The notes under the pieces are model-generated. The model did not search any database, was not told the origin of the DNA, and saw only the letters and a list, made by a program, of their open reading frames with translations. From Olsenella phocaeensis (GTDB taxonomy: Bacteria; Actinomycetota; Coriobacteriia; Coriobacteriales; Atopobiaceae), in contig NZ_LT635494.1 in assembly GCF_900120385.1 (NCBI RefSeq), positions 1,176,423 through 1,240,422 on the forward strand: a stretch of 64,000 bases of DNA, given 5' to 3'. Both the position numbers and the translations under genes were made by a program. Positions 1 through 64,000 of the stretch are shown piece by piece; position 1 is the stretch's first letter; every line of letters begins with the position of its first letter.

Positions 1-1
1 G

Positions 2-157
2 GACTGGGGCGGGGTCACGGCGGAGGAGCCCGTGGGGAGGCCCGACGGCTGGCTGCGACACTATCGGGAGGGGCGGTCGAGGCGCTGCCGCGAGGGCGGG
101 CGCTGGGTCTGGGAGACGCCGGACGAGCGTCGGAGGCGTCTGGGGCTGACAGTCTAG
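2..157 (+). pseudogene. transposase C-terminal fragment (probable)
   Basis: An open frame runs in from the window edge and stops at TAG 155-157. The last residues (ending DERRRRLGLTV) and the WLRHYREGR stretch resemble the C-terminal tail of IS3-type integrase-core transposases, which often end in a YRR-x-LGL motif. No catalytic residue lies in the visible part, so the assignment rests on the tail alone. Whether the gene is intact to the left cannot be seen. It could instead be the end of an unrelated arginine-rich protein. Confidence 0.4.
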
Positions 158-217
158 GCGGTCCAGGAAATCGTCCGCACACCCCTCCCAGAGGATTTAA
201 TGCTAATTCCTATTCTT

Positions 218-249
218 TTACGGAAGTAAATATTAAAATACTTCCGTAA
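218..249. repeat. 11-bp perfect inverted repeat
   Basis: TTACGGAAGTA (218-228) is mirrored by TACTTCCGTAA (239-249) around a 10-base AT-rich spacer. It lies in the gap between the transposase tail and the 3' end of the histidine kinase gene. It could be a terminator stem for the minus-strand two-component operon or a regulator site. No U-tract is obvious on the minus strand. Confidence 0.5.
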
Positions 250-340
250 TTTTGACAAAGCGGAATTTGCGCGCTGTTGGCACATGCCAAGCGTCTACCT
301 GCTTCGGCAACCATCGGGTGCGATTGCCATGTAGCAGCAC

Positions 341-1471
341 TTACCTACGTGGAAGTGTTACAAGCATGGTGGTCCCGTTCTCGGAGCTCTTTTCCACCTC
401 TATCGTGCCGCCGTGAAGGGCGACGATTTCCCAGACCAGAGAAAGGCCGAGGCCAACTCCGCCATATGTCCTGCTACGCGACGTGTCGATACGGAAGAAG
501 GGCTGAAAGACGCTCTTTTGGTACTGGCTGGGTATCCCAGGTCCGCTGTCTTCCACTCGCACGAGAGCGCGGTCGTCCTTCGCGCAGACGGAGACGCTGA
601 CGGTGGAATCGGAGCGGCTGTATCGTATGGCGTTTTCGGTCAGGTTGAACAGCATGCGATACAGCAGGGTGTCGCTGCCAGGCACCTGGGCTTCTCCATC
701 ACATGTGAGGGCGATGCCCCTTTGCTCGGCAAGGGGGGAAAGGTCGGTAAGAACCTCCTCGACCATCGGTGCAAGTTCGATGATGTCGTTGCAGGAGACG
801 CTGCAAAGTTCGCTCATCTCGAGCAGTGTCCTTGTCATCTGAGACATTCGCTCGGTCTGCTCCTGCAACGAGCCGAGCAGGATAGCCGTGTCGGGCTGCG
901 CATCGGGATGCTCGGAGCAAAACAGCTCGATTTGGGCCTGCATCAGCGCCAGCGGCGTCCGCAGCTCGTGCGCGGCGTTGCCCGTGAACTGCCGCTGCGC
1001 GGCAAAACCCTCGTCAAGGCGGTCGATCATGTCGTTGAATGATGCGCTGCAACGCCCAAGCTCCGACGGTACATCCTCGGTGATCTTCATGTCAGCCAGA
1101 TTGTCGGGTCGCACGTTTTCGACCTGAGTCGCAAAGGACCTCAGCGGCCTGAGTGCACATCCGCTTACAAAATACGCCAGGATGCCTCCAAACAGCGTCA
1201 TTGCTGCCGTTATGCACCAGCTGGCCGTGCTAAAGGACCCCTGCGCATCGCTCACGACGATCGTGAGCTCGTGGTCTATCTCCTCACTCGCCGGGTCAAA
1301 CGACGTGGGGTCGCCCCCGTTGATGTCGTCGCGGGCTGTCAGGCCGATGCCAATCGACTCCATGGAGCGCATGCCTAAGTAGCCGATCAGGCAATTCATG
1401 AGCACGCAGGTCAGACACAAAACCAGCGCCGTCATCAGCGTAATGCGCCATTGCAGCGAGAGTCGCTTCAC
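341..1471 (-). CDS. sensor histidine kinase
   Basis: This 376-residue membrane kinase autophosphorylates on histidine and passes phosphate to the regulator encoded just upstream. Two hydrophobic segments (about residues 10-32 and 85-105) flank a short extracytoplasmic loop of about 50 residues. They are followed by a HAMP-like linker. The phospho-acceptor motif is AAHELRTP with His168. The ATP-binding domain shows NLTENAIRYS (N box), DSGPGIP (G1) and GVGLGLSLV (G2), so all catalytic motifs are present. The start directly follows the regulator stop, so the pair is one operon. The divergent redox operon starting near 2235 is the likely target, which is inference from position. The signal it senses is unknown. 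Confidence 0.9.
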   Translation of the reverse strand: MKRLSLQWRITLMTALVLCLTCVLMNCLIGYLGMRSMESIGIGLTARDDINGGDPTSFDPASEEIDHELTIVVSDAQGSFSTASWCITAAMTLFGGILAYFVSGCALRPLRSFATQVENVRPDNLADMKITEDVPSELGRCSASFNDMIDRLDEGFAAQRQFTGNAAHELRTPLALMQAQIELFCSEHPDAQPDTAILLGSLQEQTERMSQMTRTLLEMSELCSVSCNDIIELAPMVEEVLTDLSPLAEQRGIALTCDGEAQVPGSDTLLYRMLFNLTENAIRYSRSDSTVSVSVCAKDDRALVRVEDSGPGIPSQYQKSVFQPFFRIDTSRSRTYGGVGLGLSLVWEIVALHGGTIEVEKSSENGTTMLVTLPRR

Positions 1472-2143
1472 TTAGACCTCCTCCATTACATAGCCCTCTC
1501 CAATGCGGTTGCGGATGGGGTCGTGCCCCAAGGCGCAGCGCAGCTTTTTCCTGAGCGACGAGATGTGTACCCTCACCGAATTGCTAAAGCTGTTCACGCT
1601 CCCGTCCCACACATGCTCGATGAGCTCCTCCTGACTTATCGGGCGCCCCTGGTTGAGCATGAGATACTCTAGGATTCCCATTTCCTTGCGGGTCAGAGAC
1701 AAGACCTCATCGTCGACGGTCGCCATGCGCAACTTGGTGTTGAAGCAAAGACTTCCGCAAGTCAGCACGACATCGTCTTGTGTAAAGCGCCTGAGCGTCA
1801 GGCTGCGAATCCGCGCCGCGAGCTCATCCAGATGAAACGGCTTGGTCAGATAGTCGTTGGCCCCTGCGTCCAGGCCCGCCACCTTGTCGGCGACCTCGCA
1901 GCGGGCTGACAAGATGAGTACCTTGGTCTCTCGGTCATCTTTCCTAAGGGTTTTGAGCACGGTCATGCCGTCGGCATGGGGAAGGTTGAGGTCGAGCACG
2001 ACAAGGTCAAAGCTCTCGACAGCAAGTATTTCTAAGGCCTGGCGCCCGTCGTAGCTGCAATCAACGCTATAGGCAAGATTTCGCAGGCTGCGCGCAATCG
2101 CGTCGCACAGCACCCGCTCGTCTTCGACAACCAAAATACGCAT
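1472..2143 (-). CDS. OmpR-family response regulator
   Basis: A 223-residue two-domain response regulator. The N-terminal receiver domain carries the acidic pair near residues 8-9, the phospho-acceptor Asp51 in LVVLDLNLP, and the KPF motif in TKPFHLDEL. The C-terminal winged-helix domain (about residues 125-220) is of OmpR/PhoB type, with the SNSVRVHISSLRKKL recognition region. The stop codon abuts the kinase start, so the two proteins are made as a coupled pair. It faces a divergently transcribed CXXC/polyferredoxin/thioredoxin operon across a gap of about 90 bp and probably controls that promoter as well as its own. No binding repeat was identified with confidence. Confidence 0.92.
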   Translation of the reverse strand: MRILVVEDERVLCDAIARSLRNLAYSVDCSYDGRQALEILAVESFDLVVLDLNLPHADGMTVLKTLRKDDRETKVLILSARCEVADKVAGLDAGANDYLTKPFHLDELAARIRSLTLRRFTQDDVVLTCGSLCFNTKLRMATVDDEVLSLTRKEMGILEYLMLNQGRPISQEELIEHVWDGSVNSFSNSVRVHISSLRKKLRCALGHDPIRNRIGEGYVMEEV

Positions 2144-2234
2144 GACACTCTTCTCGTGCAGGTCTTTTCACGCTTAACAAAGATTTTATGGCCAGTATGG
2201 TCCAATGGTACGCAAGACGAAAGGAGCGACCAAA

Positions 2235-2381
2235 TTGTTCAAAGCAATAAAACCCATAGCTCAGCTTGCCTTGCTGGTCATCGGGATAACCATGGTGTGC
2301 TTTGGCGTTATGCGCGGCGAGGCAGACGCCGTGTTGGCTAAGGCTATCAGATTATGCTTGGAGTGTATCGGAATTGGATAA
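2235..2381 (+). CDS. CD1871A-family CXXC mini-protein
   Basis: A 48-residue protein with one transmembrane segment (LALLVIGITMVCFGV) followed by RGEADAVLAKAI and a terminal CLECIGIG, which contains a CXXC pair. This matches the small CXXC-motif family annotated as CD1871A in anaerobes, usually placed before a 4Fe-4S membrane protein and a TlpA-like lipoprotein, exactly as here. The start chosen is TTG 2235, preceded by AAGGAG at 2221-2226. ATG 2205 in the same frame would add ten residues but has no clear ribosome site. The stop TAA overlaps the start of the next gene, so they are translationally coupled. The function is unproven; membrane thiol redox chemistry with its neighbours is the natural guess. 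Confidence 0.75.
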   Translation: MFKAIKPIAQLALLVIGITMVCFGVMRGEADAVLAKAIRLCLECIGIG

Positions 2382-3297
2382 GAAAAAAAACTCCGCCTCA
2401 CATCTTTTGAGCCGTTTTCGCTCTTGGGTGCAAGCGGCGGCGACGTTGCTCACCAATGTCCACCTGCCCAATTTCGTCAGGGGCGGCATCTATCAGGGTG
2501 CGGGCAAAACGGTCTGCGTGCCTGGCCTCAACTGCTATTCGTGTCCGGCGGCCTCGGGCGCGTGTCCCATAGGCTCGTTTCAGGCGGTGGTGGGTTCCTC
2601 AAAGTTCAACTTTTCCTATTACGTGACGGGAACGCTGATTTTAATCGGCGTGCTGCTGGGACGCTTCGTATGTGGGTTTTTGTGTCCGTTTGGCTGGTTG
2701 CAGGAGCTGCTGCATAAGATTCCCGGCAAGAAGCTATCGACAAAAAAGCTCAAGCCGCTCAGGTATGTGAAGTACGCCGTGCTGCTGCTTGCTGTAGTTT
2801 TGCTTCCCGCGCTGGTCGTAAACGATATGGGAATGGGCGACCCCTTCTTTTGCAAGTACGTTTGTCCGCAGGGGGTGCTTGAGGGCGCAATCCCGCTGTC
2901 TATCGTTAACGCCGGCATACGCTCTGCTTTAGGCCGGCTGTTTACTTGGAAGCTCATCATCTTGGTGATGGTGGTTGTGCTAAGCGTGCTCTTCTATCGT
3001 CCTTTTTGCAAATGGATCTGTCCACTTGGCGCATGGTACGCGCTCATGAATAAGGTATCCCTGCTAGGGATGCGCGTTGACCAGCATAAGTGCGTCTCGT
3101 GCGGTAGGTGCGCAAGGGTGTGCAAGATGGACGTTGATGTCACGCGGTCGCCCGACCATGCCGAGTGTATTCGCTGCGGCAAGTGCGTAAGCGCCTGTCC
3201 CGTTGGTGCCGTTAAGTTTCGCTACGGCTTAAGCCTGCCGGACAAGCAGTCTTCTCAACCACGCGAGGAGAAGCAGCGCGTAAAAGCAAAGATTTAG
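2374..3297 (+). CDS. membrane 4Fe-4S polyferredoxin (NapH/YccM-like)
   Basis: About 307 residues with several hydrophobic segments and conserved membrane-edge cysteine motifs (CGFLCPFGW, CKYVCPQG, CKWICPLGAW) typical of the NapH/NosR/YccM polyferredoxins. The C-terminal part binds two 4Fe-4S clusters through CVSCGRCARVC and CIRCGKCVSACP. Such proteins move electrons from the cytoplasm across the membrane to an exported acceptor. I place the start at TTG 2374, overlapping the mini-protein stop with a GGAG about ten bases upstream. An ATG exists at 2302, but it would give an N-terminus unlike the family. Its neighbours suggest it supplies electrons to the TlpA-like lipoprotein encoded next. Confidence 0.85.
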   Translation: MDKKKNSASHLLSRFRSWVQAAATLLTNVHLPNFVRGGIYQGAGKTVCVPGLNCYSCPAASGACPIGSFQAVVGSSKFNFSYYVTGTLILIGVLLGRFVCGFLCPFGWLQELLHKIPGKKLSTKKLKPLRYVKYAVLLLAVVLLPALVVNDMGMGDPFFCKYVCPQGVLEGAIPLSIVNAGIRSALGRLFTWKLIILVMVVVLSVLFYRPFCKWICPLGAWYALMNKVSLLGMRVDQHKCVSCGRCARVCKMDVDVTRSPDHAECIRCGKCVSACPVGAVKFRYGLSLPDKQSSQPREEKQRVKAKI

Positions 3298-3321
3298 GTT
3301 TTAAGAAAATGGAGGAAAGTT

Positions 3322-4293
3322 ATGAGTGTTATGAAGCTACCAAAGATTGCAGTCGCACTGGTGATGTCTGCGCTGGTGTTATGTCTTGCAGCCTGCTCGA
3401 CGCCCGGAGCTGATAAGGGAAAGCCAGCAGGAAGCGATGCGGACATCGAGGCCTTTATTGCAGAGGAGCCAAAGAACGCCGAGGAAGCGACCGATCTGTA
3501 CAACAGGCTCATGCAAAAGGAAAACGACATTTTCTCAAGCGACAAGGAGCTGTGGGAAAAGGTATTTGCTGAGGCAAACAAGGATTCCTCGATGATAGGG
3601 AACGGCTCAAATTACGGTGAGTTCCTGCTTTCTACTGTGGAAAGTGCCAAGGATAAGTTCTCGACTGACGAGTTCAACGTGCTTAAGGCAGGGGCCGAGC
3701 AGATCAAAAAGATTGAGGATAAACTTACGGCGCTCAAAAAGAAGTTCCCCGACTGCGTAAAAGCACCTGAATCAGGCGATAGTGTTGATGCGTCGAGCGC
3801 GGGAATGACAGGCGATACAAGTAAGTCCACCAAGTTCCCCAGCTTTAAGGGCAAAGATCTCGATGGCAACGACGTAAGCAGCGATGAGCTTTTCTCAAAG
3901 AGCAAGGTGACTGTGATGAACTTCTGGTTTACCAGCTGCAAGCCGTGCGTGGAAGAGCTTGGAGAGCTGGAGGCGCTTCACAAGAAGCTTGCCGAAAAGG
4001 GCGGCCAGGTAGTAGGTGTTAACTCTTTTACGCTCGACGGCAACCAGGGTGAGATATCGGACGCTAAGGATGTCCTATCGAAGAAGGGTATTACATACAA
4101 AAACGTCTGGTTCAAGACGGATAGCGATGCAGGCAAGCTTGTCTCGGGGCTCTTTTCCTTCCCGACTACCTACGTTGTTGATAGCAAAGGCAACATCGTG
4201 GGAGAGCCAATCGCAGGCGCAATCACGTCTGCTGCGCAGCGAGAGGCACTGGACAAGCTGATTGATCAGGCGATTGCAAACAGCGCAAAGTAG
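3322..4293 (+). CDS. TlpA/ResA-like thioredoxin lipoprotein
   Basis: A 323-residue exported thiol-disulfide protein. A signal peptide ends in a lipobox with Cys25 (CLAAC), so it should be anchored on the outer face of the membrane. Residues about 30-165 are a charged, mostly helical region of unknown role. From about residue 170 a thioredoxin-like domain begins, with VMNFWFTSCKPC carrying the redox pair Cys206/Cys209 and the cis-Pro segment FSFPTTYVVD. The active site reads CKPC rather than the WCxxC common in ResA. GGAGG sits just before the start. It closes the operon with the CXXC mini-protein and polyferredoxin and is probably the electron recipient. Substrates are unknown. Confidence 0.88.
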   Translation: MSVMKLPKIAVALVMSALVLCLAACSTPGADKGKPAGSDADIEAFIAEEPKNAEEATDLYNRLMQKENDIFSSDKELWEKVFAEANKDSSMIGNGSNYGEFLLSTVESAKDKFSTDEFNVLKAGAEQIKKIEDKLTALKKKFPDCVKAPESGDSVDASSAGMTGDTSKSTKFPSFKGKDLDGNDVSSDELFSKSKVTVMNFWFTSCKPCVEELGELEALHKKLAEKGGQVVGVNSFTLDGNQGEISDAKDVLSKKGITYKNVWFKTDSDAGKLVSGLFSFPTTYVVDSKGNIVGEPIAGAITSAAQREALDKLIDQAIANSAK

Positions 4294-4330
4294 GGTTCGA
4301 CGACAATATAACGCAATGAGCTTAGCATCT

Positions 4331-4361
4331 GCGGCTGCGTGGCACACCACCGCGCAGCCGC
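4331..4361 (+). terminator. stem-loop after the redox operon
   Basis: GCGGCTGCG (4331-4339) pairs perfectly with CGCAGCCGC (4353-4361), and the stem extends inward by a few pairs. It lies 38 bases past the lipoprotein stop. The U-tract is poor, so termination may be weak or bidirectional. Confidence 0.55.
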
Positions 4362-4384
4362 ACTGTTGTCTAGATACTCCCGCA

Positions 4385-4573
4385 CTATCCCCTCAGAGCA
4401 AAGATTCTGACGCGCTGAGGCAGGATGACCAGGTCAATGGGTAGCTCTGGCCCGTCGCCCCCGTCGTGCCCGCATTGCAGGCTACCGTCAAGGCACTCGA
4501 TGCGGATGTTCTTTCCGCTCAACAGGAGCACCTGGTCGCTCTCCTCGGCAGTTCTTGTCAGGATGTTCGGAAT
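4385..4573 (-). pseudogene. diacylglycerol/lipid kinase C-terminal fragment
   Basis: This minus-strand fragment ends at TAG 4385-4387. It contains GKNIRIECLDG, then DGGDGPELPIDLVILP and RVRIFAL. That pattern matches the C-terminal beta-sandwich of YegS/DgkB-type lipid kinases (a DGE-like motif followed by LPIxIxxLPxxxRIxA). The catalytic half (GGDGT) is absent. Homology fades at about 4573, where a TGA-starting sequence looks like the terminus of an IS3-type element, so the gene was probably cut by that insertion. The open frame continues to 4597 through the insertion terminus, but that part is unlikely to be kinase. Confidence 0.6.
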
Positions 4574-5240
4574 GACCTGTGCCAAGATTTCGGACACGGG
4601 AAAGTGGGGGATTTCACGCTGCTATGGGCAGCTTCCCCCAGCCCGGGGCGGTCCTCGCGAAGAAGGTGTCCATGAGCTCGCCGGGTACCTGGTAGCCCAT
4701 CGTCGAATGGGGTCTTCTGCGGTTGTGGAAAACCTCGATGTAGTTGAAAACCGCCCGCCTAGCATCGGCCCTGGTCTTGAAGCTGCGTCTGTAATACATC
4801 TCGTTCTTCAACGTCGCAAAGAAGGATCCTGCCACCGCGTTGTCGTGGCAGTTGCCGGTCCTAGAGCATGAGAGCCTTACGTTGTTTTCTTCGGCCCAGT
4901 CCAAAAGCATTCGGCTGGTGTACTGGGAACCCCTGTCGGAGTGGAATACGGCGTTTTTGGCCACATATCCGCGCCCCTTGGCGTTTCCCAAGGCGGCAGC
5001 GACGATGTCGGCCGTCATGCGCTCGGACATCGACCAGCTCACGACCGTGCGGGTGGCAAGGTCGATCACGGTTGCCAGGTAGAGCCAGCCCTCGCCCGTG
5101 CGCAGGCAGGTGATGGACCCACCAATTAGCGGTTTTTGCCGCGAGCAAGCCAGCCCTCGCCCGTGCGCAGGCAGGTGATGTCCCCGCAGAGCTTGACGGT
5201 AGGCACCGGGGCCGTGAAGTCGCGCCTGATGAGGTCTTGA
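4574..5240 (-). mobile_element. IS3-family remnant (orfB C-terminal part)
   Basis: The minus strand encodes the DDE integrase core of an IS3-type OrfB: VFHSDRGSQYTS contains the second Asp, and the region from CHDNAVAGSFFATLKNE contains the catalytic Glu; FHNRRRPHSTMGY follows. The first Asp region is in VIDLATRTVVSWSMS. OrfA and the N-terminal half of OrfB are missing. The left edge is placed at the TGA of 4574-4576, which begins a sequence resembling an IS3 terminal repeat. The right edge near 5240 is where IS3-like coding passes into an unrelated frame. A 65-base internal duplication shifts the reading frame, so the element is dead. Confidence 0.7.
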
Positions 5241-5738
5241 GAGGATGGCCTCTGGCGTGGTCGCGGGTTCAATGTTGAAACTCACCTCACCATCGCGCGG
5301 GTCCATGGGATCGCGAGAGAAGCGACCGCAGAGCTCGAGGCCCAGCATAAGCTGGACTGCGGGTTGCATAAAGGCGCCCATCTCGACAAACAGAAGCTCG
5401 GGCCCTGCCGCAGAGACGCCGCAGCCAAGATCGACGAAAGCGTTCTTGGGAAGTGGGTGTCCGTATACGCGGCTCTTGATCCCAGAGATGCGCAGGCGTT
5501 TGTCCTTGGTGGGAACCGCGATGTCGAGTGGTCGTTTTGTGGGAAAAGGGCAGAGGTCCCCAAAGCGCGTCAAGGCCGCTGAGAGACGCTTGGCAGACCA
5601 GCGTTTGCCCTCGGCAAAGACAGGGGCAGAGAGGCCCGTGCGCAGGGAGAGCACCTCGGGACCAAGGTCCTCGATCCGTTGTGCTCGTACCGCGCGGATC
5701 AGCCGCAGGGCAGCCAGCCCATCGATGGTGATGTTCAC
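4614..5738 (-). pseudogene. chimeric ORF: AbiEi-like N-terminus joined to IS3 transposase
   Basis: One 374-codon frame joins two unrelated parts. Residues about 1-165 (5738 down to about 5240) look like the N-terminal part of a Coriobacteria-type protein of the AbiEi/DUF559 kind. The guide is the segment GPELLFVEMG followed by LGLELCGRFSRDP, close to the PELCFLQMA and LGFELCGTY signatures of that group as I remember them. The rest is IS3 OrfB, first out of frame (residues about 166-190), then in frame after a duplicated segment. The intact frame is therefore an accident of insertion plus duplication, not a functional fusion. The AbiEi-like assignment is tentative. Confidence 0.55.
5083..5180. 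repeat. 33-bp direct duplication inside the IS3 remnant
   Basis: Bases 5083-5115 and 5148-5180 are identical over 33 positions (core GCCAGCCCTCGCCCGTG). The copies are offset by 65 bases, which is not a multiple of three, so the duplication shifts the transposase frame. The 32-base insert between the copies is not transposase-like. Confidence 0.85.
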
Positions 5739-5880
5739 AGCGCGGCGTCAGTCATGCTTGAAAACAGTGTACACAAATTGCATGAATGCAGCTATACCAC
5801 CACGATATGGGGCAAAAGTGTACGATATTGATGGCCGCAACCATTGGATCCAGGTCACCTGTCGGGGTAAAGCTGGTCAG

Positions 5881-7530
5881 CTACATGGCTGCAAGACGAC
5901 CGTCTTTCATCTCGAGCACCTCGTCATAGCGCGCGGCATGCTCCGCATCCAGCTGGTGCGTCACGGCTATCAGGGTCACCCCGTCGAGCGCCAGCAGCGT
6001 GTCCTCAACCCGTGCGGCAGTCTCCTTGTCTAAGGCCGAGGTCGCCTCGTCCACGAGCAGCGTCGTCTTGCCGTAGAGCAGGGCGCGGGCTATGGCCACG
6101 CGCTGGCGTTCCCCACCAGAGAGGCGCCCCCCGCCCTCCCCGACCGGTGTGTCCAGCCCGTCGGGCAGCGCGGCGATCACCTCGTCAAGGCCGGCAAGGC
6201 GCAGGGCGCTCCCTATTTGTTCGTCCGTGAACGTCCCTCCAAGCCCTATGTTCTCGCGCAGCGTGTCATCAAATAAAAAGACGTTCTGGTGCACCCAGGC
6301 CGCATCGGGGACACAGCCTGCCCTGCCATCTACGAGCACATGACCTGAGCTGGGGCGTAAGGATCCGCCCAAGAGCTCCAACAAGGTTGACTTGCCACAG
6401 CCGCTCTTGCCCACGATGGCATACTTCTTGCCAGCGTCGAAGCGCTTCGAGCAGTTGCGCAGGGTCGTGGGCGCATTGGAGAGTCTGCCTTCGGCCGGGT
6501 CCGTATCGCCGTACGAGAAGCTCACGTCGTCGAGCTCGATGGAGCGCCTCGGCTCGCACACCGCGATCTCTTGCCTGGCACCCGGCGTGTCGCTCGGCTT
6601 GTCGAGCCTGTCGAGGATGGGATAGGTCGACTTGAGCTTGCTGATCTTGTCTGACAGCTCCGTCGCAGGGGAGATGACGCTGCCCGAGAGCTGCGTGACG
6701 GCAACGATGCTGCCAATGGTCACGTAGCCCCATATCGCGAACACGCCCGTCATGCCCATGATGCAGAACTGCATCGCGATGCCAACGACGCTTGCGAGGC
6801 TTCGAGCGCACGCCATCGTCATGTTGAGGTCGGCCTTATGCCTCTGGTAGCGGCCAATCATCCCACTCAACTTGTCGAGCACATGTTGCTCCACATGAAA
6901 CGATCGTATGACTTCGCCCCCTTGTGCGGTGTCGCGCACGCGCCCATTATAGCTTTTAGCATCCTCGACAACCTGCTGTTGCTGACAGGACAGGCGCTTC
7001 CCGAAGAGCTGTGGGACCAACGTCGGCAGAGCCATGCCCGCAAGGGAGATCAGCGCGACGAGCGGGTTGATCAGCACGAGCATGATGCAGCCTATGGTGA
7101 TCTGGAAGACGGACTCCAGAATGCCCAGGGAGCCTGTGATGCAGTCGTTCTCGAGCACGTCCATGTTCTGGCCGAGGACGGTCAGCTGCTCTGCGCTGTC
7201 GCAGACGCGACCGCACGACGCGCCCGCTATTATCCCGCGCGCCGCCCCCTCGCGAATGTTGACCATGGCGTCCCTGACGATGAGCGCCCTCAGGGCGTCG
7301 GAGGCAAGTCTCAGGGCTCCAAGCACCAGTGCGTACAGGCACGATGTGAGGGCTAGGCGCACCACCGGAGAGACGTCCCCAACGGCCACGGCGGCTGTGG
7401 CGGCGTCAAGCAGGGCGCTGAGCAGGAGCGCTATGCCCATCGATGACAAGCAGAAGAGAAAATCGACCACGCAGAAGCAGGCAAGCCCCCTGGTGCCGAT
7501 GTGCTTTCGTATGTACCGCATTCCTCGCAT
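5881..7530 (-). CDS. ABC exporter half-transporter (permease-ATPase fusion)
   Basis: A 549-residue protein with an N-terminal transmembrane domain (about residues 1-310) and a C-terminal ATPase. The ATPase shows VGKSGCGKST (Walker A), WVHQNVFLFDDTLREN (Q-loop and following), LSGGERQRVAIARALL (signature), TTLLVDEATSALD (Walker B) and a THQ switch histidine. Start ATG 7530 is preceded by AAGGAGG nine bases upstream; an earlier GTG frame has no such site. It probably works as a homodimer exporting a peptide, lipid or drug; the substrate is not evident. It lies directly downstream of a TPR-type HTH regulator in the same direction and may be regulated by it. Confidence 0.88.
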   Translation of the reverse strand: MRGMRYIRKHIGTRGLACFCVVDFLFCLSSMGIALLLSALLDAATAAVAVGDVSPVVRLALTSCLYALVLGALRLASDALRALIVRDAMVNIREGAARGIIAGASCGRVCDSAEQLTVLGQNMDVLENDCITGSLGILESVFQITIGCIMLVLINPLVALISLAGMALPTLVPQLFGKRLSCQQQQVVEDAKSYNGRVRDTAQGGEVIRSFHVEQHVLDKLSGMIGRYQRHKADLNMTMACARSLASVVGIAMQFCIMGMTGVFAIWGYVTIGSIVAVTQLSGSVISPATELSDKISKLKSTYPILDRLDKPSDTPGARQEIAVCEPRRSIELDDVSFSYGDTDPAEGRLSNAPTTLRNCSKRFDAGKKYAIVGKSGCGKSTLLELLGGSLRPSSGHVLVDGRAGCVPDAAWVHQNVFLFDDTLRENIGLGGTFTDEQIGSALRLAGLDEVIAALPDGLDTPVGEGGGRLSGGERQRVAIARALLYGKTTLLVDEATSALDKETAARVEDTLLALDGVTLIAVTHQLDAEHAARYDEVLEMKDGRLAAM

Positions 7531-7660
7531 ACTGATGTGCCTCCTTACGATGACACGTGCATCATCGCAGGGATGGCGGCGTGACTCCATATCGAATGAT
7601 GTATATTTGGACGTTCGCGAGACGCTATGTCACAACGATGGCGGGGTGCGGGCGTTCGCG

Positions 7661-8578
7661 TCAGAGCCTCACGCCCATGTTCTCCTGGACCCAGTTCCGT
7701 ACGGCGGCAGCGTGCTCATGCTGCCCTGTGAGGTCCATGTACGGGGCGATGTGCCTAAGGATGCCCAAGGCCTCGTCCCTTTGCCCCTCGCGATACCTGA
7801 CGCGCGCCTCCGCGTAGAGAATCACGGGCATGTATGTGAGAATCCCCTCGTCAAGAGCCTCGCTGTGGGCGCGCTCGATGTAGCGGAGGGACTCGACGTA
7901 GCGCCCCTCCTGCTCGAGGCTCAGCGCAAGGTTGAGCTCGCAGCCAATCTTGTCGTCGGCCCAGTCCTGCGTGCCATTGTCCTGGTTGTCCATCGACTCG
8001 ATGAGCTCCTCGCCAAGACGTGACGCATCGGCATGCCGTCCCAGGTAGCACAGTGTCGGGACCATGAGGCCTATGCACTCGGCTTCCGTCGGAGACAGCA
8101 GCGTGTGCCTGAAGTCATCGAGCCTCAGTGTCGGCTTGGTCAGCCTGATGGCTTGGTCGAGCAGGTCGAGCGCTCGGCCCAGCTCGCTGCCATCTATCGT
8201 GATGAGCGTAGATGCGTTCAGCATGAGGTAGAGCTGCCGGTAGCTTGGCCTCTCGCGAGACGACTCGTCCATGGAGTCAAGCAGCTCGCGCGCCTCGTCC
8301 GATCTCCCACGGTGCAGCAGGGCCCTGGTGCGCTTGGCAGCCCGTGCGAACTCGCTGTCGCGCTCGTTTTTGTAGTAGACGTCGCAAAGCTGGTAGGTGC
8401 TGGCCCCAAGACGAGAGAGCAGGCCATCGAGCACGGCCTTCGTGGGCATCTGCCTTCCGGTCTCGACGCGCGAGACGGTAACGGGCGAGCATATGCCCTC
8501 GGCAAGCTCTTCCTGCGTGAGGTGCCTCTCCTTTCTGAGCAGACGAATGGTGCTTCCCAGCGAGTTGTTGTCTTCCAT
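7661..8578 (-). CDS. HTH regulator with TPR-like C-terminal domain (Rgg/PlcR-like)
   Basis: A 305-residue cytoplasmic regulator. Residues about 10-62 form an XRE helix-turn-helix (TIRLLRKERHLTQEELAEGI, then VTVSRVETGR). The rest is a run of amphipathic helix pairs consistent with TPR repeats, an architecture shared by the peptide-responsive RRNPP group (Rgg, PlcR, PrgX). In that group small exported peptides are the usual ligand. No small peptide gene is convincing next to it, so peptide sensing is only inferred from architecture. The ABC exporter gene follows 130 bases downstream on the same strand and is the obvious candidate target. Confidence 0.8.
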   Translation of the reverse strand: MEDNNSLGSTIRLLRKERHLTQEELAEGICSPVTVSRVETGRQMPTKAVLDGLLSRLGASTYQLCDVYYKNERDSEFARAAKRTRALLHRGRSDEARELLDSMDESSRERPSYRQLYLMLNASTLITIDGSELGRALDLLDQAIRLTKPTLRLDDFRHTLLSPTEAECIGLMVPTLCYLGRHADASRLGEELIESMDNQDNGTQDWADDKIGCELNLALSLEQEGRYVESLRYIERAHSEALDEGILTYMPVILYAEARVRYREGQRDEALGILRHIAPYMDLTGQHEHAAAVRNWVQENMGVRL

Positions 8579-8776
8579 TGCTACCGCCTATCGTAGCCCT
8601 GATGCCCTGTGTGCTTCAGGCAGGTGCTGTGCCGCGATGCTGTCAGGCCGGTCTCCGTCGCCCCTCTCGGTAGACACCGGTGCAGACGCCATCACCGGCC
8701 CCATGGGTTGTCATCCTATGTTCTTGCACTGCGTTGGCGCCGAGAACCCATGTCCATCAAAAACCGGGAGGATCCT

Positions 8777-9050
8777 CTAAAATAAATCGCTATGTGATCC
8801 CGTCCGGGTAAGATATAAAACCAGCTCGTCTCTGTCCGTTTCGTAGATTAGCAACCAATCTGGCGTAATGCGGCACTCACGATACCCCACATAGTCCCCG
8901 GAAAGTTGGTGATCCCTGTTCGTTTCCGGCAACGGCTTCCCCGCAGCTAGCTTTTTAATAATCGGTCAACAAAGAAATATCAAAGCCACGCTTTTTCAGG
9001 CGCTTAAAATCATCCCGAAATTGTGTAGTTGGTCTTATGTTATATATCGG
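8777..9050 (-). pseudogene. YafQ/RelE-type mRNA interferase toxin, frameshifted
   Basis: Two overlapping minus-strand frames together give a nearly complete YafQ-like toxin. The first carries IRPTTQFRDDFKRLKKRG followed by FDISLLTD and then meets an in-frame TAA. The second frame picks up at KKLAAGKPLP and continues through HQLSGDYVGYREC, ITPDWLLIYET and RTGSHSDLF to TAG 8777-8779. One base lost or gained near 8968 accounts for the break. The catalytic C-terminal motif is intact in the second frame. No start codon is visible, since the 5' end runs into the argC start region. No antitoxin gene is beside it. It was too broken to appear as one ORF. Confidence 0.72.
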
Positions 9051-9084
9051 CAAGCAGCTCCTCCACCATCATAGCAGGACCAAG

Positions 9085-10008
9085 GTGTATATCGATGGCC
9101 AGAGCGGCACCACAGGACTCCAGATCCACGGCCGCATCGAGGCGCACGAGGATCTCAGGCTGCTACGCATCAGCGATGAGGGGCGTCATGAAGTTAAGGA
9201 GCGCCGCAAATTCCTGAACGATGCTGACATCGTCTTTTTATGCCTACCCGACGAGGGGGCACGCCAGGCGGTCTCGCTCGTCGAGAACCCCGACGTCTGC
9301 ATCATCGACGCATCCACGGCACACCGCACCGCCAACGGGTGGGTCTACGGCTTTCCCGAACTCTCTCTGGGGCAGCGTCGCGCCATCGCCTCGAGCAGGC
9401 GCATCGCCAGCCCGGGCTGCCATGCCACCGGCCTCGTCTCTGTCGCAGCGCCGCTCGTCCGCATGGGTATCCTGCCCACCGACTATCCCCTCTGCTGCTT
9501 CTCCCTCACGGGTTACTCGGGCGGGGGCAAGCGTATGATCGCCCGCTACGAGGAGGACGGGCGCGACGACGCCCTCGACGCTCCCGGCCTCTACGGCCTC
9601 GACCTCGCACACAAACACCTGCCCGAGGTGCAGAGGGTCTGCGGCCTTGCCCAGCCCCCCGTGCTCGTGCCCGTCGTCGATGACTACCGTCAGGGCATGG
9701 CCACCACCATCATGCTGCACAGTCGTCTGCTTAAGGGCGCGCCAAGCGCGAGGGAGGTCTGCGAGGAGCTACGAGGATACTACGCGGACCAGTACTTCGT
9801 GAGCGTCATGCCGTTTGACCCCACGCCTCCCACGATCCACGCGAACGAGCTCGTCGGCACCAATCGGCTGCGCATCACCGTCTACGGAAACACGGAGCGC
9901 ATCAGCGTGACGGCACTCTTCGACAACCTGGGCAAGGGGGCTGCGGGCGCAGCCGTACAGAACATGAACATCGCGCTCGGCCTCGACGAGACAACCGGCC
10001 TGGAGTAG
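9085..10008 (+). CDS. argC: N-acetyl-gamma-glutamyl-phosphate reductase
   Basis: This enzyme reduces N-acetylglutamyl phosphate to the semialdehyde in arginine synthesis, using NADPH. The N-terminus VYIDGQSGTTGLQIHGR is the dinucleotide-binding motif of the shorter, type 2 ArgC subfamily. SPGCHATG contains the catalytic Cys. About 307 residues fits that subfamily. I choose GTG 9085 with AGGA five bases upstream. ATG 9037 would add 16 residues (beginning MLYIGKQ) that overlap toxin-derived sequence and are not family-like. No other arginine genes are adjacent. The 5' border with the dead toxin suggests a past rearrangement, so the native promoter may have been replaced. Confidence 0.85.
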   Translation: MYIDGQSGTTGLQIHGRIEAHEDLRLLRISDEGRHEVKERRKFLNDADIVFLCLPDEGARQAVSLVENPDVCIIDASTAHRTANGWVYGFPELSLGQRRAIASSRRIASPGCHATGLVSVAAPLVRMGILPTDYPLCCFSLTGYSGGGKRMIARYEEDGRDDALDAPGLYGLDLAHKHLPEVQRVCGLAQPPVLVPVVDDYRQGMATTIMLHSRLLKGAPSAREVCEELRGYYADQYFVSVMPFDPTPPTIHANELVGTNRLRITVYGNTERISVTALFDNLGKGAAGAAVQNMNIALGLDETTGLE

Positions 10009-10087
10009 CCCGCAGGCCCGGTGGTCGGCACCGCATCTGGCTCCGCGCTCCCTGCCCCCGAAGGGCAACCCCCAAAGCTTGAAGAAC

Positions 10088-10308
10088 AGCAGGGGACGTC
10101 CCTCAGTCGAGCGGTCGGTGGGCAGCTAGGCGGTAGGCTAGCGAGCCGAGTAGCGTCCATGCGCACCTCCAGGAAATCCGGTCAAATCTTGGGCTAGCGT
10201 ACCCATTTGGCCGGATTGATGACCGGATTTGTGGCCGGATTGGCGCGACCGCTCGACAGGTGGCGCAGCAAACCGCAGCAAGCTCAGCGACCCGCTGCGG
10301 TCCCCTGC
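10088..10308. repeat. nested inverted repeats between convergent genes
   Basis: Nested arm pairs lie between argC and the HAD gene: GCAGGGGAC 10088-10096 with GTCCCCTGC 10300-10308, TCGAGCGGTC 10107-10116 with GACCGCTCGA 10247-10256, and AAATCCGGTC 10174-10183 with GACCGGATTT 10221-10230. An alternative, tighter hairpin pairs 10175-10187 with 10205-10217 (one G-U pair). The segment has no coding evidence. It may be a foldback element or a bidirectional terminator. This accounts for the gene-free stretch 10009-10317. Confidence 0.65.
10209..10244. repeat. three tandem 12-bp repeats
   Basis: Three units of 12 bases (GGCCGGATTGAT, GACCGGATTTGT, GGCCGGATTGGC) share CCGGATT at exact 12-base spacing. 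They form part of the nested repeat region. Confidence 0.75.
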
Positions 10309-10317
10309 CAGCCAGGC

Positions 10318-11136
10318 TCACACGAGCTGCAGGTGCTCGAGGCCCGAGGCTACCCCGTCTTCCGACACCGAATCGGTGACGTAGTCCGCGAGGCGCTTGA
10401 CCTCGGGGATGGCGTTGCCCATGGCCACGCTCACGTCCACCTCAGAGAAGAGCGTGAGGTCGTTCTCCGAGTCACCGAAGCCATAGGTCACTCCTACGTC
10501 ATCACCAAGATGTGAGAGGACCGCCTTGATGCCAGCCTTCTTGGTATTGCACGCGAGGCCGACCTCGGAGTTCTGCATCTCGAGGCGACTGGCGACCAGC
10601 TGGGAACCCAGCTGGGGGTCAGCGACGAGCTCGTCTGCGGCGGAACTGCGGATGACCAGCTTGTAGGCACAGCCGTCCGGGAGCTGTCCGATTGCCTCGT
10701 CCATCGTGTCTGGCGTGCCGGAGCGCCTGCCCAAGGCTCCTCCGCGCAGCTCGACGGCACCGTGGGCGGACTCTATCAGCGCGCCGTAGCCACCTGCAGC
10801 CAGGACCCGGTCGATGTGGGCGAGGACGTCGGCCGACAGGGGGCGATCGCGCAACACCTTATCGCCCATCGTCACGTAGGCGCCCGCCAACGCAATGATG
10901 CCACTGAACGGCAATGAAGCCAGGTCGGGGTGGATACCCACAGGCGAGCGCCCGGAGCACAGAAACGCGTGGTTGCCACGGGCGACCAGGCTGCGGATGG
11001 CTGCGGCGACGCGCGGACTGGGCGTGGGCGACAGGCCCCTCTCCCACTCGGGCAGCGCATCGCGCTTGTTGGGATCGGTCCACCCAAGGGTTCCGTCGAT
11101 GTCGAAGAAGACCGTCGCTTTGCCTGGTTGTGCCAT
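10318..11136 (-). CDS. Cof-type HAD hydrolase
   Basis: A 272-residue phosphatase of the haloacid dehalogenase superfamily, type IIB cap. FFDIDGTLG gives the nucleophile and acid-base Asp pair, FLCSGRS motif II, a Lys in NTKKAGIK motif III, and GFGDSENDLTLF motif IV. This group dephosphorylates sugar phosphates or nucleotide-like metabolites; the substrate cannot be read from sequence. The start ATG 11136 has GGGGAG just upstream, and the longer frame lacks such a site. It follows the PTS gene on the same strand with a stem-loop between, so it is probably a separate transcript or receives readthrough. Confidence 0.85.
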   Translation of the reverse strand: MAQPGKATVFFDIDGTLGWTDPNKRDALPEWERGLSPTPSPRVAAAIRSLVARGNHAFLCSGRSPVGIHPDLASLPFSGIIALAGAYVTMGDKVLRDRPLSADVLAHIDRVLAAGGYGALIESAHGAVELRGGALGRRSGTPDTMDEAIGQLPDGCAYKLVIRSSAADELVADPQLGSQLVASRLEMQNSEVGLACNTKKAGIKAVLSHLGDDVGVTYGFGDSENDLTLFSEVDVSVAMGNAIPEVKRLADYVTDSVSEDGVASGLEHLQLV

Positions 11137-11192
11137 GACACTCCCCATCTCAGTAGCCGCCCCGACGCGAGGCGGACGTTGCAACCGATCAA

Positions 11193-11231
11193 CCACCGGG
11201 GACCCACGACAGCCGCACGGGACCCCGGTGG
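11193..11231 (-). terminator. stem-loop after the PTS gene
   Basis: CCACCGGGG (11193-11201) pairs perfectly with CCCCGGTGG (11223-11231), just beyond the 3' end of the minus-strand PTS gene. No clear U-tract follows. Confidence 0.5.
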
Positions 11232-11260
11232 AAGCTTACACCCTCGGGACAAGCAAATCC

Positions 11261-12886
11261 CTAGTCGTTGCCGACGAGCTTGTCGAAGCGCTCGCGGACC
11301 TTCGTCACGCTGAGACCGATGATCACCTGCATGGCCTTGCCGTTCTTGGAGATGCCCATGGTGCCGATGGACTTGAAGTCCTTGTCCTCGGCTACCTTGG
11401 TCTCGTCCTTCACGTTCACGCGCAGGCGTGTGACGCAGTTGGTGACGTCCACGATATTGTCCACGCCACCCAAGAGGTCAAGGATGTTCGCGGCAAGAAC
11501 CATCTTCTCGTCGCTCGTGTCGATGTCGGGTGCGGAAGAGCCGGCCTCGTCGGCGTCCTCGGAGCCGACAGACTGCGCCATCCCATGTGCCTTGCGGAAC
11601 TCCTTCTTGGAGCCGAACTTTATCTCCTCGTTTTCCTCACGGCCAGGAGTCTTGAAGTCAAACTTCAGAATAAGGAAACGGAAGATAAAGAAGTAGATGG
11701 CCGTGAAGGCAAGGCCGACGGGAATGGCCATCAGGTACGTGAGGCCATGCGAGGCAGCAAGCGGTATGAAGTTGAACGACGCCATCTCGATGAGTCCGCC
11801 CGAGAACACGCCCACGATGCCGATTAGGTTCATGCAGGTCGAGAGCAAAGACGCGAGCAGGGCGTGGACAGCAAACAGCGGGGGCGCGACGAAGAGGAAG
11901 GTAAACTCAATGGGCTCGGTCACGCCGCACAGGACAGCAGTGATGGTGATCGGGATCAAAAGGGCAAGGAGCTTCTTACGATTGGACTTCTTCGCCGTGA
12001 CATAGAACGCTGCGGCGACGCCGGGCATACCGAAGATCTTGGACCAACCCGTCGCAGTGATGGCGCCCCAAGGAGCGAGCTCCTTGAGGGAGGCGGTAGA
12101 GGCAGCGAGCTGGGGCAAGGCCTTGGCCCACTCCGCGTAGATACCCCCATTGACGGCCACGTTGTCGTAGTAGAACGGGGCATAGAGCAGGTGGTGGAGG
12201 CCGAAGGGGATGAGCAGCCGCTCGAGGAAGACGAAGATCGTGACCCCCCAGGTGCCCGCACTCATGATGACACCCTGAAACACATGCATGCCAACCTGCA
12301 CCTTGGGCCACAGCAGCACAGAGATGATGGCGCAGGGGAGCATAGCAAAGAAGGCGACCATGTAGACGAAGGTGGAGCCCGAGAACACGCCCAGCCACTC
12401 AGGAAGCTCGGTGTCAAAGTACTTGTTGTGCAGGCTGATGACCACCCCAGAGATGAGCAGGGCTCCAACCATGCCCATGTCCAGCGTCTTGATGCCGCCT
12501 ATCGTCGCCAAACCAGAGGCGTTTCCGACCTCGGCGGTGAAGTCGACGCCCAAGGCCGGACCCCAAGCAGTTAGGATAGCATTTACGAAGTAGTTGAATG
12601 TGAGGTACGAGACGAGGACCTCCATGCAGCAGCGACCGCTCTGCTTGCGGGCAAGACCAATGGGCAGGGCGATGGCAAAGAGCAGCGGGAGCTGGTTGAA
12701 GACGGTCCAACCTCCGGCCAAGATCACGCTCCATACGTTGTACCAGGTGGTACCCTTGGCCGCTATCGGCCCCACAATTACCTCTGTGGTAAATAGGGTT
12801 CCCAGTCCCACGACAATGCCCGCGAAGGCAAACAGCAGAACTGGCGTGAACATCGCCCCGCCAAACTTCTGGATCTTCTGCATCAT
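11261..12886 (-). CDS. PTS glucoside/maltose-type EIICB permease
   Basis: A 541-residue sugar permease that imports and phosphorylates a glucose-type sugar. The EIIC domain (about residues 1-410) has around ten membrane segments and the conserved GVTEPIEFTFLFVAP motif. A charged linker leads to an EIIB domain (about 455-541), where VDVTNCVTRLRVNV contains the phosphorylated Cys. The sequence is closest to alpha-glucoside/maltose members (MalX, GlvC, AglA) as I remember them. No EIIA domain is fused, so EIIA must come from elsewhere. Start ATG 12886 has GGAGGG nine bases upstream. Its promoter carries two operators for the divergent GntR regulator, linking it to the nearby phosphorylase and glucanotransferase genes. 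Confidence 0.87.
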   Translation of the reverse strand: MMQKIQKFGGAMFTPVLLFAFAGIVVGLGTLFTTEVIVGPIAAKGTTWYNVWSVILAGGWTVFNQLPLLFAIALPIGLARKQSGRCCMEVLVSYLTFNYFVNAILTAWGPALGVDFTAEVGNASGLATIGGIKTLDMGMVGALLISGVVISLHNKYFDTELPEWLGVFSGSTFVYMVAFFAMLPCAIISVLLWPKVQVGMHVFQGVIMSAGTWGVTIFVFLERLLIPFGLHHLLYAPFYYDNVAVNGGIYAEWAKALPQLAASTASLKELAPWGAITATGWSKIFGMPGVAAAFYVTAKKSNRKKLLALLIPITITAVLCGVTEPIEFTFLFVAPPLFAVHALLASLLSTCMNLIGIVGVFSGGLIEMASFNFIPLAASHGLTYLMAIPVGLAFTAIYFFIFRFLILKFDFKTPGREENEEIKFGSKKEFRKAHGMAQSVGSEDADEAGSSAPDIDTSDEKMVLAANILDLLGGVDNIVDVTNCVTRLRVNVKDETKVAEDKDFKSIGTMGISKNGKAMQVIIGLSVTKVRERFDKLVGND

Positions 12887-12948
12887 GGCGCGTGTCCCTC
12901 CTCTGAGTGCGAGCTCGATGCTGCCCCGTGACCGACCTCTTCGGTCAT

Positions 12949-12996
12949 CTTGTTTGAACAAGTATAGCAGCTTCTTGGACATGTTATTCAAACAAG
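12949..12996 (-). promoter_or_regulatory. PTS promoter with two GntR operators
   Basis: The minus-strand extended -10 is TGCTATACT (12961-12969). Operator 1, CTTGTTTGAACAAG, covers 12949-12962 and overlaps the -10 end and the start point. Operator 2, read as CTTGTTTGAATAAC on the minus strand, covers 12983-12996 around the -35 position. The two are 34 bases apart. A third copy sits in front of malQ. This geometry suits repression by the GntR protein encoded at 13239. The stretch 12887-13238 holds no other gene. Confidence 0.7.
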
Positions 12997-13238
12997 TCAT
13001 ATTTTTTGGCACCTATCCCAAGCGATTCGCGTCACTGTTCAGTCTTGCCGGGTGATTTGCTTTGAACTCGGCGGGCATCCCACTTCCTGGATTTTTCATC
13101 CATATGCGCGGGAGGGGGAGTTCCATCAGGACGGTTGCGGTACAAGGTAACTATGTGCTCACAATCGATCTAGACAAGGTGCGCCCGAGACACTCGAGGC
13201 CTGCGCCAAGACGACGACCACGCAGTGAGGAACACGCG

Positions 13239-13964
13239 ATGCCCAAGGCGCTCTTCGAAGACATATATCTAAGTATTAGGGAGAAGATCAAGGACGGAAC
13301 CTATCCCTACCAATCGTTTATACCCTCTGAGAGCGAGCTTGTCGGCGTGTACTCCTGCTCGAGGAACACCGTCCGCCGAGCGCTTGCCATCCTAGCCGAC
13401 GAGGGCTTCGTGCAACCCATCCACGGCAAGGGCGTCCGAGTCATCTGGTACCCTGACTACCGCGACGTCATCGGTTCCTTCGATGGGCTCTACTCCTTCG
13501 AGGAGTATGCGGCGCACAACGACATGAGGCCGGGCACCATCGTGAGGGAGTTCGAGCGGCTCGTCTGCGGGAAGGGACTTGCCGGATACACGGGCTTCGA
13601 CGAGGGAACCGAGCTCTATCGCATGGTCCGCACCCGTAGTCTGGACGGTTTCACCTGCCAGATAGACACCAGCTACCTCCTCGCCGACATCATCCCCGAC
13701 CTCTCCCCCACGATCGCCGAGAGTTCCGTGTACAAGTATCTAGAGGAGGAGCTGGGCATGAGGATACTCACCAGCCGCCGCCAGATAACAGTCGGCCTCG
13801 CCAACGAGGAGGACCGACGGTACCTCAACCTGGGTCCCTTCAACTGTGTCGCCGTCGTCGAGAACCAGACATACAACTCGGACGGCCTCATGTTCGAGTT
13901 CACCCAGGTGCGCAGCCATCCCGACACGTTCAGGTACTGCGTGGTCTCGAGGCGCCAAGCCTGA
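13239..13964 (+). CDS. GntR/HutC-family repressor of glucoside genes
   Basis: A 241-residue regulator. The N-terminal winged helix (about residues 1-70) has FIPSESELVGVYSCSRNTV and RRALAILADEGFV, typical of GntR. The C-terminal UTRA ligand-binding domain marks the HutC/TreR subgroup, whose effectors are often sugar phosphates. Start ATG 13239 follows GTGAGG; the upstream extension of the frame lacks family similarity. It diverges from the PTS gene and converges on the phosphorylase gene. A 14-base dyad before both the PTS and malQ genes is its probable site, inferred from shared sequence and position. A glucoside or maltose phosphate made by the PTS would be a reasonable inducer. Confidence 0.85.
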   Translation: MPKALFEDIYLSIREKIKDGTYPYQSFIPSESELVGVYSCSRNTVRRALAILADEGFVQPIHGKGVRVIWYPDYRDVIGSFDGLYSFEEYAAHNDMRPGTIVREFERLVCGKGLAGYTGFDEGTELYRMVRTRSLDGFTCQIDTSYLLADIIPDLSPTIAESSVYKYLEEELGMRILTSRRQITVGLANEEDRRYLNLGPFNCVAVVENQTYNSDGLMFEFTQVRSHPDTFRYCVVSRRQA

Positions 13965-13999
13965 GCCCCTCGCTCCGCCGCGTACTCCTAGAGCGGGTC

Positions 14000-14034
14000 T
14001 GGCCCGAGGCGGGGACGTACGCCGCCCCGGGCCA
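14000..14034. terminator. bidirectional terminator hairpin
   Basis: GGCCCG and GGCGG (14001-14012 area) pair with CCGCC and CGGGCC (14022-14033) between the convergent gntR and glgP stops. It is GC-rich, with no long U-tract on either side. Confidence 0.55.
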
Positions 14035-14042
14035 CGCTAGGT

Positions 14043-16301
14043 CTATGACAGGCGCCAGATGTCCTCGTCGTACTGCGCGATGGTGCGATCGGAGGAGAAC
14101 GTGCCCGCCATGGCCACGTTCACGAGCGCCTTCTGGATCCAAGCATGACGATCCTCGTAATCCCCATACACCCGCTCCTTCAGCTGGATGTACTCCTCAA
14201 GGTCCAAGAGGGCCATGAACCAGTCCTTGTTGACAATGTCATCGTGTAGGCGGCGCAGACGCTCGGCGTCACCCGTCGCCATGAACCGGGGGTTCGTAAT
14301 GAAGTCCACGAGCAGCTTGACACCAGGCCGGCTATAGTGCGCGGACGCGTCGTAGGAGCCCTCGGCGTAGAGGCGCTCCACCTCCTGGCTCGACGCACCA
14401 AAGGTGTAGATGTCATTCTTGCCCACCAGCTCGGCAATCTCGACGTTGGCGCCGTCGAGCGTGCAGAGGGTCACGGCGCCGTTGAGCATGAACTTCATGT
14501 TGGAGGTACCGCTCGCCTCCTTGCTCGCCAGCGAGATCTGCTCGGAGATGTCAGCTGCGGGGATGAGATGCTCCGCCGCCGTGACGTTGTAGTTCTGGAC
14601 CATGAGGACCTGCAGGTACGGAGAAACATCGGGGTCCTGGGCCACCCAATCGGACAGCGTGAGGATGAGGTGGATGATGTCCTGGGCGATAACGTAGGCG
14701 GGTGCCGCCTTCCCGCCAAAGACGATCGTGATGGGGCGTGCGGGCAGATTGCCGTTCTTGATGTCCAGGTACTTCCAGATGATGTAGAGCGCGAGCATCT
14801 GCTGTCGCTTATATTCGTGGATACGCTTCACCTGCACGTCGATGATCGCGTCCTCGGGAATGCGCGCGCCCTGGTTTTCGAGCATGAACTGCCGCATGCG
14901 CCCCTTGGCGCTGTCCTTCGCCCTCTCGAACCCCTCTATCACGGCCTTATCGTCCAAGTGCTCCTTAAGCGGCGTGAGGTCCGCGCTCTCGTGCCAGTCC
15001 GTACCGATGGTATCGTCCAAAAGTCCGGTGAGCTCAGGGTTGCAGCCCATGATCCAGCGGCGAAACGTAATGCCGTTCGTCTTGTTGCTGAACTTCTCGG
15101 GATAGATCTTATAGAAGGGTGCGAGCTCCGTGTCCTCCAAGATCTTGGTGTGGAGCGCCGCTACCCCATTGACACTGCAGCCAAAGTGGATCGCCAGGTT
15201 TGCCATGTGGACCACGTCATCCTGGATGATGGCAACTGCGGGATCAGCGTAACGCTCCTTGGCGATAAGGTCGAGCTTCACGATAATGTCAGCTATCTTA
15301 GGAGCAACGGTCTTGAGGAACTTGATGGGCCACTTCTCGAGGGCCTCGGCCAAGATCGTGTGGTTGGTGTAGGCGACCATCTTCTCGACCATCGCGACGG
15401 CCTCGTCGAAGCCCATGCCATGCTCCTCGGTAAGCAGGCGAATGAGCTCGGGGATGACCATCGTGGGATGCGTGTCATTGATCTGCACCATGACATAGTC
15501 GGGCAGGTCACTCAGGTCGCTGCCACGTTCCAGCGCCTCGCGCAGGATGAGCTGGGCCGCGTTGCTCACCATGAAATACTGCTGGTACACGCGAAGCAGA
15601 CGTCCCTTTTCGTCCGAGTCGTCGGGGTAGAGGAAGAGCGTGAGGTTCTTCTTGACCTCGTCCTTGTCAAACTCTATCGAGTCGGCGGGGACCAGCGAGT
15701 CATCCACGCCCTCGAGGTCGAAGAGCCTCAGGCGATTCTTGGTTGGACGGCCGTAGCCCGTCACGTCGATGGAATAGAGTCGCGACCTCACGTTGAAGTC
15801 ACCGAACACCACATTGAAGCTCACGCCCTCGTCGTTGAGGACGGCCTGCCTGTCGAGCCACCCATCGGGAAGCGCCCGCTGCTGCTTGTCGCGAAACTCC
15901 TGACGAAACAGACCGTAGTGGTAGTTAAGGCCCACGCCGTCACCGGGAAGACCCAGGGTTGCTATGGAGTCCAGGAAGCACGCGGCGAGCCTGCCCAGGC
16001 CACCGTTTCCCAATGACGGCTCCACCTCAAGCTCCTCGACCTTGTTAAGGTCGTGCCCAGCCGCCTCGAGCTGAGCCTTGACCTCATCGTAAAGGCCAAG
16101 GTTGATGAGATCACTAATCAGCAACTTGCCGATAAGAAACTCCGCGGACAGGTAGTAGAGGCGCCGCTTGCCGGCATTGAGAGGCAGCTTGGCGCTGCGC
16201 TGCCTCACGATGCCCTGCAGCATGGCGCAGATCTGCTCGTCGCTCAGGGCCTCCAGGTCAAGGCCGTAGCTGTCGTGGGCGCAGGTGTTCAGACTCAACA
16301 T
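14043..16301 (-). CDS. glgP: glycogen/maltodextrin phosphorylase
   Basis: A 752-residue enzyme that releases glucose 1-phosphate from alpha-1,4-glucans using phosphate and pyridoxal phosphate. The cofactor region EASGTSNMKFMLNGA carries the Schiff-base Lys. RRLYYLSAEFLIGKLL at the N-terminus and NDTHPTMVIPELIR are family signatures. Length is normal for a bacterial GlgP/MalP. Start ATG 16301 has an AAAGAGGA site upstream; the longer frame adds an unlikely 29 residues. It follows malQ by about 80 bases on the same strand, forming a malQ-glgP operon for maltodextrin or glycogen breakdown, downstream of a promoter with the same operator as the PTS gene. Confidence 0.93.
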   Translation of the reverse strand: MLSLNTCAHDSYGLDLEALSDEQICAMLQGIVRQRSAKLPLNAGKRRLYYLSAEFLIGKLLISDLINLGLYDEVKAQLEAAGHDLNKVEELEVEPSLGNGGLGRLAACFLDSIATLGLPGDGVGLNYHYGLFRQEFRDKQQRALPDGWLDRQAVLNDEGVSFNVVFGDFNVRSRLYSIDVTGYGRPTKNRLRLFDLEGVDDSLVPADSIEFDKDEVKKNLTLFLYPDDSDEKGRLLRVYQQYFMVSNAAQLILREALERGSDLSDLPDYVMVQINDTHPTMVIPELIRLLTEEHGMGFDEAVAMVEKMVAYTNHTILAEALEKWPIKFLKTVAPKIADIIVKLDLIAKERYADPAVAIIQDDVVHMANLAIHFGCSVNGVAALHTKILEDTELAPFYKIYPEKFSNKTNGITFRRWIMGCNPELTGLLDDTIGTDWHESADLTPLKEHLDDKAVIEGFERAKDSAKGRMRQFMLENQGARIPEDAIIDVQVKRIHEYKRQQMLALYIIWKYLDIKNGNLPARPITIVFGGKAAPAYVIAQDIIHLILTLSDWVAQDPDVSPYLQVLMVQNYNVTAAEHLIPAADISEQISLASKEASGTSNMKFMLNGAVTLCTLDGANVEIAELVGKNDIYTFGASSQEVERLYAEGSYDASAHYSRPGVKLLVDFITNPRFMATGDAERLRRLHDDIVNKDWFMALLDLEEYIQLKERVYGDYEDRHAWIQKALVNVAMAGTFSSDRTIAQYDEDIWRLS

Positions 16302-16384
16302 GTGTCTTCCTCTTTTCAGTCTATTGCTGTGCGTAAGGACGGCGACCGGACGATCCGGGGCGCTTGGTTGTGCGAATGGCCTCA

Positions 16385-17890
16385 TCACGCCGGGAGCTCG
16401 GGCGGCCGTGCTCCGGGGACGCGAAAGTAGGTCTGGGTGAGGTCGAGGAGGGCTTCCTCGACGGCTCGGGTGATGGCACCCTCCCTCATGCGCCAGTCCC
16501 AGTTTCCACCTAAGACGGCTGGCACATTGATGCGCGCCTCGTCTCCTAGGTCAAGTAGGTCCTGCATGGTGTAGATGCAGGTGTCACTGACGGATGCGGC
16601 GATGGCGCGGTTGAACGCAGCCCCCACGGGCTCGCCCTTGGCCCGCCTGGTGTAGCGGTCCGCCTGTTCGCGCTGGCGCGGGGTCGCCGTGTTCTCGTAC
16701 CAGCCACGAACGGTCTGGTTGTCGTGGGTACCCACGTACGCGATGGTGTTAGGCGTGTAATGGTGGGGCAGATAATACGAGTCGCTGTTGCCATCGAAGG
16801 CAAACTGCAAAATCTTCATGCCGGGAAAGCCCGTGTCCTCGCGCATCTTGATGACCTCCGGAGTCATGAACCCCAAGTCCTCCGCAATGATGGGGAGCTT
16901 GCCCAGCTGCCGTGTCAGCTCGTCGAAGAGTGCCGTGCCAGGACCCTTGCTCCAAGAGCCAGCCGCAGACGTCGCAGAGCCAAAGGGCACGTCCCAGTAG
17001 GACTCGAAGCCCCGGAAGTGGTCGATGCGCACAATGTCGTACATCTTAAGGCTCATGCGCATGCGCTCGACCCACCAGGAGTAGTGATCCTGGGCCATGG
17101 CGTCCCAGTCGTAGATTGGGTTACCCCAGTACTGTCCTGTTGCGGAGAACTGATCGGGCGGAGTGCCCGCGACGCTCGTGGGACTCCCGTCCTCACCGAC
17201 CCTGAAGAGCTGCGGCATTGCCCACATCTCGACGGAATCGCGCGAGACGTAGATGGGCATGTCGCCCACGATAAGCACTCCGCGCTCGTTCGCGTAGCCC
17301 TTCAGGCTCTCCCACTGCTTGAAGAAGAAGTACTGCGTCATCAGGTGGTACTGGTAGTGGTGCTCACGCTTGGCGCTCAGGTCCCGCGACGCCTTCCCCG
17401 GGTTGCGATACTGCTGTGGCCACTCGTGGAAGGCCTTAAGGCCGAACTCCTCCTTGACGGTCATGAACTCGCAGTAGCTGTCAAGCCAACTGGCGTGCCT
17501 GCGTGAGAACTCGTCTAAGTCCGAGGGGGGGTCCTGCATGAAGCGTGCCGTCGCACGCTCGAGCACCTTCCTGCGCGCGACGAAGATCGTGGCGTAGTCG
17601 ATGCGCGTCGGGTCATCCCCGAACTTTACGCCCTCAAGGTCGCCGCGCTTCAGGTAGCCCAGCTTTACCAGCTCGTCCAGATCGATGAAGTTGGGGTTGC
17701 CCGCGTAGGCGCTGAACGACTGGTACGGCGAATCACCGTAGCCCGTCGTGGTCAGCGGCAGGATCTGCCAGTAGCGTTGCGAGCAGCGGCTCAAGAAGTC
17801 GACGAACTCATAGGCCTTCGGCCCGAACGAGCCGATGCCATACCTCCCAGGCAGCGCAAAGATTGGCATCAACACTCCACTTGCTCGCAT
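16385..17890 (-). CDS. malQ: 4-alpha-glucanotransferase (amylomaltase)
   Basis: A 501-residue GH77 enzyme that disproportionates maltodextrins, releasing glucose and longer chains for the phosphorylase. Family signatures include the N-terminal GVLMPIFALPGRYGIGSFG, the catalytic nucleophile region VRIDHFRGFESYW, the acid/base segment IIAEDLGFMTPEV and the THDNQTVRGW region. Length is typical. Start ATG 17890 has AGAGGA upstream; the longer frame is not family-like. It heads an operon with glgP and is preceded by a promoter overlapped by a GntR operator. Together with the PTS gene it processes maltose or short glucans. Confidence 0.94.
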   Translation of the reverse strand: MRASGVLMPIFALPGRYGIGSFGPKAYEFVDFLSRCSQRYWQILPLTTTGYGDSPYQSFSAYAGNPNFIDLDELVKLGYLKRGDLEGVKFGDDPTRIDYATIFVARRKVLERATARFMQDPPSDLDEFSRRHASWLDSYCEFMTVKEEFGLKAFHEWPQQYRNPGKASRDLSAKREHHYQYHLMTQYFFFKQWESLKGYANERGVLIVGDMPIYVSRDSVEMWAMPQLFRVGEDGSPTSVAGTPPDQFSATGQYWGNPIYDWDAMAQDHYSWWVERMRMSLKMYDIVRIDHFRGFESYWDVPFGSATSAAGSWSKGPGTALFDELTRQLGKLPIIAEDLGFMTPEVIKMREDTGFPGMKILQFAFDGNSDSYYLPHHYTPNTIAYVGTHDNQTVRGWYENTATPRQREQADRYTRRAKGEPVGAAFNRAIAASVSDTCIYTMQDLLDLGDEARINVPAVLGGNWDWRMREGAITRAVEEALLDLTQTYFRVPGARPPELPA

Positions 17891-18023
17891 GGCGTCCTCT
17901 TCTCTCCTAGACCCACAGGCCAATTGTAACGGATACTCACCACGGTCGCGCGACCACTGCACGATCGTTCGCTACCGCTACTCACAGACAGGCTCGTCAC
18001 TCAGATTCGCAGACACGCTCCTT

Positions 18024-18052
18024 CGTATAGGTACATTACTCGTTTGAACAAG
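18024..18052 (-). promoter_or_regulatory. malQ promoter with GntR operator
   Basis: On the minus strand TTGTTC (18046-18051) and TATACG (18024-18029) are separated by 16 bases. The dyad reading CTCGTTTGAACAAG on the plus strand (18039-18052) overlaps the -35 box. It matches the PTS operators at 13 of 14 positions. Start to promoter is about 130 bases. The gap 17891-18219 otherwise holds only this and the hairpin at 18133. Confidence 0.65.
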
Positions 18053-18132
18053 TTTGGCTCTTCGGTAGCTTGTGTGGGTGACCACCGACCGCTTTGACCA
18101 GCCCACGTGTAGGAAGCAGGTAGGATTGGCAG

Positions 18133-18156
18133 GAGCGGCCCCGTAAGGGGCCGCTC
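18133..18156. terminator. perfect 10-bp stem with GTAA loop
   Basis: GAGCGGCCCC (18133-18142) and GGGGCCGCTC (18147-18156) enclose a GTAA tetraloop. No U-tract follows on either strand. It may be a terminator or the edge of the neighbouring insertion-sequence debris. Confidence 0.5.
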
Positions 18157-18219
18157 GGCGCCCCTTTCCCGTAGGATTCCACTTCGCCAAAAGTATCCGG
18201 AGCAACGGGAGGCGGGCGC

Positions 18220-18653
18220 ATGGCGGAGACTCTACGGTATGTCCTCGCGCTTGCGAGGACCGTCGTGGAGGGCGTGACGACCGAGGGCGACGCGGTCGTC
18301 GTGTCGGCGGGGCCGCACGGGAGGGGGCGGCCGGGGGCGAGATCGGGCCCGTGGTCGCCGTCGAGAAGAAGGCGGGGCGCAGGCGCGCGGACGTCGTTGC
18401 CGCCGTGGCGCTGGGCATCGGAAACGGCCGCGTGGAGAGCATCAACAACAAGATCAAGGTGACGGTGCGCATGGGCCACGGGTTCCGCAACGCCGGCAAC
18501 CTCGTCGCGCTTCTCATGCTGCGCCGCTCCGATGGGCAGCCGGCACTTCCCTGGGAGGACCGCGGGGAGGAGAGGAGGAAGGTGGACGGGAGAAGGAGGA
18601 GGGACGGGGAACGCGACGGGAAGAGGAGGAGGAAGGTGGCAAGGGGCAACTAG
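18220..18653 (+). pseudogene. ISL3-family transposase remnant
   Basis: Two parts in different frames. The first (from ATG 18220, RYVLALARTVVEGVTTEGD) resembles the start of ISL3 transposases before the zinc-binding region. The second (18351-18653) has GNGRVESINNKIKV and then RMGHGFRNAGNLVALLMLRR, the conserved C-terminal end of that family. The central catalytic part is missing, so a large internal deletion joined the ends. The arginine/lysine-rich tail after LRRSD is probably not native. The stop TAG 18651-18653 sits right at the border with the MetE-like fragment. Confidence 0.72.
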
Positions 18654-18677
18654 ACGACCCCTAGGCCACGAGAACTA

Positions 18678-19145
18678 CCGAAGGCTCAGAAATACCTGCG
18701 CATCAACAACCTCGCCATCGAGGGTAAGCCAGATGACCTGGTCATCAACACCCACATCTGCCGCGGAAACTACCACTCTGACTACGCGTGCACGGGTCCC
18801 TACGACGCCGTGGCGCCCTACGTGTTTGCCCAGGAGAATGTCGATGCGCTCTACCTCGAGTACGACGACGAGCGCTCAGGCGGATTTGAGCCCCTGACCC
18901 AGGTGTCGCCGGACAAGAAGGTCGTGCTTGGGCTTATCACCACCAAAAGCCCCACCCTTGAGGACAAAGGCAGCGTGATCCGCCGCATCCGCGAGGCGGA
19001 GCAGTACGTTCCCCTCGATCGGCTCTACTTGAGTCCACAGTGTGGGTTTGCCTCTTGTGAGATAGGCAACAAGCTCACCGAAGACGAGCAGTGGGCCAAG
19101 CTTGCACTCGTCAAGGAGATTGCCGAGGAGGTCTGGGGCTGCTAG
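18678..19145 (+). pseudogene. cobalamin-independent methionine synthase-like (MetE/YxjG) 3' fragment
   Basis: The frame 18654-19145 is open and recognisable from about 18681. INTHICRGNYHSDY, LYLEYDDERSGGFEPL and RLYLSPQCGFAS match the C-terminal third of the YxjG/YxjH branch of MetE-like methyltransferases, including the zinc-ligand Cys regions HxCRGN and PQCGF. About two thirds of the protein is missing, lost at the junction with the ISL3 remnant. Translation could start at ATG 18810, but that product would lack the substrate site, so I call it a broken gene. Confidence 0.78.
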
Positions 19146-19203
19146 CCTTAGCACGCGCTGAGAGATGGCTGTAAGAGCTTTGGCGGTGTAACACGAGGCG
19201 AGA

Positions 19204-19303
19204 GGCGAGCCTCTCCCTCTCAGGAGGCGACTGCGCAGACGCGCAGGACTCGGCAGCATCGTTGGCACAGGCGATGTCGCGCCTGAGAGGGAGAGAGTCG
19301 CCC
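19204..19303. repeat. long imperfect inverted repeat with inner hairpin
   Basis: Bases 19204-19231 and 19276-19302 pair over about 27 positions with few mismatches (core CTCTCCCTCTCAGG against CCTGAGAGGGAGAG). The loop holds a second perfect hairpin, CTGCGC-AGAC-GCGCAG (19231-19246). It lies in the gene-free stretch 19146-19600, where I see no coding evidence. It could be a foldback element or a structured RNA. Confidence 0.6.
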
Positions 19304-19384
19304 TTGGAAGTGGTTTTCGAGAGTCACCTGGTCCGTGTCGCCTTGTCCGCCTATTACGAGCCTGACGAGCCTGAGATTCACGTT

Positions 19385-19413
19385 GCCCCTCGGAGATCCC
19401 GAGGGGCCTTTCA
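19385..19413 (+). terminator. rho-independent terminator-like hairpin
   Basis: GCCCCTCG pairs with CGAGGGGC over a short loop and is followed by CTTT on the plus strand. It lies about 240 bases past the MetE-like fragment. Confidence 0.5.
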
Positions 19414-19600
19414 TGAACGTCTGCGAACGTCGAGTGTCACGCCGCGCTCTATGCTGCACATGATGGCATTGCACGTCGTGCGTCGCCGCCAAGGGCATAG
19501 GCAGCTGCAAGGACCCTTTGGGCATTACGCACGCTCGCAACTCGGGGGCAGCGGTAGCCCTGCGGCTTCCTCGCAAAGTCCGCTTGGAAATCAGCTTTGC

Positions 19601-20284
19601 CTAGCACTCCTCGGCATGTATGACCTGCGTCTCGAACTCCATGGCCGGCATGCACTCCGACAGGTCAGCCTGAATTCTCCCGAGCGCATCTAGGCGCATC
19701 TCGACGGAGGTGTTTGCGTTCCCCTGTATGATAAAGACTGCATTTTGTGTCTCATCAGCAAACTTGTAGTTCTCTCCGTCACGAACGTCCAGCCATGCCA
19801 TGATTCCCTCTGTGTCACGGTAGACGTAATCCGTCTTGGCAACATGCTTTGCCTTGGACAGAATTGGAAGGAAGGTCCCCTCTTCCTTGTTGACGGTGAA
19901 CTCTATCTGTCCGTGAACCTTATCGAGATCGTGCCCGCCGATCGCCAGCAGCGAATGCAGTGACTCAACGTTGTAGATGTCGATAACGCTGTTGATGCGC
20001 GGTAGGGAGCCGCGATGCTGGACGTTTCGAATAAGCGCCGGAACAGTGGGGGGATTTCTCTTCACACTGCGCCCCACGCGCTGCAGCAGGTTCTTGTAGC
20101 CCTGGATAACGGGATGGCTCGATACCTCGTCGACATCGCACCTCAGCGCCCAGTCCTCCATCTTCCTCTGTTTCTTCAAAAATGAGTCAGATAACGTTGT
20201 CTGTGGATCTACGTTGCGCGCAATCCCAACCACAACGTGCTGTATCCCAAGCGCCGCCATGCTCTTGTCAATATGGAATCTCAT
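19601..20284 (-). CDS. B3/4 domain protein (PheRS beta-like editing domain)
   Basis: A 227-residue stand-alone B3/4 domain, the fold that edits mischarged tRNA in phenylalanyl-tRNA synthetase. Recognisable parts are VKRNPPTVPALIRNV, LPRINSVIDIYNVESL, AIGGHDLDKVHGQIEF and the late ADETQNAVFIIQGN segment, in family order and at usual length. The start ATG 20284 is preceded by GGAGG. Free-standing members may act as trans-editing or tRNA-binding proteins; the exact substrate is unknown. It lies among decayed genes but looks intact itself. Confidence 0.82.
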   Translation of the reverse strand: MRFHIDKSMAALGIQHVVVGIARNVDPQTTLSDSFLKKQRKMEDWALRCDVDEVSSHPVIQGYKNLLQRVGRSVKRNPPTVPALIRNVQHRGSLPRINSVIDIYNVESLHSLLAIGGHDLDKVHGQIEFTVNKEEGTFLPILSKAKHVAKTDYVYRDTEGIMAWLDVRDGENYKFADETQNAVFIIQGNANTSVEMRLDALGRIQADLSECMPAMEFETQVIHAEEC

Positions 20285-20594
20285 GGGAAACGTACCTCCA
20301 TGACTGTGGGCCGAGCCCTCACGTTACGTTTGGGGAACGGCCGTCTGACCGCACACCCACCTACCTTGGGCATCATAGCATCCTTGCTGGTCTCGGGGGG
20401 TGTTCGAGCGGACCGCATGTGCTGGAGGTGGATTGAGCTTAGGGTGGTAGAGCGCAGGGAACGGTACGGGTGACATCTGACGCCGCGATCGAGGGACGCC
20501 TCGAACAGGCGAGAAGAGACGCATGCGAGCCTGAGCCAGGCGAGCGCTGGAAGACGGAGGAGCGCGAAGCGCCCGCGTTCTAGGAAGGAAGAGC
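20285..20594. other. gene-free stretch
   Basis: About 310 bases between divergent genes. It should hold both promoters, but I cannot point to confident boxes. A small GCGC-GAA-GCGC hairpin lies near 20566-20576, and AGGAAGGAAG precedes the methyltransferase start. No coding evidence on either strand. Confidence 0.5.
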
Positions 20595-21023
20595 ATGACC
20601 GCCACGGAGGAGACCATCGGCTACTACGATGGCAACGCGAAGAAGTTCATAGCGGACACGGCGAACGTCGAGTTCGGCGCGCTGCAGAAGACGTTTGCGG
20701 ACATGCTGCCCGAGGGCGGCCGCATCCTGGACCTGGGCTGCGGCAGCGGACGCGACTCCCTGGCGTTCCTCAAGGCGGGCCTCGCGGTCGACGCAGTCGA
20801 CGGCAGCGCCGAGATGGTCAAGGCCGCAAGCGAGCTCACCGGCCTTAGAGTGGAACATGCGACATTCGCCGATTTCGAGCCCAAGGGCGGATACGACGGG
20901 ATCTGGGCCTGCAGCAGCCTGCTTCACGTGCCTGCTGCAGAACTGCCCGCCATCGTCGCCAAATACGCCGCCGCGCTCAAGCCGGGCGGCCGCGTATTTG
21001 GCGACGATTGCCGTTTCGGATAG
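20595..21023 (+). pseudogene. class I SAM-dependent methyltransferase, C-terminally truncated
   Basis: The 142-residue product has the SAM-binding motif ILDLGCGSGRDSLAFL, the acidic motif VDAVDGSAEMV and YDGIWACSSLLHVPA, as in class I methyltransferases. These usually continue for another 50-70 residues after ALKPGG. Here the frame ends nine residues past that motif (GGRVFGDDCRFG). The break coincides with an inverted copy of an upstream segment of the same gene (arms 20952-20968 and 20992-21008). The Rossmann core is almost whole, so residual function is not excluded, but I read it as truncated at the left border of the island region. Confidence 0.6.
20952..21008. repeat. 17-bp perfect inverted repeat at the methyltransferase truncation
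   Basis: ATCGTCGCCAAATACGC (20952-20968) is mirrored exactly by GCGTATTTGGCGACGAT (20992-21008) with a 23-base loop. The second arm replaces the expected coding sequence after KPGG, a pattern expected from template switching. Confidence 0.85.
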
Positions 21024-21161
21024 CCCGCCAAATATATCCTTGCAAACACCTATGGGAAACCGCCACCTAGATCAGGCAAGGCCTCCTCAGCCGCTCACGC
21101 TCGCGCAGGGCCTGGACATCGGCTGTCCCTCTATTCCCGGTGCCACCCTATGCCTCCGCGT

Positions 21162-21190
21162 TATAATGCTGCAAACGCATTTGTATTGCA
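21162..21190 (+). promoter_or_regulatory. promoter -10 and dyad before the island operon
   Basis: TATAAT (21162-21167) is a consensus -10. No good -35 lies 17 bases upstream. Immediately downstream TGCAA (21170-21174) and TTGCA (21186-21190) form a dyad that could be an operator for the small protein at 21212. It is the only strong promoter-like site ahead of the seven-gene operon. Confidence 0.45.
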
Positions 21191-21211
21191 TTTCGAGCGA
21201 TGGGAGCGCAG

Positions 21212-21424
21212 ATGCCTAGCAGCTACAAGGAGCTCATCAAGAGCAATCCCAACGAGACCGAGATCAGGAGCTTCCTGGTGAACGGCGACCAGGTCTCCGT
21301 GACCCTGCGCATCCCTGACACCCTGCGCGACGCTGCGAAAGAGGAGGCGGCCCTGCGGGGCATGAGCTTCTCCGCCTTCGTGCGCACGTGCATGATCGAA
21401 GAGCTCGCGAAGAAGGGGGCATAA
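21212..21424 (+). CDS. small RHH/CopG-like DNA-binding protein (probable)
   Basis: A 70-residue protein. VSVTLRIPDTLRDAAKEEAALRG followed by MSFSAFVRTCMIEEL has the shape of a ribbon-helix-helix protein: a short strand, then two helices, as in CopG and many antitoxins. ATG 21212 has GGGAG five bases before it; ATG 21200 is possible. It opens the restriction-helicase operon and is a plausible autoregulator. Its frame is the same as the helicase frame, separated only by a TAA and two Lys and one Pro codons. There is no partner toxin. Confidence 0.6.
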   Translation: MPSSYKELIKSNPNETEIRSFLVNGDQVSVTLRIPDTLRDAAKEEAALRGMSFSAFVRTCMIEELAKKGA

Positions 21425-21433
21425 AAAAAACCC

Positions 21434-24400
21434 ATGCAGCCAGACTTCTTCGACAACAGGGCGCGCATCGTCAAGGACGACCTTGTCGCCAATATAGCCG
21501 ACGGCGATCGCGTGGCGATAGCCGCGTCGGTGTTCTCCATGTACGCCTATCAGGAACTCGCCACCCAGCTTGAAGGCATCGACGAGCTGCGCTTCATCTT
21601 CACATCGCAGGCGTTCACCAAGCAGCGCCCAGCGCGCGAGAAGCGCGAGTTCTACATCCCGCGCCTTTCCCGCGAGCAGGGCCTTTGCGGCACCGACTTC
21701 GAGATCAAGCTGCGCAACGAGCTCACGCAGAAGGCCGTCGCGACCGAGTGCGCCGACTGGATCCGCCGCAAGGCGCGCTTCCGCTCCTTCGAGGGCGAGG
21801 GGCGCATGAGCGGTTTCATGGATATCGATAAGACGGGCGACAACGTGGCCTACATGCCCTTCGACGGCTTCACCACGCGCAAGCTCGGATGCGACAACTC
21901 CACGGACGTCCCCGACGTGACCATGCGCCTGGACGCCTCCCAGTCGCGCGCCCTGCTCAAGCAGTTCGACGACGCCTGGGGCTCGGGCGAGCTCCACGAC
22001 GTCACCGACGCCGTCATCGACGGCATCACGGCCATGTACCAGGAGAACGCGCCCGAGCTCATCTACTACATGGCGCTCTACCGCATATTCAGCGAGTTCC
22101 TGGACGACGTCTCCGAGGACGTGCTGCCCAACGAGGGGCTGGGCTTCCGCGAAAGCCTCATCTGGAACAAGCTCTACGACTTTCAGAAGGACGCGGCGCT
22201 CGCCATCATCAACAAGCTCGAGACCTACAACGGCTGCATCCTGGCCGATTCCGTTGGCCTGGGCAAGACGTTCACCGCGCTCGCCGTGATCAAGTACTAC
22301 GAGAGCCGCAACAAGGACGTGCTCGTGCTGTGCCCCAAGAAGCTGCGCGACAACTGGATCACCTACAACTCGAACGTCGTGAACAACCCCATCGCAGGCG
22401 ACCGCCTGCAGTACGACGTGCTCTACCACACCGACCTCTCGCGCACGCGCGGCACGTCGGAGACGGGCCTGCCGCTCGACCGCCTGAACTGGGGCGCGTA
22501 CGGGCTTGTCGTCATCGACGAGAGCCACAACTTCCGAAACGGCGGCGACTCGGCGTCGGAAGACAGGATGAACCGCTACCAGCTGCTCATGGAGAAGGTC
22601 ATCAAGCAGGGCGTGAAGACCAAGGTGCTGATGCTCTCCGCCACGCCCGTGAACAACCGCTTCCGTGACCTGCGCAACCAGCTCGCCCTGGCATACTGGG
22701 GCGACCCCACCGGCTGGTCTGAGAAGCTGCGCCTGGAGAACGACATCGAGACGGTGTTCCGCAACGCGCAGACCGTCTACGCCCGCTGGTCGAAGCTCCC
22801 CGCAGAACAGCGCACCACCAAGGCCCTCACCGATATGCTCGACTACGACTTCTTCGAGGTGCTCGACCAGGTGACCGTGGCGCGCAGCCGCAAGCACATC
22901 CAGCGCTACTACGACATGAGCGCCATCGGGCCCTTCCCGAAGCGCCTGCCGCCGATATCGAAGCGCCCCAAGCTCTCGACGCTGGCGAACGCGATCAACT
23001 ACCGCGAGATATACGAGGAGCTGGACTCCCTCGTGCTCGCCGTGTACATGCCGAGCTCGTACGTTCACCCCAGCAAGATGGAGAAGTACGCGAAGATGGG
23101 CGGCGGAGGCAACCTCACGCTGGGCGGCCGCGAGACGGGCGTGCGCCGCCTCATGACGACGAACCTGCTCAAGCGCCTGGAGAGCTCGGTGTGCTCGTTC
23201 CGTCTGACGCTCGAGCGCGTGCTGGCGGCCATGAACGCCGCCCTCGGGACCATAGACGACTACCGCAGGGGCTTGGCGTCGGGCGTCAGCGTGGCCGACG
23301 GCGACCTGCCGGGCGGGTTCGACTTCGACTCCGACGACGAGAGCGGCTTCGAGGTGGGCGGCGCCACGAAGATCCTTGTCGAGGACATGGACTGGATGAG
23401 CTGGGAGCGCGACATCGAGGCGGACGTCGCCGTCATCGAGGTCCTGATCTCGATGGTGCGCGACATCGACCCCGCCTACGACGCCAAGCTCATAGAGCTG
23501 TGCGAGCAGATCCGCGAGAAGTCGCAAGGCCCCATCAACCCGGGCAACCGCAAGGTGCTCGTGTTCACCGCGTTCTCCGACACGGCGGACTACCTCTACG
23601 AGAACGTCTCGGCATTCGCGAAACGAGAGCTCGGCCTCGAGTGCGCCAAGGTTACGGGCGACGGCTGCGCCTGCACGATAACGGCCGTGCCCCCGCATAT
23701 GCAGGAGGTGCTCGCCTGCTTCTCGCCCGCGTCGAAGGAGCGCGACGTGGTGGCGCCGCAGCTTACGGGCTGCGACGTGGACATCGTGGTCGCCACCGAC
23801 TGCATCTCGGAGGGCCAGAACCTCCAGGACTGCGACTACCTGATTAACTACGACATCCACTGGAACCCCGTGCGCATCGTGCAGCGCTTCGGCCGCGTGG
23901 ACCGCATCGGCTCGAAGAACGCCCGCATCCAGCTGGTGAACTACTGGCCCGACGTGGAGCTTGACGAGTACATCAAGCTCAAGGCGCGCGTCGAGGAGCG
24001 CATGCGCATCACCGTGATGACGTCCACCGGCGACGACGACTACATCAACGCCGACGAGACGGGAGACCTGGAGTATCGCCGCCAGCAGCTCGAGCAGATG
24101 CGCGACGAGGTCGTGGACCTGGAGGACGTCTCGGGCGGCGTGTCCATCACCGACCTGGGGCTCAACGAGTTCCGCATGGACTTGGTGGGCTACTACCGCG
24201 ACAACCCCGACATCGACCGGCTTCCGAGCGGCATCAACGCCGTGGTGGAGGGCGACGAGCCCGGCGTCATCTTCGTGCTGCGCAACGTCAACAGCAAGAT
24301 CGACCGCGATGGCGCAAACCACCTGCACCCGTTCTACGTGATTCGCATGGGGTCTGGCGGGTCCGTGGCTCATGGGCACCTGGATCCCAAGGCGGTGCTC

Positions 24401-24667
24401 GACGACATGCGCCTTTTGTGCCGCGGCAAGTCCGAGCCCGACATGGCACTCTGCCGCGCCTACAACCGCGAGACCAAGAACGGCCGCGACATGCGCCGCG
24501 AGGCGGGGCTCTTGCGCGACGCGGTGGCATCAATCGTGGACTCCAAGGAGGAGTCCGATGTCGACAGCTTCTTCGGTGACGGTACGACGGGCTTCCTGGA
24601 GAACGACATCGAGGGCCTCGACGACTTCGAGCTGGTGTGCTTTCTGGTGGTGAGGCCCAGATGCTAG
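21434..24667 (+). CDS. SNF2-type helicase with N-terminal PLD-like region
   Basis: A 1077-residue protein. Residues about 10-170 resemble the degenerate phospholipase D-like domain that precedes many helicases of this type, but I see no HxK catalytic motif. The motor has ILADSVGLGKT (motif I, about residue 270), VVIDESHNF (II, about 361), MLSATPVNN (III) and, in the second RecA domain, VLVFTAFSD and IVQRFGRVDRIGS (VI, about residue 817). These match HepA/RapA-like SNF2 translocases. It overlaps the DUF4391 gene by seven bases and is followed by type III mod and res genes, so a role in phage restriction is likely. The ribosome site is weak and separated from the start by an A8 run. Confidence 0.85.
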   Translation: MQPDFFDNRARIVKDDLVANIADGDRVAIAASVFSMYAYQELATQLEGIDELRFIFTSQAFTKQRPAREKREFYIPRLSREQGLCGTDFEIKLRNELTQKAVATECADWIRRKARFRSFEGEGRMSGFMDIDKTGDNVAYMPFDGFTTRKLGCDNSTDVPDVTMRLDASQSRALLKQFDDAWGSGELHDVTDAVIDGITAMYQENAPELIYYMALYRIFSEFLDDVSEDVLPNEGLGFRESLIWNKLYDFQKDAALAIINKLETYNGCILADSVGLGKTFTALAVIKYYESRNKDVLVLCPKKLRDNWITYNSNVVNNPIAGDRLQYDVLYHTDLSRTRGTSETGLPLDRLNWGAYGLVVIDESHNFRNGGDSASEDRMNRYQLLMEKVIKQGVKTKVLMLSATPVNNRFRDLRNQLALAYWGDPTGWSEKLRLENDIETVFRNAQTVYARWSKLPAEQRTTKALTDMLDYDFFEVLDQVTVARSRKHIQRYYDMSAIGPFPKRLPPISKRPKLSTLANAINYREIYEELDSLVLAVYMPSSYVHPSKMEKYAKMGGGGNLTLGGRETGVRRLMTTNLLKRLESSVCSFRLTLERVLAAMNAALGTIDDYRRGLASGVSVADGDLPGGFDFDSDDESGFEVGGATKILVEDMDWMSWERDIEADVAVIEVLISMVRDIDPAYDAKLIELCEQIREKSQGPINPGNRKVLVFTAFSDTADYLYENVSAFAKRELGLECAKVTGDGCACTITAVPPHMQEVLACFSPASKERDVVAPQLTGCDVDIVVATDCISEGQNLQDCDYLINYDIHWNPVRIVQRFGRVDRIGSKNARIQLVNYWPDVELDEYIKLKARVEERMRITVMTSTGDDDYINADETGDLEYRRQQLEQMRDEVVDLEDVSGGVSITDLGLNEFRMDLVGYYRDNPDIDRLPSGINAVVEGDEPGVIFVLRNVNSKIDRDGANHLHPFYVIRMGSGGSVAHGHLDPKAVLDDMRLLCRGKSEPDMALCRAYNRETKNGRDMRREAGLLRDAVASIVDSKEESDVDSFFGDGTTGFLENDIEGLDDFELVCFLVVRPRC

Positions 24668-25281
24668 GGCTTCCGAGCACGACTGAGGTGGGCCGCCGTA
24701 TACCCAAGGAGGCCTTCTACGGCCACCTGAAGGTGAGCGCCACGCTACGCCAGTCCTTCATCGACGACGTCGAGTGCTTCGTGGTCGCGAACTCCATAAA
24801 GACCTCTACGACCGGCATACCGGACGGCGAGCGCGTGCACGAGGTGCTTGTGGTGCAAGTGGCGCTCAAGGCGCGTCGCATCCCCGAAGAGGTGCTGGTC
24901 CTTGTGGCTCAGGCGAACCCCCACAAGCTGCTGTTCGTCTGCACCCGTGACGGCGAGGCGTGCCTTGCGGTGATACTCAAGAGGCTCGTCGTGGGGCTCT
25001 GGCGTTCTTTTGATGACCTCGCACTCGATGTGAACGCGTGCAGCATCGACGCGGTGTGGGACTCACTTGCGTCGCAGGTGGCCTATGGGGACGATGGCAG
25101 CAGCGCCGAAACCGTGGAGGAGCGTTTCGAGGCGGATTCAAGGCTCAAGGCGCTTCGAGATGAGCTAGCGCGCGTAGAGGCGCGCGGGCGCAAGGAGCGG
25201 CAAGTTGCGCGCAAGAATGCGCTGTTCGATAAGGTAAAGGAACTCAAGTGGCAGATTGCCGCCATAGAGGAAGGTAAATAG
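24661..25281 (+). CDS. DUF4391 protein
   Basis: A 206-residue protein of the DUF4391 type, identified from length, context and the pattern EVLVVQVALKARRIPEE followed by KLLFVCTRDGE. Its C-terminal 50 residues are a charged helix with heptad-like spacing (LRDELARVEARG, FDKVKELKWQIAAIEE), likely a coiled coil. The biochemical role is unknown; it recurs, as I remember, beside SNF2 helicases and type III mod genes. It starts at ATG 24661 inside the helicase stop region and its stop abuts the mod ATG, so all three are translationally coupled and probably form one complex or pathway. Confidence 0.7.
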   Translation: MLGLPSTTEVGRRIPKEAFYGHLKVSATLRQSFIDDVECFVVANSIKTSTTGIPDGERVHEVLVVQVALKARRIPEEVLVLVAQANPHKLLFVCTRDGEACLAVILKRLVVGLWRSFDDLALDVNACSIDAVWDSLASQVAYGDDGSSAETVEERFEADSRLKALRDELARVEARGRKERQVARKNALFDKVKELKWQIAAIEEGK

Positions 25282-27321
25282 ATGGAAAAGATTGAGCTGG
25301 GCACGCCCGACGGCACCGTGGAGAACATCGAGCGCCTTGCCGAGCTGTTCCCGCAGGTTGTGACTGAGGTGCAGGACGAGAACAACGAGATTAAGCGTGC
25401 CGTCGATTTCGATGCGCTCCGTGATCTTCTGGGCGATGTCGCCGAGGAGGGACGAGAGCGCTATCAGTTCACGTGGCCGGGCAAGCGCGAGGCCAAGGCC
25501 GAGGCGCGCCGTCCAATCTTCAAGACCATGATTCCTGAGCCGGAGAAGTCGAAGGACTGGGATACCACCGAGAACCTCTATATCGAGGGCGACAACCTCG
25601 AAGCCCTCAAGATCCTGAAGGAAACCTACGCCGGCAAGGTGAAGCTCATTTACATTGACCCGCCGTACAATACGGGTCACGACTTCGTGTACGACGATGA
25701 CTTTGCCAAGTCGCGTGGAGAATATGACGCCGAGAGCGGCGATTTCAATGAGGAGGGCGGCCGCCTGGTCGCCAACACCGAGAGCAACGGTCGCTTCCAC
25801 AGCGACTGGTGCTCGATGATGTATCCGAGACTGCTTCTTGCGCGCGACCTGCTCGCGGCCGATGGCGCCATCTTTATCAGCATTAGTGATGCCGAATCAC
25901 GCAATATGCGAAATCTATGCGACGAGGCATATGGGGCTGGCTGTTTTGTTGCCTGCGTGACTTGGCAGAATAATACTTCTCCGAGAAATGATGCCAAGGG
26001 CATTCCGTATGTTACCGACAGTGTTCTCATTTACTCAAAAAATCCAGGATGGCAACCACTGCATCTGCCTAGAACTGATGAAATGGATTCCCGTTATGAA
26101 AGCCCCGATGGAGACCCCCAGCCGTGGACATCAAGTCCTTATCATGCTCCCAGTGCAAAAACGCACAAAGGGATGGTATACGCTGTTCAGCATCCATTTA
26201 GTGGCGATTTGATTTATCCACCCGCTGGAAGACATTGGTCACATGAGCAATCTAAAGTTCTGGAATTGATGAATGAGTGGGCGCCATATCAGCTTAAGGC
26301 AATTGATGACGTTGAAGTGCGAGCTGACATCTGCGGCGTTGCAGCGGATGTGATGCCCGAGATACCGGCTGTCATACTCGCAGTACCAAAGCAACAAGCG
26401 GCTGAGATTGCAAGCGCTAGATTAAACGCTGGTAATTGGCCCGAGTTCTACTTCACTGGCAATGGACAAGGTGGACTCCGAATTAAAAAGCACCTTGATA
26501 TGACCCGAGGCAAGGTCCCAACAACCCTATGGCTTGCAAGTGATGTGGGGACGAACACTGAGGCCACAAACGAGCTCAAGGCGCTTTTCGACGGCTCCGC
26601 TCCCTTCGACACGCCCAAGCCTGTGCGCCTCATGAGGCGCATCCTCGACATCGCCTCCTCTAAGGACTGCACCGTGCTCGATTTCTTCTCGGGCTCGGCT
26701 TCCATGGCTCAAGCCGTTATGGAGAAGAACGCTGAGGACGGCGGGAACCGCCGATTCGTGCTTGTGCAAATTCCCGAGAAGACCACAGGCCAGTTCTCCA
26801 CGCTGACCGAAATCGGCGAGGAGCGCATCCGTCGCGCAGGTGCGAAAATCGCCGCAGGCATCGACAAGGAAAACGAGCAGCTCGAGCTCGGTGCCGAGCC
26901 TAAGTCCTATCCCGACCTTGGGTTCCGCGTGCTGCGCATCGACTCCTCCAATATGAAGGACTCCTATCTCAAGCCAGGCGAGACGACGCAGGCGGGCCTG
27001 TTCGACCAGATCGACAATGTGAAGGAGGGGCGCTCCGACCTGGATTTGCTCTTCGAGGTGCTGCCAAAGCTCGGCATTCCGTACTCCGCGAAGATTGAGG
27101 AGCGCATGCTTGCCGACAAGAAGGTCTTTTTCGTTGATGGCGACAAGTTGGCGGCCTGCTTCGATGCGAACGTTGGCTCCGACACCATCGAGGAAATGGC
27201 GAAGGCCAAGCCCTGGTACGCCGTCATCCGCGACTCGTCCATGGCTGGCGACGCCACGCACGCCAACTACGAGGAGCTGTTCCGCACCTACAGCCCCGAC
27301 ACCGTTCCCCAAGTGATCTAG
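25282..27321 (+). CDS. mod: type III restriction-modification DNA methyltransferase (Mod)
   Basis: A 679-residue adenine methyltransferase of the beta class. The catalytic motif DPPYNTGHDFVYDDDF precedes the SAM-binding motif VLDFFSGSASMAQAV, the order typical of type III Mod. Between them lies the target-recognition region (about 25900-26560), which is visibly poorer in GC than the ends of the gene. The N-terminal region links to the DUF4391 gene with no gap, and the res gene follows after ten bases. Mod fixes the recognition site and protects host DNA; with Res it forms the nuclease complex. No repeat tract suggesting phase variation is visible in the gene. Confidence 0.92.
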   Translation: MEKIELGTPDGTVENIERLAELFPQVVTEVQDENNEIKRAVDFDALRDLLGDVAEEGRERYQFTWPGKREAKAEARRPIFKTMIPEPEKSKDWDTTENLYIEGDNLEALKILKETYAGKVKLIYIDPPYNTGHDFVYDDDFAKSRGEYDAESGDFNEEGGRLVANTESNGRFHSDWCSMMYPRLLLARDLLAADGAIFISISDAESRNMRNLCDEAYGAGCFVACVTWQNNTSPRNDAKGIPYVTDSVLIYSKNPGWQPLHLPRTDEMDSRYESPDGDPQPWTSSPYHAPSAKTHKGMVYAVQHPFSGDLIYPPAGRHWSHEQSKVLELMNEWAPYQLKAIDDVEVRADICGVAADVMPEIPAVILAVPKQQAAEIASARLNAGNWPEFYFTGNGQGGLRIKKHLDMTRGKVPTTLWLASDVGTNTEATNELKALFDGSAPFDTPKPVRLMRRILDIASSKDCTVLDFFSGSASMAQAVMEKNAEDGGNRRFVLVQIPEKTTGQFSTLTEIGEERIRRAGAKIAAGIDKENEQLELGAEPKSYPDLGFRVLRIDSSNMKDSYLKPGETTQAGLFDQIDNVKEGRSDLDLLFEVLPKLGIPYSAKIEERMLADKKVFFVDGDKLAACFDANVGSDTIEEMAKAKPWYAVIRDSSMAGDATHANYEELFRTYSPDTVPQVI

Positions 27322-27331
27322 GGGAGCCGAC

Positions 27332-30300
27332 ATGAAGTTCAAGTTCAAAGTACAGCAGTACCAAACCGACGCCGCGGATGCGGTGACCTCGGTCTTCGAG
27401 GGGCAGCCCAACCAGGGCGCCTCCGTCTACCTGCGCGACCTGGGCCGCAAAGCCAAGCGCGCGCAGGGCGAGATTGACTTCGGCGACGAGAGCACCGAGG
27501 GCTACGCCAATGCGCCCGTCGCGCTTTCGGGCGCCGACATACTGGCAAACGTGCGCGCGGTGCAGCGACGCAACCAGATCCCCGAGTCGGAGGAGCTCTT
27601 CTGCGGCATGGGAGCCTGCCAGCTGGACGTCGAGATGGAGACGGGCACCGGCAAGACCTACGTCTACACCAAGACGATGCTCGAACTCAACCGCCTGTAT
27701 GGCTGGTGCAAGTTCATCGTGGTGGTGCCTTCGGTCGCCATCCGCGAGGGCGTTGCCAAGAGCTTGGAGAACACGCAGGAGCACTTCTTCTCCCAATATC
27801 ACAAGAAGATCAGGTTCTTCATATACGACTCGGACAACCTGACCGAGCTGGATGCGTACTCCCAGTCGAGCGACGTCAACTGCATGGTCATCAACATGCA
27901 GGCGTTCAACGCTTCCATGAAGGAGGGTGCCAAGAACAAGGCGGCGCGCATCATCTTCGATGAGCGCGACGAGTTCGGCAGCCGCAGGCCCATCGACGTC
28001 ATCGCTGCGAACCGCCCCATTGTCATCTGCGATGAGCCCCAGAAGATGGGAAAGAAGGGAGGCGCGACCCAGAAGGGCATCGCCCGCTTCAACCCGCTGT
28101 TCGTGCTGAGCTACTCGGCAACTCACAAGGAGAAGCACGACCTGGTGTATGCCTTGGACGCCCTGGACGCCTACAACCAGAAACTCGTCAAGCGCATCGA
28201 GGTGAAGGGCTTCGCTCTCAAGAACATGCGCGGCACCGACGGCTACCTGTACCTGCGTGATATCGTGGTCTCCAAAAACCGCGCACCGGAGGCCGTTCTC
28301 GAGTTCAAGTGCATGGGGTCTGGCGGCAAGGTGCGAAAGAAGACCGCGCGGTTCGGCGAGGGCGACAGCATCTACGACGCCAGCGGCTCGACGAAGCTAG
28401 AAGCGTACCGCGGCTACACCATAGCGAGCGGCAACGACGGCGTGGTTCCGCCACAGGACGGACGCCCAGGCTACGTGCGCTTTCTGGACAGCTCAATCGG
28501 GGACGACGGGCACATCTATATCGGCGAAGTCTACGGCGACTCAGCCGCCGACGACATGCAGCGCGTACAGATTCGCGAGACAATCCTGAGCCATCTGCAG
28601 AAGGAGGAGGCGCTGTTTCGTCGCGGAATCAAATGCTTGAGTCTTTTCTTCATCGATCAGGTGGCGAAGTACCGTGACCTCTCCGGCAACGGCGAAACAG
28701 TGGGCTACGGCAAGATCTTCGAGGAAGAGTACGAGGCCATCGTCTCCGACAGATTGAAGCACCCGACGCAGGACGACATCCTCGACCCCTCCTACGCGCA
28801 GTACCTCGGGCGATTCGAGGCGTACTCGGTGCACTCCGGCTACTTCTCTGTGGACAAGAAGGGCAACGCCGTCGAATCGAAGGCCGAGAAGAAAGCGGAG
28901 CGCGAGGACGGCATCGGCATCAACGACGACGACGCGAAGCGCGCCTACGACCTGATCCTTCGCGATAAGGAGCGCCTGCTTTCGTTCGATGAGCCCGTAC
29001 GCTTCATCTTCAGCCACTCGGCGCTGCGCGAGGGCTGGGACAATCCGAACATCTTCCAGATCTGCACGCTCAAGGAGTCCGGCTCTGAGACAAGCAAGCG
29101 CCAGGAGGTCGGTCGCGGCATGCGACTGGCAGTCGACCAGGACGGCAACCGTCAGGATGCCATACTGCTGGGACCCGACGAGGTACACCGCGTGAACTTG
29201 CTCACCGTGATCGCGTCAGAGAGCTACGAGACGTTCGTGAAGGATTTGCAGACCGATATAAGCAAGAGCCTGCGCGAGCGCCCGAGGAAGGTGGAGATGA
29301 ACCTGTTCAGCAGGCGCGACGTCGTGCTCGACGGCGAGACGGTCTCCTTCACCGAGGAGGAGTCGAAGCGCATTTACAAGGCTCTTTACAAGTGCGACCT
29401 CATCGACGACGACGACAAGCCGACCGCCGAGTTCCGCAAGGCTGTCGAGGACGGCACCTTCGTGGAGTACTTCGTCGTGAAGCTGCCCGAGGGCATCGCC
29501 GACGCCGCACACGCCAAGGCGGTCGAAGCGCTGGTGAGAAGCATCTACGACGCGCACGCGCTCGACGGCATGATCGGGCGCGCCCAGGAGAAGATCACCG
29601 AGAACACGCTGACCGATAACTTCGCCAAGCGCGAGTTCAAGGAGCTGTGGGCGCGCATCAACCGCAAGCACGCCTACACGGTGAGCTTCTCGGACGACGA
29701 GCTGAGGCGCAAGTCGATAGAGCGCATCAACAGTGACCTACGCGTGAGCAGGCTGCAGTACACCCTGACGGTCGGCGGGCAGAAGTCACAGGCAACGCGC
29801 GACGAGGTGCAGGGCGGCTCGTCGTTCGACCGCACGCAGACCGAGACCCGCGACGTCGATGCTGGCACCGCGTCCGTGAACGTAACCTACGACCTCGTGG
29901 GCGAGGTGGCGCAGGCCGCTGCCATTACGCGCAGGAGCGCCGCGGTGATTCTCGCCGGCATCGACCCCAACGTGTTCGAGCTCTACCGCGTGAACCCCGA
30001 GGAGTTCATCAAGAAGGCAGCTGCGCTCATCGTATCGGAGAAGGCGACGATGGTGGTGGAGCACATCAGCTACCACGAGATCGATGACGTCTACGACGAG
30101 GCTATCTTCACTGAGCGCATGCCTGACAACGCGAGCAAGGCATATGAGGCGAAGAAGAACATCCAGCGCTTCGTGTTCCCCGACTCGGATGGAGAGCGCA
30201 AGTTCGCCGAGGATATGGATGCCGCCGCGGAGGTGGCGGTCTACGCCAAATTGCCTCGAACGTTCCAGATTCCCACGCCGGTGGGCAACTACGCCCCAGA

Positions 30301-30514
30301 CTGGGCCATCGCCTTCAAGGAAGGCAGCGTGCGCCATGTGTTCTTCGTCGCCGAGACTAAGGGCACCATGGACACGATGGAGCTCTCCGGCGTGGAAAAC
30401 GCCAAGATCGCCTGCGCCAAGAAGCTCTTCAACGAGATGAGCACCAGCGACGTGCGCTACCACAACGTGGCAACGTACGAGGACCTGCTCGAGGTGATGG
30501 GCAGGATGAGCTAG
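27332..30514 (+). CDS. res: type III restriction endonuclease subunit (Res)
   Basis: A 1060-residue ATP-dependent translocase-nuclease. Helicase motifs are METGTGKTYVYTKTMLEL (I, about residue 105), IVICDEPQKMG (II), LSYSATHKEKHDLVY (III) and RQEVGRGMRLAVDQDG (VI). The C-terminus carries a PD-(D/E)xK nuclease: GNYAPDWAIAF followed by FVAETKGTMD, giving Asp near residue 990 and the E-x-K pair. All active-site residues are present. GGGGAG lies before the start. It works with Mod: foreign DNA with unmodified sites triggers ATP-driven movement and cleavage. Confidence 0.92.
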   Translation: MKFKFKVQQYQTDAADAVTSVFEGQPNQGASVYLRDLGRKAKRAQGEIDFGDESTEGYANAPVALSGADILANVRAVQRRNQIPESEELFCGMGACQLDVEMETGTGKTYVYTKTMLELNRLYGWCKFIVVVPSVAIREGVAKSLENTQEHFFSQYHKKIRFFIYDSDNLTELDAYSQSSDVNCMVINMQAFNASMKEGAKNKAARIIFDERDEFGSRRPIDVIAANRPIVICDEPQKMGKKGGATQKGIARFNPLFVLSYSATHKEKHDLVYALDALDAYNQKLVKRIEVKGFALKNMRGTDGYLYLRDIVVSKNRAPEAVLEFKCMGSGGKVRKKTARFGEGDSIYDASGSTKLEAYRGYTIASGNDGVVPPQDGRPGYVRFLDSSIGDDGHIYIGEVYGDSAADDMQRVQIRETILSHLQKEEALFRRGIKCLSLFFIDQVAKYRDLSGNGETVGYGKIFEEEYEAIVSDRLKHPTQDDILDPSYAQYLGRFEAYSVHSGYFSVDKKGNAVESKAEKKAEREDGIGINDDDAKRAYDLILRDKERLLSFDEPVRFIFSHSALREGWDNPNIFQICTLKESGSETSKRQEVGRGMRLAVDQDGNRQDAILLGPDEVHRVNLLTVIASESYETFVKDLQTDISKSLRERPRKVEMNLFSRRDVVLDGETVSFTEEESKRIYKALYKCDLIDDDDKPTAEFRKAVEDGTFVEYFVVKLPEGIADAAHAKAVEALVRSIYDAHALDGMIGRAQEKITENTLTDNFAKREFKELWARINRKHAYTVSFSDDELRRKSIERINSDLRVSRLQYTLTVGGQKSQATRDEVQGGSSFDRTQTETRDVDAGTASVNVTYDLVGEVAQAAAITRRSAAVILAGIDPNVFELYRVNPEEFIKKAAALIVSEKATMVVEHISYHEIDDVYDEAIFTERMPDNASKAYEAKKNIQRFVFPDSDGERKFAEDMDAAAEVAVYAKLPRTFQIPTPVGNYAPDWAIAFKEGSVRHVFFVAETKGTMDTMELSGVENAKIACAKKLFNEMSTSDVRYHNVATYEDLLEVMGRMS

Positions 30515-30523
30515 GCAACGCTT

Positions 30524-31657
30524 ATGGACCATAAGGAAAACCAGGAAAACGCAGAGCGTTCGATTTATGAGCAGTCTCTGAAAGCTGCGAGGGCAAAAGG
30601 CGGAGAAGCGAGACGGAATGTCGCCCGACTGTCGGGCGACATCCGCTCATTCGATAGACCCGATATTGTCATCACAGCCGAAAGCGGAAAAAGAATAGTC
30701 GGTATAGAGCACTTCCAAGTTGACCACCATATCGGGAGGGGCAAGAAGGTTGAATCTAAGTCCGCAAGGTTCTCTTCAGATGCAGAGCGGTTTCGAAGGC
30801 GACACGAGGATGCAGCTCGCAGGGGCGCCCTGACAGAAGAGGCTTACCGAGGGTTTGGCGATTTGATCAGCCAGGCGATACGGGAGCACTCGAACGCCTG
30901 CGTTGACGACATCAGCACTTCGCTCGACGCGGGACTGTTCGGCAAAGACGGTCGCGGGCATGCGTTCAAGCTCGACGTGTATCGCGAGAATATAGCGCAG
31001 ATTGACGCCAATGCCGATATTCAGCTTGGATTCCTGATCGAGCTCCATACGGATTTGCATCAGTGGTTCCTTAATGATGGGTTTAAGGAGACCAGGGTAT
31101 CTCCAGGTCAGTTCCCAATAAGTTGCGAAGCCTATGAGCTTCTCAAGAAAGCATCGGCTCACGTTGATTGGATCGTGCTTGCGTTTTGCCCGCTTTACGG
31201 CGACGAGGTAAGAGACACTGCGATTATCAGATGCTACAACGGCATGTTCGAAACGAGCGCCGCCCGACAAGGCATGATCCAGACACAATATTTAGGCCTT
31301 GGAATAGAAGCGCCTTTCGGCAAGCAGGATAGACAAGGAGAGGTTGAGTTCGGCGTCGGAAACGACGGTGTTGATTATCTGGTCGAAAACACTTCCGAGC
31401 AGATGGACGCCATCGAGTTGTTCATCAACGCGGTAAGCGGAGCCGCCGAAGCAATCAATCTGGCGCGGAAGGGAAAACCCTTTGCTGCGACGACGTCCGT
31501 TCAGCTTGCCTACGACATAGCAAAAGACTCCTTGAAGCACAGAAACGGGAATGTTGAGCCGCAGGATGTCCTTAAGGCGATTGGCGGAATGAATCCATCA
31601 GAGAAGAGCGCGCGGATGGAGAATTGGCGAAAGCGCTGGCTCGCCGATAGCGTATAG
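30524..31657 (+). CDS. unrecognised 377-residue protein of the restriction operon
   Basis: I do not recognise this family. It starts nine bases after the res stop, in the same direction. The N-terminal 100 residues hold FDRPDIVITAESGKRIVGIE followed by HFQVDHH, a spacing like PD-(D/E)xK nucleases (PD, 10-20 residues, then E near a strand) but with the usual Lys replaced by His. The middle is mixed alpha/beta with VDWIVLAFCPLYGDEVRD. The C-terminal part is helical, ending in MENWRKRW. No membrane segment or signal peptide is seen. Its GC content is lower than that of its neighbours by eye, suggesting separate acquisition. A nuclease-like accessory effector is possible but unproven. Confidence 0.6.
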   Translation: MDHKENQENAERSIYEQSLKAARAKGGEARRNVARLSGDIRSFDRPDIVITAESGKRIVGIEHFQVDHHIGRGKKVESKSARFSSDAERFRRRHEDAARRGALTEEAYRGFGDLISQAIREHSNACVDDISTSLDAGLFGKDGRGHAFKLDVYRENIAQIDANADIQLGFLIELHTDLHQWFLNDGFKETRVSPGQFPISCEAYELLKKASAHVDWIVLAFCPLYGDEVRDTAIIRCYNGMFETSAARQGMIQTQYLGLGIEAPFGKQDRQGEVEFGVGNDGVDYLVENTSEQMDAIELFINAVSGAAEAINLARKGKPFAATTSVQLAYDIAKDSLKHRNGNVEPQDVLKAIGGMNPSEKSARMENWRKRWLADSV

Positions 31658-31717
31658 CTCAGCTTTCGATTGATGCGGACGAAGCGCTCTGCGCGCCAAC
31701 GATTTGATAGGAATGCG

Positions 31718-32647
31718 ATGAAATACAACCTCGATAAACTCAAGAAAGTAGAGCTGCGCGATGTATGGCCCCATGAGGCTCTCGATTTCACCAAGTGGCT
31801 CTCCGATGAGCCCAACCTTGCCATACTGAGCTCAGCAGTCGGCATCGAGCTCGAGCTCATAGAGACCGAGTCATCGGTGGGCTCGTTCAACGTTGACATC
31901 TATGCGCAGGAAGCCGGCACCGGACGCAAGGTGATCATCGAGAACCAGCTCGAGGACACCAATCACGACCACCTAGGCAAAGTAATCACTTACGCCGCCG
32001 GCAAGGGCGCCGAGGTCGTCGTGTGGGTAGTGGCACGCGCACGCGACGAGCACCGTCAGGCCATCGAGTGGCTCAACCAGCACACCGACAGCGATTTCGG
32101 GTTCTTCCTAGTGGAGATAGAGCTGTGGTCCATCGGAGACTCCTTGCCCGCCCCGCGTTTCAACGTAGTCGAGCAGCCTAACGAGTGGACGAAGGCAATC
32201 AAGCTCAGCGAGGGCCTCTCCGAGACCGAGCGCGTCAAGCTCTCGTACTGGACAAAGTACCGCGAGCAAGCACAGGCATCGCCCGAGTTCCTGAAGGTGT
32301 TCAACCCGCAGAAGCCCTCGAAAGACCATTGGACCACGTTGCGCTGCGGCACGTCTGCCTACCACATCGCGCTGCTTATAGACACGCAGCACGGCAGAAT
32401 CGGCATCGAGTTCTACGCGCCCGACGACAAGGAAATCGGCCACAAGGCCATCGACAACACCAAGTTGTTTGAAGAGCGACTCGGTCTTACAGCTACGCCT
32501 TTTGACGCCAAGAAGGCATCGGGGCTTCGCTTCTACAAAGACGGCTGCAAGATCAAGAACAACGAGGCCGCCTGGCCGAGATTCATATCTGAGCAGCTCG
32601 AATGGGCTCTCGCCATGAAGAAGCTAATTGCCGAGCTGGGGCTTTAG
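31718..32647 (+). CDS. DUF4268 protein with nuclease-like N-terminal domain
   Basis: About 309 residues from ATG 31718, which has AGGA seven bases upstream; ATG 31670 has no such site. The N-terminal half has GSFNVDIYAQEAGTGRKVIIENQLEDT, a D-(x)n-E-x-Q arrangement close to the PD-(D/E)xK fold, then HDHLGKVITYAAG and VVVWVVA, as in DUF91/NucS-like relatives. The C-terminal half has HIALLIDTQHGRIGIEFY and the LFEERLGL segment of DUF4268. These proteins are often found beside restriction systems. Its stop faces the stop of the MobC-like gene with three bases between. The nuclease activity is inferred from motif shape only. Confidence 0.72.
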   Translation: MKYNLDKLKKVELRDVWPHEALDFTKWLSDEPNLAILSSAVGIELELIETESSVGSFNVDIYAQEAGTGRKVIIENQLEDTNHDHLGKVITYAAGKGAEVVVWVVARARDEHRQAIEWLNQHTDSDFGFFLVEIELWSIGDSLPAPRFNVVEQPNEWTKAIKLSEGLSETERVKLSYWTKYREQAQASPEFLKVFNPQKPSKDHWTTLRCGTSAYHIALLIDTQHGRIGIEFYAPDDKEIGHKAIDNTKLFEERLGLTATPFDAKKASGLRFYKDGCKIKNNEAAWPRFISEQLEWALAMKKLIAELGL

Positions 32648-32650
32648 GCG

Positions 32651-33076
32651 TTAATCGCGTCCCATATCGAAGATACTTGCGGTGTTGGAACCTGCATCCA
32701 TAATGGACGTTGCCGGCTCCTCCAAAGGCACAGCTTGCTGCGATGCCTCAGCCGTCGGCGCGTCAACCCCCTCGCCGAGTGCCAGGAAGAACCCCACCAC
32801 GAGCTCGACCCTCTGCTGCAGGGACTCACTCAGCTCGCCGTAGGAGGCTATCAGGCGCACTTCCTTGGCCAACTCCGCCATCGAGTCCTTCAACGCCTTC
32901 TGCACGCTCACAGAGGGCCTCACCTCAACCTGGGTATCGGTCAGCTTGGCGATGACGTAGTCCTGCCTGCTCATGCCGCTCCAGGCCGCCATCTCGCATA
33001 TGAGCTTGTGCTCCTCGGGCGTGCAGCGGAACGCCATCGTCTTGCTGCGCTTGCGGGCGCTGTTATCGCACGGCAT
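32651..33076 (-). CDS. RHH/MobC-like accessory protein of the island
   Basis: A 141-residue protein. SKTMAFRCTPEEHKLICEMA followed by WSGMSRQDYVIAKL resembles the ribbon-helix-helix start of MobC-type relaxosome proteins (CTPEE and AGMSRSDYI motifs). The middle has a helical stretch rich in Leu and Glu; the end is low-complexity. The start GTG-free ATG 33076 lies five bases after the integrase stop, so it is the third gene of a xis-int operon. No relaxase is present in the island, so it may instead be an integration or regulatory accessory. The longer upstream frame in this reading phase is an artefact of the integrase gene. Confidence 0.6.
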   Translation of the reverse strand: MPCDNSARKRSKTMAFRCTPEEHKLICEMAAWSGMSRQDYVIAKLTDTQVEVRPSVSVQKALKDSMAELAKEVRLIASYGELSESLQQRVELVVGFFLALGEGVDAPTAEASQQAVPLEEPATSIMDAGSNTASIFDMGRD

Positions 33077-33081
33077 CCCTC

Positions 33082-34152
33082 TCACCCCCTCGCCCCGTCG
33101 AGCGCGGCGGCCATCTCGTCCTGCTTCGTGGGGAACAGGTGCGCGTAGCGGTAGGTGATGTCCACCGCCTCGTGGCCCATGCGCTCGGCGATGGCCAGCG
33201 CGGAGAAGCCCATCTCGATCAGCAGGCTCACATGGCTGTGGCGTATGTCGTGCACGCGGATGCGCTTCACGCCCGACGCCTTGCAGCCGCGCTCCATCTC
33301 GTGGGCCAGGAAGTGCTTGGTCACGGCGAACAGGCGCTCGTCGGGGGCGACGTCGTCGCGCATCTCGATGAAGTCCGCCATCTCGTCGCGCAGGAAGGCG
33401 GGCATGACGATCGTGCGCACCGACTTGGGCGTCTTGGGGTCGGTCACGGTGTTCACGCCGCGGAGGCTCTGGTACGACTTGTTGATGCGCAGCCGGGAGC
33501 TCTCCAGCATGAAGTCGGACGGCGTGAGCGCCAGAAGCTCGCCGCAGCGTATGCCCGTCCAGTACAGCAGCTCGAAGGCGTGGAACGACAGCGGCTTGTC
33601 CATGACTGCCTCGCTGAACCTCAGGTACTCGTCCTTGGTCCAGAATTGCATCTCGCCGCCCTTCTTCGAGCCCATCTTGTCGACCCTGCGCACAGGGTTG
33701 TCGGTGAGGCCGTAGTAGCGCTCGGCGTGGTTGAAGATGGCGTTCAGCTGGTTGTTCACCGTGCGCAGGTACGTCGGCGCCCAGGGCTTCCCGTCGGCGT
33801 CCCGGTGCTCGGTGAGCTCGTTCTGCCACCTGATGACGTCGATCGGCCTCACGTCGCACATGCGCATGTCCCCGAAGAACGGCACGAGCTTGTCGTTGAT
33901 GATGTACTCCTTGGTGATCCACGCGTGCTCGCGTATGCGGGGCCTCACCTCCGAGGCGTACACCTCAACGAACTCGGAGAACGTCATGTCCATGGCCCCG
34001 CCGTTAAGGCTCTTGAACTGGCTCTCCCACACTGCGGCCTCCACCTCGGAGGAGAAGCCGCGCTTCGTCTTGTGGCGCTTCGAGCCGCGGGCGTCGCGGT
34101 AGTAGCACTGCACGTAGAACGTGCCGTTGCTGTCGTCCTTGTACACGGGCAT
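33082..34152 (-). CDS. int: tyrosine recombinase/integrase
   Basis: A 356-residue integrase that would insert and excise the island. An N-terminal arm-binding domain (FYVQCYYRDARGSKRHKTKRG) leads to a core-binding domain (about 60-165) and a catalytic domain. The catalytic residues are visible: Arg in TGIRCGELLAL, the HxxR box in VHDIRHSHVSLLIEMG, His in RMGHEAVDI and Tyr in the following TYRYAHLFP. It is intact. The gene starts one base after the excisionase stop. Its likely target is the 3' end of guaA, which borders the island. Confidence 0.93.
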   Translation of the reverse strand: MPVYKDDSNGTFYVQCYYRDARGSKRHKTKRGFSSEVEAAVWESQFKSLNGGAMDMTFSEFVEVYASEVRPRIREHAWITKEYIINDKLVPFFGDMRMCDVRPIDVIRWQNELTEHRDADGKPWAPTYLRTVNNQLNAIFNHAERYYGLTDNPVRRVDKMGSKKGGEMQFWTKDEYLRFSEAVMDKPLSFHAFELLYWTGIRCGELLALTPSDFMLESSRLRINKSYQSLRGVNTVTDPKTPKSVRTIVMPAFLRDEMADFIEMRDDVAPDERLFAVTKHFLAHEMERGCKASGVKRIRVHDIRHSHVSLLIEMGFSALAIAERMGHEAVDITYRYAHLFPTKQDEMAAALDGARG

Positions 34153-34153
34153 G

Positions 34154-34357
34154 TCAGTCCACCTCCGGGAAGTACAGGGCGTCGAAGACGTCGCTTCGAG
34201 CGCGCCCGCGGATGACCACGCGCCCGCGCGCCTCCTGCTCGGCGTTTATCCTCCTGATCACCTCGTAGGCGCTGCCTTTCTTGATCCTCAGCAGCTCCGC
34301 GACCTCGTCGGCGTCCAGCATGTGCGGCCTCGGCGTCTTCGCCACCTTCTCGTCCAT
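34154..34357 (-). CDS. small HTH excisionase-like protein
   Basis: A 67-residue protein with MLDADEVAELLRIKKGSAYE followed by VIRRINAEQ, the winged-helix pattern of excisionase/AlpA-type proteins, and a basic stretch GRVVIRGRARSDVF. The start ATG 34357 has GGGAGGA five bases upstream. It is the first gene of the xis-int operon and probably sets the direction of recombination. Its promoter faces that of the XRE repressor. Confidence 0.75.
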   Translation of the reverse strand: MDEKVAKTPRPHMLDADEVAELLRIKKGSAYEVIRRINAEQEARGRVVIRGRARSDVFDALYFPEVD

Positions 34358-34376
34358 GGTTCCTCCCATCAATAGC

Positions 34377-34466
34377 GTACGGATACGTACGGTTTACAGA
34401 TTCAGAGTAAACGTACATATCTGTACTGTCAATAGAATTGCGTACATTTGCGTACGCTGATAAGAT
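34377..34466. promoter_or_regulatory. divergent island switch with three GTAC-N6-GTAC operators
   Basis: GTAC occurs at 34377 and 34387, at 34413 and 34423, and at 34442 and 34452: three pairs, each exactly ten bases apart. For the xis operon, TTGACA (minus, 34427-34432) and TACTCT (34404-34409) are separated by 17 bases, and pair 2 fills that spacer. For the repressor, TTGCGT (34438-34443) and TAAGAT (34461-34466) are also 17 apart, and pair 3 fills that spacer. Pair 1 lies just downstream of the xis -10. The XRE protein is the likely binder. Confidence 0.8.
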
Positions 34467-34497
34467 GGGCGGGTACGTATTTCCAGGAGGAGGGCGC

Positions 34498-34911
34498 ATG
34501 TCCGCAGGCGAGAACATAAGGCGTTACCGCAAGTTGCGGGGCATGACGCAGGCGCAGCTGGCCGAGGCCGTCGGCCTGACCGAGGGGGCCGTTCGCCACT
34601 ACGAGAGCGGCATCCGCGCCGTGAAGCCCGAGCTGCTCGAGTCCATCGCCGATACGCTCGGCGTGTCCGTCAACGCCCTCAAGGATTACGGCGTCGAAAC
34701 CGCAGGCGACCTCATGTCGCTGCTCGTGCGGCTCGAGGACTCCTTCGGCATCGTGCCCGCAGCCGACGGCACGGGTCTCTCCCTGAACCCCAAGGCGCCG
34801 CACGCGCCCAAAGCCGCGATGACGATCGAGCTGTGGGCAGAGAAGCGCGCGCAGCTCGAGAACGGCGAGATCGACGCCGACGAATACGAGGACTGGAAAG
34901 CCTCGCTGTAG
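34498..34911 (+). CDS. XRE-family repressor of the island
   Basis: A 137-residue regulator. Residues about 1-62 form a Cro/cI-type helix-turn-helix (ENIRRYRKLRGMTQAQLAEAV and GLTEGAVRHYESGIR). The C-terminal part ends in a conserved ELWAEKRAQLENGEIDADEYEDW pattern, cut here as ELWAEKRAQL and DEYEDWK, found in related regulators. ATG 34498 is preceded by AGGAGGAGG. It is divergent from the xis-int operon. GTAC-pair operators lie inside both promoters, so it should repress excision and itself, like a prophage repressor. Confidence 0.85.
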   Translation: MSAGENIRRYRKLRGMTQAQLAEAVGLTEGAVRHYESGIRAVKPELLESIADTLGVSVNALKDYGVETAGDLMSLLVRLEDSFGIVPAADGTGLSLNPKAPHAPKAAMTIELWAEKRAQLENGEIDADEYEDWKASL

Positions 34912-34956
34912 CGGCTCTCCGCATTTCGCAACCAGCACAATCGAATCTGGATGGCA

Positions 34957-34982
34957 GAACAGGCGGTGATCGCCGCCTGTTC
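34957..34982 (+). terminator. terminator after the XRE repressor
   Basis: GAACAGGCGG (34957-34966) pairs perfectly with CCGCCTGTTC (34973-34982) over a six-base loop. A TTTTT run comes 16 bases later. Confidence 0.65.
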
Positions 34983-34999
34983 CTGTGTCTGCTGAGTTT

Positions 35000-35537
35000 T
35001 TACTCCCCATTGTGTGCGGGAGCATTTCCGGCGTGTCTAGGGAGTAAATAACGCGGTGGCTTACATGGCGGCACATGGCAGTACGCCGCGGCATTTCCCC
35101 TGATTACTCCCGTTTTCCTCGAGACGGTGAGATTCTTTACTCCCCATTAACGACCTGGGGAAACGCTGTGCAGAGACCGCCGGAAAGCCTATTGAGTTCG
35201 ATTTGAGTTTCACGGGCCCCGAAACGGCCTATTTTCGCCCTCGGGGACAAAAACCGCGCGTCCACTCACTCGGGATAAATCCTTACTCCCGTTCCTCCGA
35301 ATGCCGCCCCGTGCCTTGCCGTCTTGAAACACGGGGGAGTAAATGGCGAAATCGCAGGTGAAAGGGAGTAAAACGGCAAAGAAAAAGCCCCCGTCCCAGC
35401 ACGGGAACGGAGGCTCAATTATCGTATTTACTCACCGCCGTCGCTGGCGGCTTTGCCATGACTCTCGTACGAAACGAAACTCAGCGGCACAGTGCGGTAC
35501 TCAAAAGTGCAGGTCAGAACCCTATCGGCTTACTCCC
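35000..35537. repeat. cluster of TTACTCCC octamers next to guaA
   Basis: TTACTCCC occurs at 35000, 35104, 35137, 35283 and 35530, and its complement GGGAGTAA at 35040, 35336 and 35365, eight copies in about 540 bases. Sites 35000 and 35137 share the longer TTACTCCCCATT. The last copy is the guaA 3' end itself (including the stop). The gene-free stretch 34912-35529 has no coding evidence and low similarity to its neighbours. These look like integrase arm-type sites or iterons. Confidence 0.7.
35383..35416 (-). terminator. guaA-side terminator (minus strand)
   Basis: On the minus strand AGCCTCCG pairs, with small mismatches, with the CGGGGGCT just before a TTTTT run (35383-35387). It lies about 115 bases past the guaA stop and would end guaA transcription inside island-side DNA. 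Confidence 0.6.
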
Positions 35538-35547
35538 ACTCTATCGT
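35530..35547. other. candidate island attachment core (guaA 3' end)
   Basis: The last codons of guaA (minus strand, ending GAGTGGGAGTAA) form the island-gene border. guaA 3' ends are known integration sites for genomic islands with tyrosine integrases. I did not find the matching copy at the left end near 21000, so the core is inferred. Confidence 0.35.
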
Positions 35548-37122
35548 AGCGGGCGGTTTGGGCGTCACGTCGTAGACGACCCGGTTCACGCCCGGCACCT
35601 CTCCCACGATGCGGCTGCTGATCTTGCCCAGCACCTCGTAGGGAAGCTTCGCCCAGTCTGCGGTCATGGCGTCGCTCGACTCCACGGCGCGCACGATGAT
35701 CGGTCGCGCGTACGTGCGCTCGTCTCCCATGACGCCGACGCTCTTGATGTCGGGCAGCACGGCGAAGTACTGCCAGCAGCTGTGCTCGCTGTTCCTCTCG
35801 CCCGTCTCCTCGAAGAGCCGCGCGTTGTACGCGTCCAGCTCCTCGCGCACGATGGCGTCGGCGTCGCGCAGGATGTCGAGCTTCTCGGGCGTGACGTCAC
35901 CGATGATGCGGATGGCCAAGCCGGGCCCGGGGAAGGGCTGCCTGTACACCATGCCCGCAGGCAGGCCCAGGCTCACGCCCAGCTCGCGCACCTCGTCCTT
36001 GAAGAAGTGGTCCAGGGGCTCGATGAGGTCGAAGTGCACGCCCTCGGGGAAGGAAATCAGGTTGTGGTGGCTCTTGATGGTCGACGCCTTGCCGCCCGTC
36101 TTGCGCGCGCCGCTCTCGATGATGTCGGGGTAGATGGTGCCCTGCGCCAGCATCTCCACCCCACCGATCTTCTGGGCCTCCTCGAAGAAGACCTTCCAGA
36201 ACTCGGTGCCGATCAGGCGCCTCTTCTGCTCGGGCTCGGTGACGCCGGCCAGCATCCTGGCGTAGCGCTCCTCGGCGTGCACGTGCACCAGGGGCACGTT
36301 GAACTGCTCGCGGAACACCTGCTCCACCATCTCGGGCTCGCCCTTGCGCAGCAGGCCGTGGTTGACGAAGACGCAGGTGAGCTGGTCACCGATGGCGCGG
36401 TGCACGAGAGCCGCGACCACCGAGGAGTCGACGCCGCCAGAGAGCGCCAGGATCACCTTGCGCTCCCCCACCGCCTCGCGGATCTCGGTGACCTTCTGCT
36501 CGACGATGTTGTCCATCGTCCAGCTCTCCTCGAGCCCGCAGACGCCGAAGAGGAAGTTCCTCAGCATGTCCTGGCCGTGCTCGGTGTGGCGCACCTCGGG
36601 ATGGAACTGCGTGGCATAGATGTTGCGCTCGGGGCACTCCATGGCGGCGATGGGGCAGGTCTCGGTGCTGGCGGTAACCACGAAGCCCTCGGGCACCTGG
36701 CTCACGGCGTCGCGGTGACTCATCCACACGGTCTGGCCGCCCTCGGGCGTGCCGTCCAGGATGCGCGCCTCACCCTTGCGCACGAGCGTCGCGGGACCAT
36801 ACTCGCCCTTCTCGGTGTGACCGACCCTGCCGCCCAGCTTGACGGCCATGATCTGCTGGCCGTAGCAAAAGCCCAGGATAGGGATGCCCAGCTCGAAGAC
36901 GGCGGCGTCCATGTCAGGCGCGTCGTCCGCATACACGGAGGCGGGGCCACCGGACAGGATGATGGCGGAGGGTGCCATCTCCCTCAGCTCGTCGGCAGAG
37001 ATGTCGCAGGGAACGATCTCTGAGTAGACGTGCAGGTCACGTACCCTGCGCGCGATCAGCTGGCCGTACTGGGCGCCAAAGTCGAAGACCGCGACGAACT
37101 GCCCTGGCCTGGTAGCCTTCAT
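35530..37122 (-). CDS. guaA: GMP synthase (glutamine-hydrolysing)
   Basis: A 530-residue enzyme that converts XMP to GMP with glutamine and ATP. The N-terminal class I glutaminase has ILGFCYGQQIM with nucleophile Cys86 and the catalytic His-Pro-Glu in QFHPEVRH. The ATP pyrophosphatase domain starts with LALSGGVDSSVVAALV. The C-terminal dimerisation domain has GMVYRQPFPGPGLAIRI and ends PATIEWE, as usual. Start ATG 37122 has GGAG upstream; the longer frame is not family-like. Its 3' end is the probable integration site of the island. It complements the purine salvage genes downstream in the window. Confidence 0.96.
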   Translation of the reverse strand: MKATRPGQFVAVFDFGAQYGQLIARRVRDLHVYSEIVPCDISADELREMAPSAIILSGGPASVYADDAPDMDAAVFELGIPILGFCYGQQIMAVKLGGRVGHTEKGEYGPATLVRKGEARILDGTPEGGQTVWMSHRDAVSQVPEGFVVTASTETCPIAAMECPERNIYATQFHPEVRHTEHGQDMLRNFLFGVCGLEESWTMDNIVEQKVTEIREAVGERKVILALSGGVDSSVVAALVHRAIGDQLTCVFVNHGLLRKGEPEMVEQVFREQFNVPLVHVHAEERYARMLAGVTEPEQKRRLIGTEFWKVFFEEAQKIGGVEMLAQGTIYPDIIESGARKTGGKASTIKSHHNLISFPEGVHFDLIEPLDHFFKDEVRELGVSLGLPAGMVYRQPFPGPGLAIRIIGDVTPEKLDILRDADAIVREELDAYNARLFEETGERNSEHSCWQYFAVLPDIKSVGVMGDERTYARPIIVRAVESSDAMTADWAKLPYEVLGKISSRIVGEVPGVNRVVYDVTPKPPATIEWE

Positions 37123-37365
37123 TGCTGCTCCTGTTCTGTGCGCAAGCTCTTGTCCGCGGCGCCGGAGACCCGAGCCCGACACCAACGCCACCTGTTTTTC
37201 CGGTTCATTGTAGACCAGCGCAAAGGCCGAGTCGGATGCCTGAGAGCGTTTGTGTGCTTCATGCGCGCGCAGGCCACTGCGACTATTATTAGGTGGTTAT
37301 ACATGGAGGAATTCATACCCGGATTCCCTGCCCCAAAGAGCACGGTTAACGGTAAAGGAGCCCCC

Positions 37366-38820
37366 TTGGCCAAGAGCAGGAGTTCGCAGCCAGAACAGCT
37401 CGGAGCCCAGGAGCTCTCGCGCGAGGGGTCTCTGGAGCACTACTCCCGGATGCGCCGCTCGCGTCGCCGCCATGCCGCCGTGCGCGTCGTGCTCGTGACC
37501 CTGCTCGTCGCCATGGTCGCGCTGGGAACCACTGCCTGGGCCTACGTCAGCAACATCAATGCCCAGCTCAACAAGGGCGTGAGCAAGACCCTCTCGTCCG
37601 TGCTCAGCGACCACGAGGCCGGCGACCCCTTCTACATGCTGCTCCTGGGCATCGACAAGGACGAGTCGCGTGCCGGAGGCTCCGAGTACGGCAGCTCCGA
37701 CAACGCGTATCGCTCCGACTCCATCATGCTGGTGCGCATCGACCCCCAGAACAAGAAGGTCACGCTCGTCTCCATCCACCGAGACACCCAGGTCAAGCTC
37801 GGCTCCAACGGCACCCAGAAGATTAACGCCGCCTACTCCATCGGCGGGGCGGCCTACGCCACCCAGGTCATATCGGACTTCGCGGGCGTGCCCATCTCGC
37901 ACTACGCCGAGGTCGACATGGACGGCCTCGCTGCGGTCGTGGACCAGGTGGGTGGCGTCACCGTCGATCTGCCCGTGGACGTGAAGGACCCCGACTACAC
38001 CGGCCTCGACCTCAAGGCAGGCCAGAACACCCTGGACGGCAGGACCGCGGCCCTTCTCTGTCGCGCCCGCCACGCCTACGACGTCTACGGCGACGGGGAC
38101 CGCTATCGTGCCGCCAACCAGCGCATCGTGATCAGCGCCGTGGTCCAGAAGGTGCTGGCGAGCAACCCCCTGACGCTCGCGTCCACGGTGTCGACCCTCG
38201 CCGGCTACGTCACCACCGACATGGACGTGTCGTCGATCGCCAGCCTCTCGACCCAGTTCCTTGGCATGGACGTCAACAGCGACATCATGAGCGGCATGGA
38301 ACCCACGACGCCGGAGTACGTCAACGACACCTGGTACGAAATCTGCGACACTGCCGCCTGGAAGAAGATGATGGACCGCGTCAACAGGGGCCTCAGCCCC
38401 TACGAGGATGGCGACCAAGACCTGGCGAGCGACGCCTCGGCGCGGATCGGCGACAACAGCTCCAACGCAAGTTCGACCGCCGCGACCACCCAGGGTGGTT
38501 CGACAGGCGAGAGGAACGCCTCTACATCCTCCGACGTCGAGCCCAGCTACTCGGGCGACGTGCTCGTGCTCAACGGCACCCACACCGACGGCCTTGCGGG
38601 CAAGACTGCCGACAGGCTGGATGCAACGGGCTTCGACGCCAGCTCCGGCAACGCGGGCTCGCGCGCGCAGGCCACGACCATCACCTACGCGAAGGGCCAC
38701 GAGGCCGAGGCGGCGGGGGTCGCCCAGACCCTCGGGCTCAAGGTCACATACAAGGAGAGCAACGACAGCCAGTACGACGGCTACGACGTCGTGGTCACCC
38801 TCGGGGCCGACTACGAGTAG
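37366..38820 (+). CDS. LCP (LytR-CpsA-Psr) family cell-wall ligase
   Basis: A membrane-anchored, extracytoplasmic enzyme that transfers lipid-linked anionic polymers to peptidoglycan. One transmembrane segment (VRVVLVTLLVAMVALGTTAW) precedes the LCP domain, marked by RSDSIMLVRIDPQNKKV, VSIHRDTQV and RARHAYDVYGDGDRYRAANQ with the conserved Asp and Arg residues. A Ser/Thr-rich linker leads to a C-terminal LytR_C domain (VLVLNGTHTDGLAGKTADRL). I prefer TTG 37366, five bases after AAAGGAG; ATG 37303 would add 21 residues and is the alternative. It is followed by a paralogue 21 bases downstream, a tandem duplication. Confidence 0.85.
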   Translation: MAKSRSSQPEQLGAQELSREGSLEHYSRMRRSRRRHAAVRVVLVTLLVAMVALGTTAWAYVSNINAQLNKGVSKTLSSVLSDHEAGDPFYMLLLGIDKDESRAGGSEYGSSDNAYRSDSIMLVRIDPQNKKVTLVSIHRDTQVKLGSNGTQKINAAYSIGGAAYATQVISDFAGVPISHYAEVDMDGLAAVVDQVGGVTVDLPVDVKDPDYTGLDLKAGQNTLDGRTAALLCRARHAYDVYGDGDRYRAANQRIVISAVVQKVLASNPLTLASTVSTLAGYVTTDMDVSSIASLSTQFLGMDVNSDIMSGMEPTTPEYVNDTWYEICDTAAWKKMMDRVNRGLSPYEDGDQDLASDASARIGDNSSNASSTAATTQGGSTGERNASTSSDVEPSYSGDVLVLNGTHTDGLAGKTADRLDATGFDASSGNAGSRAQATTITYAKGHEAEAAGVAQTLGLKVTYKESNDSQYDGYDVVVTLGADYE

Positions 38821-38841
38821 ACAGCGATGCGGAGCTAGCCC

Positions 38842-40302
38842 ATGCAACATCTGAGGAACAGCGACCAGGAGCAGGCGCGAGGACGCGCCAGCAGGGGAAG
38901 GCGCTTCGCCGGCGGCCCCTCGGCAGACATCCTCTCCAGGCGCAACGCCCTGCCCTACTACGCCAAGAAGCGCGCCGCAGCCCGCAGGGGCAAGGTGCTG
39001 CGCGGCGTCCTCGCAAGTGTGGCCGTCCTGCTCGTGGCTGCCGCCGTCAGCGTCTGGGGCTACGTCATCAGCATCAACGGCAAGCTGGGCGCTGGCGTGA
39101 CCAGCGAGCTTCGCTCCGTCCTCACCGAGACCAAGTACAACGAGCCCTTCTACATGCTGCTCCTGGGCGTCGACAAGGACGAGGAGCGCACCCAGGACTC
39201 GCAGTACGGGGCCGACAGCAGCAACTACCGCACCGACACGATCATCCTTGCCCGCGTGGACCCCCAGAACAAGAAGGTGACGCTGGTCTCCATTCCCCGC
39301 GACACCTACGTCGACCTGGGGGTCAACGGCAAGCAGAAGATCAACGCCGCCTACTCCTATGGCGGCGCGGCCTACGCGACGAAGGTCGTCTCCGAGTTCG
39401 CCGGAGTCTCGATCTCCCACTATGCCGAGGTGGACATGGACGGATTCGCGGCCATCGTCGACCAAGTGGGAGGCGTCACCGTCGACCTGCCCGTGGACGT
39501 CAAGGACCCCGACTACACCGGTCTCGATCTCCCCGCGGGCGAGAACACCCTGGACGGCCAGACGGCCGCCCTCCTGGGACGCACCCGCCACGCCTACGAC
39601 AACTACGGGGGCGGCGACTTCTACCGCGCCGCCAACCAGCGCATGCTCATTGGCGCCGTCACCAAGAAGGTGCTCTCCAGCGACCCCATCACCATGGCCA
39701 ACACGGTCTCGACCATGGCGGGATACGTCACCACCGACCTCGACGTCTCGTCCATCGCAGGCCTTGCCTCGCAGCTCATCGGCATGGACGTGGACGAGGA
39801 CATCTACTCCGGACTCTGTCCCACGACCGCCAAGTACATGAACGACCTCTGGTACGAGATCTGCGACACTGCAGCATGGAAGGTGATGATGGACCGCGTC
39901 GACCAGGGTCTTCCACCCTACAGCGACGCCTCGCAGGACACCACCGCAGGCGTGGCGGGGTCGGTTGGCAAGAGCTCGGGCGGCGACTCCGGCACCGCCT
40001 CGAGCGCAAGCGAGGAGCCCGTCTACTCCGGGAACGTGAGCGTGCTCAACGCGAGCGGCAAGAACGGCGCTGCGGGCAACGCCGCCAACAAGCTCGTAGG
40101 CGCGGGCTTCTCGGCCATGGCGGGCAACGCGGACTCCAACTCGGACACCACGCGCGTCATCTACAACGCCTCGTCGTCGGCAAAGGCCCGTGGCGCGGCA
40201 AGGACGCTGGGCTTGGACGACTCCATCATCGAGGAGAACGACGGCAGCTGGAACAGCAGCGTCGACGTGGTCGTGGTGCTGGGAAACGACTACAAGTCCT
40301 AG
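38842..40302 (+). CDS. LCP (LytR-CpsA-Psr) family cell-wall ligase, second copy
   Basis: A 486-residue paralogue of the preceding gene, with the same layout: cytoplasmic basic tail, membrane segment (VLASVAVLLVAAAVSVWGY), LCP domain (RTDTIILARVDPQNKKV, VSIPRDTYV, RTRHAYDNYGGGDFYRAANQ), low-complexity linker and LytR_C domain (VSVLNASGKNGAAGNAANKL). Here the canonical PRDTYV replaces the HRDTQV of copy one. The LCP domains are very similar while tails and linkers differ, as expected of an old tandem duplication. GGAG precedes the start. A strong terminator follows. Confidence 0.87.
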   Translation: MQHLRNSDQEQARGRASRGRRFAGGPSADILSRRNALPYYAKKRAAARRGKVLRGVLASVAVLLVAAAVSVWGYVISINGKLGAGVTSELRSVLTETKYNEPFYMLLLGVDKDEERTQDSQYGADSSNYRTDTIILARVDPQNKKVTLVSIPRDTYVDLGVNGKQKINAAYSYGGAAYATKVVSEFAGVSISHYAEVDMDGFAAIVDQVGGVTVDLPVDVKDPDYTGLDLPAGENTLDGQTAALLGRTRHAYDNYGGGDFYRAANQRMLIGAVTKKVLSSDPITMANTVSTMAGYVTTDLDVSSIAGLASQLIGMDVDEDIYSGLCPTTAKYMNDLWYEICDTAAWKVMMDRVDQGLPPYSDASQDTTAGVAGSVGKSSGGDSGTASSASEEPVYSGNVSVLNASGKNGAAGNAANKLVGAGFSAMAGNADSNSDTTRVIYNASSSAKARGAARTLGLDDSIIEENDGSWNSSVDVVVVLGNDYKS

Positions 40303-40378
40303 TGCCGCGGTCAGGAGGACTGGTGCCCCCCAGGGATGGCGGTTCTCTTACCCGCTGTGACACGGGGAGTCTCTTGGT

Positions 40379-40438
40379 CTCCGCAGCAAGCTAGGACGAG
40401 CCGGGGGTTAGCCGGCTGGGGTCAGCTGCGGAGTTTTT
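40379..40438 (+). terminator. rho-independent terminator of the LCP operon
   Basis: CTCCGCAGC (40379-40387) pairs perfectly with GCTGCGGAG (40425-40433), directly followed by TTTTT (40434-40438). The loop contains a smaller AGCCGG/CCGGCT hairpin. Confidence 0.8.
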
Positions 40439-40493
40439 CTCTTTCAGGATCCGCGACCGATCCAGTCGCGGACCCTCTCCACCGCCCAAGCGT

Positions 40494-40677
40494 CGAGTGC
40501 GCAGTCTGAAGGCTTCAAATTGCGCACTCGGCTTCCGGCCACCTGGCCCTTCGTGGCGAGAGGGGCGGTCTTCGTTGTCGAGTGCGCAATTCCGGCCTTT
40601 AAGCTTGCGCACTCGCGAAGTAGCAAGGCTTAAGCTTGCGCACTCGCGAAGTAGCAAGGCTTAAGCTTGCGCACTCG
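40494..40677. repeat. six TTGCGCACTCG-type repeats, three at 31-bp period
   Basis: TTGCGCACTCG occurs at 40520, 40605, 40636 and 40667, and its complement at 40494 (ten bases) and 40579. The last three direct copies are exactly 31 bases apart and share the flanking GCGAAGTAGCAAGGCTT. The stretch 40439-40746 holds no coding evidence. The array is too short and the spacers too constant for CRISPR. Confidence 0.8.
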
Positions 40678-40746
40678 ACGAGCAAACTTGCAGGGCGAGG
40701 GGGGCTGTGAGGGTCGCACGGCCCACAGGCTCAGCAACCCAGCTCG

Positions 40747-41811
40747 CTACACGTTGAACATGAACTCCATCACGTCGCCATCCTGGACGACGTAGTCCTT
40801 GCCCTCCATGCGCAGGCGGCCAGCCTCACGCGCGCCGGCCTCGCCACCCAGCTCGACGTAGTCCTCGTAGCTGATGGTCTTGGCCTTGATGAAGCCGCGC
40901 TCGAAGTCGGAGTGGATCACGCCGGCGGCCTCGGGTGCCTTGGCACCGATGTGGACCGTCCAGGCCTTGACCTCCTTCTCGCCCGCCGTGAAGTAGCTCT
41001 GCAGTCCTAGCAGGTGGTAGGCGGCCTGTGCCAGGGTCTCGAGCCCGCTGTGCTCCAAGCCCAGGGACTCGAGGTACTCGGCCGCCTCTTCGGCGTCGAG
41101 CTCGGCGAGCTCCGCCTCGACCTCAGCGCAGATGGGAATGGGCGTCTGGCCGTTGATGGGAGCGGGCACCTCGGAGACCTTGTCCTCGTCGACGTTGGCC
41201 ACATAGAGCATGGGCTTCATGGTGAGGAGGAAGAGGTCGTGGGCCGCCGCGCGCTCGTCGTCGCTCATGTCGAGCTCGGCCGCACGCTTGCCCTCGTTGA
41301 GCCAGTCTTGGAGCCTCTTGGCGATGGCCAGGTTGGGGGCCTTCTCCTTGTCGCGCTTGGCCTCCTTCTCGAGCTTGGGGATGGCGCGCTCGAGCGTGCC
41401 GAGGTCCGCCAGGACGAGCTCGGTCTGGATGGTGTCGGCGTCGGAGCCAGGGTCGACGCGCCCGTCCACATGCACCACGTCGGGGTCGGAGAAGTAGCGC
41501 ACGACCTCGCAGATGGCGTCGGTGTTACGAATGTTGGACAGGAACTGGTTGCCCAGCCCCTCTCCCTCGTTTGCGCCCTTCACCAGGCCGGCAATGTCCA
41601 CGAACTCGACCGTCGCCGGAACGATGCGTGCGGGATGCACGATGTCTGCCAGCCTCTGCAAGCGTGCGTCCGGCACGTCCACGATGCCCACGTTGGGGTC
41701 GATCGTCGCGAAGGGGTAGTTGGCCGCGAGACCGCCCTTGCGCGTGAGCGCGGTGAACAGGGTCGACTTGCCCACGTTGGGAAGGCCCACGATGCCGATG
41801 GAAAGTGCCAC
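40747..41811 (-). CDS. ychF: YchF/OLA1-type GTP/ATP-binding protein
   Basis: A 354-residue Obg-related ribosome-associated ATPase. The G1 loop is GLPNVGKSTLFTALT, G3 lies in VEFVDIAGLVKGANEGEG, and the NxxE-type G4 (YVANVDED) replaces NKxD, as is characteristic of YchF and explains its ATP preference. A coiled region and a C-terminal TGS domain (GAKAPEAAGVIHSDFERGF) complete it. I start it at GTG 41811, with GGAG and GAGG upstream, since the family begins SIGIVGLPNVG; the much longer frame upstream is a shadow of the ferredoxin gene. Confidence 0.95.
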   Translation of the reverse strand: MALSIGIVGLPNVGKSTLFTALTRKGGLAANYPFATIDPNVGIVDVPDARLQRLADIVHPARIVPATVEFVDIAGLVKGANEGEGLGNQFLSNIRNTDAICEVVRYFSDPDVVHVDGRVDPGSDADTIQTELVLADLGTLERAIPKLEKEAKRDKEKAPNLAIAKRLQDWLNEGKRAAELDMSDDERAAAHDLFLLTMKPMLYVANVDEDKVSEVPAPINGQTPIPICAEVEAELAELDAEEAAEYLESLGLEHSGLETLAQAAYHLLGLQSYFTAGEKEVKAWTVHIGAKAPEAAGVIHSDFERGFIKAKTISYEDYVELGGEAGAREAGRLRMEGKDYVVQDGDVMEFMFNV

Positions 41812-41867
41812 GTCCTCAACTCCTATTCCATGCGAGGGACGCCCGCGTCCCTCGCCCTTGCTGGTCT

Positions 41868-43139
41868 CTAGTCGTCCGCCAGGCGCTCGAGGATGTCGAG
41901 ACCGCGCTTGAGCTGCCTCTTGCCCTCCTCTTTGGCCTTCTGGACCTGTTCCCGCTGCTTGGCCGCCGCCCTGGCACGGCGCTCCGCCTCCTCGTCGCGC
42001 ACCACGAGCTGTTGCGGGTCGCCCGCCACCATGGTCAGGGCCCCCTCGGGGCACACCTTCGCGCAGGCCCCACAGTTGAGGCAATAGGCTGCCTCGACGG
42101 AGAAGCGCCCTCCCGCGTCGAGGTCGCAGGCATGCACGGGACAGGCCTTGACGCAGTCCCCGCACATGGTGCAACGGCTTGGATCGCAGCTGGGGACGTC
42201 CAGGACGATGGGCCGCGCGAGGCGGGGCCGGCCCTGGAGGGTGGTGAGCAGGGTCTTGCGCTTCTGCGTGAGCACGCGACGTCGGTTGGCCGTGGTCTTG
42301 TCGCCCACCATGCGCTCGAGCTCGCGCTGCATGCTGGTGATCTTGCGCGAGTGGTCTTGGATGCGCTGGGCCACCGCCTTGGCACCCAGGAGCGAGGGGT
42401 TGCCGGCAAGGAGGGCCGTCTGGCCCGCCTGGACCATGCTGTTCACGAACTGGCCGCGCTTGTAGGCGCGCGTCTGCTCGTGGGTCATTTGTCCCTCGTC
42501 GACCTCAAGGCCCACCGAGCCGCCGCTCCACTCCTCGGCCTGCCCGATCTGGTCAACATACGCCGCTTCGCCCGTGGTGGTGCGGCAGCGGTCGCAGATG
42601 CCCAGGGGCAGGTAGACGCTCACGTTGTCGAACTCGCTCAGGAGGGCGTGCCAGACCTCGGTAGGCATGGCGCCCACGCAGGGCAGCACCACCTCGTTGT
42701 CCTTGGGCAGGCGACCGATGGCGCGGGTGCAGGTCACGTAGCATTGTTCGTAGGCGCTGGCCACGCGGACGATCTTGTCATAGAGCTGCTTGGCCATGAT
42801 CCTCTGGACCAGGAATGCCTCGGTGGGGCAGGCCATGGTGCAGAGCCCGCATTTGCGGCAGCTGTCCAGCACCTTTATGGCAGCGCCCTTGATCTGGATG
42901 GCATCCACGGGACACACGTCCAGGCAGCGGCTGCAGACGTCATCCCTGCCGGACGAGACGCGCAGGCAGAAGATCGAGTTGACGCGCGGCCGCTCCTTGA
43001 ACTCGGAGGGGTCGAACTGCCTCACCTTGGACGGGTCGGCAGCAAGGGTGTCGGCGATGCCACCCAGGGGGTTCGAGACGCTTGCCCAGTCCTGCTGTAT
43101 GTCGATGAGGTCATCGAGCAGGTCACGCTTCTCGGCCAC
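41868..43139 (-). CDS. multi-cluster 4Fe-4S ferredoxin-type protein
   Basis: A 423-residue cytoplasmic protein with two pairs of 4Fe-4S motifs: CSRCLDVCPVDAI and CRKCGLCTMACP near residues 69-105, CTMCGDCVKACPVHAC and CLNCGACAKVCPEGAL near residues 320-365. Between them is a region with further cysteines (YVTCTRAIG, LPCVGAMPTEV, GICDRCRT) resembling parts of heterodisulfide reductase-like or HycB-like proteins. The C-terminus is a charged helix. Start GTG 43139 has GGAGG six bases upstream. Partner enzymes are not nearby, so its electron donor and acceptor are unknown. It precedes ychF in the same direction by 57 bases. Confidence 0.8.
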   Translation of the reverse strand: MAEKRDLLDDLIDIQQDWASVSNPLGGIADTLAADPSKVRQFDPSEFKERPRVNSIFCLRVSSGRDDVCSRCLDVCPVDAIQIKGAAIKVLDSCRKCGLCTMACPTEAFLVQRIMAKQLYDKIVRVASAYEQCYVTCTRAIGRLPKDNEVVLPCVGAMPTEVWHALLSEFDNVSVYLPLGICDRCRTTTGEAAYVDQIGQAEEWSGGSVGLEVDEGQMTHEQTRAYKRGQFVNSMVQAGQTALLAGNPSLLGAKAVAQRIQDHSRKITSMQRELERMVGDKTTANRRRVLTQKRKTLLTTLQGRPRLARPIVLDVPSCDPSRCTMCGDCVKACPVHACDLDAGGRFSVEAAYCLNCGACAKVCPEGALTMVAGDPQQLVVRDEEAERRARAAAKQREQVQKAKEEGKRQLKRGLDILERLADD

Positions 43140-43330
43140 GTCTAACCTCCCCCTCTAGCTGCGGCGTCCGCCTTTTGCAGTCTGGCATTTTACCACGGCA
43201 GAGAGGAGCGCGGCCCTCCCAGCGGAGGCGGCGAGCCAGGCACGGACGGCACGCAACCCGAGGCCAGCGGCTCCTCTCGCCCGTGACCACGTTGAGCCGA
43301 TAAACTGTTGCTTAGTGGATTGGAGCCGCC

Positions 43331-44434
43331 ATGATCACCGACAGGGAACGACAGATCCTGGGATGGATACGAGAGAACCCCTCCATCACCCAGAAGGAGC
43401 TTGCCGAGAAGGCGCGCATCTCGCGCTCGTCGGTGGCCGTGCACGTGTCGAACCTCACACGCAAGGGCGCTATCCTTGGCAGGCGCTACATACTGCAGGA
43501 GAGTCCCTACATCGCTGTGGTGGGAGCCGCGTGCATCGACGTCATCGGCTGGCCCGAGCGCGATGCCGATGGCACGGAGCAGCTCGAAGGCACGGTGCGC
43601 AGTGTCGCCAGCGGATCGGCACGCAGCGTGGCACAGTTCCTGGCCCACCTGGACCGCCAGGTGAGGCTCGTGTCCGTCTTTGGCGATGACGCAAACGCCG
43701 AGCGACTCATGGATGGCTGCCGACGCGACGGGGTGGACATCAGCGACTCCCTCGTGTCGCGCGGACTCGAGACCGCATCCAACGTCTACATGACCCGTCC
43801 CAACGGAACCCGCCGACTCGTCTTGAGGGACGCCAAGGCCTTCGAGCTCCTGACGGCAGACTACCTGGCTGCGCACCTGGACGTGATTGACCGAGCGGCC
43901 GTCTGCATCGTGGACTCCAGCGTCCCGCCCGAGTCGCGCTCCTTCCTCTGGCAGAACGTGCATGCGCCACTCTTCTTCGCGCCCTCCGCCACCGACAGGC
44001 GCCAGCCCCTGGAGGACGACCTACAGCGACCCGAGCTCGTCAAGTTGGACGTCAGGCTGCTGGGGGAGGTGCTGGACCGCGAGCTGCGCGACAGGGCATC
44101 GATTCGCACGGCGGCGGACGAGCTTCTCTCGCGCGGCCCACTCGCGCTGTTCATCCCTTTAGACGAGGGCGGAATGTACTGCGCCAGTCAGTCCGAGCGC
44201 GCCTTCCTGCCCTGGGCTGGTGGCCCCATCCCCCAGTCCAACGAGTTTTCGGACGCAATGACCGCAGGCATCGCCTGGGGTTGGGTGCAGGACCTGGGCG
44301 TGCGCCGCAGCGCACAAGCAGGCCTGGTGGCGGCATCGGCCTGCGCCAACGCCCGCGGAGCCACGCGCGTCTCGCTCAACGACCACAGCATGAGGATGCG
44401 CCTGGGCATGTCCGTGCGGGAGCCAGGGGAGTAG
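43331..44434 (+). CDS. PfkB-family kinase with N-terminal winged helix
   Basis: A 367-residue two-domain protein. Residues about 1-57 are a winged helix (RERQILGWIRENPSITQKEL, then ISRSSVAVHVSNLTRKG). The rest is a PfkB/ribokinase-like domain (IAVVGAACIDVIG at its start). The usual GAGD active-site motif is changed to EFSDAMTAG: the catalytic Asp survives but the two Gly residues that form the anion hole do not. It may therefore act mainly as a nucleoside- or sugar-sensing regulator. Relatives with this layout are annotated as carbohydrate or pseudouridine kinases. GGAG lies five bases before the start. It is divergent from the ferredoxin gene. Confidence 0.75.
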   Translation: MITDRERQILGWIRENPSITQKELAEKARISRSSVAVHVSNLTRKGAILGRRYILQESPYIAVVGAACIDVIGWPERDADGTEQLEGTVRSVASGSARSVAQFLAHLDRQVRLVSVFGDDANAERLMDGCRRDGVDISDSLVSRGLETASNVYMTRPNGTRRLVLRDAKAFELLTADYLAAHLDVIDRAAVCIVDSSVPPESRSFLWQNVHAPLFFAPSATDRRQPLEDDLQRPELVKLDVRLLGEVLDRELRDRASIRTAADELLSRGPLALFIPLDEGGMYCASQSERAFLPWAGGPIPQSNEFSDAMTAGIAWGWVQDLGVRRSAQAGLVAASACANARGATRVSLNDHSMRMRLGMSVREPGE

Positions 44435-44610
44435 ACACCACCACGGAACGCCAACGGGTTACGTGCCCGAATGGGGCCAATTGCAGGTAACAACGCAGCT
44501 GGTGCATCATGAGAGCTCTTCAATCACCGTGACTAGAAAGTCATGGGGATGGGCTGGAGACGGCATGGTCAACGCATGCGTTCAGGTCTATGCGTGACTC
44601 ATCCTTCGTC

Positions 44611-45537
44611 CTACGCTCGAAAACCCTGTATTTCGACAGCGAGCTCGTCGTTGTGAGAACTGACAAATCTCTTGACCTCGTCAAAGCTGGGAATCGAAGT
44701 GGAGGCACCTTCACGCGTAACGCTGATGGCACTCGCCCCAGTCGCAAAGCGCAGGCAGTCCCCAAGCTCCCAGCCAAGGTCAATACCCCGCAGGAAGTAG
44801 CCTATGAAGGTGTCACCTGCCGCAGTCGTATCCCTCGCTGCAACGTGACAGGAGCCCACGGTGTAGCTCGTCCCGTTTGCAAGCACAACGGCACCTCGCT
44901 CCCCAAGGGTCAGCAGCACCTTGAGACTGGGATAGCGACGTGAAAGCGCGGGAAGAATGTCCTCATCTCGCTCGCACTGAGCCACCTGACGTCCTTCGAT
45001 CTCGTTAATGATCAGCCAGCCAAGATGGCTGAGTTCGCAGCCGAGCACATCGTCGTTCATTGGTGCAGCATTGAGCGCGACGGGTAGTCCTCGGTGATAC
45101 GCCGCGTCAACAATGTAGGCAAGGAGGTTGACTTCGTTCTGGAGCAGGACCATCCCCTCGCCAAAGGCATCGAGAATTCCATCTATCGTCTTCTCGTTCA
45201 ACATGCGATTCGTACCGCCAAAGAGAAGAATGCGATTCTGCCCAGAGGGGTCGACCTCGATGATGGCGTGACCGGACTGCCCATCGATTCGTCTCAGGAG
45301 TTCGGTATGCACACCAGCCGCAACGAGAGCGTCCACGAGAGCCTGACCGTCATTTCCCACGAGACCGGCGTGCCAGAGCTGCGCTCCGGCACGCGCCGCC
45401 GCAATTGACTGGTTGAGCCCCTTGCCCCCACAACAGACAGCCATGGAGCTTGCCATGAGTGTCTCACCTGGCTGTACGAAATGGTCGACTTCGTATGTTT
45501 TGTCAATGTTGAGCGACCCGATATTTAGGATACGCAT
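44611..45537 (-). CDS. rbsK: ribokinase-like PfkB kinase
   Basis: A 308-residue sugar kinase. GSLNIDKTYEVDHFVQPGET and GGKGLNQSIAAARAG are the substrate-binding motifs of ribokinase, and DTTAAGDTFIGYFLRG the ATP and catalytic motif with its Asp. Start ATG 45537 has GAGG upstream. It is the last gene of the nucleoside operon, after hydrolase and deaminase genes, so ribose released from nucleosides is the likely substrate. The usual DTTGAGD is DTTAAGD here, a mild change seen in active members. Confidence 0.85.
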   Translation of the reverse strand: MRILNIGSLNIDKTYEVDHFVQPGETLMASSMAVCCGGKGLNQSIAAARAGAQLWHAGLVGNDGQALVDALVAAGVHTELLRRIDGQSGHAIIEVDPSGQNRILLFGGTNRMLNEKTIDGILDAFGEGMVLLQNEVNLLAYIVDAAYHRGLPVALNAAPMNDDVLGCELSHLGWLIINEIEGRQVAQCERDEDILPALSRRYPSLKVLLTLGERGAVVLANGTSYTVGSCHVAARDTTAAGDTFIGYFLRGIDLGWELGDCLRFATGASAISVTREGASTSIPSFDEVKRFVSSHNDELAVEIQGFRA

Positions 45538-45595
45538 CGCATCTGCCTCTTTCGGTGGGTGTTCTGGATGTAACCAAGTACAGGGAACGAACCGC

Positions 45596-46951
45596 CTATC
45601 CCTCAAGGTAGGACATCGCTTTTTTATTTGCCTCATCCGCCAGCGCACGCTCATCGACGCGAGTCAGACGTCCGTCGCGCACGGTCACCTCTCCGTTGAC
45701 CACAGTGAGGTCAACGGCGCCCTTGAGTCCCACCGTCCCCAGGACAGCCGAGGGGTCAACGCATGCCCCCACGAGCTCGAGCCTGCGACTATCCACAAGA
45801 AAGAAATCGGCACACTTGCCAGGTTCGAGCGATCCTATTTCATCCGCACGACCCAGAACGAGCGCGCCACCCATGGTGGCAACCTTGAGCATCTGATATG
45901 CACTGGGGGCGACGTCGCTCGAGTTCAGTCGGTGTAGGAGGAAGGCGACGCGCAGTTCCTCGAGCAGATTCGATCCATCATTCGAGGCAGAGCCGTCCAC
46001 CCCCAGTCCAACAGGAATACCCATCTCGAGCATCTCTGGGATACGAGCGACGCCAGATGAGAGCTTCATATTAGAAATGGGGCAATGGCATATACCCGTT
46101 CCGGTACGAGCCAAAAGCGGCAGTTCATCGGCATTGAAGTGAATGCCATGCGCGTACCACACGTCCGGACCTATCCAACCAAGCTCCTCCATGTAGGCCA
46201 AAGGACGGATGCCCCTTGATTCCAGCATGTAAGTCTCTTCGTCCTTGGTTTCGCAGAGGTGGGTGTGCAGGCGCACGCCATACTCACGAGCCAGAATGGC
46301 ACTCTGGCGCAAGAGCTCTGCCGACACCGAGAATGGTGAGCAGGGCGCCAGGGCAACGCGATGCATAGACTGAAAGGATGCGTCATGGTAGCGCTGGATG
46401 CACTCGACGCTGTCAGCAAGGATCTGGTCGACATCTTGTACCACGGAATCTGGCGGCAGGCCACCATCCTTCTTAGAGAGGTCCATACTCCCACGCGAGA
46501 GATGCATACGCGCACCCACACGTTCGGCAGCTTGGACCTGCGCTCCCATGAGGTCGCCTGCGCCGGCAGGAAAGACGTAGTTGTGGTCAAAGACCGTGGT
46601 GCAGCCGTTCTTCATGAGCTCGCCCAAGCCAACCATGGTCGAGAGGCCAATTACGTCCGCGTCGACGTTCTTCCAAATCTCGTACAAGGTACGCAGCCAG
46701 TCGAAAAGCTCCATGTTCTGTACCTGGGGAAGGTTTCGCGAGAAGATTTGGTACAGGTGATGGTGGGCATTTACCAGCCCGGGATAGCAAAGCATATCCG
46801 TGCCATCAATAACCTCGTCCGCTTCGGGTTCAGCGGGACCAATCGAACGAATGAGGCCATCTTCGCAATAGAGGTTAACTTGCTCGTATACGCTATCCCG
46901 AGCGTCGCAGGACACGAGAGTTTCTATGTTACGTACCAGAAGGCGACTCAC
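45596..46951 (-). CDS. amidohydrolase, 8-oxoguanine deaminase-like
   Basis: A 451-residue metal-dependent deaminase of the ATZ/TRZ group. LVNAHHHLYQIFSRNLP contains the HxH metal ligands, RLHTHLCET the third His, YAHGIHF a fourth, and VGLGVDGSASNDGSNLL the catalytic Asp. The QNMELFDWLRTLYEIW segment fits 8-oxoguanine deaminases and their s-triazine hydrolase relatives as I remember them. Its place in a purine nucleoside operon supports a purine-base substrate. The start is 51 bases after the nucleoside hydrolase stop. Guanine or another aminopurine are the alternatives. Confidence 0.8.
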   Translation of the reverse strand: MSRLLVRNIETLVSCDARDSVYEQVNLYCEDGLIRSIGPAEPEADEVIDGTDMLCYPGLVNAHHHLYQIFSRNLPQVQNMELFDWLRTLYEIWKNVDADVIGLSTMVGLGELMKNGCTTVFDHNYVFPAGAGDLMGAQVQAAERVGARMHLSRGSMDLSKKDGGLPPDSVVQDVDQILADSVECIQRYHDASFQSMHRVALAPCSPFSVSAELLRQSAILAREYGVRLHTHLCETKDEETYMLESRGIRPLAYMEELGWIGPDVWYAHGIHFNADELPLLARTGTGICHCPISNMKLSSGVARIPEMLEMGIPVGLGVDGSASNDGSNLLEELRVAFLLHRLNSSDVAPSAYQMLKVATMGGALVLGRADEIGSLEPGKCADFFLVDSRRLELVGACVDPSAVLGTVGLKGAVDLTVVNGEVTVRDGRLTRVDERALADEANKKAMSYLEG

Positions 46952-47002
46952 GACTTCTCCCCTCAGGGCATGCCAAATCGTCGGTCCAACAACCGTAGAG
47001 AC

Positions 47003-47947
47003 CTACATGAATGTCGAAAGCAGTTCCTCCGCCGCCCGATCCCCCGCAACTGCAAGGCAATGCGTCACGAACGGCGCATCAAAGTGATGCGGGCGCTCGT
47101 CTACCACGACCTTGCCGCGGCAGTATTGCCCACCACACTCAATACGAGTTGGCAGTTTCTTCAGGCTCACCAATCCCGGATCGATAGCAACCAAGACCGC
47201 CAGGGGATCATGGACAGGACAGTGGTCAAAAGCAAAGTCTTGAGTCCGGTAGTAGCCCAGGTAGTACTCAAGTACCCCATGGAGATAGTCAACAACACGG
47301 CGATTTGAGGCGGAACAATGCGCACGTAGGAACTCGAGGCGCTGTCGCGTGATGCGAGTCTTCATGGTGACGTCGAGTCCCACCATGGTCAAATCAAATC
47401 CTGCCATGATTACTTGATCGGCCGCTTCAGGATCACCTGCAATGTTTGCCTCCGCGACAGGGCTGGTGTTGCCCGCACCATAAATCACACCACCCATAGA
47501 GACAACGTTCTTCACCAGCTTGGGAAGCATGGGCTCCTTCTGCAGCGCCAGAGCGAGATTGGTCATTCGCCCTAGGGTAATAACGGTAAGCTCGCCCGGA
47601 TTCTCACGTGCCATGCGCACGATGAAGTCGCTCGCAGGCTCATCCAAAGGACACTGCTCCGAGGACGGAAGCTCGACGCCCCCTATGCCGTTTGGTCCAT
47701 GAACCCGCACGACAGGACCGTCCCAGGTCCCTTCCAGAGGCTGTCCCGCACCTTTGGCAACGGGAATTTCGTAAGACAACTCGGCGAGCTTCAAAAGTCG
47801 AAGCACGTTATCGGTTGCCTGGTCAACGCTGGTGTTACCACATCCCGTCGTAATTCCTTCCACGTGAATCTCGGGGCGCCTCAGCGCAAAGAGAATCGCG
47901 ACAGAGTCGTCAATGCCCGTGTCGCAGTCGATGATTGTCCTGATCAT
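47003..47947 (-). CDS. inosine-uridine type nucleoside hydrolase
   Basis: A 314-residue enzyme that splits nucleosides into base and ribose. The calcium-binding signature appears as IIDCDTGIDDSVAILFAL. VVSMGGVIYGAGNTSPVAEANIAGDPEAA is cut here as VVSMGGVIYGAGN and EANIAGDPEAA, matching the IunH family. CPVHDPLAVLVAIDP supplies the last metal ligand. Length is normal. It follows a nucleoside phosphorylase gene and precedes the deaminase, so ribonucleosides can be split by either phosphorolysis or hydrolysis. Base preference cannot be read from sequence. Confidence 0.92.
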   Translation of the reverse strand: MIRTIIDCDTGIDDSVAILFALRRPEIHVEGITTGCGNTSVDQATDNVLRLLKLAELSYEIPVAKGAGQPLEGTWDGPVVRVHGPNGIGGVELPSSEQCPLDEPASDFIVRMARENPGELTVITLGRMTNLALALQKEPMLPKLVKNVVSMGGVIYGAGNTSPVAEANIAGDPEAADQVIMAGFDLTMVGLDVTMKTRITRQRLEFLRAHCSASNRRVVDYLHGVLEYYLGYYRTQDFAFDHCPVHDPLAVLVAIDPGLVSLKKLPTRIECGGQYCRGKVVVDERPHHFDAPFVTHCLAVAGDRAAEELLSTFM

Positions 47948-48020
47948 TGAACTTCCTTATTGACGGATTCCAAGCCTTGGAAAGGTTGCCTGGGGGTCTT
48001 TATGCCGAATTGTTCGGGCA

Positions 48021-48035
48021 CCTCGGAACCCGAGG
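48021..48035 (-). terminator. small hairpin between operon genes
   Basis: CCTCGG-AAC-CCGAGG (48021-48035) is a perfect six-pair stem in the 128-base gap between the phosphorylase and hydrolase genes. It may dampen or process the transcript rather than end it. Confidence 0.4.
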
Positions 48036-48075
48036 GGTTAAGCGATTCGAGTTAGATAGTGCATGAATTTCCGAA

Positions 48076-48861
48076 TCAATGCCTGCCGTCCCTTTGTTCC
48101 GTGTCGAACTTGGCGATGGTCTCGAGAACGACCTCGATTTCATGGTCCCAGCCATTCTCAAGGCCCACGTTGGCCGTCTCATAGATGACATCAGAGCGTA
48201 CGAGGTTGCCAGAGACTGCCGACACCATGGCACCACGCACGCCACGACGATGGCAGACGGTGTAGATGGCTGATGCCTCCATCTCGACATTGAGGCAACC
48301 GTATCCGCTCAACTTCTCAATCCACTCTGGCGTCTCTCCATAGAAGGCGTCATCACTCGCACCAATCCCGTAGTACACGCCACATCCCAGACTGGGCGCC
48401 ATGTCACGCGCCGTATCGATGAGACAGCGGGTCAGGTCGAAGTCAGGCACTGCCGGGAAGGTATCGGGCAGATAGAACTTGGAGGTGCCCTCATTCTTCA
48501 TCGAGCCGGTTGAGACGATGAGGTCACCAATCTTAAGCTCGGGCTGCAGCGCGCCGGTGCTGCCGATACGAATGAGGCACTTCGCTCCGATGTTAATCAG
48601 TTCCTCAGCGGCAATTGATGCGGAGGGGCAGCCCATGCCGGTCGAAGTCACCGAAACGCGTACGCCTTTGTAGGTACCCGTAAAGGAACGATGCTCGCGA
48701 TTGTTGCCCACCAGCTCGGCGTCATCGAGATACTTGGCCACACGGTCGCTGCGGGCAGGATCGCCGGGCAGCAGCACATAGTCGCCAATGTCACCAGGTT
48801 GAAGGTGGATATGGTATTGACGAGCCCCGAGAGTCTTTGCACTCTTGTCCAACAATTCCAT
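48076..48861 (-). CDS. nucleoside phosphorylase (uridine phosphorylase/PNP family)
   Basis: A 261-residue NP-I family enzyme that cleaves nucleosides with phosphate. VLLPGDPARSDRVAKYL is the phosphate-binding start, NNREHRSFTGTYKG and STGMGCPSASIAAEEL follow, and CLIRIGSTGAL and NVEMEASAIY hold the phosphate-Arg and ribose-binding Glu residues. All catalytic positions are intact, unlike the two paralogues upstream. AAGGAG lies before ATG 48861; the much longer frame is a shadow. It is the first enzyme gene after the transporter genes. Substrate may be uridine or a purine nucleoside. Confidence 0.88.
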   Translation of the reverse strand: MELLDKSAKTLGARQYHIHLQPGDIGDYVLLPGDPARSDRVAKYLDDAELVGNNREHRSFTGTYKGVRVSVTSTGMGCPSASIAAEELINIGAKCLIRIGSTGALQPELKIGDLIVSTGSMKNEGTSKFYLPDTFPAVPDFDLTRCLIDTARDMAPSLGCGVYYGIGASDDAFYGETPEWIEKLSGYGCLNVEMEASAIYTVCHRRGVRGAMVSAVSGNLVRSDVIYETANVGLENGWDHEIEVVLETIAKFDTEQRDGRH

Positions 48862-48880
48862 GAGTTTTTCTCCTTGTTCC

Positions 48881-49822
48881 TTACTTTTCCTGTACCGCTG
48901 CCTGTGCCCTGGCATAGGCCTTGTTCTTCTTCTGGATCGAATAGATGGTGAGACCAAGAATCGTGGCCACATAAGGCAGCATCCTAATGAACTGCGAGGG
49001 CAGGGCCAACAATTGCAGGGTGTTCGAGATGCTCTCGAAGAATGCGAACAGCATCGACGAGAGAAGCGCACCGATGGGAGTCGACTGTCCCATGGCGGCA
49101 GCCGCAAGGGCTATGAATCCGCGCCCGGCGACCATACCCCGAGTGAACATGCTGAGATAGCCCATGGACATGTACATTCCACCCATGCCCGTAAGGAGCC
49201 CGCACAGAAGAATCGCAACGTAGCGAGTCCTGCGGACGTTGACTCCCACGGATGCGGCGGCATCAGGGTTCTCCCCGATGGAACGTATGCGCAGGCCCAA
49301 GGGCGTGCGGTAAAACAAGAACCAGGTGAGAAACACCGCCAAGAAAGCGACGTAGGTCACGAAGTTATGGCCCGAGACAATGCTGCCCAATATTGGAATT
49401 CTATCTATCAAAGGGATGTTGATAGTAGGAAAAGAGAAGCTGAGCAAAGAGGAGCTCGTGCCTTTCTCGCCCGTAAGCGTGAAGAGGGCCATGACTGTCG
49501 CCCCAGCCGCGAAGGTGTTTATCGCCGTACCACAGAGGGTCGCGTCCGCTTCCATGTTGAGATGGAAGTAGGCAAAAATCAGACTAACCAGAAGTGCCAC
49601 TCCAAGGCCACAGGCGACTCCTGCCAGAAGGCCCCCGCCATAGGCACCGCCTATTACGCCTGCCAAGGCGGAGAGCAGCATGATGCCCTCGAGACCAAGG
49701 TTGACGACACCCGCCTGGTTGCAGATGCAACCGCCAAGCGAGGCAAGTAGAATTGGCGTGACGACGCGAATCCACATGTACACGAACTCGGCGCTGAAGA
49801 TGTTTGCAAGAACCGTAGACAT
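48881..49822 (-). CDS. nucleoside ABC transporter permease (NupQ/YufQ-like)
   Basis: A 313-residue inner-membrane permease with about eight to nine hydrophobic segments. LASLGGCICNQAGVVNLGLE and GIMLLSAL near the N-terminus and GLRIRSIGENPDAAASVGVN are typical of the second permease in BMP-type nucleoside importers. The first permease gene ends 11 bases upstream. Together with the ATPase and lipoprotein it forms the uptake system of this operon. Confidence 0.9.
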   Translation of the reverse strand: MSTVLANIFSAEFVYMWIRVVTPILLASLGGCICNQAGVVNLGLEGIMLLSALAGVIGGAYGGGLLAGVACGLGVALLVSLIFAYFHLNMEADATLCGTAINTFAAGATVMALFTLTGEKGTSSSLLSFSFPTINIPLIDRIPILGSIVSGHNFVTYVAFLAVFLTWFLFYRTPLGLRIRSIGENPDAAASVGVNVRRTRYVAILLCGLLTGMGGMYMSMGYLSMFTRGMVAGRGFIALAAAAMGQSTPIGALLSSMLFAFFESISNTLQLLALPSQFIRMLPYVATILGLTIYSIQKKNKAYARAQAAVQEK

Positions 49823-49833
49823 CGTCCTGCCCC

Positions 49834-50928
49834 CTAAGCCTCGACAGAGGCGCTAACGGCAGCGGCCTCGGCCTGTTCCTTCTCGGCGGCACGTACGACC
49901 AGCTTCTGGCGCCAACGCTGGAGAAGGGCTCCCGAAACTATGAGCATCATGATGACGCCTTGGATAATCTGCGCAACGTCGTTACTCACGTCGCTGTTCA
50001 TGGCCATGATGTTTGCACCCGTGTTGATATAGGAGAAGAAGCAGGCGCTAAGCGGAATCAGGAGTGGGTTATCCTTTGCCAGCAGAGCAACGACGATGCC
50101 CGTCCAACCAAAACCGGGAGATGTGGTCCATTTGAAGCGGTTGTACATGCCCAAAAGCTCGACGCCGCCACCCATGCCTGCGATGGTTCCAGCAATAACC
50201 TGCGCGCCCACCATGACGCCCGTTTCCTTGATGCCGGCATAGTGCGAAAAGGAAGGGTTGCTGCCCGTCAACCTAAGCTGATACCCAAAGCGTGAGCGGT
50301 TGGTAAGGACCCAGCAGCCCACGCAGAGGAGCAAGGCCAGGATGACACCCAGATGGATGTTGGTGCCAGGGACGATCTTGGGAAGGAGACTCGTCGGAGC
50401 CAGTTCCCATGAGGCGAGCGAGGAACTCGAGGTCTCCTTGAAGTGGTACGTCACGAGGTAGATGACGAAGAACTCGCACACGTAGTTGAGCATGATCGAG
50501 GTGACAACCTCACTGACATCCCAGGTCTTCTTGAGAATGGCAGGGATAAACGCAATGAATGCCCCAGCGAGTGCAGCACCAAGGAGCGCAACGAGGGCAT
50601 GCAGCCCCGTGGGCATGGGGACGGCGAGTGAGATAGACATTGCCACTCCGGTCCCTATGAAGAATGAGCCCTCCGAAATCATCGAGAATTGTCCCGCCTT
50701 GAAAATCAGCATGACCGCCATGGCGGTGAATGTCAGGGGGCAAGCCCCCTCGACGATGTTGCCGATACGACGCATCGAGAGGAACGGTCCCACAAAGAAG
50801 TTGTAGAGAGCATTCAATGGGTCGTCGCTCACCGAGAAGATAATCGCCGCAATCACAGCGAGCGTAATCACCATGATAAGTAGGAGTTTTACGGCATCTA
50901 CCAAGAGATTGATTTGCTTGTTATTCAT
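49834..50928 (-). CDS. nucleoside ABC transporter permease (NupP/YufP-like)
   Basis: A 364-residue inner-membrane permease with about nine to ten membrane segments. GACPLTFTAMAVMLIFKAGQ and RLTGSNPSFSHYAGI are family features of the first permease in BMP-type importers. Its ATG overlaps the ATPase stop by four bases (ATGA), so the two are co-translated. The C-terminus is charged and rich in Ala and Glu. Confidence 0.9.
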   Translation of the reverse strand: MNNKQINLLVDAVKLLLIMVITLAVIAAIIFSVSDDPLNALYNFFVGPFLSMRRIGNIVEGACPLTFTAMAVMLIFKAGQFSMISEGSFFIGTGVAMSISLAVPMPTGLHALVALLGAALAGAFIAFIPAILKKTWDVSEVVTSIMLNYVCEFFVIYLVTYHFKETSSSSLASWELAPTSLLPKIVPGTNIHLGVILALLLCVGCWVLTNRSRFGYQLRLTGSNPSFSHYAGIKETGVMVGAQVIAGTIAGMGGGVELLGMYNRFKWTTSPGFGWTGIVVALLAKDNPLLIPLSACFFSYINTGANIMAMNSDVSNDVAQIIQGVIMMLIVSGALLQRWRQKLVVRAAEKEQAEAAAVSASVEA

Positions 50929-52481
50929 GCGCGCACCCCTGCAATCTCTTCGTCAGCCTGTCTGTCGATTCCCAACATGAACCTGCCCAAGTCCTCTTCG
51001 GTCACTTCGGAGGTGTCTGCAAAGTACGCCGCTATACCACCGTCGCAGAGAACGATTAGGCGATCGGAGAGACCAAGGAGCTCATTGAGGTCGGATGAGA
51101 CGAGGAGTACGCACTTCCCCTGGTCTCGCAGGTTGCGAAGCTCCTGCCTGATGAACTCAGAGGCGCCGACATCTACGCCGCGCGTAGGTTGATCGGCAAT
51201 AACAAGCTCTGGGTTGCTCGAGAGCTCACGGGCAAGAACGACCTTCTGGATATTGCCGCCCGAAAGACTTGATATGGGTTGATCTGGTGACTTACAGACG
51301 ACCTGGTAACGTTCAACCATTTCAGCGCCATATTCTTGGATGCTTTTCTTGTCGAGGAGGCCAACCTTGCCCACGAAACGGTCGCGGTAGCTCTTGTCTG
51401 CCATGAGATTGTCAGTGATTGAAAGGTCACCCGCCATGCCCATGGTCATACGGTCTTCGGGAATGTAGCTCACACCCAGTTCGCGCACTTGCCTGATGGA
51501 CATCCCGGAAACCTCCTTGCCCAAGACTCTGACGGATCCTTGGAAACGCGAGAGATTCCCACTGATGATGTCCACGAGCTCTGCCTGTCCGTTGCCCTCA
51601 ACGCCGGCCACGCCCAGAACCTCATTGCGCCTGGCGCGGAGTGAGATGCCGTTCAACCGTTGCTTTCCGTAATGATTCCAGTACGAAAGCCCCTCGACGT
51701 CCAAAACCACGTCACCCGGCATTGTCGGAGTCCTGTCCATGTGAAGGACGACGTCACGACCAACCATCAGCCGCGAAATCTCGCGTTCGCTCACGTCCCT
51801 TACGTCATAGACGCCCATGGTGCGACCGTGACGGATGATCGTGATGCGGTCGCAGAGCTCGCGCACCTCGTTTAGCTTATGTGAAATGAAAATGACCGTA
51901 TATCCGTCATCACGTAGGTTCTTGAGTTCTATGAAGAGCTCCTGGGTCTCCTGTGGGGTAAGTACGGCAGTAGGCTCGTCCAGGATTAGGATCTTTGCAC
52001 CATGGAGCAAGGCCTTCAGGATCTCGACCTTCTGCTTCTGGCCAACTGACAGATCGTATACCGGGGCATCCAGCGGAACTCCAAGATGGTACTTCTCAGA
52101 CACCTCCTTCGCCTGAGCCTTTGCGGTCTTTCGATCGAGCATGACGCCGCGGCGTGGCTCCTGGCCCAACACCATGTTTTCGACTACCGAAAGCGAGGGA
52201 ACCAACATGAAGTGCTGGTGAACCATGCCGATACCCAGGCTGATCGCCTCGGCAGAAGACGAAATGACCTTCTTCTCGCCGTTCACATATATGTCTCCAC
52301 GCGTGGGCTGCTCGATGCCGAAGAGCATCTTCATGAGTGTCGACTTGCCCGCTCCATTTTCGCCCGACAGGGCATGAATCTCACCCTTCATAACTGAGAA
52401 ATTGATATCACTATTTGCGATGACACCGTTTGGATACACCTTGGTGATGTTCTCCATACGCAAAGCCTCTTCGCCGTGCAT
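50925..52481 (-). CDS. nucleoside ABC transporter ATPase (NupO/YufO-like)
   Basis: A 518-residue protein with two fused ATPase domains. Domain 1 has SGENGAGKSTLMKMLFG, LSVGQKQKVEILKAL and ILILDEPTAVLTPQE. Domain 2 has a degenerate Walker A (GVEGNGQAEL) and LSGGNIQKVVLARELSS with VIADQPTRGVDVGA, as in ribose- and nucleoside-type importers. GGGAGGG lies seven bases before the start. It energises the two permeases encoded next. A hairpin separates it from the lipoprotein gene. Confidence 0.93.
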   Translation of the reverse strand: MHGEEALRMENITKVYPNGVIANSDINFSVMKGEIHALSGENGAGKSTLMKMLFGIEQPTRGDIYVNGEKKVISSSAEAISLGIGMVHQHFMLVPSLSVVENMVLGQEPRRGVMLDRKTAKAQAKEVSEKYHLGVPLDAPVYDLSVGQKQKVEILKALLHGAKILILDEPTAVLTPQETQELFIELKNLRDDGYTVIFISHKLNEVRELCDRITIIRHGRTMGVYDVRDVSEREISRLMVGRDVVLHMDRTPTMPGDVVLDVEGLSYWNHYGKQRLNGISLRARRNEVLGVAGVEGNGQAELVDIISGNLSRFQGSVRVLGKEVSGMSIRQVRELGVSYIPEDRMTMGMAGDLSITDNLMADKSYRDRFVGKVGLLDKKSIQEYGAEMVERYQVVCKSPDQPISSLSGGNIQKVVLARELSSNPELVIADQPTRGVDVGASEFIRQELRNLRDQGKCVLLVSSDLNELLGLSDRLIVLCDGGIAAYFADTSEVTEEDLGRFMLGIDRQADEEIAGVRA

Positions 52482-52507
52482 AGATGCCCTCCCTCAGCCG
52501 TCAAGTC

Positions 52508-52543
52508 GTGCGGTCGGACTGCGGTCGTATAATCCGACCGCAC
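52508..52543 (-). terminator. intercistronic hairpin after bmpA
   Basis: GTGCGGTCGGA (52508-52518) pairs perfectly with TCCGACCGCAC (52533-52543). It lies between the lipoprotein and ATPase genes. It probably stabilises the upstream mRNA or partly terminates it, giving more binding protein than transporter. Confidence 0.6.
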
Positions 52544-52677
52544 AGGTGCTCAACGGCTATCCATCTGTTCGCGAAACGTATTGGCACGCGCCGCTGCTTG
52601 CATGCGCCGTCACCAATGGCATCCTCGGGCGACTTTCGCCCCTCTTTCCTACAAGAGGACCTACGACGGACCGAAAG

Positions 52678-53796
52678 CTACGCCTTTGCGCCATCACGCA
52701 TCTTGGTGAGCTCCTCAGTGTCCATGTCGAACGCGCTCTTGGGCTTGATTTCACCGGACGCTATCTTCTGCGTGATCTCGTCGACCTTCTTTCGCGTGTC
52801 CTCGCTCACAAGCTTCTGATAGTTGTCGTTGTCCGCCAGCCCAATGGCGCCGTACGCAACATCCATATTGACGGGCGTGCCCACCTTGAGGCTGCCATCC
52901 CAAAGACCTGTGGCAGACTTGATGGTGGCCTCATCCAAACGCTTGAGGGAAGAGGTCAGGACGTGCTGAACCAGATCGGGCTGGCTGTCAATGAGCTCGC
53001 TGTAGATGTCGGTGTCACAGCCGATGAGAGCCTTACCGGTATTGCTGGAAGCTGTGACGGCGCCCATGATGCTCTGCGATGCGGGAGCATAGACGACCTC
53101 GGCACCCTGGTTATAGAGCTGGGTGGTCATCTCGAGGCAGGTTGCGACGTCCTCGAAGGAGCCAACGTATGAGGTATTAACCTTAATCGACTCATCGACG
53201 TTCTTGACGCCCTCGATATAGCCAACGAGGAAGTCGTTGATGCCTTGGGCATCCATTGACCCGATGAAGCCAGCCACCTTGTTGTCAGGGAAGTTCTCGA
53301 GGATGTAGTTGCCCGCGACGGTGCCGGCCAGGAATCCCGCCTCATTGCCCGGGAAGGAAACGCCCAGGATGTTGGGTACGGTCGAGGCGACGTCCAGCAG
53401 GACGTAGCTCTTATCGGGATAGTCGGGAGCAACCCCTTCGAGAACCTCTCGCATCGAGAAGGTCGAACAGACGATCAGATCCCAATCCTGGTCAGACACG
53501 TCCCTCAGCGTAGCCTCGTAGGTAGTCTCGTCACGACCCATTTCGACAATCTTGGTCTCGCAGCCATAATCACTCGCGAGAGTGTTGATGCCCTTGGCAG
53601 TCGAGTCGTAGAAGCCCTTGTCGCCAAGGTTGCCGCTCACCAAGAAGATCACTTTCTTGCCCTTGGCGCCATCGGACGAGAAACCGTCCTTGGCAGGGGC
53701 GACATCAGAATCGGATCCGCCCTTACTGCAACCAGCAAGAACGAGAGCACTAACGGTACCGAGGCTGACGGTGACGAACGAACGACGATCCAGCAT
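52678..53796 (-). CDS. BMP-family nucleoside-binding lipoprotein
   Basis: A 372-residue substrate-binding lipoprotein. The signal peptide ends in LVLAGC, and the residues after Cys are SKGGSDSD. KKVIFLVSGNLGDKGFYDST opens the BMP/PnrA-like fold, with LGVSFPGNEAGFLAGTVA and VAGFIGSMDAQGIND further on. It delivers nucleosides to the permeases downstream. ATG 53796 has AGGAGG four bases upstream. It is the first transporter gene and sits after the regulator gene with 179 bases between. Confidence 0.92.
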   Translation of the reverse strand: MLDRRSFVTVSLGTVSALVLAGCSKGGSDSDVAPAKDGFSSDGAKGKKVIFLVSGNLGDKGFYDSTAKGINTLASDYGCETKIVEMGRDETTYEATLRDVSDQDWDLIVCSTFSMREVLEGVAPDYPDKSYVLLDVASTVPNILGVSFPGNEAGFLAGTVAGNYILENFPDNKVAGFIGSMDAQGINDFLVGYIEGVKNVDESIKVNTSYVGSFEDVATCLEMTTQLYNQGAEVVYAPASQSIMGAVTASSNTGKALIGCDTDIYSELIDSQPDLVQHVLTSSLKRLDEATIKSATGLWDGSLKVGTPVNMDVAYGAIGLADNDNYQKLVSEDTRKKVDEITQKIASGEIKPKSAFDMDTEELTKMRDGAKA

Positions 53797-53975
53797 TATT
53801 CCTCCTAAGTACAAAGCCCTTTACTGGCAACGCTGGGGATGCGACCGCACTCCCACCACACCGTACGGACCGCCTGTAAAAGCGCGGGACAAGCCAGGTC
53901 CCTCCTTTCGGAACGAATAGCTCAACGGATGGCACCTACAAACGTGAGAGGGAAGGCGGAGGCTCACCAGAATTG

Positions 53976-54755
53976 TCAGAGATGACGCTGTGCGCCCTCT
54001 CGCCTCATTTCCAGGCGATAGCAATCGCTCCTGAGGTAGTTCTTGAAGTGTCCTATAGGGGCTTCTTTGCCATAGGCAATCTCGCTCAGGCAAAGCACGA
54101 GGTCCGCATCACGACACCAATCCGGCGCGCCCTGCGCTATCGTGATATCGGTATGCGTATCCACAACCTGAGACTGAATCGTATCGAAGAGGAATTCATC
54201 CATGGTGGCTTCATCGCTGGGATCAACGGAGGACTCCTCAAGGTAGCCGGCTGGGATGAGCCAGATGGACTTGGCGACCGGAGACTGGTCGCTGTAGTAG
54301 AGGATGTCAGAGGTGAGCACCAAGGCACCCTCGGGTATGCCCAACTGAACGCTCAGCCAGTGTCCGGCAAGGGTGAAGCGCCAGCTCGCATGATGATGAG
54401 TGATGGGAAGAGTGCAGAAGGTCTCACAAGCATTGGTGTAGGTCTGCAAGCCTTCAAGCTGAACTTTGCCCTGGGGGGCGATTTCCGCACAACGACCCTG
54501 GCCCTTTATCAGCAGGCCGTCCTCTACAAGGTAACGCATGGCCTTGCGGATGGTGCCCCGGCTCATGCCAAAGTGTTCGGCAAGCTGGCTCTCGCTGGGA
54601 AGCTGCATGCCCTCCCGCACCTCATCCGAACGGATGAGGTTATAGAGCGTATCGTAGATGCGCACGTAGAGAGGCATCCCGGGATTCTTGTCGCCGTCAG
54701 GAATCGGAATGTCGTGCAGGGCGACCACCTGAGTCTTAGGCTCATGCTCAATCAT
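53976..54755 (-). CDS. GntR/HutC-family regulator of the nucleoside operon
   Basis: A 259-residue regulator with an N-terminal winged helix (QLPSESQLAEHFGMSRGTIR, then KAMRYLVEDGLL) and a C-terminal UTRA-type ligand domain. ATG 54755 overlaps the stop of the upstream phosphorylase-like gene by four bases (ATGA), so the two are translated together. The dyad AACTTG-N6-CAAGTT at the operon promoter (56397-56414) is of HutC type and is the probable binding site. A nucleoside or base would be the likely effector. Confidence 0.85.
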   Translation of the reverse strand: MIEHEPKTQVVALHDIPIPDGDKNPGMPLYVRIYDTLYNLIRSDEVREGMQLPSESQLAEHFGMSRGTIRKAMRYLVEDGLLIKGQGRCAEIAPQGKVQLEGLQTYTNACETFCTLPITHHHASWRFTLAGHWLSVQLGIPEGALVLTSDILYYSDQSPVAKSIWLIPAGYLEESSVDPSDEATMDEFLFDTIQSQVVDTHTDITIAQGAPDWCRDADLVLCLSEIAYGKEAPIGHFKNYLRSDCYRLEMRREGAQRHL

Positions 54756-55528
54756 GCTCGCACCCCCGCCTCTGCCTTGTCGCGAGCAATCAGTAGCCGC
54801 ATGCCCTCGACGGCCACGTCGATTGCCAGATTCAGGGGGTCCAACGCCCAATTCGCTTCGTCATCGGAATAGTACCCTGCCTCACAACCGTTGCCCAAAA
54901 CTGCCGCCGCCCGCATGCGCAGGGATCCCGCAATGACAAAAAGCGTGGCGCAGGACATCTCGCCCGCAAGGGCACCTCCTTGGGCATAGGCGTCCCACCT
55001 ATCCCTAAGCTGGCGCTCCATAGGACCGGACCCAGTCAAGAATTGAGAAGAGAATCGCGCCTTCGTGACCACAACACCCACGTGACTGGTGGCATCTCTC
55101 CCCCTCCCCACATCGCAGAGGGCAGCTAGAACGTCTGTGTCCGGCACGGCAGGATACTCTTCGAGCGCATACTGCCTACCCACCCCCTCCATACGCACGG
55201 CACCGTTGGGAAAAATGAGGTCTCCCGTATGGACGGATGGCACAAGCGCCTCGCAAGTGTCTACCTTGACAAGGGTTCGCGCGCCGCATTCATGCAGCTC
55301 CTCGACTGCAATGCCCAAGGCGGGTCCACCCAGTCCGGAAGATGTGACGGAAACCCTTGTCTGGTCGAGCAGGCCCGTGAAAGTGCGGAACTCCCGGTTG
55401 CAGGCAACCTCAACGGCATCGTCAAGAGAGTCCGCGATACGGACGGCGCACTCCGGCGTTGCAGGCAAGAACACGTACTCCCCGACATCACCTTCCTGGA
55501 TGGCGAGGTGCATCATCTGCTTGCTCAT
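54752..55528 (-). CDS. degenerate nucleoside phosphorylase paralogue
   Basis: A 258-residue NP-I fold protein with several altered key positions. The phosphate-binding PGDP reads PATP, the IRIGSTGA segment reads VKVDTCEA (both the Arg and the Gly residues lost) and the VEMEAS ribose-binding segment reads GEMSCA. NREFRTFTG and SSGLGGPALGIAVEEL keep the fold signature. It is probably a poor enzyme or a ligand-binding pseudoenzyme. ATG 55528 has GGGAGG upstream. It overlaps the GntR start by four bases, a coupling that suggests a regulatory partnership. Confidence 0.72.
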   Translation of the reverse strand: MSKQMMHLAIQEGDVGEYVFLPATPECAVRIADSLDDAVEVACNREFRTFTGLLDQTRVSVTSSGLGGPALGIAVEELHECGARTLVKVDTCEALVPSVHTGDLIFPNGAVRMEGVGRQYALEEYPAVPDTDVLAALCDVGRGRDATSHVGVVVTKARFSSQFLTGSGPMERQLRDRWDAYAQGGALAGEMSCATLFVIAGSLRMRAAAVLGNGCEAGYYSDDEANWALDPLNLAIDVAVEGMRLLIARDKAEAGVRA

Positions 55529-55541
55529 TGCTGCGACCTCC

Positions 55542-56306
55542 CTAGATCTTGAATCGGTCAGCATGGATAAGCATGCGAAGCCCTGCTATGGCGACCTCGA
55601 TTGCACGCCTCTCCCATGCAGCTGGATAATCCTGCTTGTCGTTGGAATATGTCCGATAGTTAGTTGCACAGATCATTATCGAGGCGCAGCGCAGGCCTTT
55701 GGCGGAACCCAGGAGGAACAGCGGCGCACACTCCATGCTCGTATTCGTTGCCCCAGCTCTCTCATAAGAATCCCACCGAAAGGAGAGCTCGTCATGAACG
55801 GGCTTGGTTTCGGGCGCAGCCTCGGTGTAGAAGGAGTCTTTTGTGATTGTGACACCCGTGTTGTAAGGAAAGCCACTTTGGCTAGCTGCTTGCTCCAGGC
55901 ATCGAAATAGCTGATAGTCCGGAACGGCGGGAAAATCGCGGGGCAGAAAATAATCTCCGGTACCCTCCATTCGCACCGCGCCCCTTGGAATTATTACGTC
56001 ACCAATCTTTGAGACGGGCGAGCTCGAGGCACAGGAGCCCACTCGTATGAAGGTGTCCGCACCGCATTCGCTCAGCTCTTCAACGGCGAGCGCCATAGCA
56101 GGCCCACCAATGCCCGTGGACGTGACGGTTACAGGAACACCTTCAAGAGTGCCATAGAAGGTTAGATAGCCGCCACGATGGGCCACTTCGTGGGAATTAT
56201 CAAAATACTCGGAAATCAAGGCAGCACGCTCGACGCTGCCGGGAATCAGGACATATCGACCGACTTCATTTGCGCTCACACCGGTATGAAGCAGGCGCTT
56301 CCCCAT
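55542..56306 (-). CDS. nucleoside phosphorylase paralogue
   Basis: A 254-residue NP-I family protein, the first gene of the operon. IRVGSC and TSMECAPLFLL are kept, so the phosphate Arg and ribose Glu survive. PGDP is changed to PGSV, and the NNRE segment reads HRGG. Activity is plausible but substrate use may differ from the intact copy at 48076. ATG 56306 has GGGGG seven bases upstream; the longer frame lacks similarity. It is followed 13 bases later by the degenerate paralogue. Confidence 0.75.
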   Translation of the reverse strand: MGKRLLHTGVSANEVGRYVLIPGSVERAALISEYFDNSHEVAHRGGYLTFYGTLEGVPVTVTSTGIGGPAMALAVEELSECGADTFIRVGSCASSSPVSKIGDVIIPRGAVRMEGTGDYFLPRDFPAVPDYQLFRCLEQAASQSGFPYNTGVTITKDSFYTEAAPETKPVHDELSFRWDSYERAGATNTSMECAPLFLLGSAKGLRCASIMICATNYRTYSNDKQDYPAAWERRAIEVAIAGLRMLIHADRFKI

Positions 56307-56396
56307 CAGACACCCCCTGATTTCCAGTAGCCATGCATGCAAAATTCGTACGGGTGACTTCAAATCCGTCTAGTGAGAATGTATGACGCATTCACA

Positions 56397-56430
56397 AACT
56401 TGACTATACAAGTTGGTGTGAACGGTACAA
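56397..56430 (-). promoter_or_regulatory. nucleoside operon promoter with HutC-type operator
   Basis: On the minus strand TTGTAC (56425-56430) and TATAGT (56403-56408) are 16 bases apart. The dyad AACTTG-ACTATA-CAAGTT (56397-56414) overlaps the -10 box. It resembles HutC/GntR sites. The first start codon lies about 90 bases downstream. Confidence 0.65.
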
Positions 56431-56481
56431 ATATTCCGCCAACCGGAATTGTTTTAGCTGTTAGTTGGTACTGATAGATTT

Positions 56482-56511
56482 AACTTGTCCATCCATTGAT
56501 ATGGATAAGTT
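56482..56511. repeat. inverted repeat upstream of the nucleoside operon
   Basis: AACTTGTCCAT (56482-56492) and ATGGATAAGTT (56501-56511) pair at 10 of 11 positions and repeat the AACTTG half-site of the operator at 56397. The stretch 56307-56821 has no convincing gene on either strand. Confidence 0.55.
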
Positions 56512-56678
56512 AAGACAGCAACAGAGAAATAACAGCAAGTCCTACGAATTCGCGTGCGTCATCAGGATGGCGGCCGACGAATGGCCCGAAGCTAGGTGCC
56601 GGCTCACCAATGGGGCCATCAACATCTGCGTACAGGTGGCTATCGGCCCATCGAGTGGATTGTTTTTGCAGAGTGCGC

Positions 56679-56707
56679 CAGCCCCTAGTTAGTCACGCCA
56701 GGGGCTG
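56679..56707. terminator. stem-loop before the GRP transporter gene end
   Basis: CAGCCCCT (56679-56686) pairs with AGGGGCTG (56700-56707), followed by ATTT on the plus strand. It lies 115 bases beyond the transporter stop (minus strand), so it may terminate that gene. Confidence 0.5.
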
Positions 56708-56821
56708 ATTTCCAGGTCCTTTGGGTTCACATGCTCTAGCGTGTCCTCATGGCTGACGATGACCTCGTCCGATCTAGGATGCTTGCATGCAATCCACCCT
56801 CACCCACAGGCAATCCGAGCG

Positions 56822-57733
56822 TCAGGCCTTGGTCAGCCCAATAAGAACGCCGCCAAAGGCGACCAGAGCCATGCCCGTGACGACGAAGGCAAGGCCTCGG
56901 GCCGACCTGTGCTCGTGGAGCAGGACTAGGCCGCCAACGGTCGACACGATGACGTTCATCTGGGCAAGGGTCCAACCCACGGCGAGGCCGTTCATCTGGT
57001 TGGACAGCAGAACGCATGCGTTCGCAATGGCGAAAAGCGCTCCCGCGAGCATGTTCTCCCAAGTCTTGCGTCCGAGAACCGCCTCAGGGCTGCCGACCAG
57101 CCTGCCCTTGGATGAGACGAGCCCTATCGCGAACGAGCTTGCGACCATGAACAGTGACTGTGGCAGCAGAAGGTCCAGGGCATCGACGGCAAAGATGCTG
57201 CTCGTCGAGGCATAGGCGACGCTCAGGCCGGCGGACAGCATGACGCAGGCCATGCCTCGTGCGTTCGCCGACCAGCCCTCGTGCCCAGGACGAGATGCGG
57301 CGGATTCGATGGCGGAAGCGTCCTCGCGAGAGCAGAGAACCACGCCCGCAGCCACGAGCACGAGGGCGAGTAGGCCCAAGGCCAGCTGGGACTGCCCCCG
57401 CCACTCACCAAGGAACAGCACGCCAATCGCCGACGTGCCCAGGAGCTGGACGCCAGTGGACACGGGCACCGAGCGCGACACACCCAGGATGCCAAAGCTG
57501 TAGAGAAGCAGGGCCTCCGACGCGCTCCAGGCAATGCCATCGATGGCGGCCGCCACGACAAGCCCCGACGACCAGGCGACCGGACGGACCAGCGACATGA
57601 CAAGGGCGAGAGGCAGCGTAGGGAGGGCAAGCCCCAGCTGCTTGTTTGCGACGCTGCCGCCCACCAACTGCGAAACGCAGCCCATGAGGCCAAAGCCGAA
57701 CGCGGGCACAAGACCCACCAGAATCGCCAGCAT
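56822..57733 (-). CDS. GRP-family sugar transporter (RbsU/GlcU-like)
   Basis: A 303-residue membrane protein with ten hydrophobic segments and the GRP-family start LAILVGLVPAFGFGLMG. Conserved parts include SRSVPVSTGVQLLGTSAIGV and MNVIVSTVGGLVLLHEHR. Members import glucose or ribose by proton symport. Position between two nucleoside operons makes ribose a plausible substrate, though this is inference. ATG 57733 has GGGGGAGAGG upstream. It is a single-gene unit. Confidence 0.82.
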   Translation of the reverse strand: MLAILVGLVPAFGFGLMGCVSQLVGGSVANKQLGLALPTLPLALVMSLVRPVAWSSGLVVAAAIDGIAWSASEALLLYSFGILGVSRSVPVSTGVQLLGTSAIGVLFLGEWRGQSQLALGLLALVLVAAGVVLCSREDASAIESAASRPGHEGWSANARGMACVMLSAGLSVAYASTSSIFAVDALDLLLPQSLFMVASSFAIGLVSSKGRLVGSPEAVLGRKTWENMLAGALFAIANACVLLSNQMNGLAVGWTLAQMNVIVSTVGGLVLLHEHRSARGLAFVVTGMALVAFGGVLIGLTKA

Positions 57734-57795
57734 CCCTCTCCCCCGTCCATGTCGCAGACGACGCGCGACGACGTCGTGCAGCGGACCGCATGCGT

Positions 57796-57838
57796 ACGGG
57801 GGACGCGACGGCATTCCCGCACCGCCCGCATCCCCCGT
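57796..57838 (-). terminator. stem-loop after the pyrimidine operon
   Basis: ACGGGGGA (57796-57803) pairs with TCCCCCGT (57831-57838), 38 bases past the pdp stop on the minus strand. No U-tract is obvious. Confidence 0.5.
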
Positions 57839-57875
57839 GCCCACAGAAATCGTCGTAACCCGGCAGGACTATCGC

Positions 57876-59207
57876 CTATGCATCCAAGCGCTCGACCCCG
57901 TCGCGCGTAACGCGCGCGTGGAACAGCGGGATAGCCGTGGGCTCCTCCGTGCGAATGTCCAGCGCGGAGAGAAGGATGCGCTCCCCCTCGTCGCACAGCG
58001 CCTCGTCGGCGGCATACAGCGTTGCGAGCAGGTCCCCCTCAGCGACGGCGTCACCACTCTTCTTGGCCAGGACGATGCCCGCGGAGTAGTCTATCGCGTC
58101 CTCCTTGCGCGCACGACCGGCACCCAGCGCCACCGACGCTATGCCACAGCGCTCGGTGTCCATCGCATAGAGCCAGCCAGAGCGCTGCGCACGCACCTCA
58201 CGGGCCACGCGCGGCTGCACGAGACTGTCGAAGGCGTCGTCGAGCAGGGAGGCGTCACCGCCCTGGGCGGCAACCATCTCCTTGAGCTTCGCGAAGCCCG
58301 CTCCGTTGGCGATCTGCTCGCGTGCCATGTGCCGGCAGTCGTCCATCTGCCCCTTGCCCGCCAGGAAGAGCATGTTGCCCGCCAGCTCGACGCAGATGTC
58401 GGTCAGGTCCTTGGGACCCCTGCCCTGCAAGGTCGCCGCAGCCTCGGCAACCTCCAGGGCATTGCCTATGCAGTTGCCCAGAGGCCTGCCCATGTCGGTG
58501 ATCATCGCGACGGTGGTACGGCCGACGTGCTCGCCAATCTCGACCATAGACCGAGCCAGCTCTATGGCGTCGTCGACGGTCTTCATGAACGCCCCGCTGC
58601 CGCACTTGACATCGAGGAGGATCTTGTCGGAACCAGCCGCTATCTTCTTGCTCATGATGCTGGAGGCGATGAGCGGCAGGCTGTCGACGGTGGCGGTGAC
58701 GTCGCGCAGGGCATAGAGCTTCTTGTCAGCCGGGACGAGGTTGCCCGTCTGGCCGATGATGGCCACGCCGACCTCGCTCACGATCCTCACGAAGCGGTCG
58801 CGCTCAACCGAGGTGGAGAGGCCGGGAATGGACTCGAGCTTGTCAAGGGTGCCGCCCGTGTGTCCCAGCCCACGGCCGCTCATCTTGGCGGTCTTCACTC
58901 CAAGCGAGGCAACGATGGGCGCGACGACCAGCGAGGTCTTGTCGCCCACGCCACCGGTGGAATGCTTGTCTACCTTGATGCCGGGAATGGGAGAGAGGTC
59001 CACCACGTCGCCCGACGCGACCATGTCCATGGTGAGCGTCGCAGTCTCGCGAGCGCTCATCCCCCTGAAGTAGATGGCCATGCACAGGGCAGAGGCCTGA
59101 TAGTCGGGTATCTGGCCCGAGACATAGCCGTCGACGAAGAACTTGATCTGCTCGTCGCTCAGCTCCCCGCCATTGCGCTTGGTCTCGATGACGTCGTACA
59201 TCCTCAT
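57876..59207 (-). CDS. pdp: pyrimidine-nucleoside (thymidine) phosphorylase
   Basis: A 443-residue NP-II family enzyme that phosphorolyses thymidine, deoxyuridine or uridine. The signature VDKHSTGGVGDKTSLVVAPI is complete, with SGRGLGHTGGTLDKLESIPG and the KCGSGAFMK active-site segment. Length and domain order (helical alpha domain, alpha/beta domain, small C-terminal domain) are standard. Its ATG overlaps the cytidine deaminase stop by four bases, so the pair is co-translated: deaminated cytidine is passed on for cleavage. Confidence 0.95.
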   Translation of the reverse strand: MRMYDVIETKRNGGELSDEQIKFFVDGYVSGQIPDYQASALCMAIYFRGMSARETATLTMDMVASGDVVDLSPIPGIKVDKHSTGGVGDKTSLVVAPIVASLGVKTAKMSGRGLGHTGGTLDKLESIPGLSTSVERDRFVRIVSEVGVAIIGQTGNLVPADKKLYALRDVTATVDSLPLIASSIMSKKIAAGSDKILLDVKCGSGAFMKTVDDAIELARSMVEIGEHVGRTTVAMITDMGRPLGNCIGNALEVAEAAATLQGRGPKDLTDICVELAGNMLFLAGKGQMDDCRHMAREQIANGAGFAKLKEMVAAQGGDASLLDDAFDSLVQPRVAREVRAQRSGWLYAMDTERCGIASVALGAGRARKEDAIDYSAGIVLAKKSGDAVAEGDLLATLYAADEALCDEGERILLSALDIRTEEPTAIPLFHARVTRDGVERLDA

Positions 59208-59644
59208 TGGCCATCAGCCTCCCTTTGTGCCGCCTCGAGGTCATGGGAGCCAAAGCCCAGCGGCAGCAGGTCTTCCAACAGATAGGTCCTGATCTGGCGC
59301 GGCGAGGCGGCCAGCACCACCCTGAAGCTCCGAGGGTCGCAGAACTCCTCCATCACCTGGCGGCACACGCCACAGGGCGCACACCAGTTGCTGATGGGAA
59401 GCCTCTCGGCCCCACCGACGATGGCGATGGCCACGAACTCCCTCGCCCCCTCGCTCACCGCCTTGAAGAACGCGGTACGCTCCGCGCAGTTCGTGGGCGT
59501 GTAGGACGCATTTTCTATGTTGCAGCCACGCCATACCCTGCCCTTCGAGTCGAGAAGGGCGGCACCCACGGAGAAGTGCGAGTACGGGGCGTATGCCTCC
59601 TCTCGCGCGGCGATGGCCTCCCGAACGAGCGCTACCTCGTCCAT
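59204..59644 (-). CDS. cdd: cytidine deaminase
   Basis: A 146-residue zinc enzyme that converts cytidine to uridine. NCAERTAFFKAV has the CAE zinc and catalytic Glu motif and APCGVCRQVMEEF the PCxxC zinc ligands. YAPYSHFSVGAALL is the usual N-terminal substrate segment. I prefer the second of two adjacent ATG codons (59644), which has better spacing from GGGAGG. It is followed, with a four-base overlap, by pdp. Confidence 0.94.
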   Translation of the reverse strand: MDEVALVREAIAAREEAYAPYSHFSVGAALLDSKGRVWRGCNIENASYTPTNCAERTAFFKAVSEGAREFVAIAIVGGAERLPISNWCAPCGVCRQVMEEFCDPRSFRVVLAASPRQIRTYLLEDLLPLGFGSHDLEAAQREADGQ

Positions 59645-59743
59645 CATGCCTCCCTTGACGGGGCGCTCGGCTGGCTGCGAGGTGCCCCGACGGTCTTCCT
59701 TCGGACTCCCGTAGCCCGAGAGGTCCCCGTACCGCACGACATG

Positions 59744-60664
59744 CTAGCGCGCACCCTTCCTGTAGGGCACGCCATCGGCCTTGGGTGCCACGGAACGACC
59801 CACGAAGAGCACCAGCACGATGATGGTCAGGATGTAGGGCAGCATCGCCATGAGCTGGCTGGGGATTGCGATGTCACCACCGCCCAGTATCACGGTGAGG
59901 GCCTGGGCCAGGCCAAACAGCAGGCAGGCACCGTAGGCTCCATGCGGCCTCCACTTGCCGAAGATGACGGCGGCGAGCGCGATGAAGCCCTGGCCGCTGA
60001 TGGCCGTCTGGGTGAACTGCGAGACGATGGCCAGCGTGACCGAAGCGCCGCCGAAGCCCGCCAGCATGCCCGAGACGATTACGCAGACGTAGCGCGTGCG
60101 CTCGACGTTTATGCCCAGGGTGTCGGCGGCAGCAGGGTGCTCGCCCACGGCGCGGACGCGCAGGCCCCACTTGGTCTTGTAGAGGACGAACCACATGATC
60201 ACCGCGGCAACCAGGCCCAGGGCGACCGTAACGTCCACGTTGAGGCTCGCGTACGGCGTGCCGGCAAGGGCCTTGTCACCGAAGAGCTTGGGCAGCGTGG
60301 TGTAGACGGGGGTCATTGCAGCGTTGTCAAAGAGCCGGCGGCAGAAGAAGAGGGCGAGCCCGGGCGCCAGGAGGTTGATTGCGACGCCCGAGACCGTCTG
60401 GTCAGCCCTGAAGGTGATGGACGCGAAGGCGTGGAGGAGGGCAATGATCGCACCGGTGAGGCCTGCGGCCAGAAAGCCCAGCCAAGGGTTCCCGGTGAAG
60501 TACGATACGGCAGAGGCCGTGAAGGCGCCGACCATCATCATGCCCTCTATGCCGATGTTCACGACGCCCGAGCGCTCCGAGATGACGCCCGAGAGGGCGC
60601 CGAACACGAGCGGCGTCGAGTACATGAGGGTGATGCCGATGAGTAGAAACAGGCTGCTAGGCAT
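59744..60664 (-). CDS. nucleoside ABC transporter permease (NupQ/YufQ-like), second system
   Basis: A 306-residue membrane permease with about nine hydrophobic segments. MYSTPLVFGALSGVISERSG and VVNIGIEGMMM, then GLRVRAVGEHPAAADTLGIN, are the same family features as in the first system (48881). ATG 60664 overlaps the previous permease stop by eight bases. It completes the importer of the pyrimidine-linked operon. Confidence 0.9.
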   Translation of the reverse strand: MPSSLFLLIGITLMYSTPLVFGALSGVISERSGVVNIGIEGMMMVGAFTASAVSYFTGNPWLGFLAAGLTGAIIALLHAFASITFRADQTVSGVAINLLAPGLALFFCRRLFDNAAMTPVYTTLPKLFGDKALAGTPYASLNVDVTVALGLVAAVIMWFVLYKTKWGLRVRAVGEHPAAADTLGINVERTRYVCVIVSGMLAGFGGASVTLAIVSQFTQTAISGQGFIALAAVIFGKWRPHGAYGACLLFGLAQALTVILGGGDIAIPSQLMAMLPYILTIIVLVLFVGRSVAPKADGVPYRKGAR

Positions 60665-61787
60665 TTGCGACCCCCTTCTCCCTGCGCTCAAGCCAATCGG
60701 CAACCATGGGAACGACCTGCGAGAGGGCCATGAGGAACACGATGGTGCCAATCATGATGTTGATGATGTCGGATGGCGCCCCCATGACCTGCTGGACGCT
60801 CTGCCCGCCATAGATGAGTCCGCTGAACAGGAACCCGGCGAAGATGCACCCTATGGGCGAGGAGCCGGCAATGAAGGCCACCGAGAGGCCGTTGAAGCCA
60901 TTGTTCTCGAATGCGGCCAGGGTGGATATGTTATGCGGCTCCAGGCCGGTCACTGCCAGAGCGCCCGCCAGGCCGCAGAGGGCGCCCGAGATGAGCATGC
61001 AGGTGACTATGTTGCGGTTCACGTTGATGCCGGCGAACTGGGCCGCCTCGCGGTTGAGGCCCACGGCGCGCATCTCGTAGCCCATCTTGGTGCGCTTCAG
61101 CAGCACTGCGATGAGGATGGCACAGGCCACCGCGATGAGGATGCCCACGTTGACGTCAGTCTTCACGAGCACCTCGTAGAGCCAGGGGGTCCCCTTGAGG
61201 GTGGCGAGCCCCTCCTCCGAGAGCTTCCACTTGGGGAGGATCATGGTGTAGCTGGAAGGATTGACGGCATAGGTGCTCGTCGACTCCGGCTGGTGGAAGG
61301 CGGGCACGTTGACCACGAAGTTGCAGGCGTAGAGGCTAATCCAGTTGAGCATGATGCTGGTGATGACCTCGTTTATCCCGAACTTCGCCTTGAGCCAGCC
61401 AACGAGGGCGCCACATGCGGCCCCGCCGAGCGTCCCCGCGAGAATGACGAGGGGGACCTGCAAGACGGGCGGGAAGTCGCAGCTGATGCCAACGATCGCC
61501 GCGCAGATGGTGCCAGTCACGTACTGGCCTTCGGCACCGATGTTGAAGAGGCCCGTCTTGAAGGCGAAGGCCACGGCCGTGCCGGTCAGAATCAGGGGGG
61601 TTGCCTTGATGACGACGTTGGAGATGTACTTGGGCTTGCCGATCATGCCGTTAAACAGGGCCGCGAAGGACGGTCCGGGCGCATAGCCCGCGATCGCGAG
61701 CACTATGGCTGCGATCAGGAAGCCTACGGCGATTGCCAGTATCGATGCCGCGATGGGCTTCCTCAATAGCTTGACGATGGTTTTCAT
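60657..61787 (-). CDS. nucleoside ABC transporter permease (NupP/YufP-like), second system
   Basis: A 376-residue membrane permease. ATPLILTGTAVAFAFKTGLF and MRAVGLNREAAQFAGINVNR are the usual landmarks. Its ATG overlaps the ATPase stop by four bases. A GFNGLSVAFIAGSSPIGCIF segment near the C-terminus lies in the last helices. Confidence 0.9.
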   Translation of the reverse strand: MKTIVKLLRKPIAASILAIAVGFLIAAIVLAIAGYAPGPSFAALFNGMIGKPKYISNVVIKATPLILTGTAVAFAFKTGLFNIGAEGQYVTGTICAAIVGISCDFPPVLQVPLVILAGTLGGAACGALVGWLKAKFGINEVITSIMLNWISLYACNFVVNVPAFHQPESTSTYAVNPSSYTMILPKWKLSEEGLATLKGTPWLYEVLVKTDVNVGILIAVACAILIAVLLKRTKMGYEMRAVGLNREAAQFAGINVNRNIVTCMLISGALCGLAGALAVTGLEPHNISTLAAFENNGFNGLSVAFIAGSSPIGCIFAGFLFSGLIYGGQSVQQVMGAPSDIINIMIGTIVFLMALSQVVPMVADWLERREKGVANA

Positions 61788-63313
61788 TTGCTCCCTCCTC
61801 CTGCCATCAGGAGGCCGATCTGCTCCTCGGTGACCGTTCCCTGCTCGAAGCTGCCAACGATCTGCCCGTCGTGTATGACGGCGATTGTGTCGGACACGTC
61901 CATGACCTCGTCGAGCTCGAGCGAGACGAGGAGGATGGCGGCGCCGCGGTCGCGCTCGCGAATCAACGACTTGTGCACGAACTCGATGGCGCCGACGTCC
62001 AGGCCTCGCGTGGGCTGGACGGCCACGAGCAGGTCAGGCTCACCAGAGACCTCGCGGGCGATGATGACCTTCTGCTGGTTGCCTCCAGACAGGCCTGCGG
62101 CCGGCTGGGACTCGCAGCCCTCGGGACGGATGTCATACTCCTCGATGAGGCCGCGAGCGAACTCCTCGACCTTTGCCAGGTCGAGCATGATGCCCTTGCC
62201 GAAGCGCTCTTCGTTGTGACGCTCGAGAACCGAGTTCTCGGCGACGCTGAAGGGCAGGACGAGACCCCAGCGATGGCGGTCTGAGGGTACGGTGGCCACG
62301 CCAGTCTCGATGGTGTTCCTGGGCGTGGTGTTCTGAATCTGCTTGCCCTTTACCTCGATCGTTCCCGACTCCGCATGCACGAGGTTGTCTATAGCGTCCA
62401 CGAACTCGCGCTGTCCGTTGCCGTCGATGCCGGCGATGCCCACGATCTCGCCCGCATGCACGTCGAGCGAGAGGCCCTTCACGACCTCGATCCCACGGTC
62501 GTCCTTGACGTGCAGGTCGCGTATCGAGAGCACGGTCTCGCCCGGCCTGGAGGGCGACTTCTCGACGTGGAGGTTGACGTGGCGACCGACCATCTTGGAG
62601 GCAAGCTCCGCCTCGTTAGTCTGCGCCACGTCCACGGTTCCCATGTAGCGACCGCGGCGAATGATGGTGCACTCGTCGGCGGACGACATGATCTCCTTGA
62701 GCTTGTGCGTGATGATGATGATCGTCTTGCCCTTGCTGACGAGGTCGCGCATGATCTTGATCAGCTGGCCGATCTCCTGGGGCGTGAGGACTGCGGTCGG
62801 TTCGTCTAGGATGAGGGTGTCTGCCCCGCGGTAGAGTGCCTTGAGTATCTCGACGCGCTGCTGCATGCCCACGGTGATGTCCTCGATGAGCGCGTCCGGG
62901 TCTACCTCGAGGCCGTACTCCTCGACAATCTTGACGACCTCCTGTCGCGCCTTGGCCATGTCGAGGACGCCCGCCGTGCCGCACACCTCCTCCCCCAAGA
63001 CGATGTTCTCGGTCACGGTGAAGTTCTCCACCAGCATGAAGTGCTGGTGGACCATGCCAATCCCATGTTTGATGGCCTCGGTCGGGCTGTTTATGCTTAC
63101 CTTCTCGCCGTTGAGGAAGAGCTCTCCGCCGTCGGCCTGGTACAGACCGTACAGGACGTTCATGAGCGTGGACTTTCCCGCCCCGTTCTCGCCCAGGATG
63201 GCGTGGATGGACTGCTTCCTGACGTCGAGGTCAACCCCGTCAAGCGCTCGGAACGAGCCGAACGTCTTGACTATGCCATGCATCTGCACGGCGTATTCCG
63301 GACTGACTTCCAT
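61784..63313 (-). CDS. nucleoside ABC transporter ATPase (NupO/YufO-like), second system
   Basis: A 509-residue double ATPase. Domain 1 shows LGENGAGKSTLMNVLYG, ITVGMQQRVEILKALYR and LILDEPTAVLTPQE. Domain 2 shows GIDGNGQREFVDAI in place of Walker A, and LSGGNQQKVIIAREVSG with VAVQPTRGLDVGA. GGGGAG lies nine bases before the start. It is paralogous to the gene at 50925, with a different operon partner set. Confidence 0.93.
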   Translation of the reverse strand: MEVSPEYAVQMHGIVKTFGSFRALDGVDLDVRKQSIHAILGENGAGKSTLMNVLYGLYQADGGELFLNGEKVSINSPTEAIKHGIGMVHQHFMLVENFTVTENIVLGEEVCGTAGVLDMAKARQEVVKIVEEYGLEVDPDALIEDITVGMQQRVEILKALYRGADTLILDEPTAVLTPQEIGQLIKIMRDLVSKGKTIIIITHKLKEIMSSADECTIIRRGRYMGTVDVAQTNEAELASKMVGRHVNLHVEKSPSRPGETVLSIRDLHVKDDRGIEVVKGLSLDVHAGEIVGIAGIDGNGQREFVDAIDNLVHAESGTIEVKGKQIQNTTPRNTIETGVATVPSDRHRWGLVLPFSVAENSVLERHNEERFGKGIMLDLAKVEEFARGLIEEYDIRPEGCESQPAAGLSGGNQQKVIIAREVSGEPDLLVAVQPTRGLDVGAIEFVHKSLIRERDRGAAILLVSLELDEVMDVSDTIAVIHDGQIVGSFEQGTVTEEQIGLLMAGGGSK

Positions 63314-63342
63314 GTTTTCTGCTCCCCTGGCGTCGCATCCAA

Positions 63343-63383
63343 GGGATGGGGCACCCCGCCATCAGGCCAGGGCGCCCCATCCC
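63343..63383 (-). terminator. intercistronic hairpin after bmpA, second system
   Basis: GGGATGGGGC (63343-63352) pairs perfectly with GCCCCATCCC (63374-63383), between the lipoprotein and ATPase genes. It mirrors the hairpin at 52508 in the first system. Confidence 0.6.
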
Positions 63384-63405
63384 TGCGTGCTTCTTGACTT
63401 GCGGA

Positions 63406-64000
63406 CTAGAGGCTCGCCACGTACTTGTCGTAGGAGTCCTTGTTCATGGGCGGTACGATGCTGCCATCCTTGATCTTCTCGGAGAGCGCGAGCGCGGCCT
63501 GATAGACGTCATCGGCAATGAGGTCGTGCTTCTCGGGGATGCCGACGCAGTCCTCCTTGAAGCCCAGCTCGATGTTGGAGCCGCCCTTGAGGGTGCCCGC
63601 CTCGATCTGGGTCGAGACCTCGATGATGGCCTTGTCGACCCTCTTCAGGGCCGAGGTGATGACGTTGTCGGGAGCGAGGTAGTTCTGGTCACGGTCAACG
63701 CCGATCGCGTACTGGTTTGCCTCCTTGGCCGCCTCGATGACGCCCGCACCCGCACCACCGGCGGCATGGAACACGATGTCGCACCCGTCGGAGAACATCT
63801 TGGAAGCGATCGCCTTGCCCTTGGCCGCATCGGAGAAGCTGTCAGCGTACTGGCCCTGGACCTCGACGCTGGTGCCAGCCTCCTTGTTCGCGTAGTCGAC
63901 GCCAGCCCGGTATCCGTAGTCGAACTGGTCGATGACCACGCCGGTGATGCCACCGACGAAGCCGATCTTGTTGGTCTTCGTGGTACGTGCGGCGATGTAG
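63406..64000 (-). CDS. BMP-family nucleoside-binding lipoprotein (5' end outside window)
   Basis: The visible 198 C-terminal codons belong to a BMP/PnrA-like substrate-binding protein. TNKIGFVGGITGVVIDQFDY, FSDGCDIVFHAAGGAG and the ASALKRVDKAIIE-like segment (here TSALKRVDKAIIEVST) are family features. The signal peptide and start lie beyond 64000. It is the first gene of the second importer and would set ligand choice for the pyrimidine-linked operon. Confidence 0.9.
   Translation of the reverse strand, partial: YIAARTTKTNKIGFVGGITGVVIDQFDYGYRAGVDYANKEAGTSVEVQGQYADSFSDAAKGKAIASKMFSDGCDIVFHAAGGAGAGVIEAAKEANQYAIGVDRDQNYLAPDNVITSALKRVDKAIIEVSTQIEAGTLKGGSNIELGFKEDCVGIPEKHDLIADDVYQAALALSEKIKDGSIVPPMNKDSYDKYVASL

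Follow-up and report, generated by a model that had tools for sequence, protein, structure and literature searches.

Which protein do the three pairs of GTAC that lie between an XRE-type repressor gene and a divergent excisionase-like gene serve, and what would that protein control through them? The locus is part of a 64,000-nt window of Olsenella phocaeensis (GCF_900120385.1, NZ_LT635494.1:1,176,423-1,240,422, forward strand), the whole stretch of DNA analysed here, and the gap between the two genes is a 140-bp intergenic region (34358-34497). Each pair is an exact GTAC-N6-GTAC whose half-sites begin 10 bp from each other: predicted operator O1, GTACGGATACGTAC (CGTACG-N4-CGTACG, 34377..34390), O2, GTACATATCTGTAC (34413..34426), and O3, GTACATTTGCGTAC (34442..34455), none of which is assigned a strand. 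The spacing between the operators is 36 and 29 bp and the whole array spans 79 bp, so the first-pass annotation was exact in reporting three GTAC pairs, ten bases apart, within 80 bases. A seventh GTAC at 34473 is unpaired and is not kept throughout the close relatives. We consider it very probable that the three paired sites are dyad operators, 14 bp long, and that the protein using them is the XRE repressor of 34498-34911, which would silence the xis-int genes and limit its own synthesis.

The array is far denser than chance predicts. GTAC-N6-GTAC occurs four times in the 64-kb window against 0.19 expected, three of the four copies are in this gap, and no shuffle reached four. When the 140-bp region was simulated 200,000 times with a first-order Markov model, no version contained three GTAC dyads, and at least three copies of any exact 4-6-4 dyad appeared in 11 of 100,000 Markov versions. 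Across the 2.28-Mb genome, CGTAC-N6-GTAC is found at these three sites and in one other place only, which argues that the sites serve the element rather than a chromosomal regulon. Scanning the window for Rfam families and tRNAs returned no match.

The candidate DNA-binding protein is a 137-aa XRE/HTH_3 repressor (34498..34911, plus strand) with a recognition helix at residues 29-36 (E29, G30, R33, H34). Its predicted model is of high quality (mean pLDDT 93) and places residues 29, 30 and 34 on this helix, where they align with Gln28, Gln29 and Gln33 of the 434 repressor. Fold searches gave useful matches for the HTH domain only (SinR, P22 c2 and 434). All Pfam and NCBIfam matches fall on this N-terminal part, and no S24/LexA-type peptidase was found among them. 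The C-terminal half is modelled as two strands and long helices; it may dimerise or bind an anti-repressor. No ImmA-like metalloprotease gene was found among the neighbouring proteins scanned beside the repressor.

The divergent genes are all on the minus strand. They begin with the excisionase-like gene (67 aa, 34154..34357), whose product has the ICEBs1 excisionase model as its best named match, at 44 bits against a model cut-off of 100. The tyrosine integrase gene (356 aa, 33082..34152) follows one base past the stop of the xis-like gene, and a gene for a NikA/MobC-like mobilisation protein (32651..33085) overlaps the end of int. There is no Cro gene opposite the repressor, this position being taken by the xis-like and integrase genes. 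The same genome carries a second repressor, 43% identical to the first (G000:C1:1007808-1008185; L002, L037), the N-terminal part of which looks truncated and which has no operator set upstream.

Two divergent promoters are predicted around the sites. The xis-int promoter (minus strand) has the −35 hexamer TTGACA (34427..34432), abutting O2, and the −10 hexamer TACTCT (34404..34409), and O2 fills the 17-bp spacer between them, as had been claimed. The repressor promoter (plus strand), placed by comparison with relatives, consists of TTGCGT (34438..34443) and TAAGAT (34461..34466), again with a 17-bp spacer. O3 does lie in this spacer, as the first-pass annotation also stated, occupying most of it together with the last two bases of the −35 hexamer, and O1 is found where it had been described, downstream of the xis-int promoter. 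The −10 hexamers of the xis-int and repressor promoters are weak (3/6 and 4/6), and neither promoter rose above threshold in a strict consensus scan of the window. Since this generic scan missed both, their placement was tested by conservation instead. Of 62 relatives with three sites, 57 have a recognisable −35 hexamer directly next to O2, at the offset seen here; in 56 of these 57, TAnnnT lies 17 bp from it, and the mean −10 match in the same set peaks at 17-bp spacing. In most groups the repressor promoter has a TTG-type −35 four bases ahead of O3, also with a 17-bp spacer. Comparison thus bears out the placement of the promoters. Judging from the hexamers, transcription would start at ~34397 (xis-int) and ~34473 (repressor), 76 bp apart, and O1 would occupy roughly positions +8 to +21 of the xis-int transcript. 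Only 5 bp separate the two −35 hexamers.

Relatives of this locus also bear out the sites and their geometry. Copies at 91-95% identity are found in Coriobacteriia (Olsenella, Collinsella, Slackia, Senegalimassilia, Gordonibacter, Paraeggerthella and others) and in records named Bifidobacterium asteroides, Arcanobacterium haemolyticum, Gleimia europaea and Varibaculum vaginae, and all those inspected have three sites at −121/−85/−56. Beside repressors that are 54-70% identical, the sites remain at a spacing of 36/29 or 38/28, with a single mismatch in O2 of one locus (L202). In a comparison of eight regions, namely the window and seven relatives with 54-70% identical repressors, the invariant columns number 23 of 24 in the half-sites versus 26 of 80 elsewhere in the intergenic region (Fisher p 1.4e-8). 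The search beside related repressors that the first-pass annotation had suggested therefore finds the motif kept at both levels of identity, and finds its letters changing with the helix. One close homologue with a GTAC-type helix (L199) has changed O1 and O2 and retains GTAC in O3 only; decay and shifted specificity are candidate readings of its operators. Viral contigs, phages and plasmids gave HTH-level similarity only, or full-length matches of at most 38%, and were left out of the operator comparison.

The most interesting aspect of the switch is the specificity series that appears across the family. The sample consisted of 100 distinct upstream regions of repressor homologues, searched without a preset motif. 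At least three dyads of one half-site with gaps of 4, 6 or 8 were present in 59, 63 and 54 regions, respectively, compared to ~3-5 in shuffles; the enrichment at the three gaps is one dyad read at three widths. Looser motif scoring mixed registers at palindromic GTAC sites and was replaced with a spaced triplet score. By this measure, a two- or three-site set with one half-site at N6 exceeded the 99% shuffled score in 64 of the 100 regions, and an integrase homologue diverges from the repressor in 62 of these 64 loci. The absence of a significant set from the other 36 regions is due partly to asymmetric half-sites, partial genes and other contexts; the asymmetric sites of the A34 group and of some S34/N34 groups fall below threshold.

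The half-sites found in the family are GTAC, GCAC, GAAC, GTTC, TCAC, ATAC and AAAC, and they follow residues 29/30..34 of the repressor: EG..H goes with GTAC, ES..N with GCAC, DA..N with GAAC, DS/EP..N with GTTC, ES..S with TCAC, K34 with ATAC and Q34 with AAAC. Among these upstream regions, which are related and in which the GTAC clade proper has one origin on the C-terminal tree, residues 29, 30 and 34 predict the half-site in 64/64 regions and in 25/25 clusters formed at 80% identity (permutation p 5e-5), with residue 34 by itself accounting for 17/25 clusters. A tree-aware pair test of half-site versus helix residues had too few independent changes to reach significance, which is why permutation at the cluster level was used. 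Four repressors (L205, L206, L209, L211) stand apart from the GTAC clade on the C-terminal tree, yet have His34 and one GTAC-N6-GTAC about 50-60 bp upstream; this is a second pairing of His34 with GTAC, and one that may be independent of that clade. Because the letters of the sites follow the XRE recognition helix, the sites are best read as XRE operators and as inverted repeats, and their assignment to the adjacent 137-residue protein is strongly supported by this coupling.

The genes controlled would belong to a mobile element. A conserved module extends from ~32657 to ~35545 and comprises the NikA-like gene, the integrase, the xis-like gene, the repressor and a set of GGGAGTAA copies, followed by the end of guaA (35530..37191, minus strand). 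Seven copies of GGGAGTAA in both orientations, at 35000, 35040, 35104, 35137, 35283, 35335 and 35364 (35000..35371), are candidate integrase arm sites, and all or nearly all of them are found at matching offsets in relatives. The 3' end of guaA, GAGTGGGAGTAA, borders the module and is a candidate attachment core; the last codons of the gene (35530-35537) themselves include GGGAGTAA. The GGGAGTAA copies and the guaA end are probable arm sites and core of the integrase; the 12 bp of the guaA end were not found again as an exact match elsewhere in the genome, where they could have served as the left attachment site. With its tyrosine integrase and an end at the guaA 3' terminus, the module has the makings of a guaA integrative mobilisable element. 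The 2.9-kb module is 99.6-99.9% identical among several hosts. In Actinobacteria of gut and animal origin it adjoins guaA, and the cargo to its left differs between carriers. In the window this cargo (21434-32647) encodes an HKD+SNF2 helicase-like protein (PADLOC C3a139), a type III methyltransferase and restriction enzyme, a 377-aa protein with no family assignment and a PDC-S11/DUF4268 protein.

How would the switch work? At O2, a bound repressor dimer would lie over the xis-int spacer; together with O1, just past the start, this would block RNA polymerase and keep the genes for excision and integration silent. At O3, a dimer would lie over the spacer of the promoter from which the repressor itself is transcribed, and would limit repressor synthesis. 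The promoters are back to back, and with −35 hexamers only 5 bp apart the polymerases on them should exclude one another. Loss of the repressor would release xis-int, and the element beside guaA could then excise. Given that int and the gene for the ICEBs1-Xis-like protein sit together under the controlled promoter, and beside guaA, an excision switch is likely.

It is improbable, although less so than the other alternatives considered here, that the XRE protein binds these sites mainly to autoregulate or activate its own gene, with xis-int under other control. One operator does lie within the repressor's own promoter, and activation of PRM is a further role of the lambda and 434 repressors. 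However, O2 fills the xis-int spacer in 56 of 57 relatives, a position expected to block polymerase, and O1 is on the xis side as well. That the GTAC pairs are arm or xis sites of the integrase or excisionase, and not XRE sites at all, is very improbable: they adjoin xis-int, and directionality factors do bind to repeats close to att, but the agreement between site letters and the XRE helix in every cluster would be unexpected for such sites. In addition, a Xis relative was detected beside none of 6 GAAC and 2 of 12 GCAC site sets, the sites being present anyway, and GGGAGTAA at the guaA end is a better candidate for the integrase arm.

The palindromic nature of GTAC raises the further idea that the pairs are direct repeats or a methylation/restriction signal that involves no repressor dimer. 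GTAC reads identically on both strands, and the element encodes a type III restriction-modification system; type III systems, however, recognise asymmetric sites. Sister repressors have AGCAC-N6-GTGCT, AGAAC-N6-GTTCT and CTCAC-N6-GTGAG at the same positions, and the inverted, non-palindromic half-sites of sister elements (GCAC, GAAC, GTTC, TCAC) show that the GTAC pairs are dyads and not direct repeats, which leaves this idea scarcely credible. For the same reason, the 'unusual self-complementary half-site' to which the first-pass annotation drew attention has no special meaning. GTAC is one of at least seven specificities within one repressor family, its self-complementarity being incidental.

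The switch that we favour, with the XRE repressor acting on xis-int and on itself, is of a known kind, combining a three-operator arrangement of the 434/lambda type with ICEBs1-like control of xis. Similar to the OR region of 434 and lambda, it has three operators between two divergent promoters, here deduced from sequence and conservation. The 434 operator is ACAA-N6-TTGT, and the Olsenella sites are likewise 14 bp long, with 4-bp half-sites and N6. The HTH domain resembles that of the 434 repressor by sequence and those of P22 c2 and SinR by fold, and the half-site is predicted by the equivalents of 434 Gln28, Gln29 and Gln33 on helix 3. Unlike in 434 and lambda, the genes controlled would be xis-int rather than a lytic operon, no Cro gene is seen, and both the half-site letters and the 36- and 29-bp spacing of the operators are different. 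Another difference from lambda CI is that no CI-type peptidase/oligomerisation domain was found in the repressor.

In ICEBs1, xis is controlled by ImmR/ImmA, the repressor holding the excisionase and downstream genes off (PMC6540685). The arrangement of repressor and xis found here fits this system, and the best, if below cut-off, match of the xis-like protein is to the ICEBs1 excisionase model. Here, however, the integrase is within the controlled xis-int operon, and no ImmA-like protease gene was noticed in the surroundings examined. Among guaA elements, ATE-1 of Trueperella pyogenes is an integrative mobilisable element with tet(W) that occupies the 3' end of this gene (PMC5704250). By description, it resembles the present element in its tyrosine integrase, its position at guaA and its actinobacterial host. 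ATE-1 carries tet(W), whereas the cargo in the window consists of restriction-modification/defence genes instead. Tn5801, a guaA-integrating and putatively conjugative ICE of Gram-positives with conjugation genes and tet(M) (PMC4844618), shares the guaA end as target, and no link to the present repressor was found. In the papers searched, no guaA element carrying this repressor is described from Coriobacteriia or Bifidobacterium, and no account of the repressor family was found.

In several carriers, a gene for a Tet(W)-like ribosomal protection protein lies within 10 kb of the module (L046, L048, L051-L054, L057, L060, L066); these carriers are Coriobacteriia, Bifidobacterium, Arcanobacterium and Varibaculum records. 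Identity over the left 10 kb exceeds 99% between Olsenella, Collinsella, B. asteroides, A. haemolyticum and Varibaculum records. Release of the switch would bear on the movement of guaA-side islands, since a near-identical module is present in several hosts and several of its copies lie near a Tet(W)-like gene. A 2026 survey does not assign tet(W) of many Actinomycetota to its IME_Rho_tet family, and suggests that ATE-1 or elements related to it may account for part of this (PMC12904643).

On balance, we favour the view that a specificity series has arisen naturally in this family: on a fixed three-operator promoter scaffold, three helix residues have switched the half-site between seven or more sequences, giving a readable XRE code and possibly regulatory compatibility groups among actinobacterial integrative elements. 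The grouping by compatibility or strict immunity is weakened by genomes that contain two elements sharing GTAC specificity (G056, G274, G400). The code yields a testable rule, in that altering repressor residues 29, 30 and 34 should alter the operator predictably.

Some copies of the repressor gene are damaged. In B. moukalabense (L070) the gene is broken and the GTAC-type sites are still visible. Two other loci (L034, L035) contain repressor remnants that lack the first ~41 residues; the DNA upstream of them is identical in both genomes and resembles part of another integrase gene.
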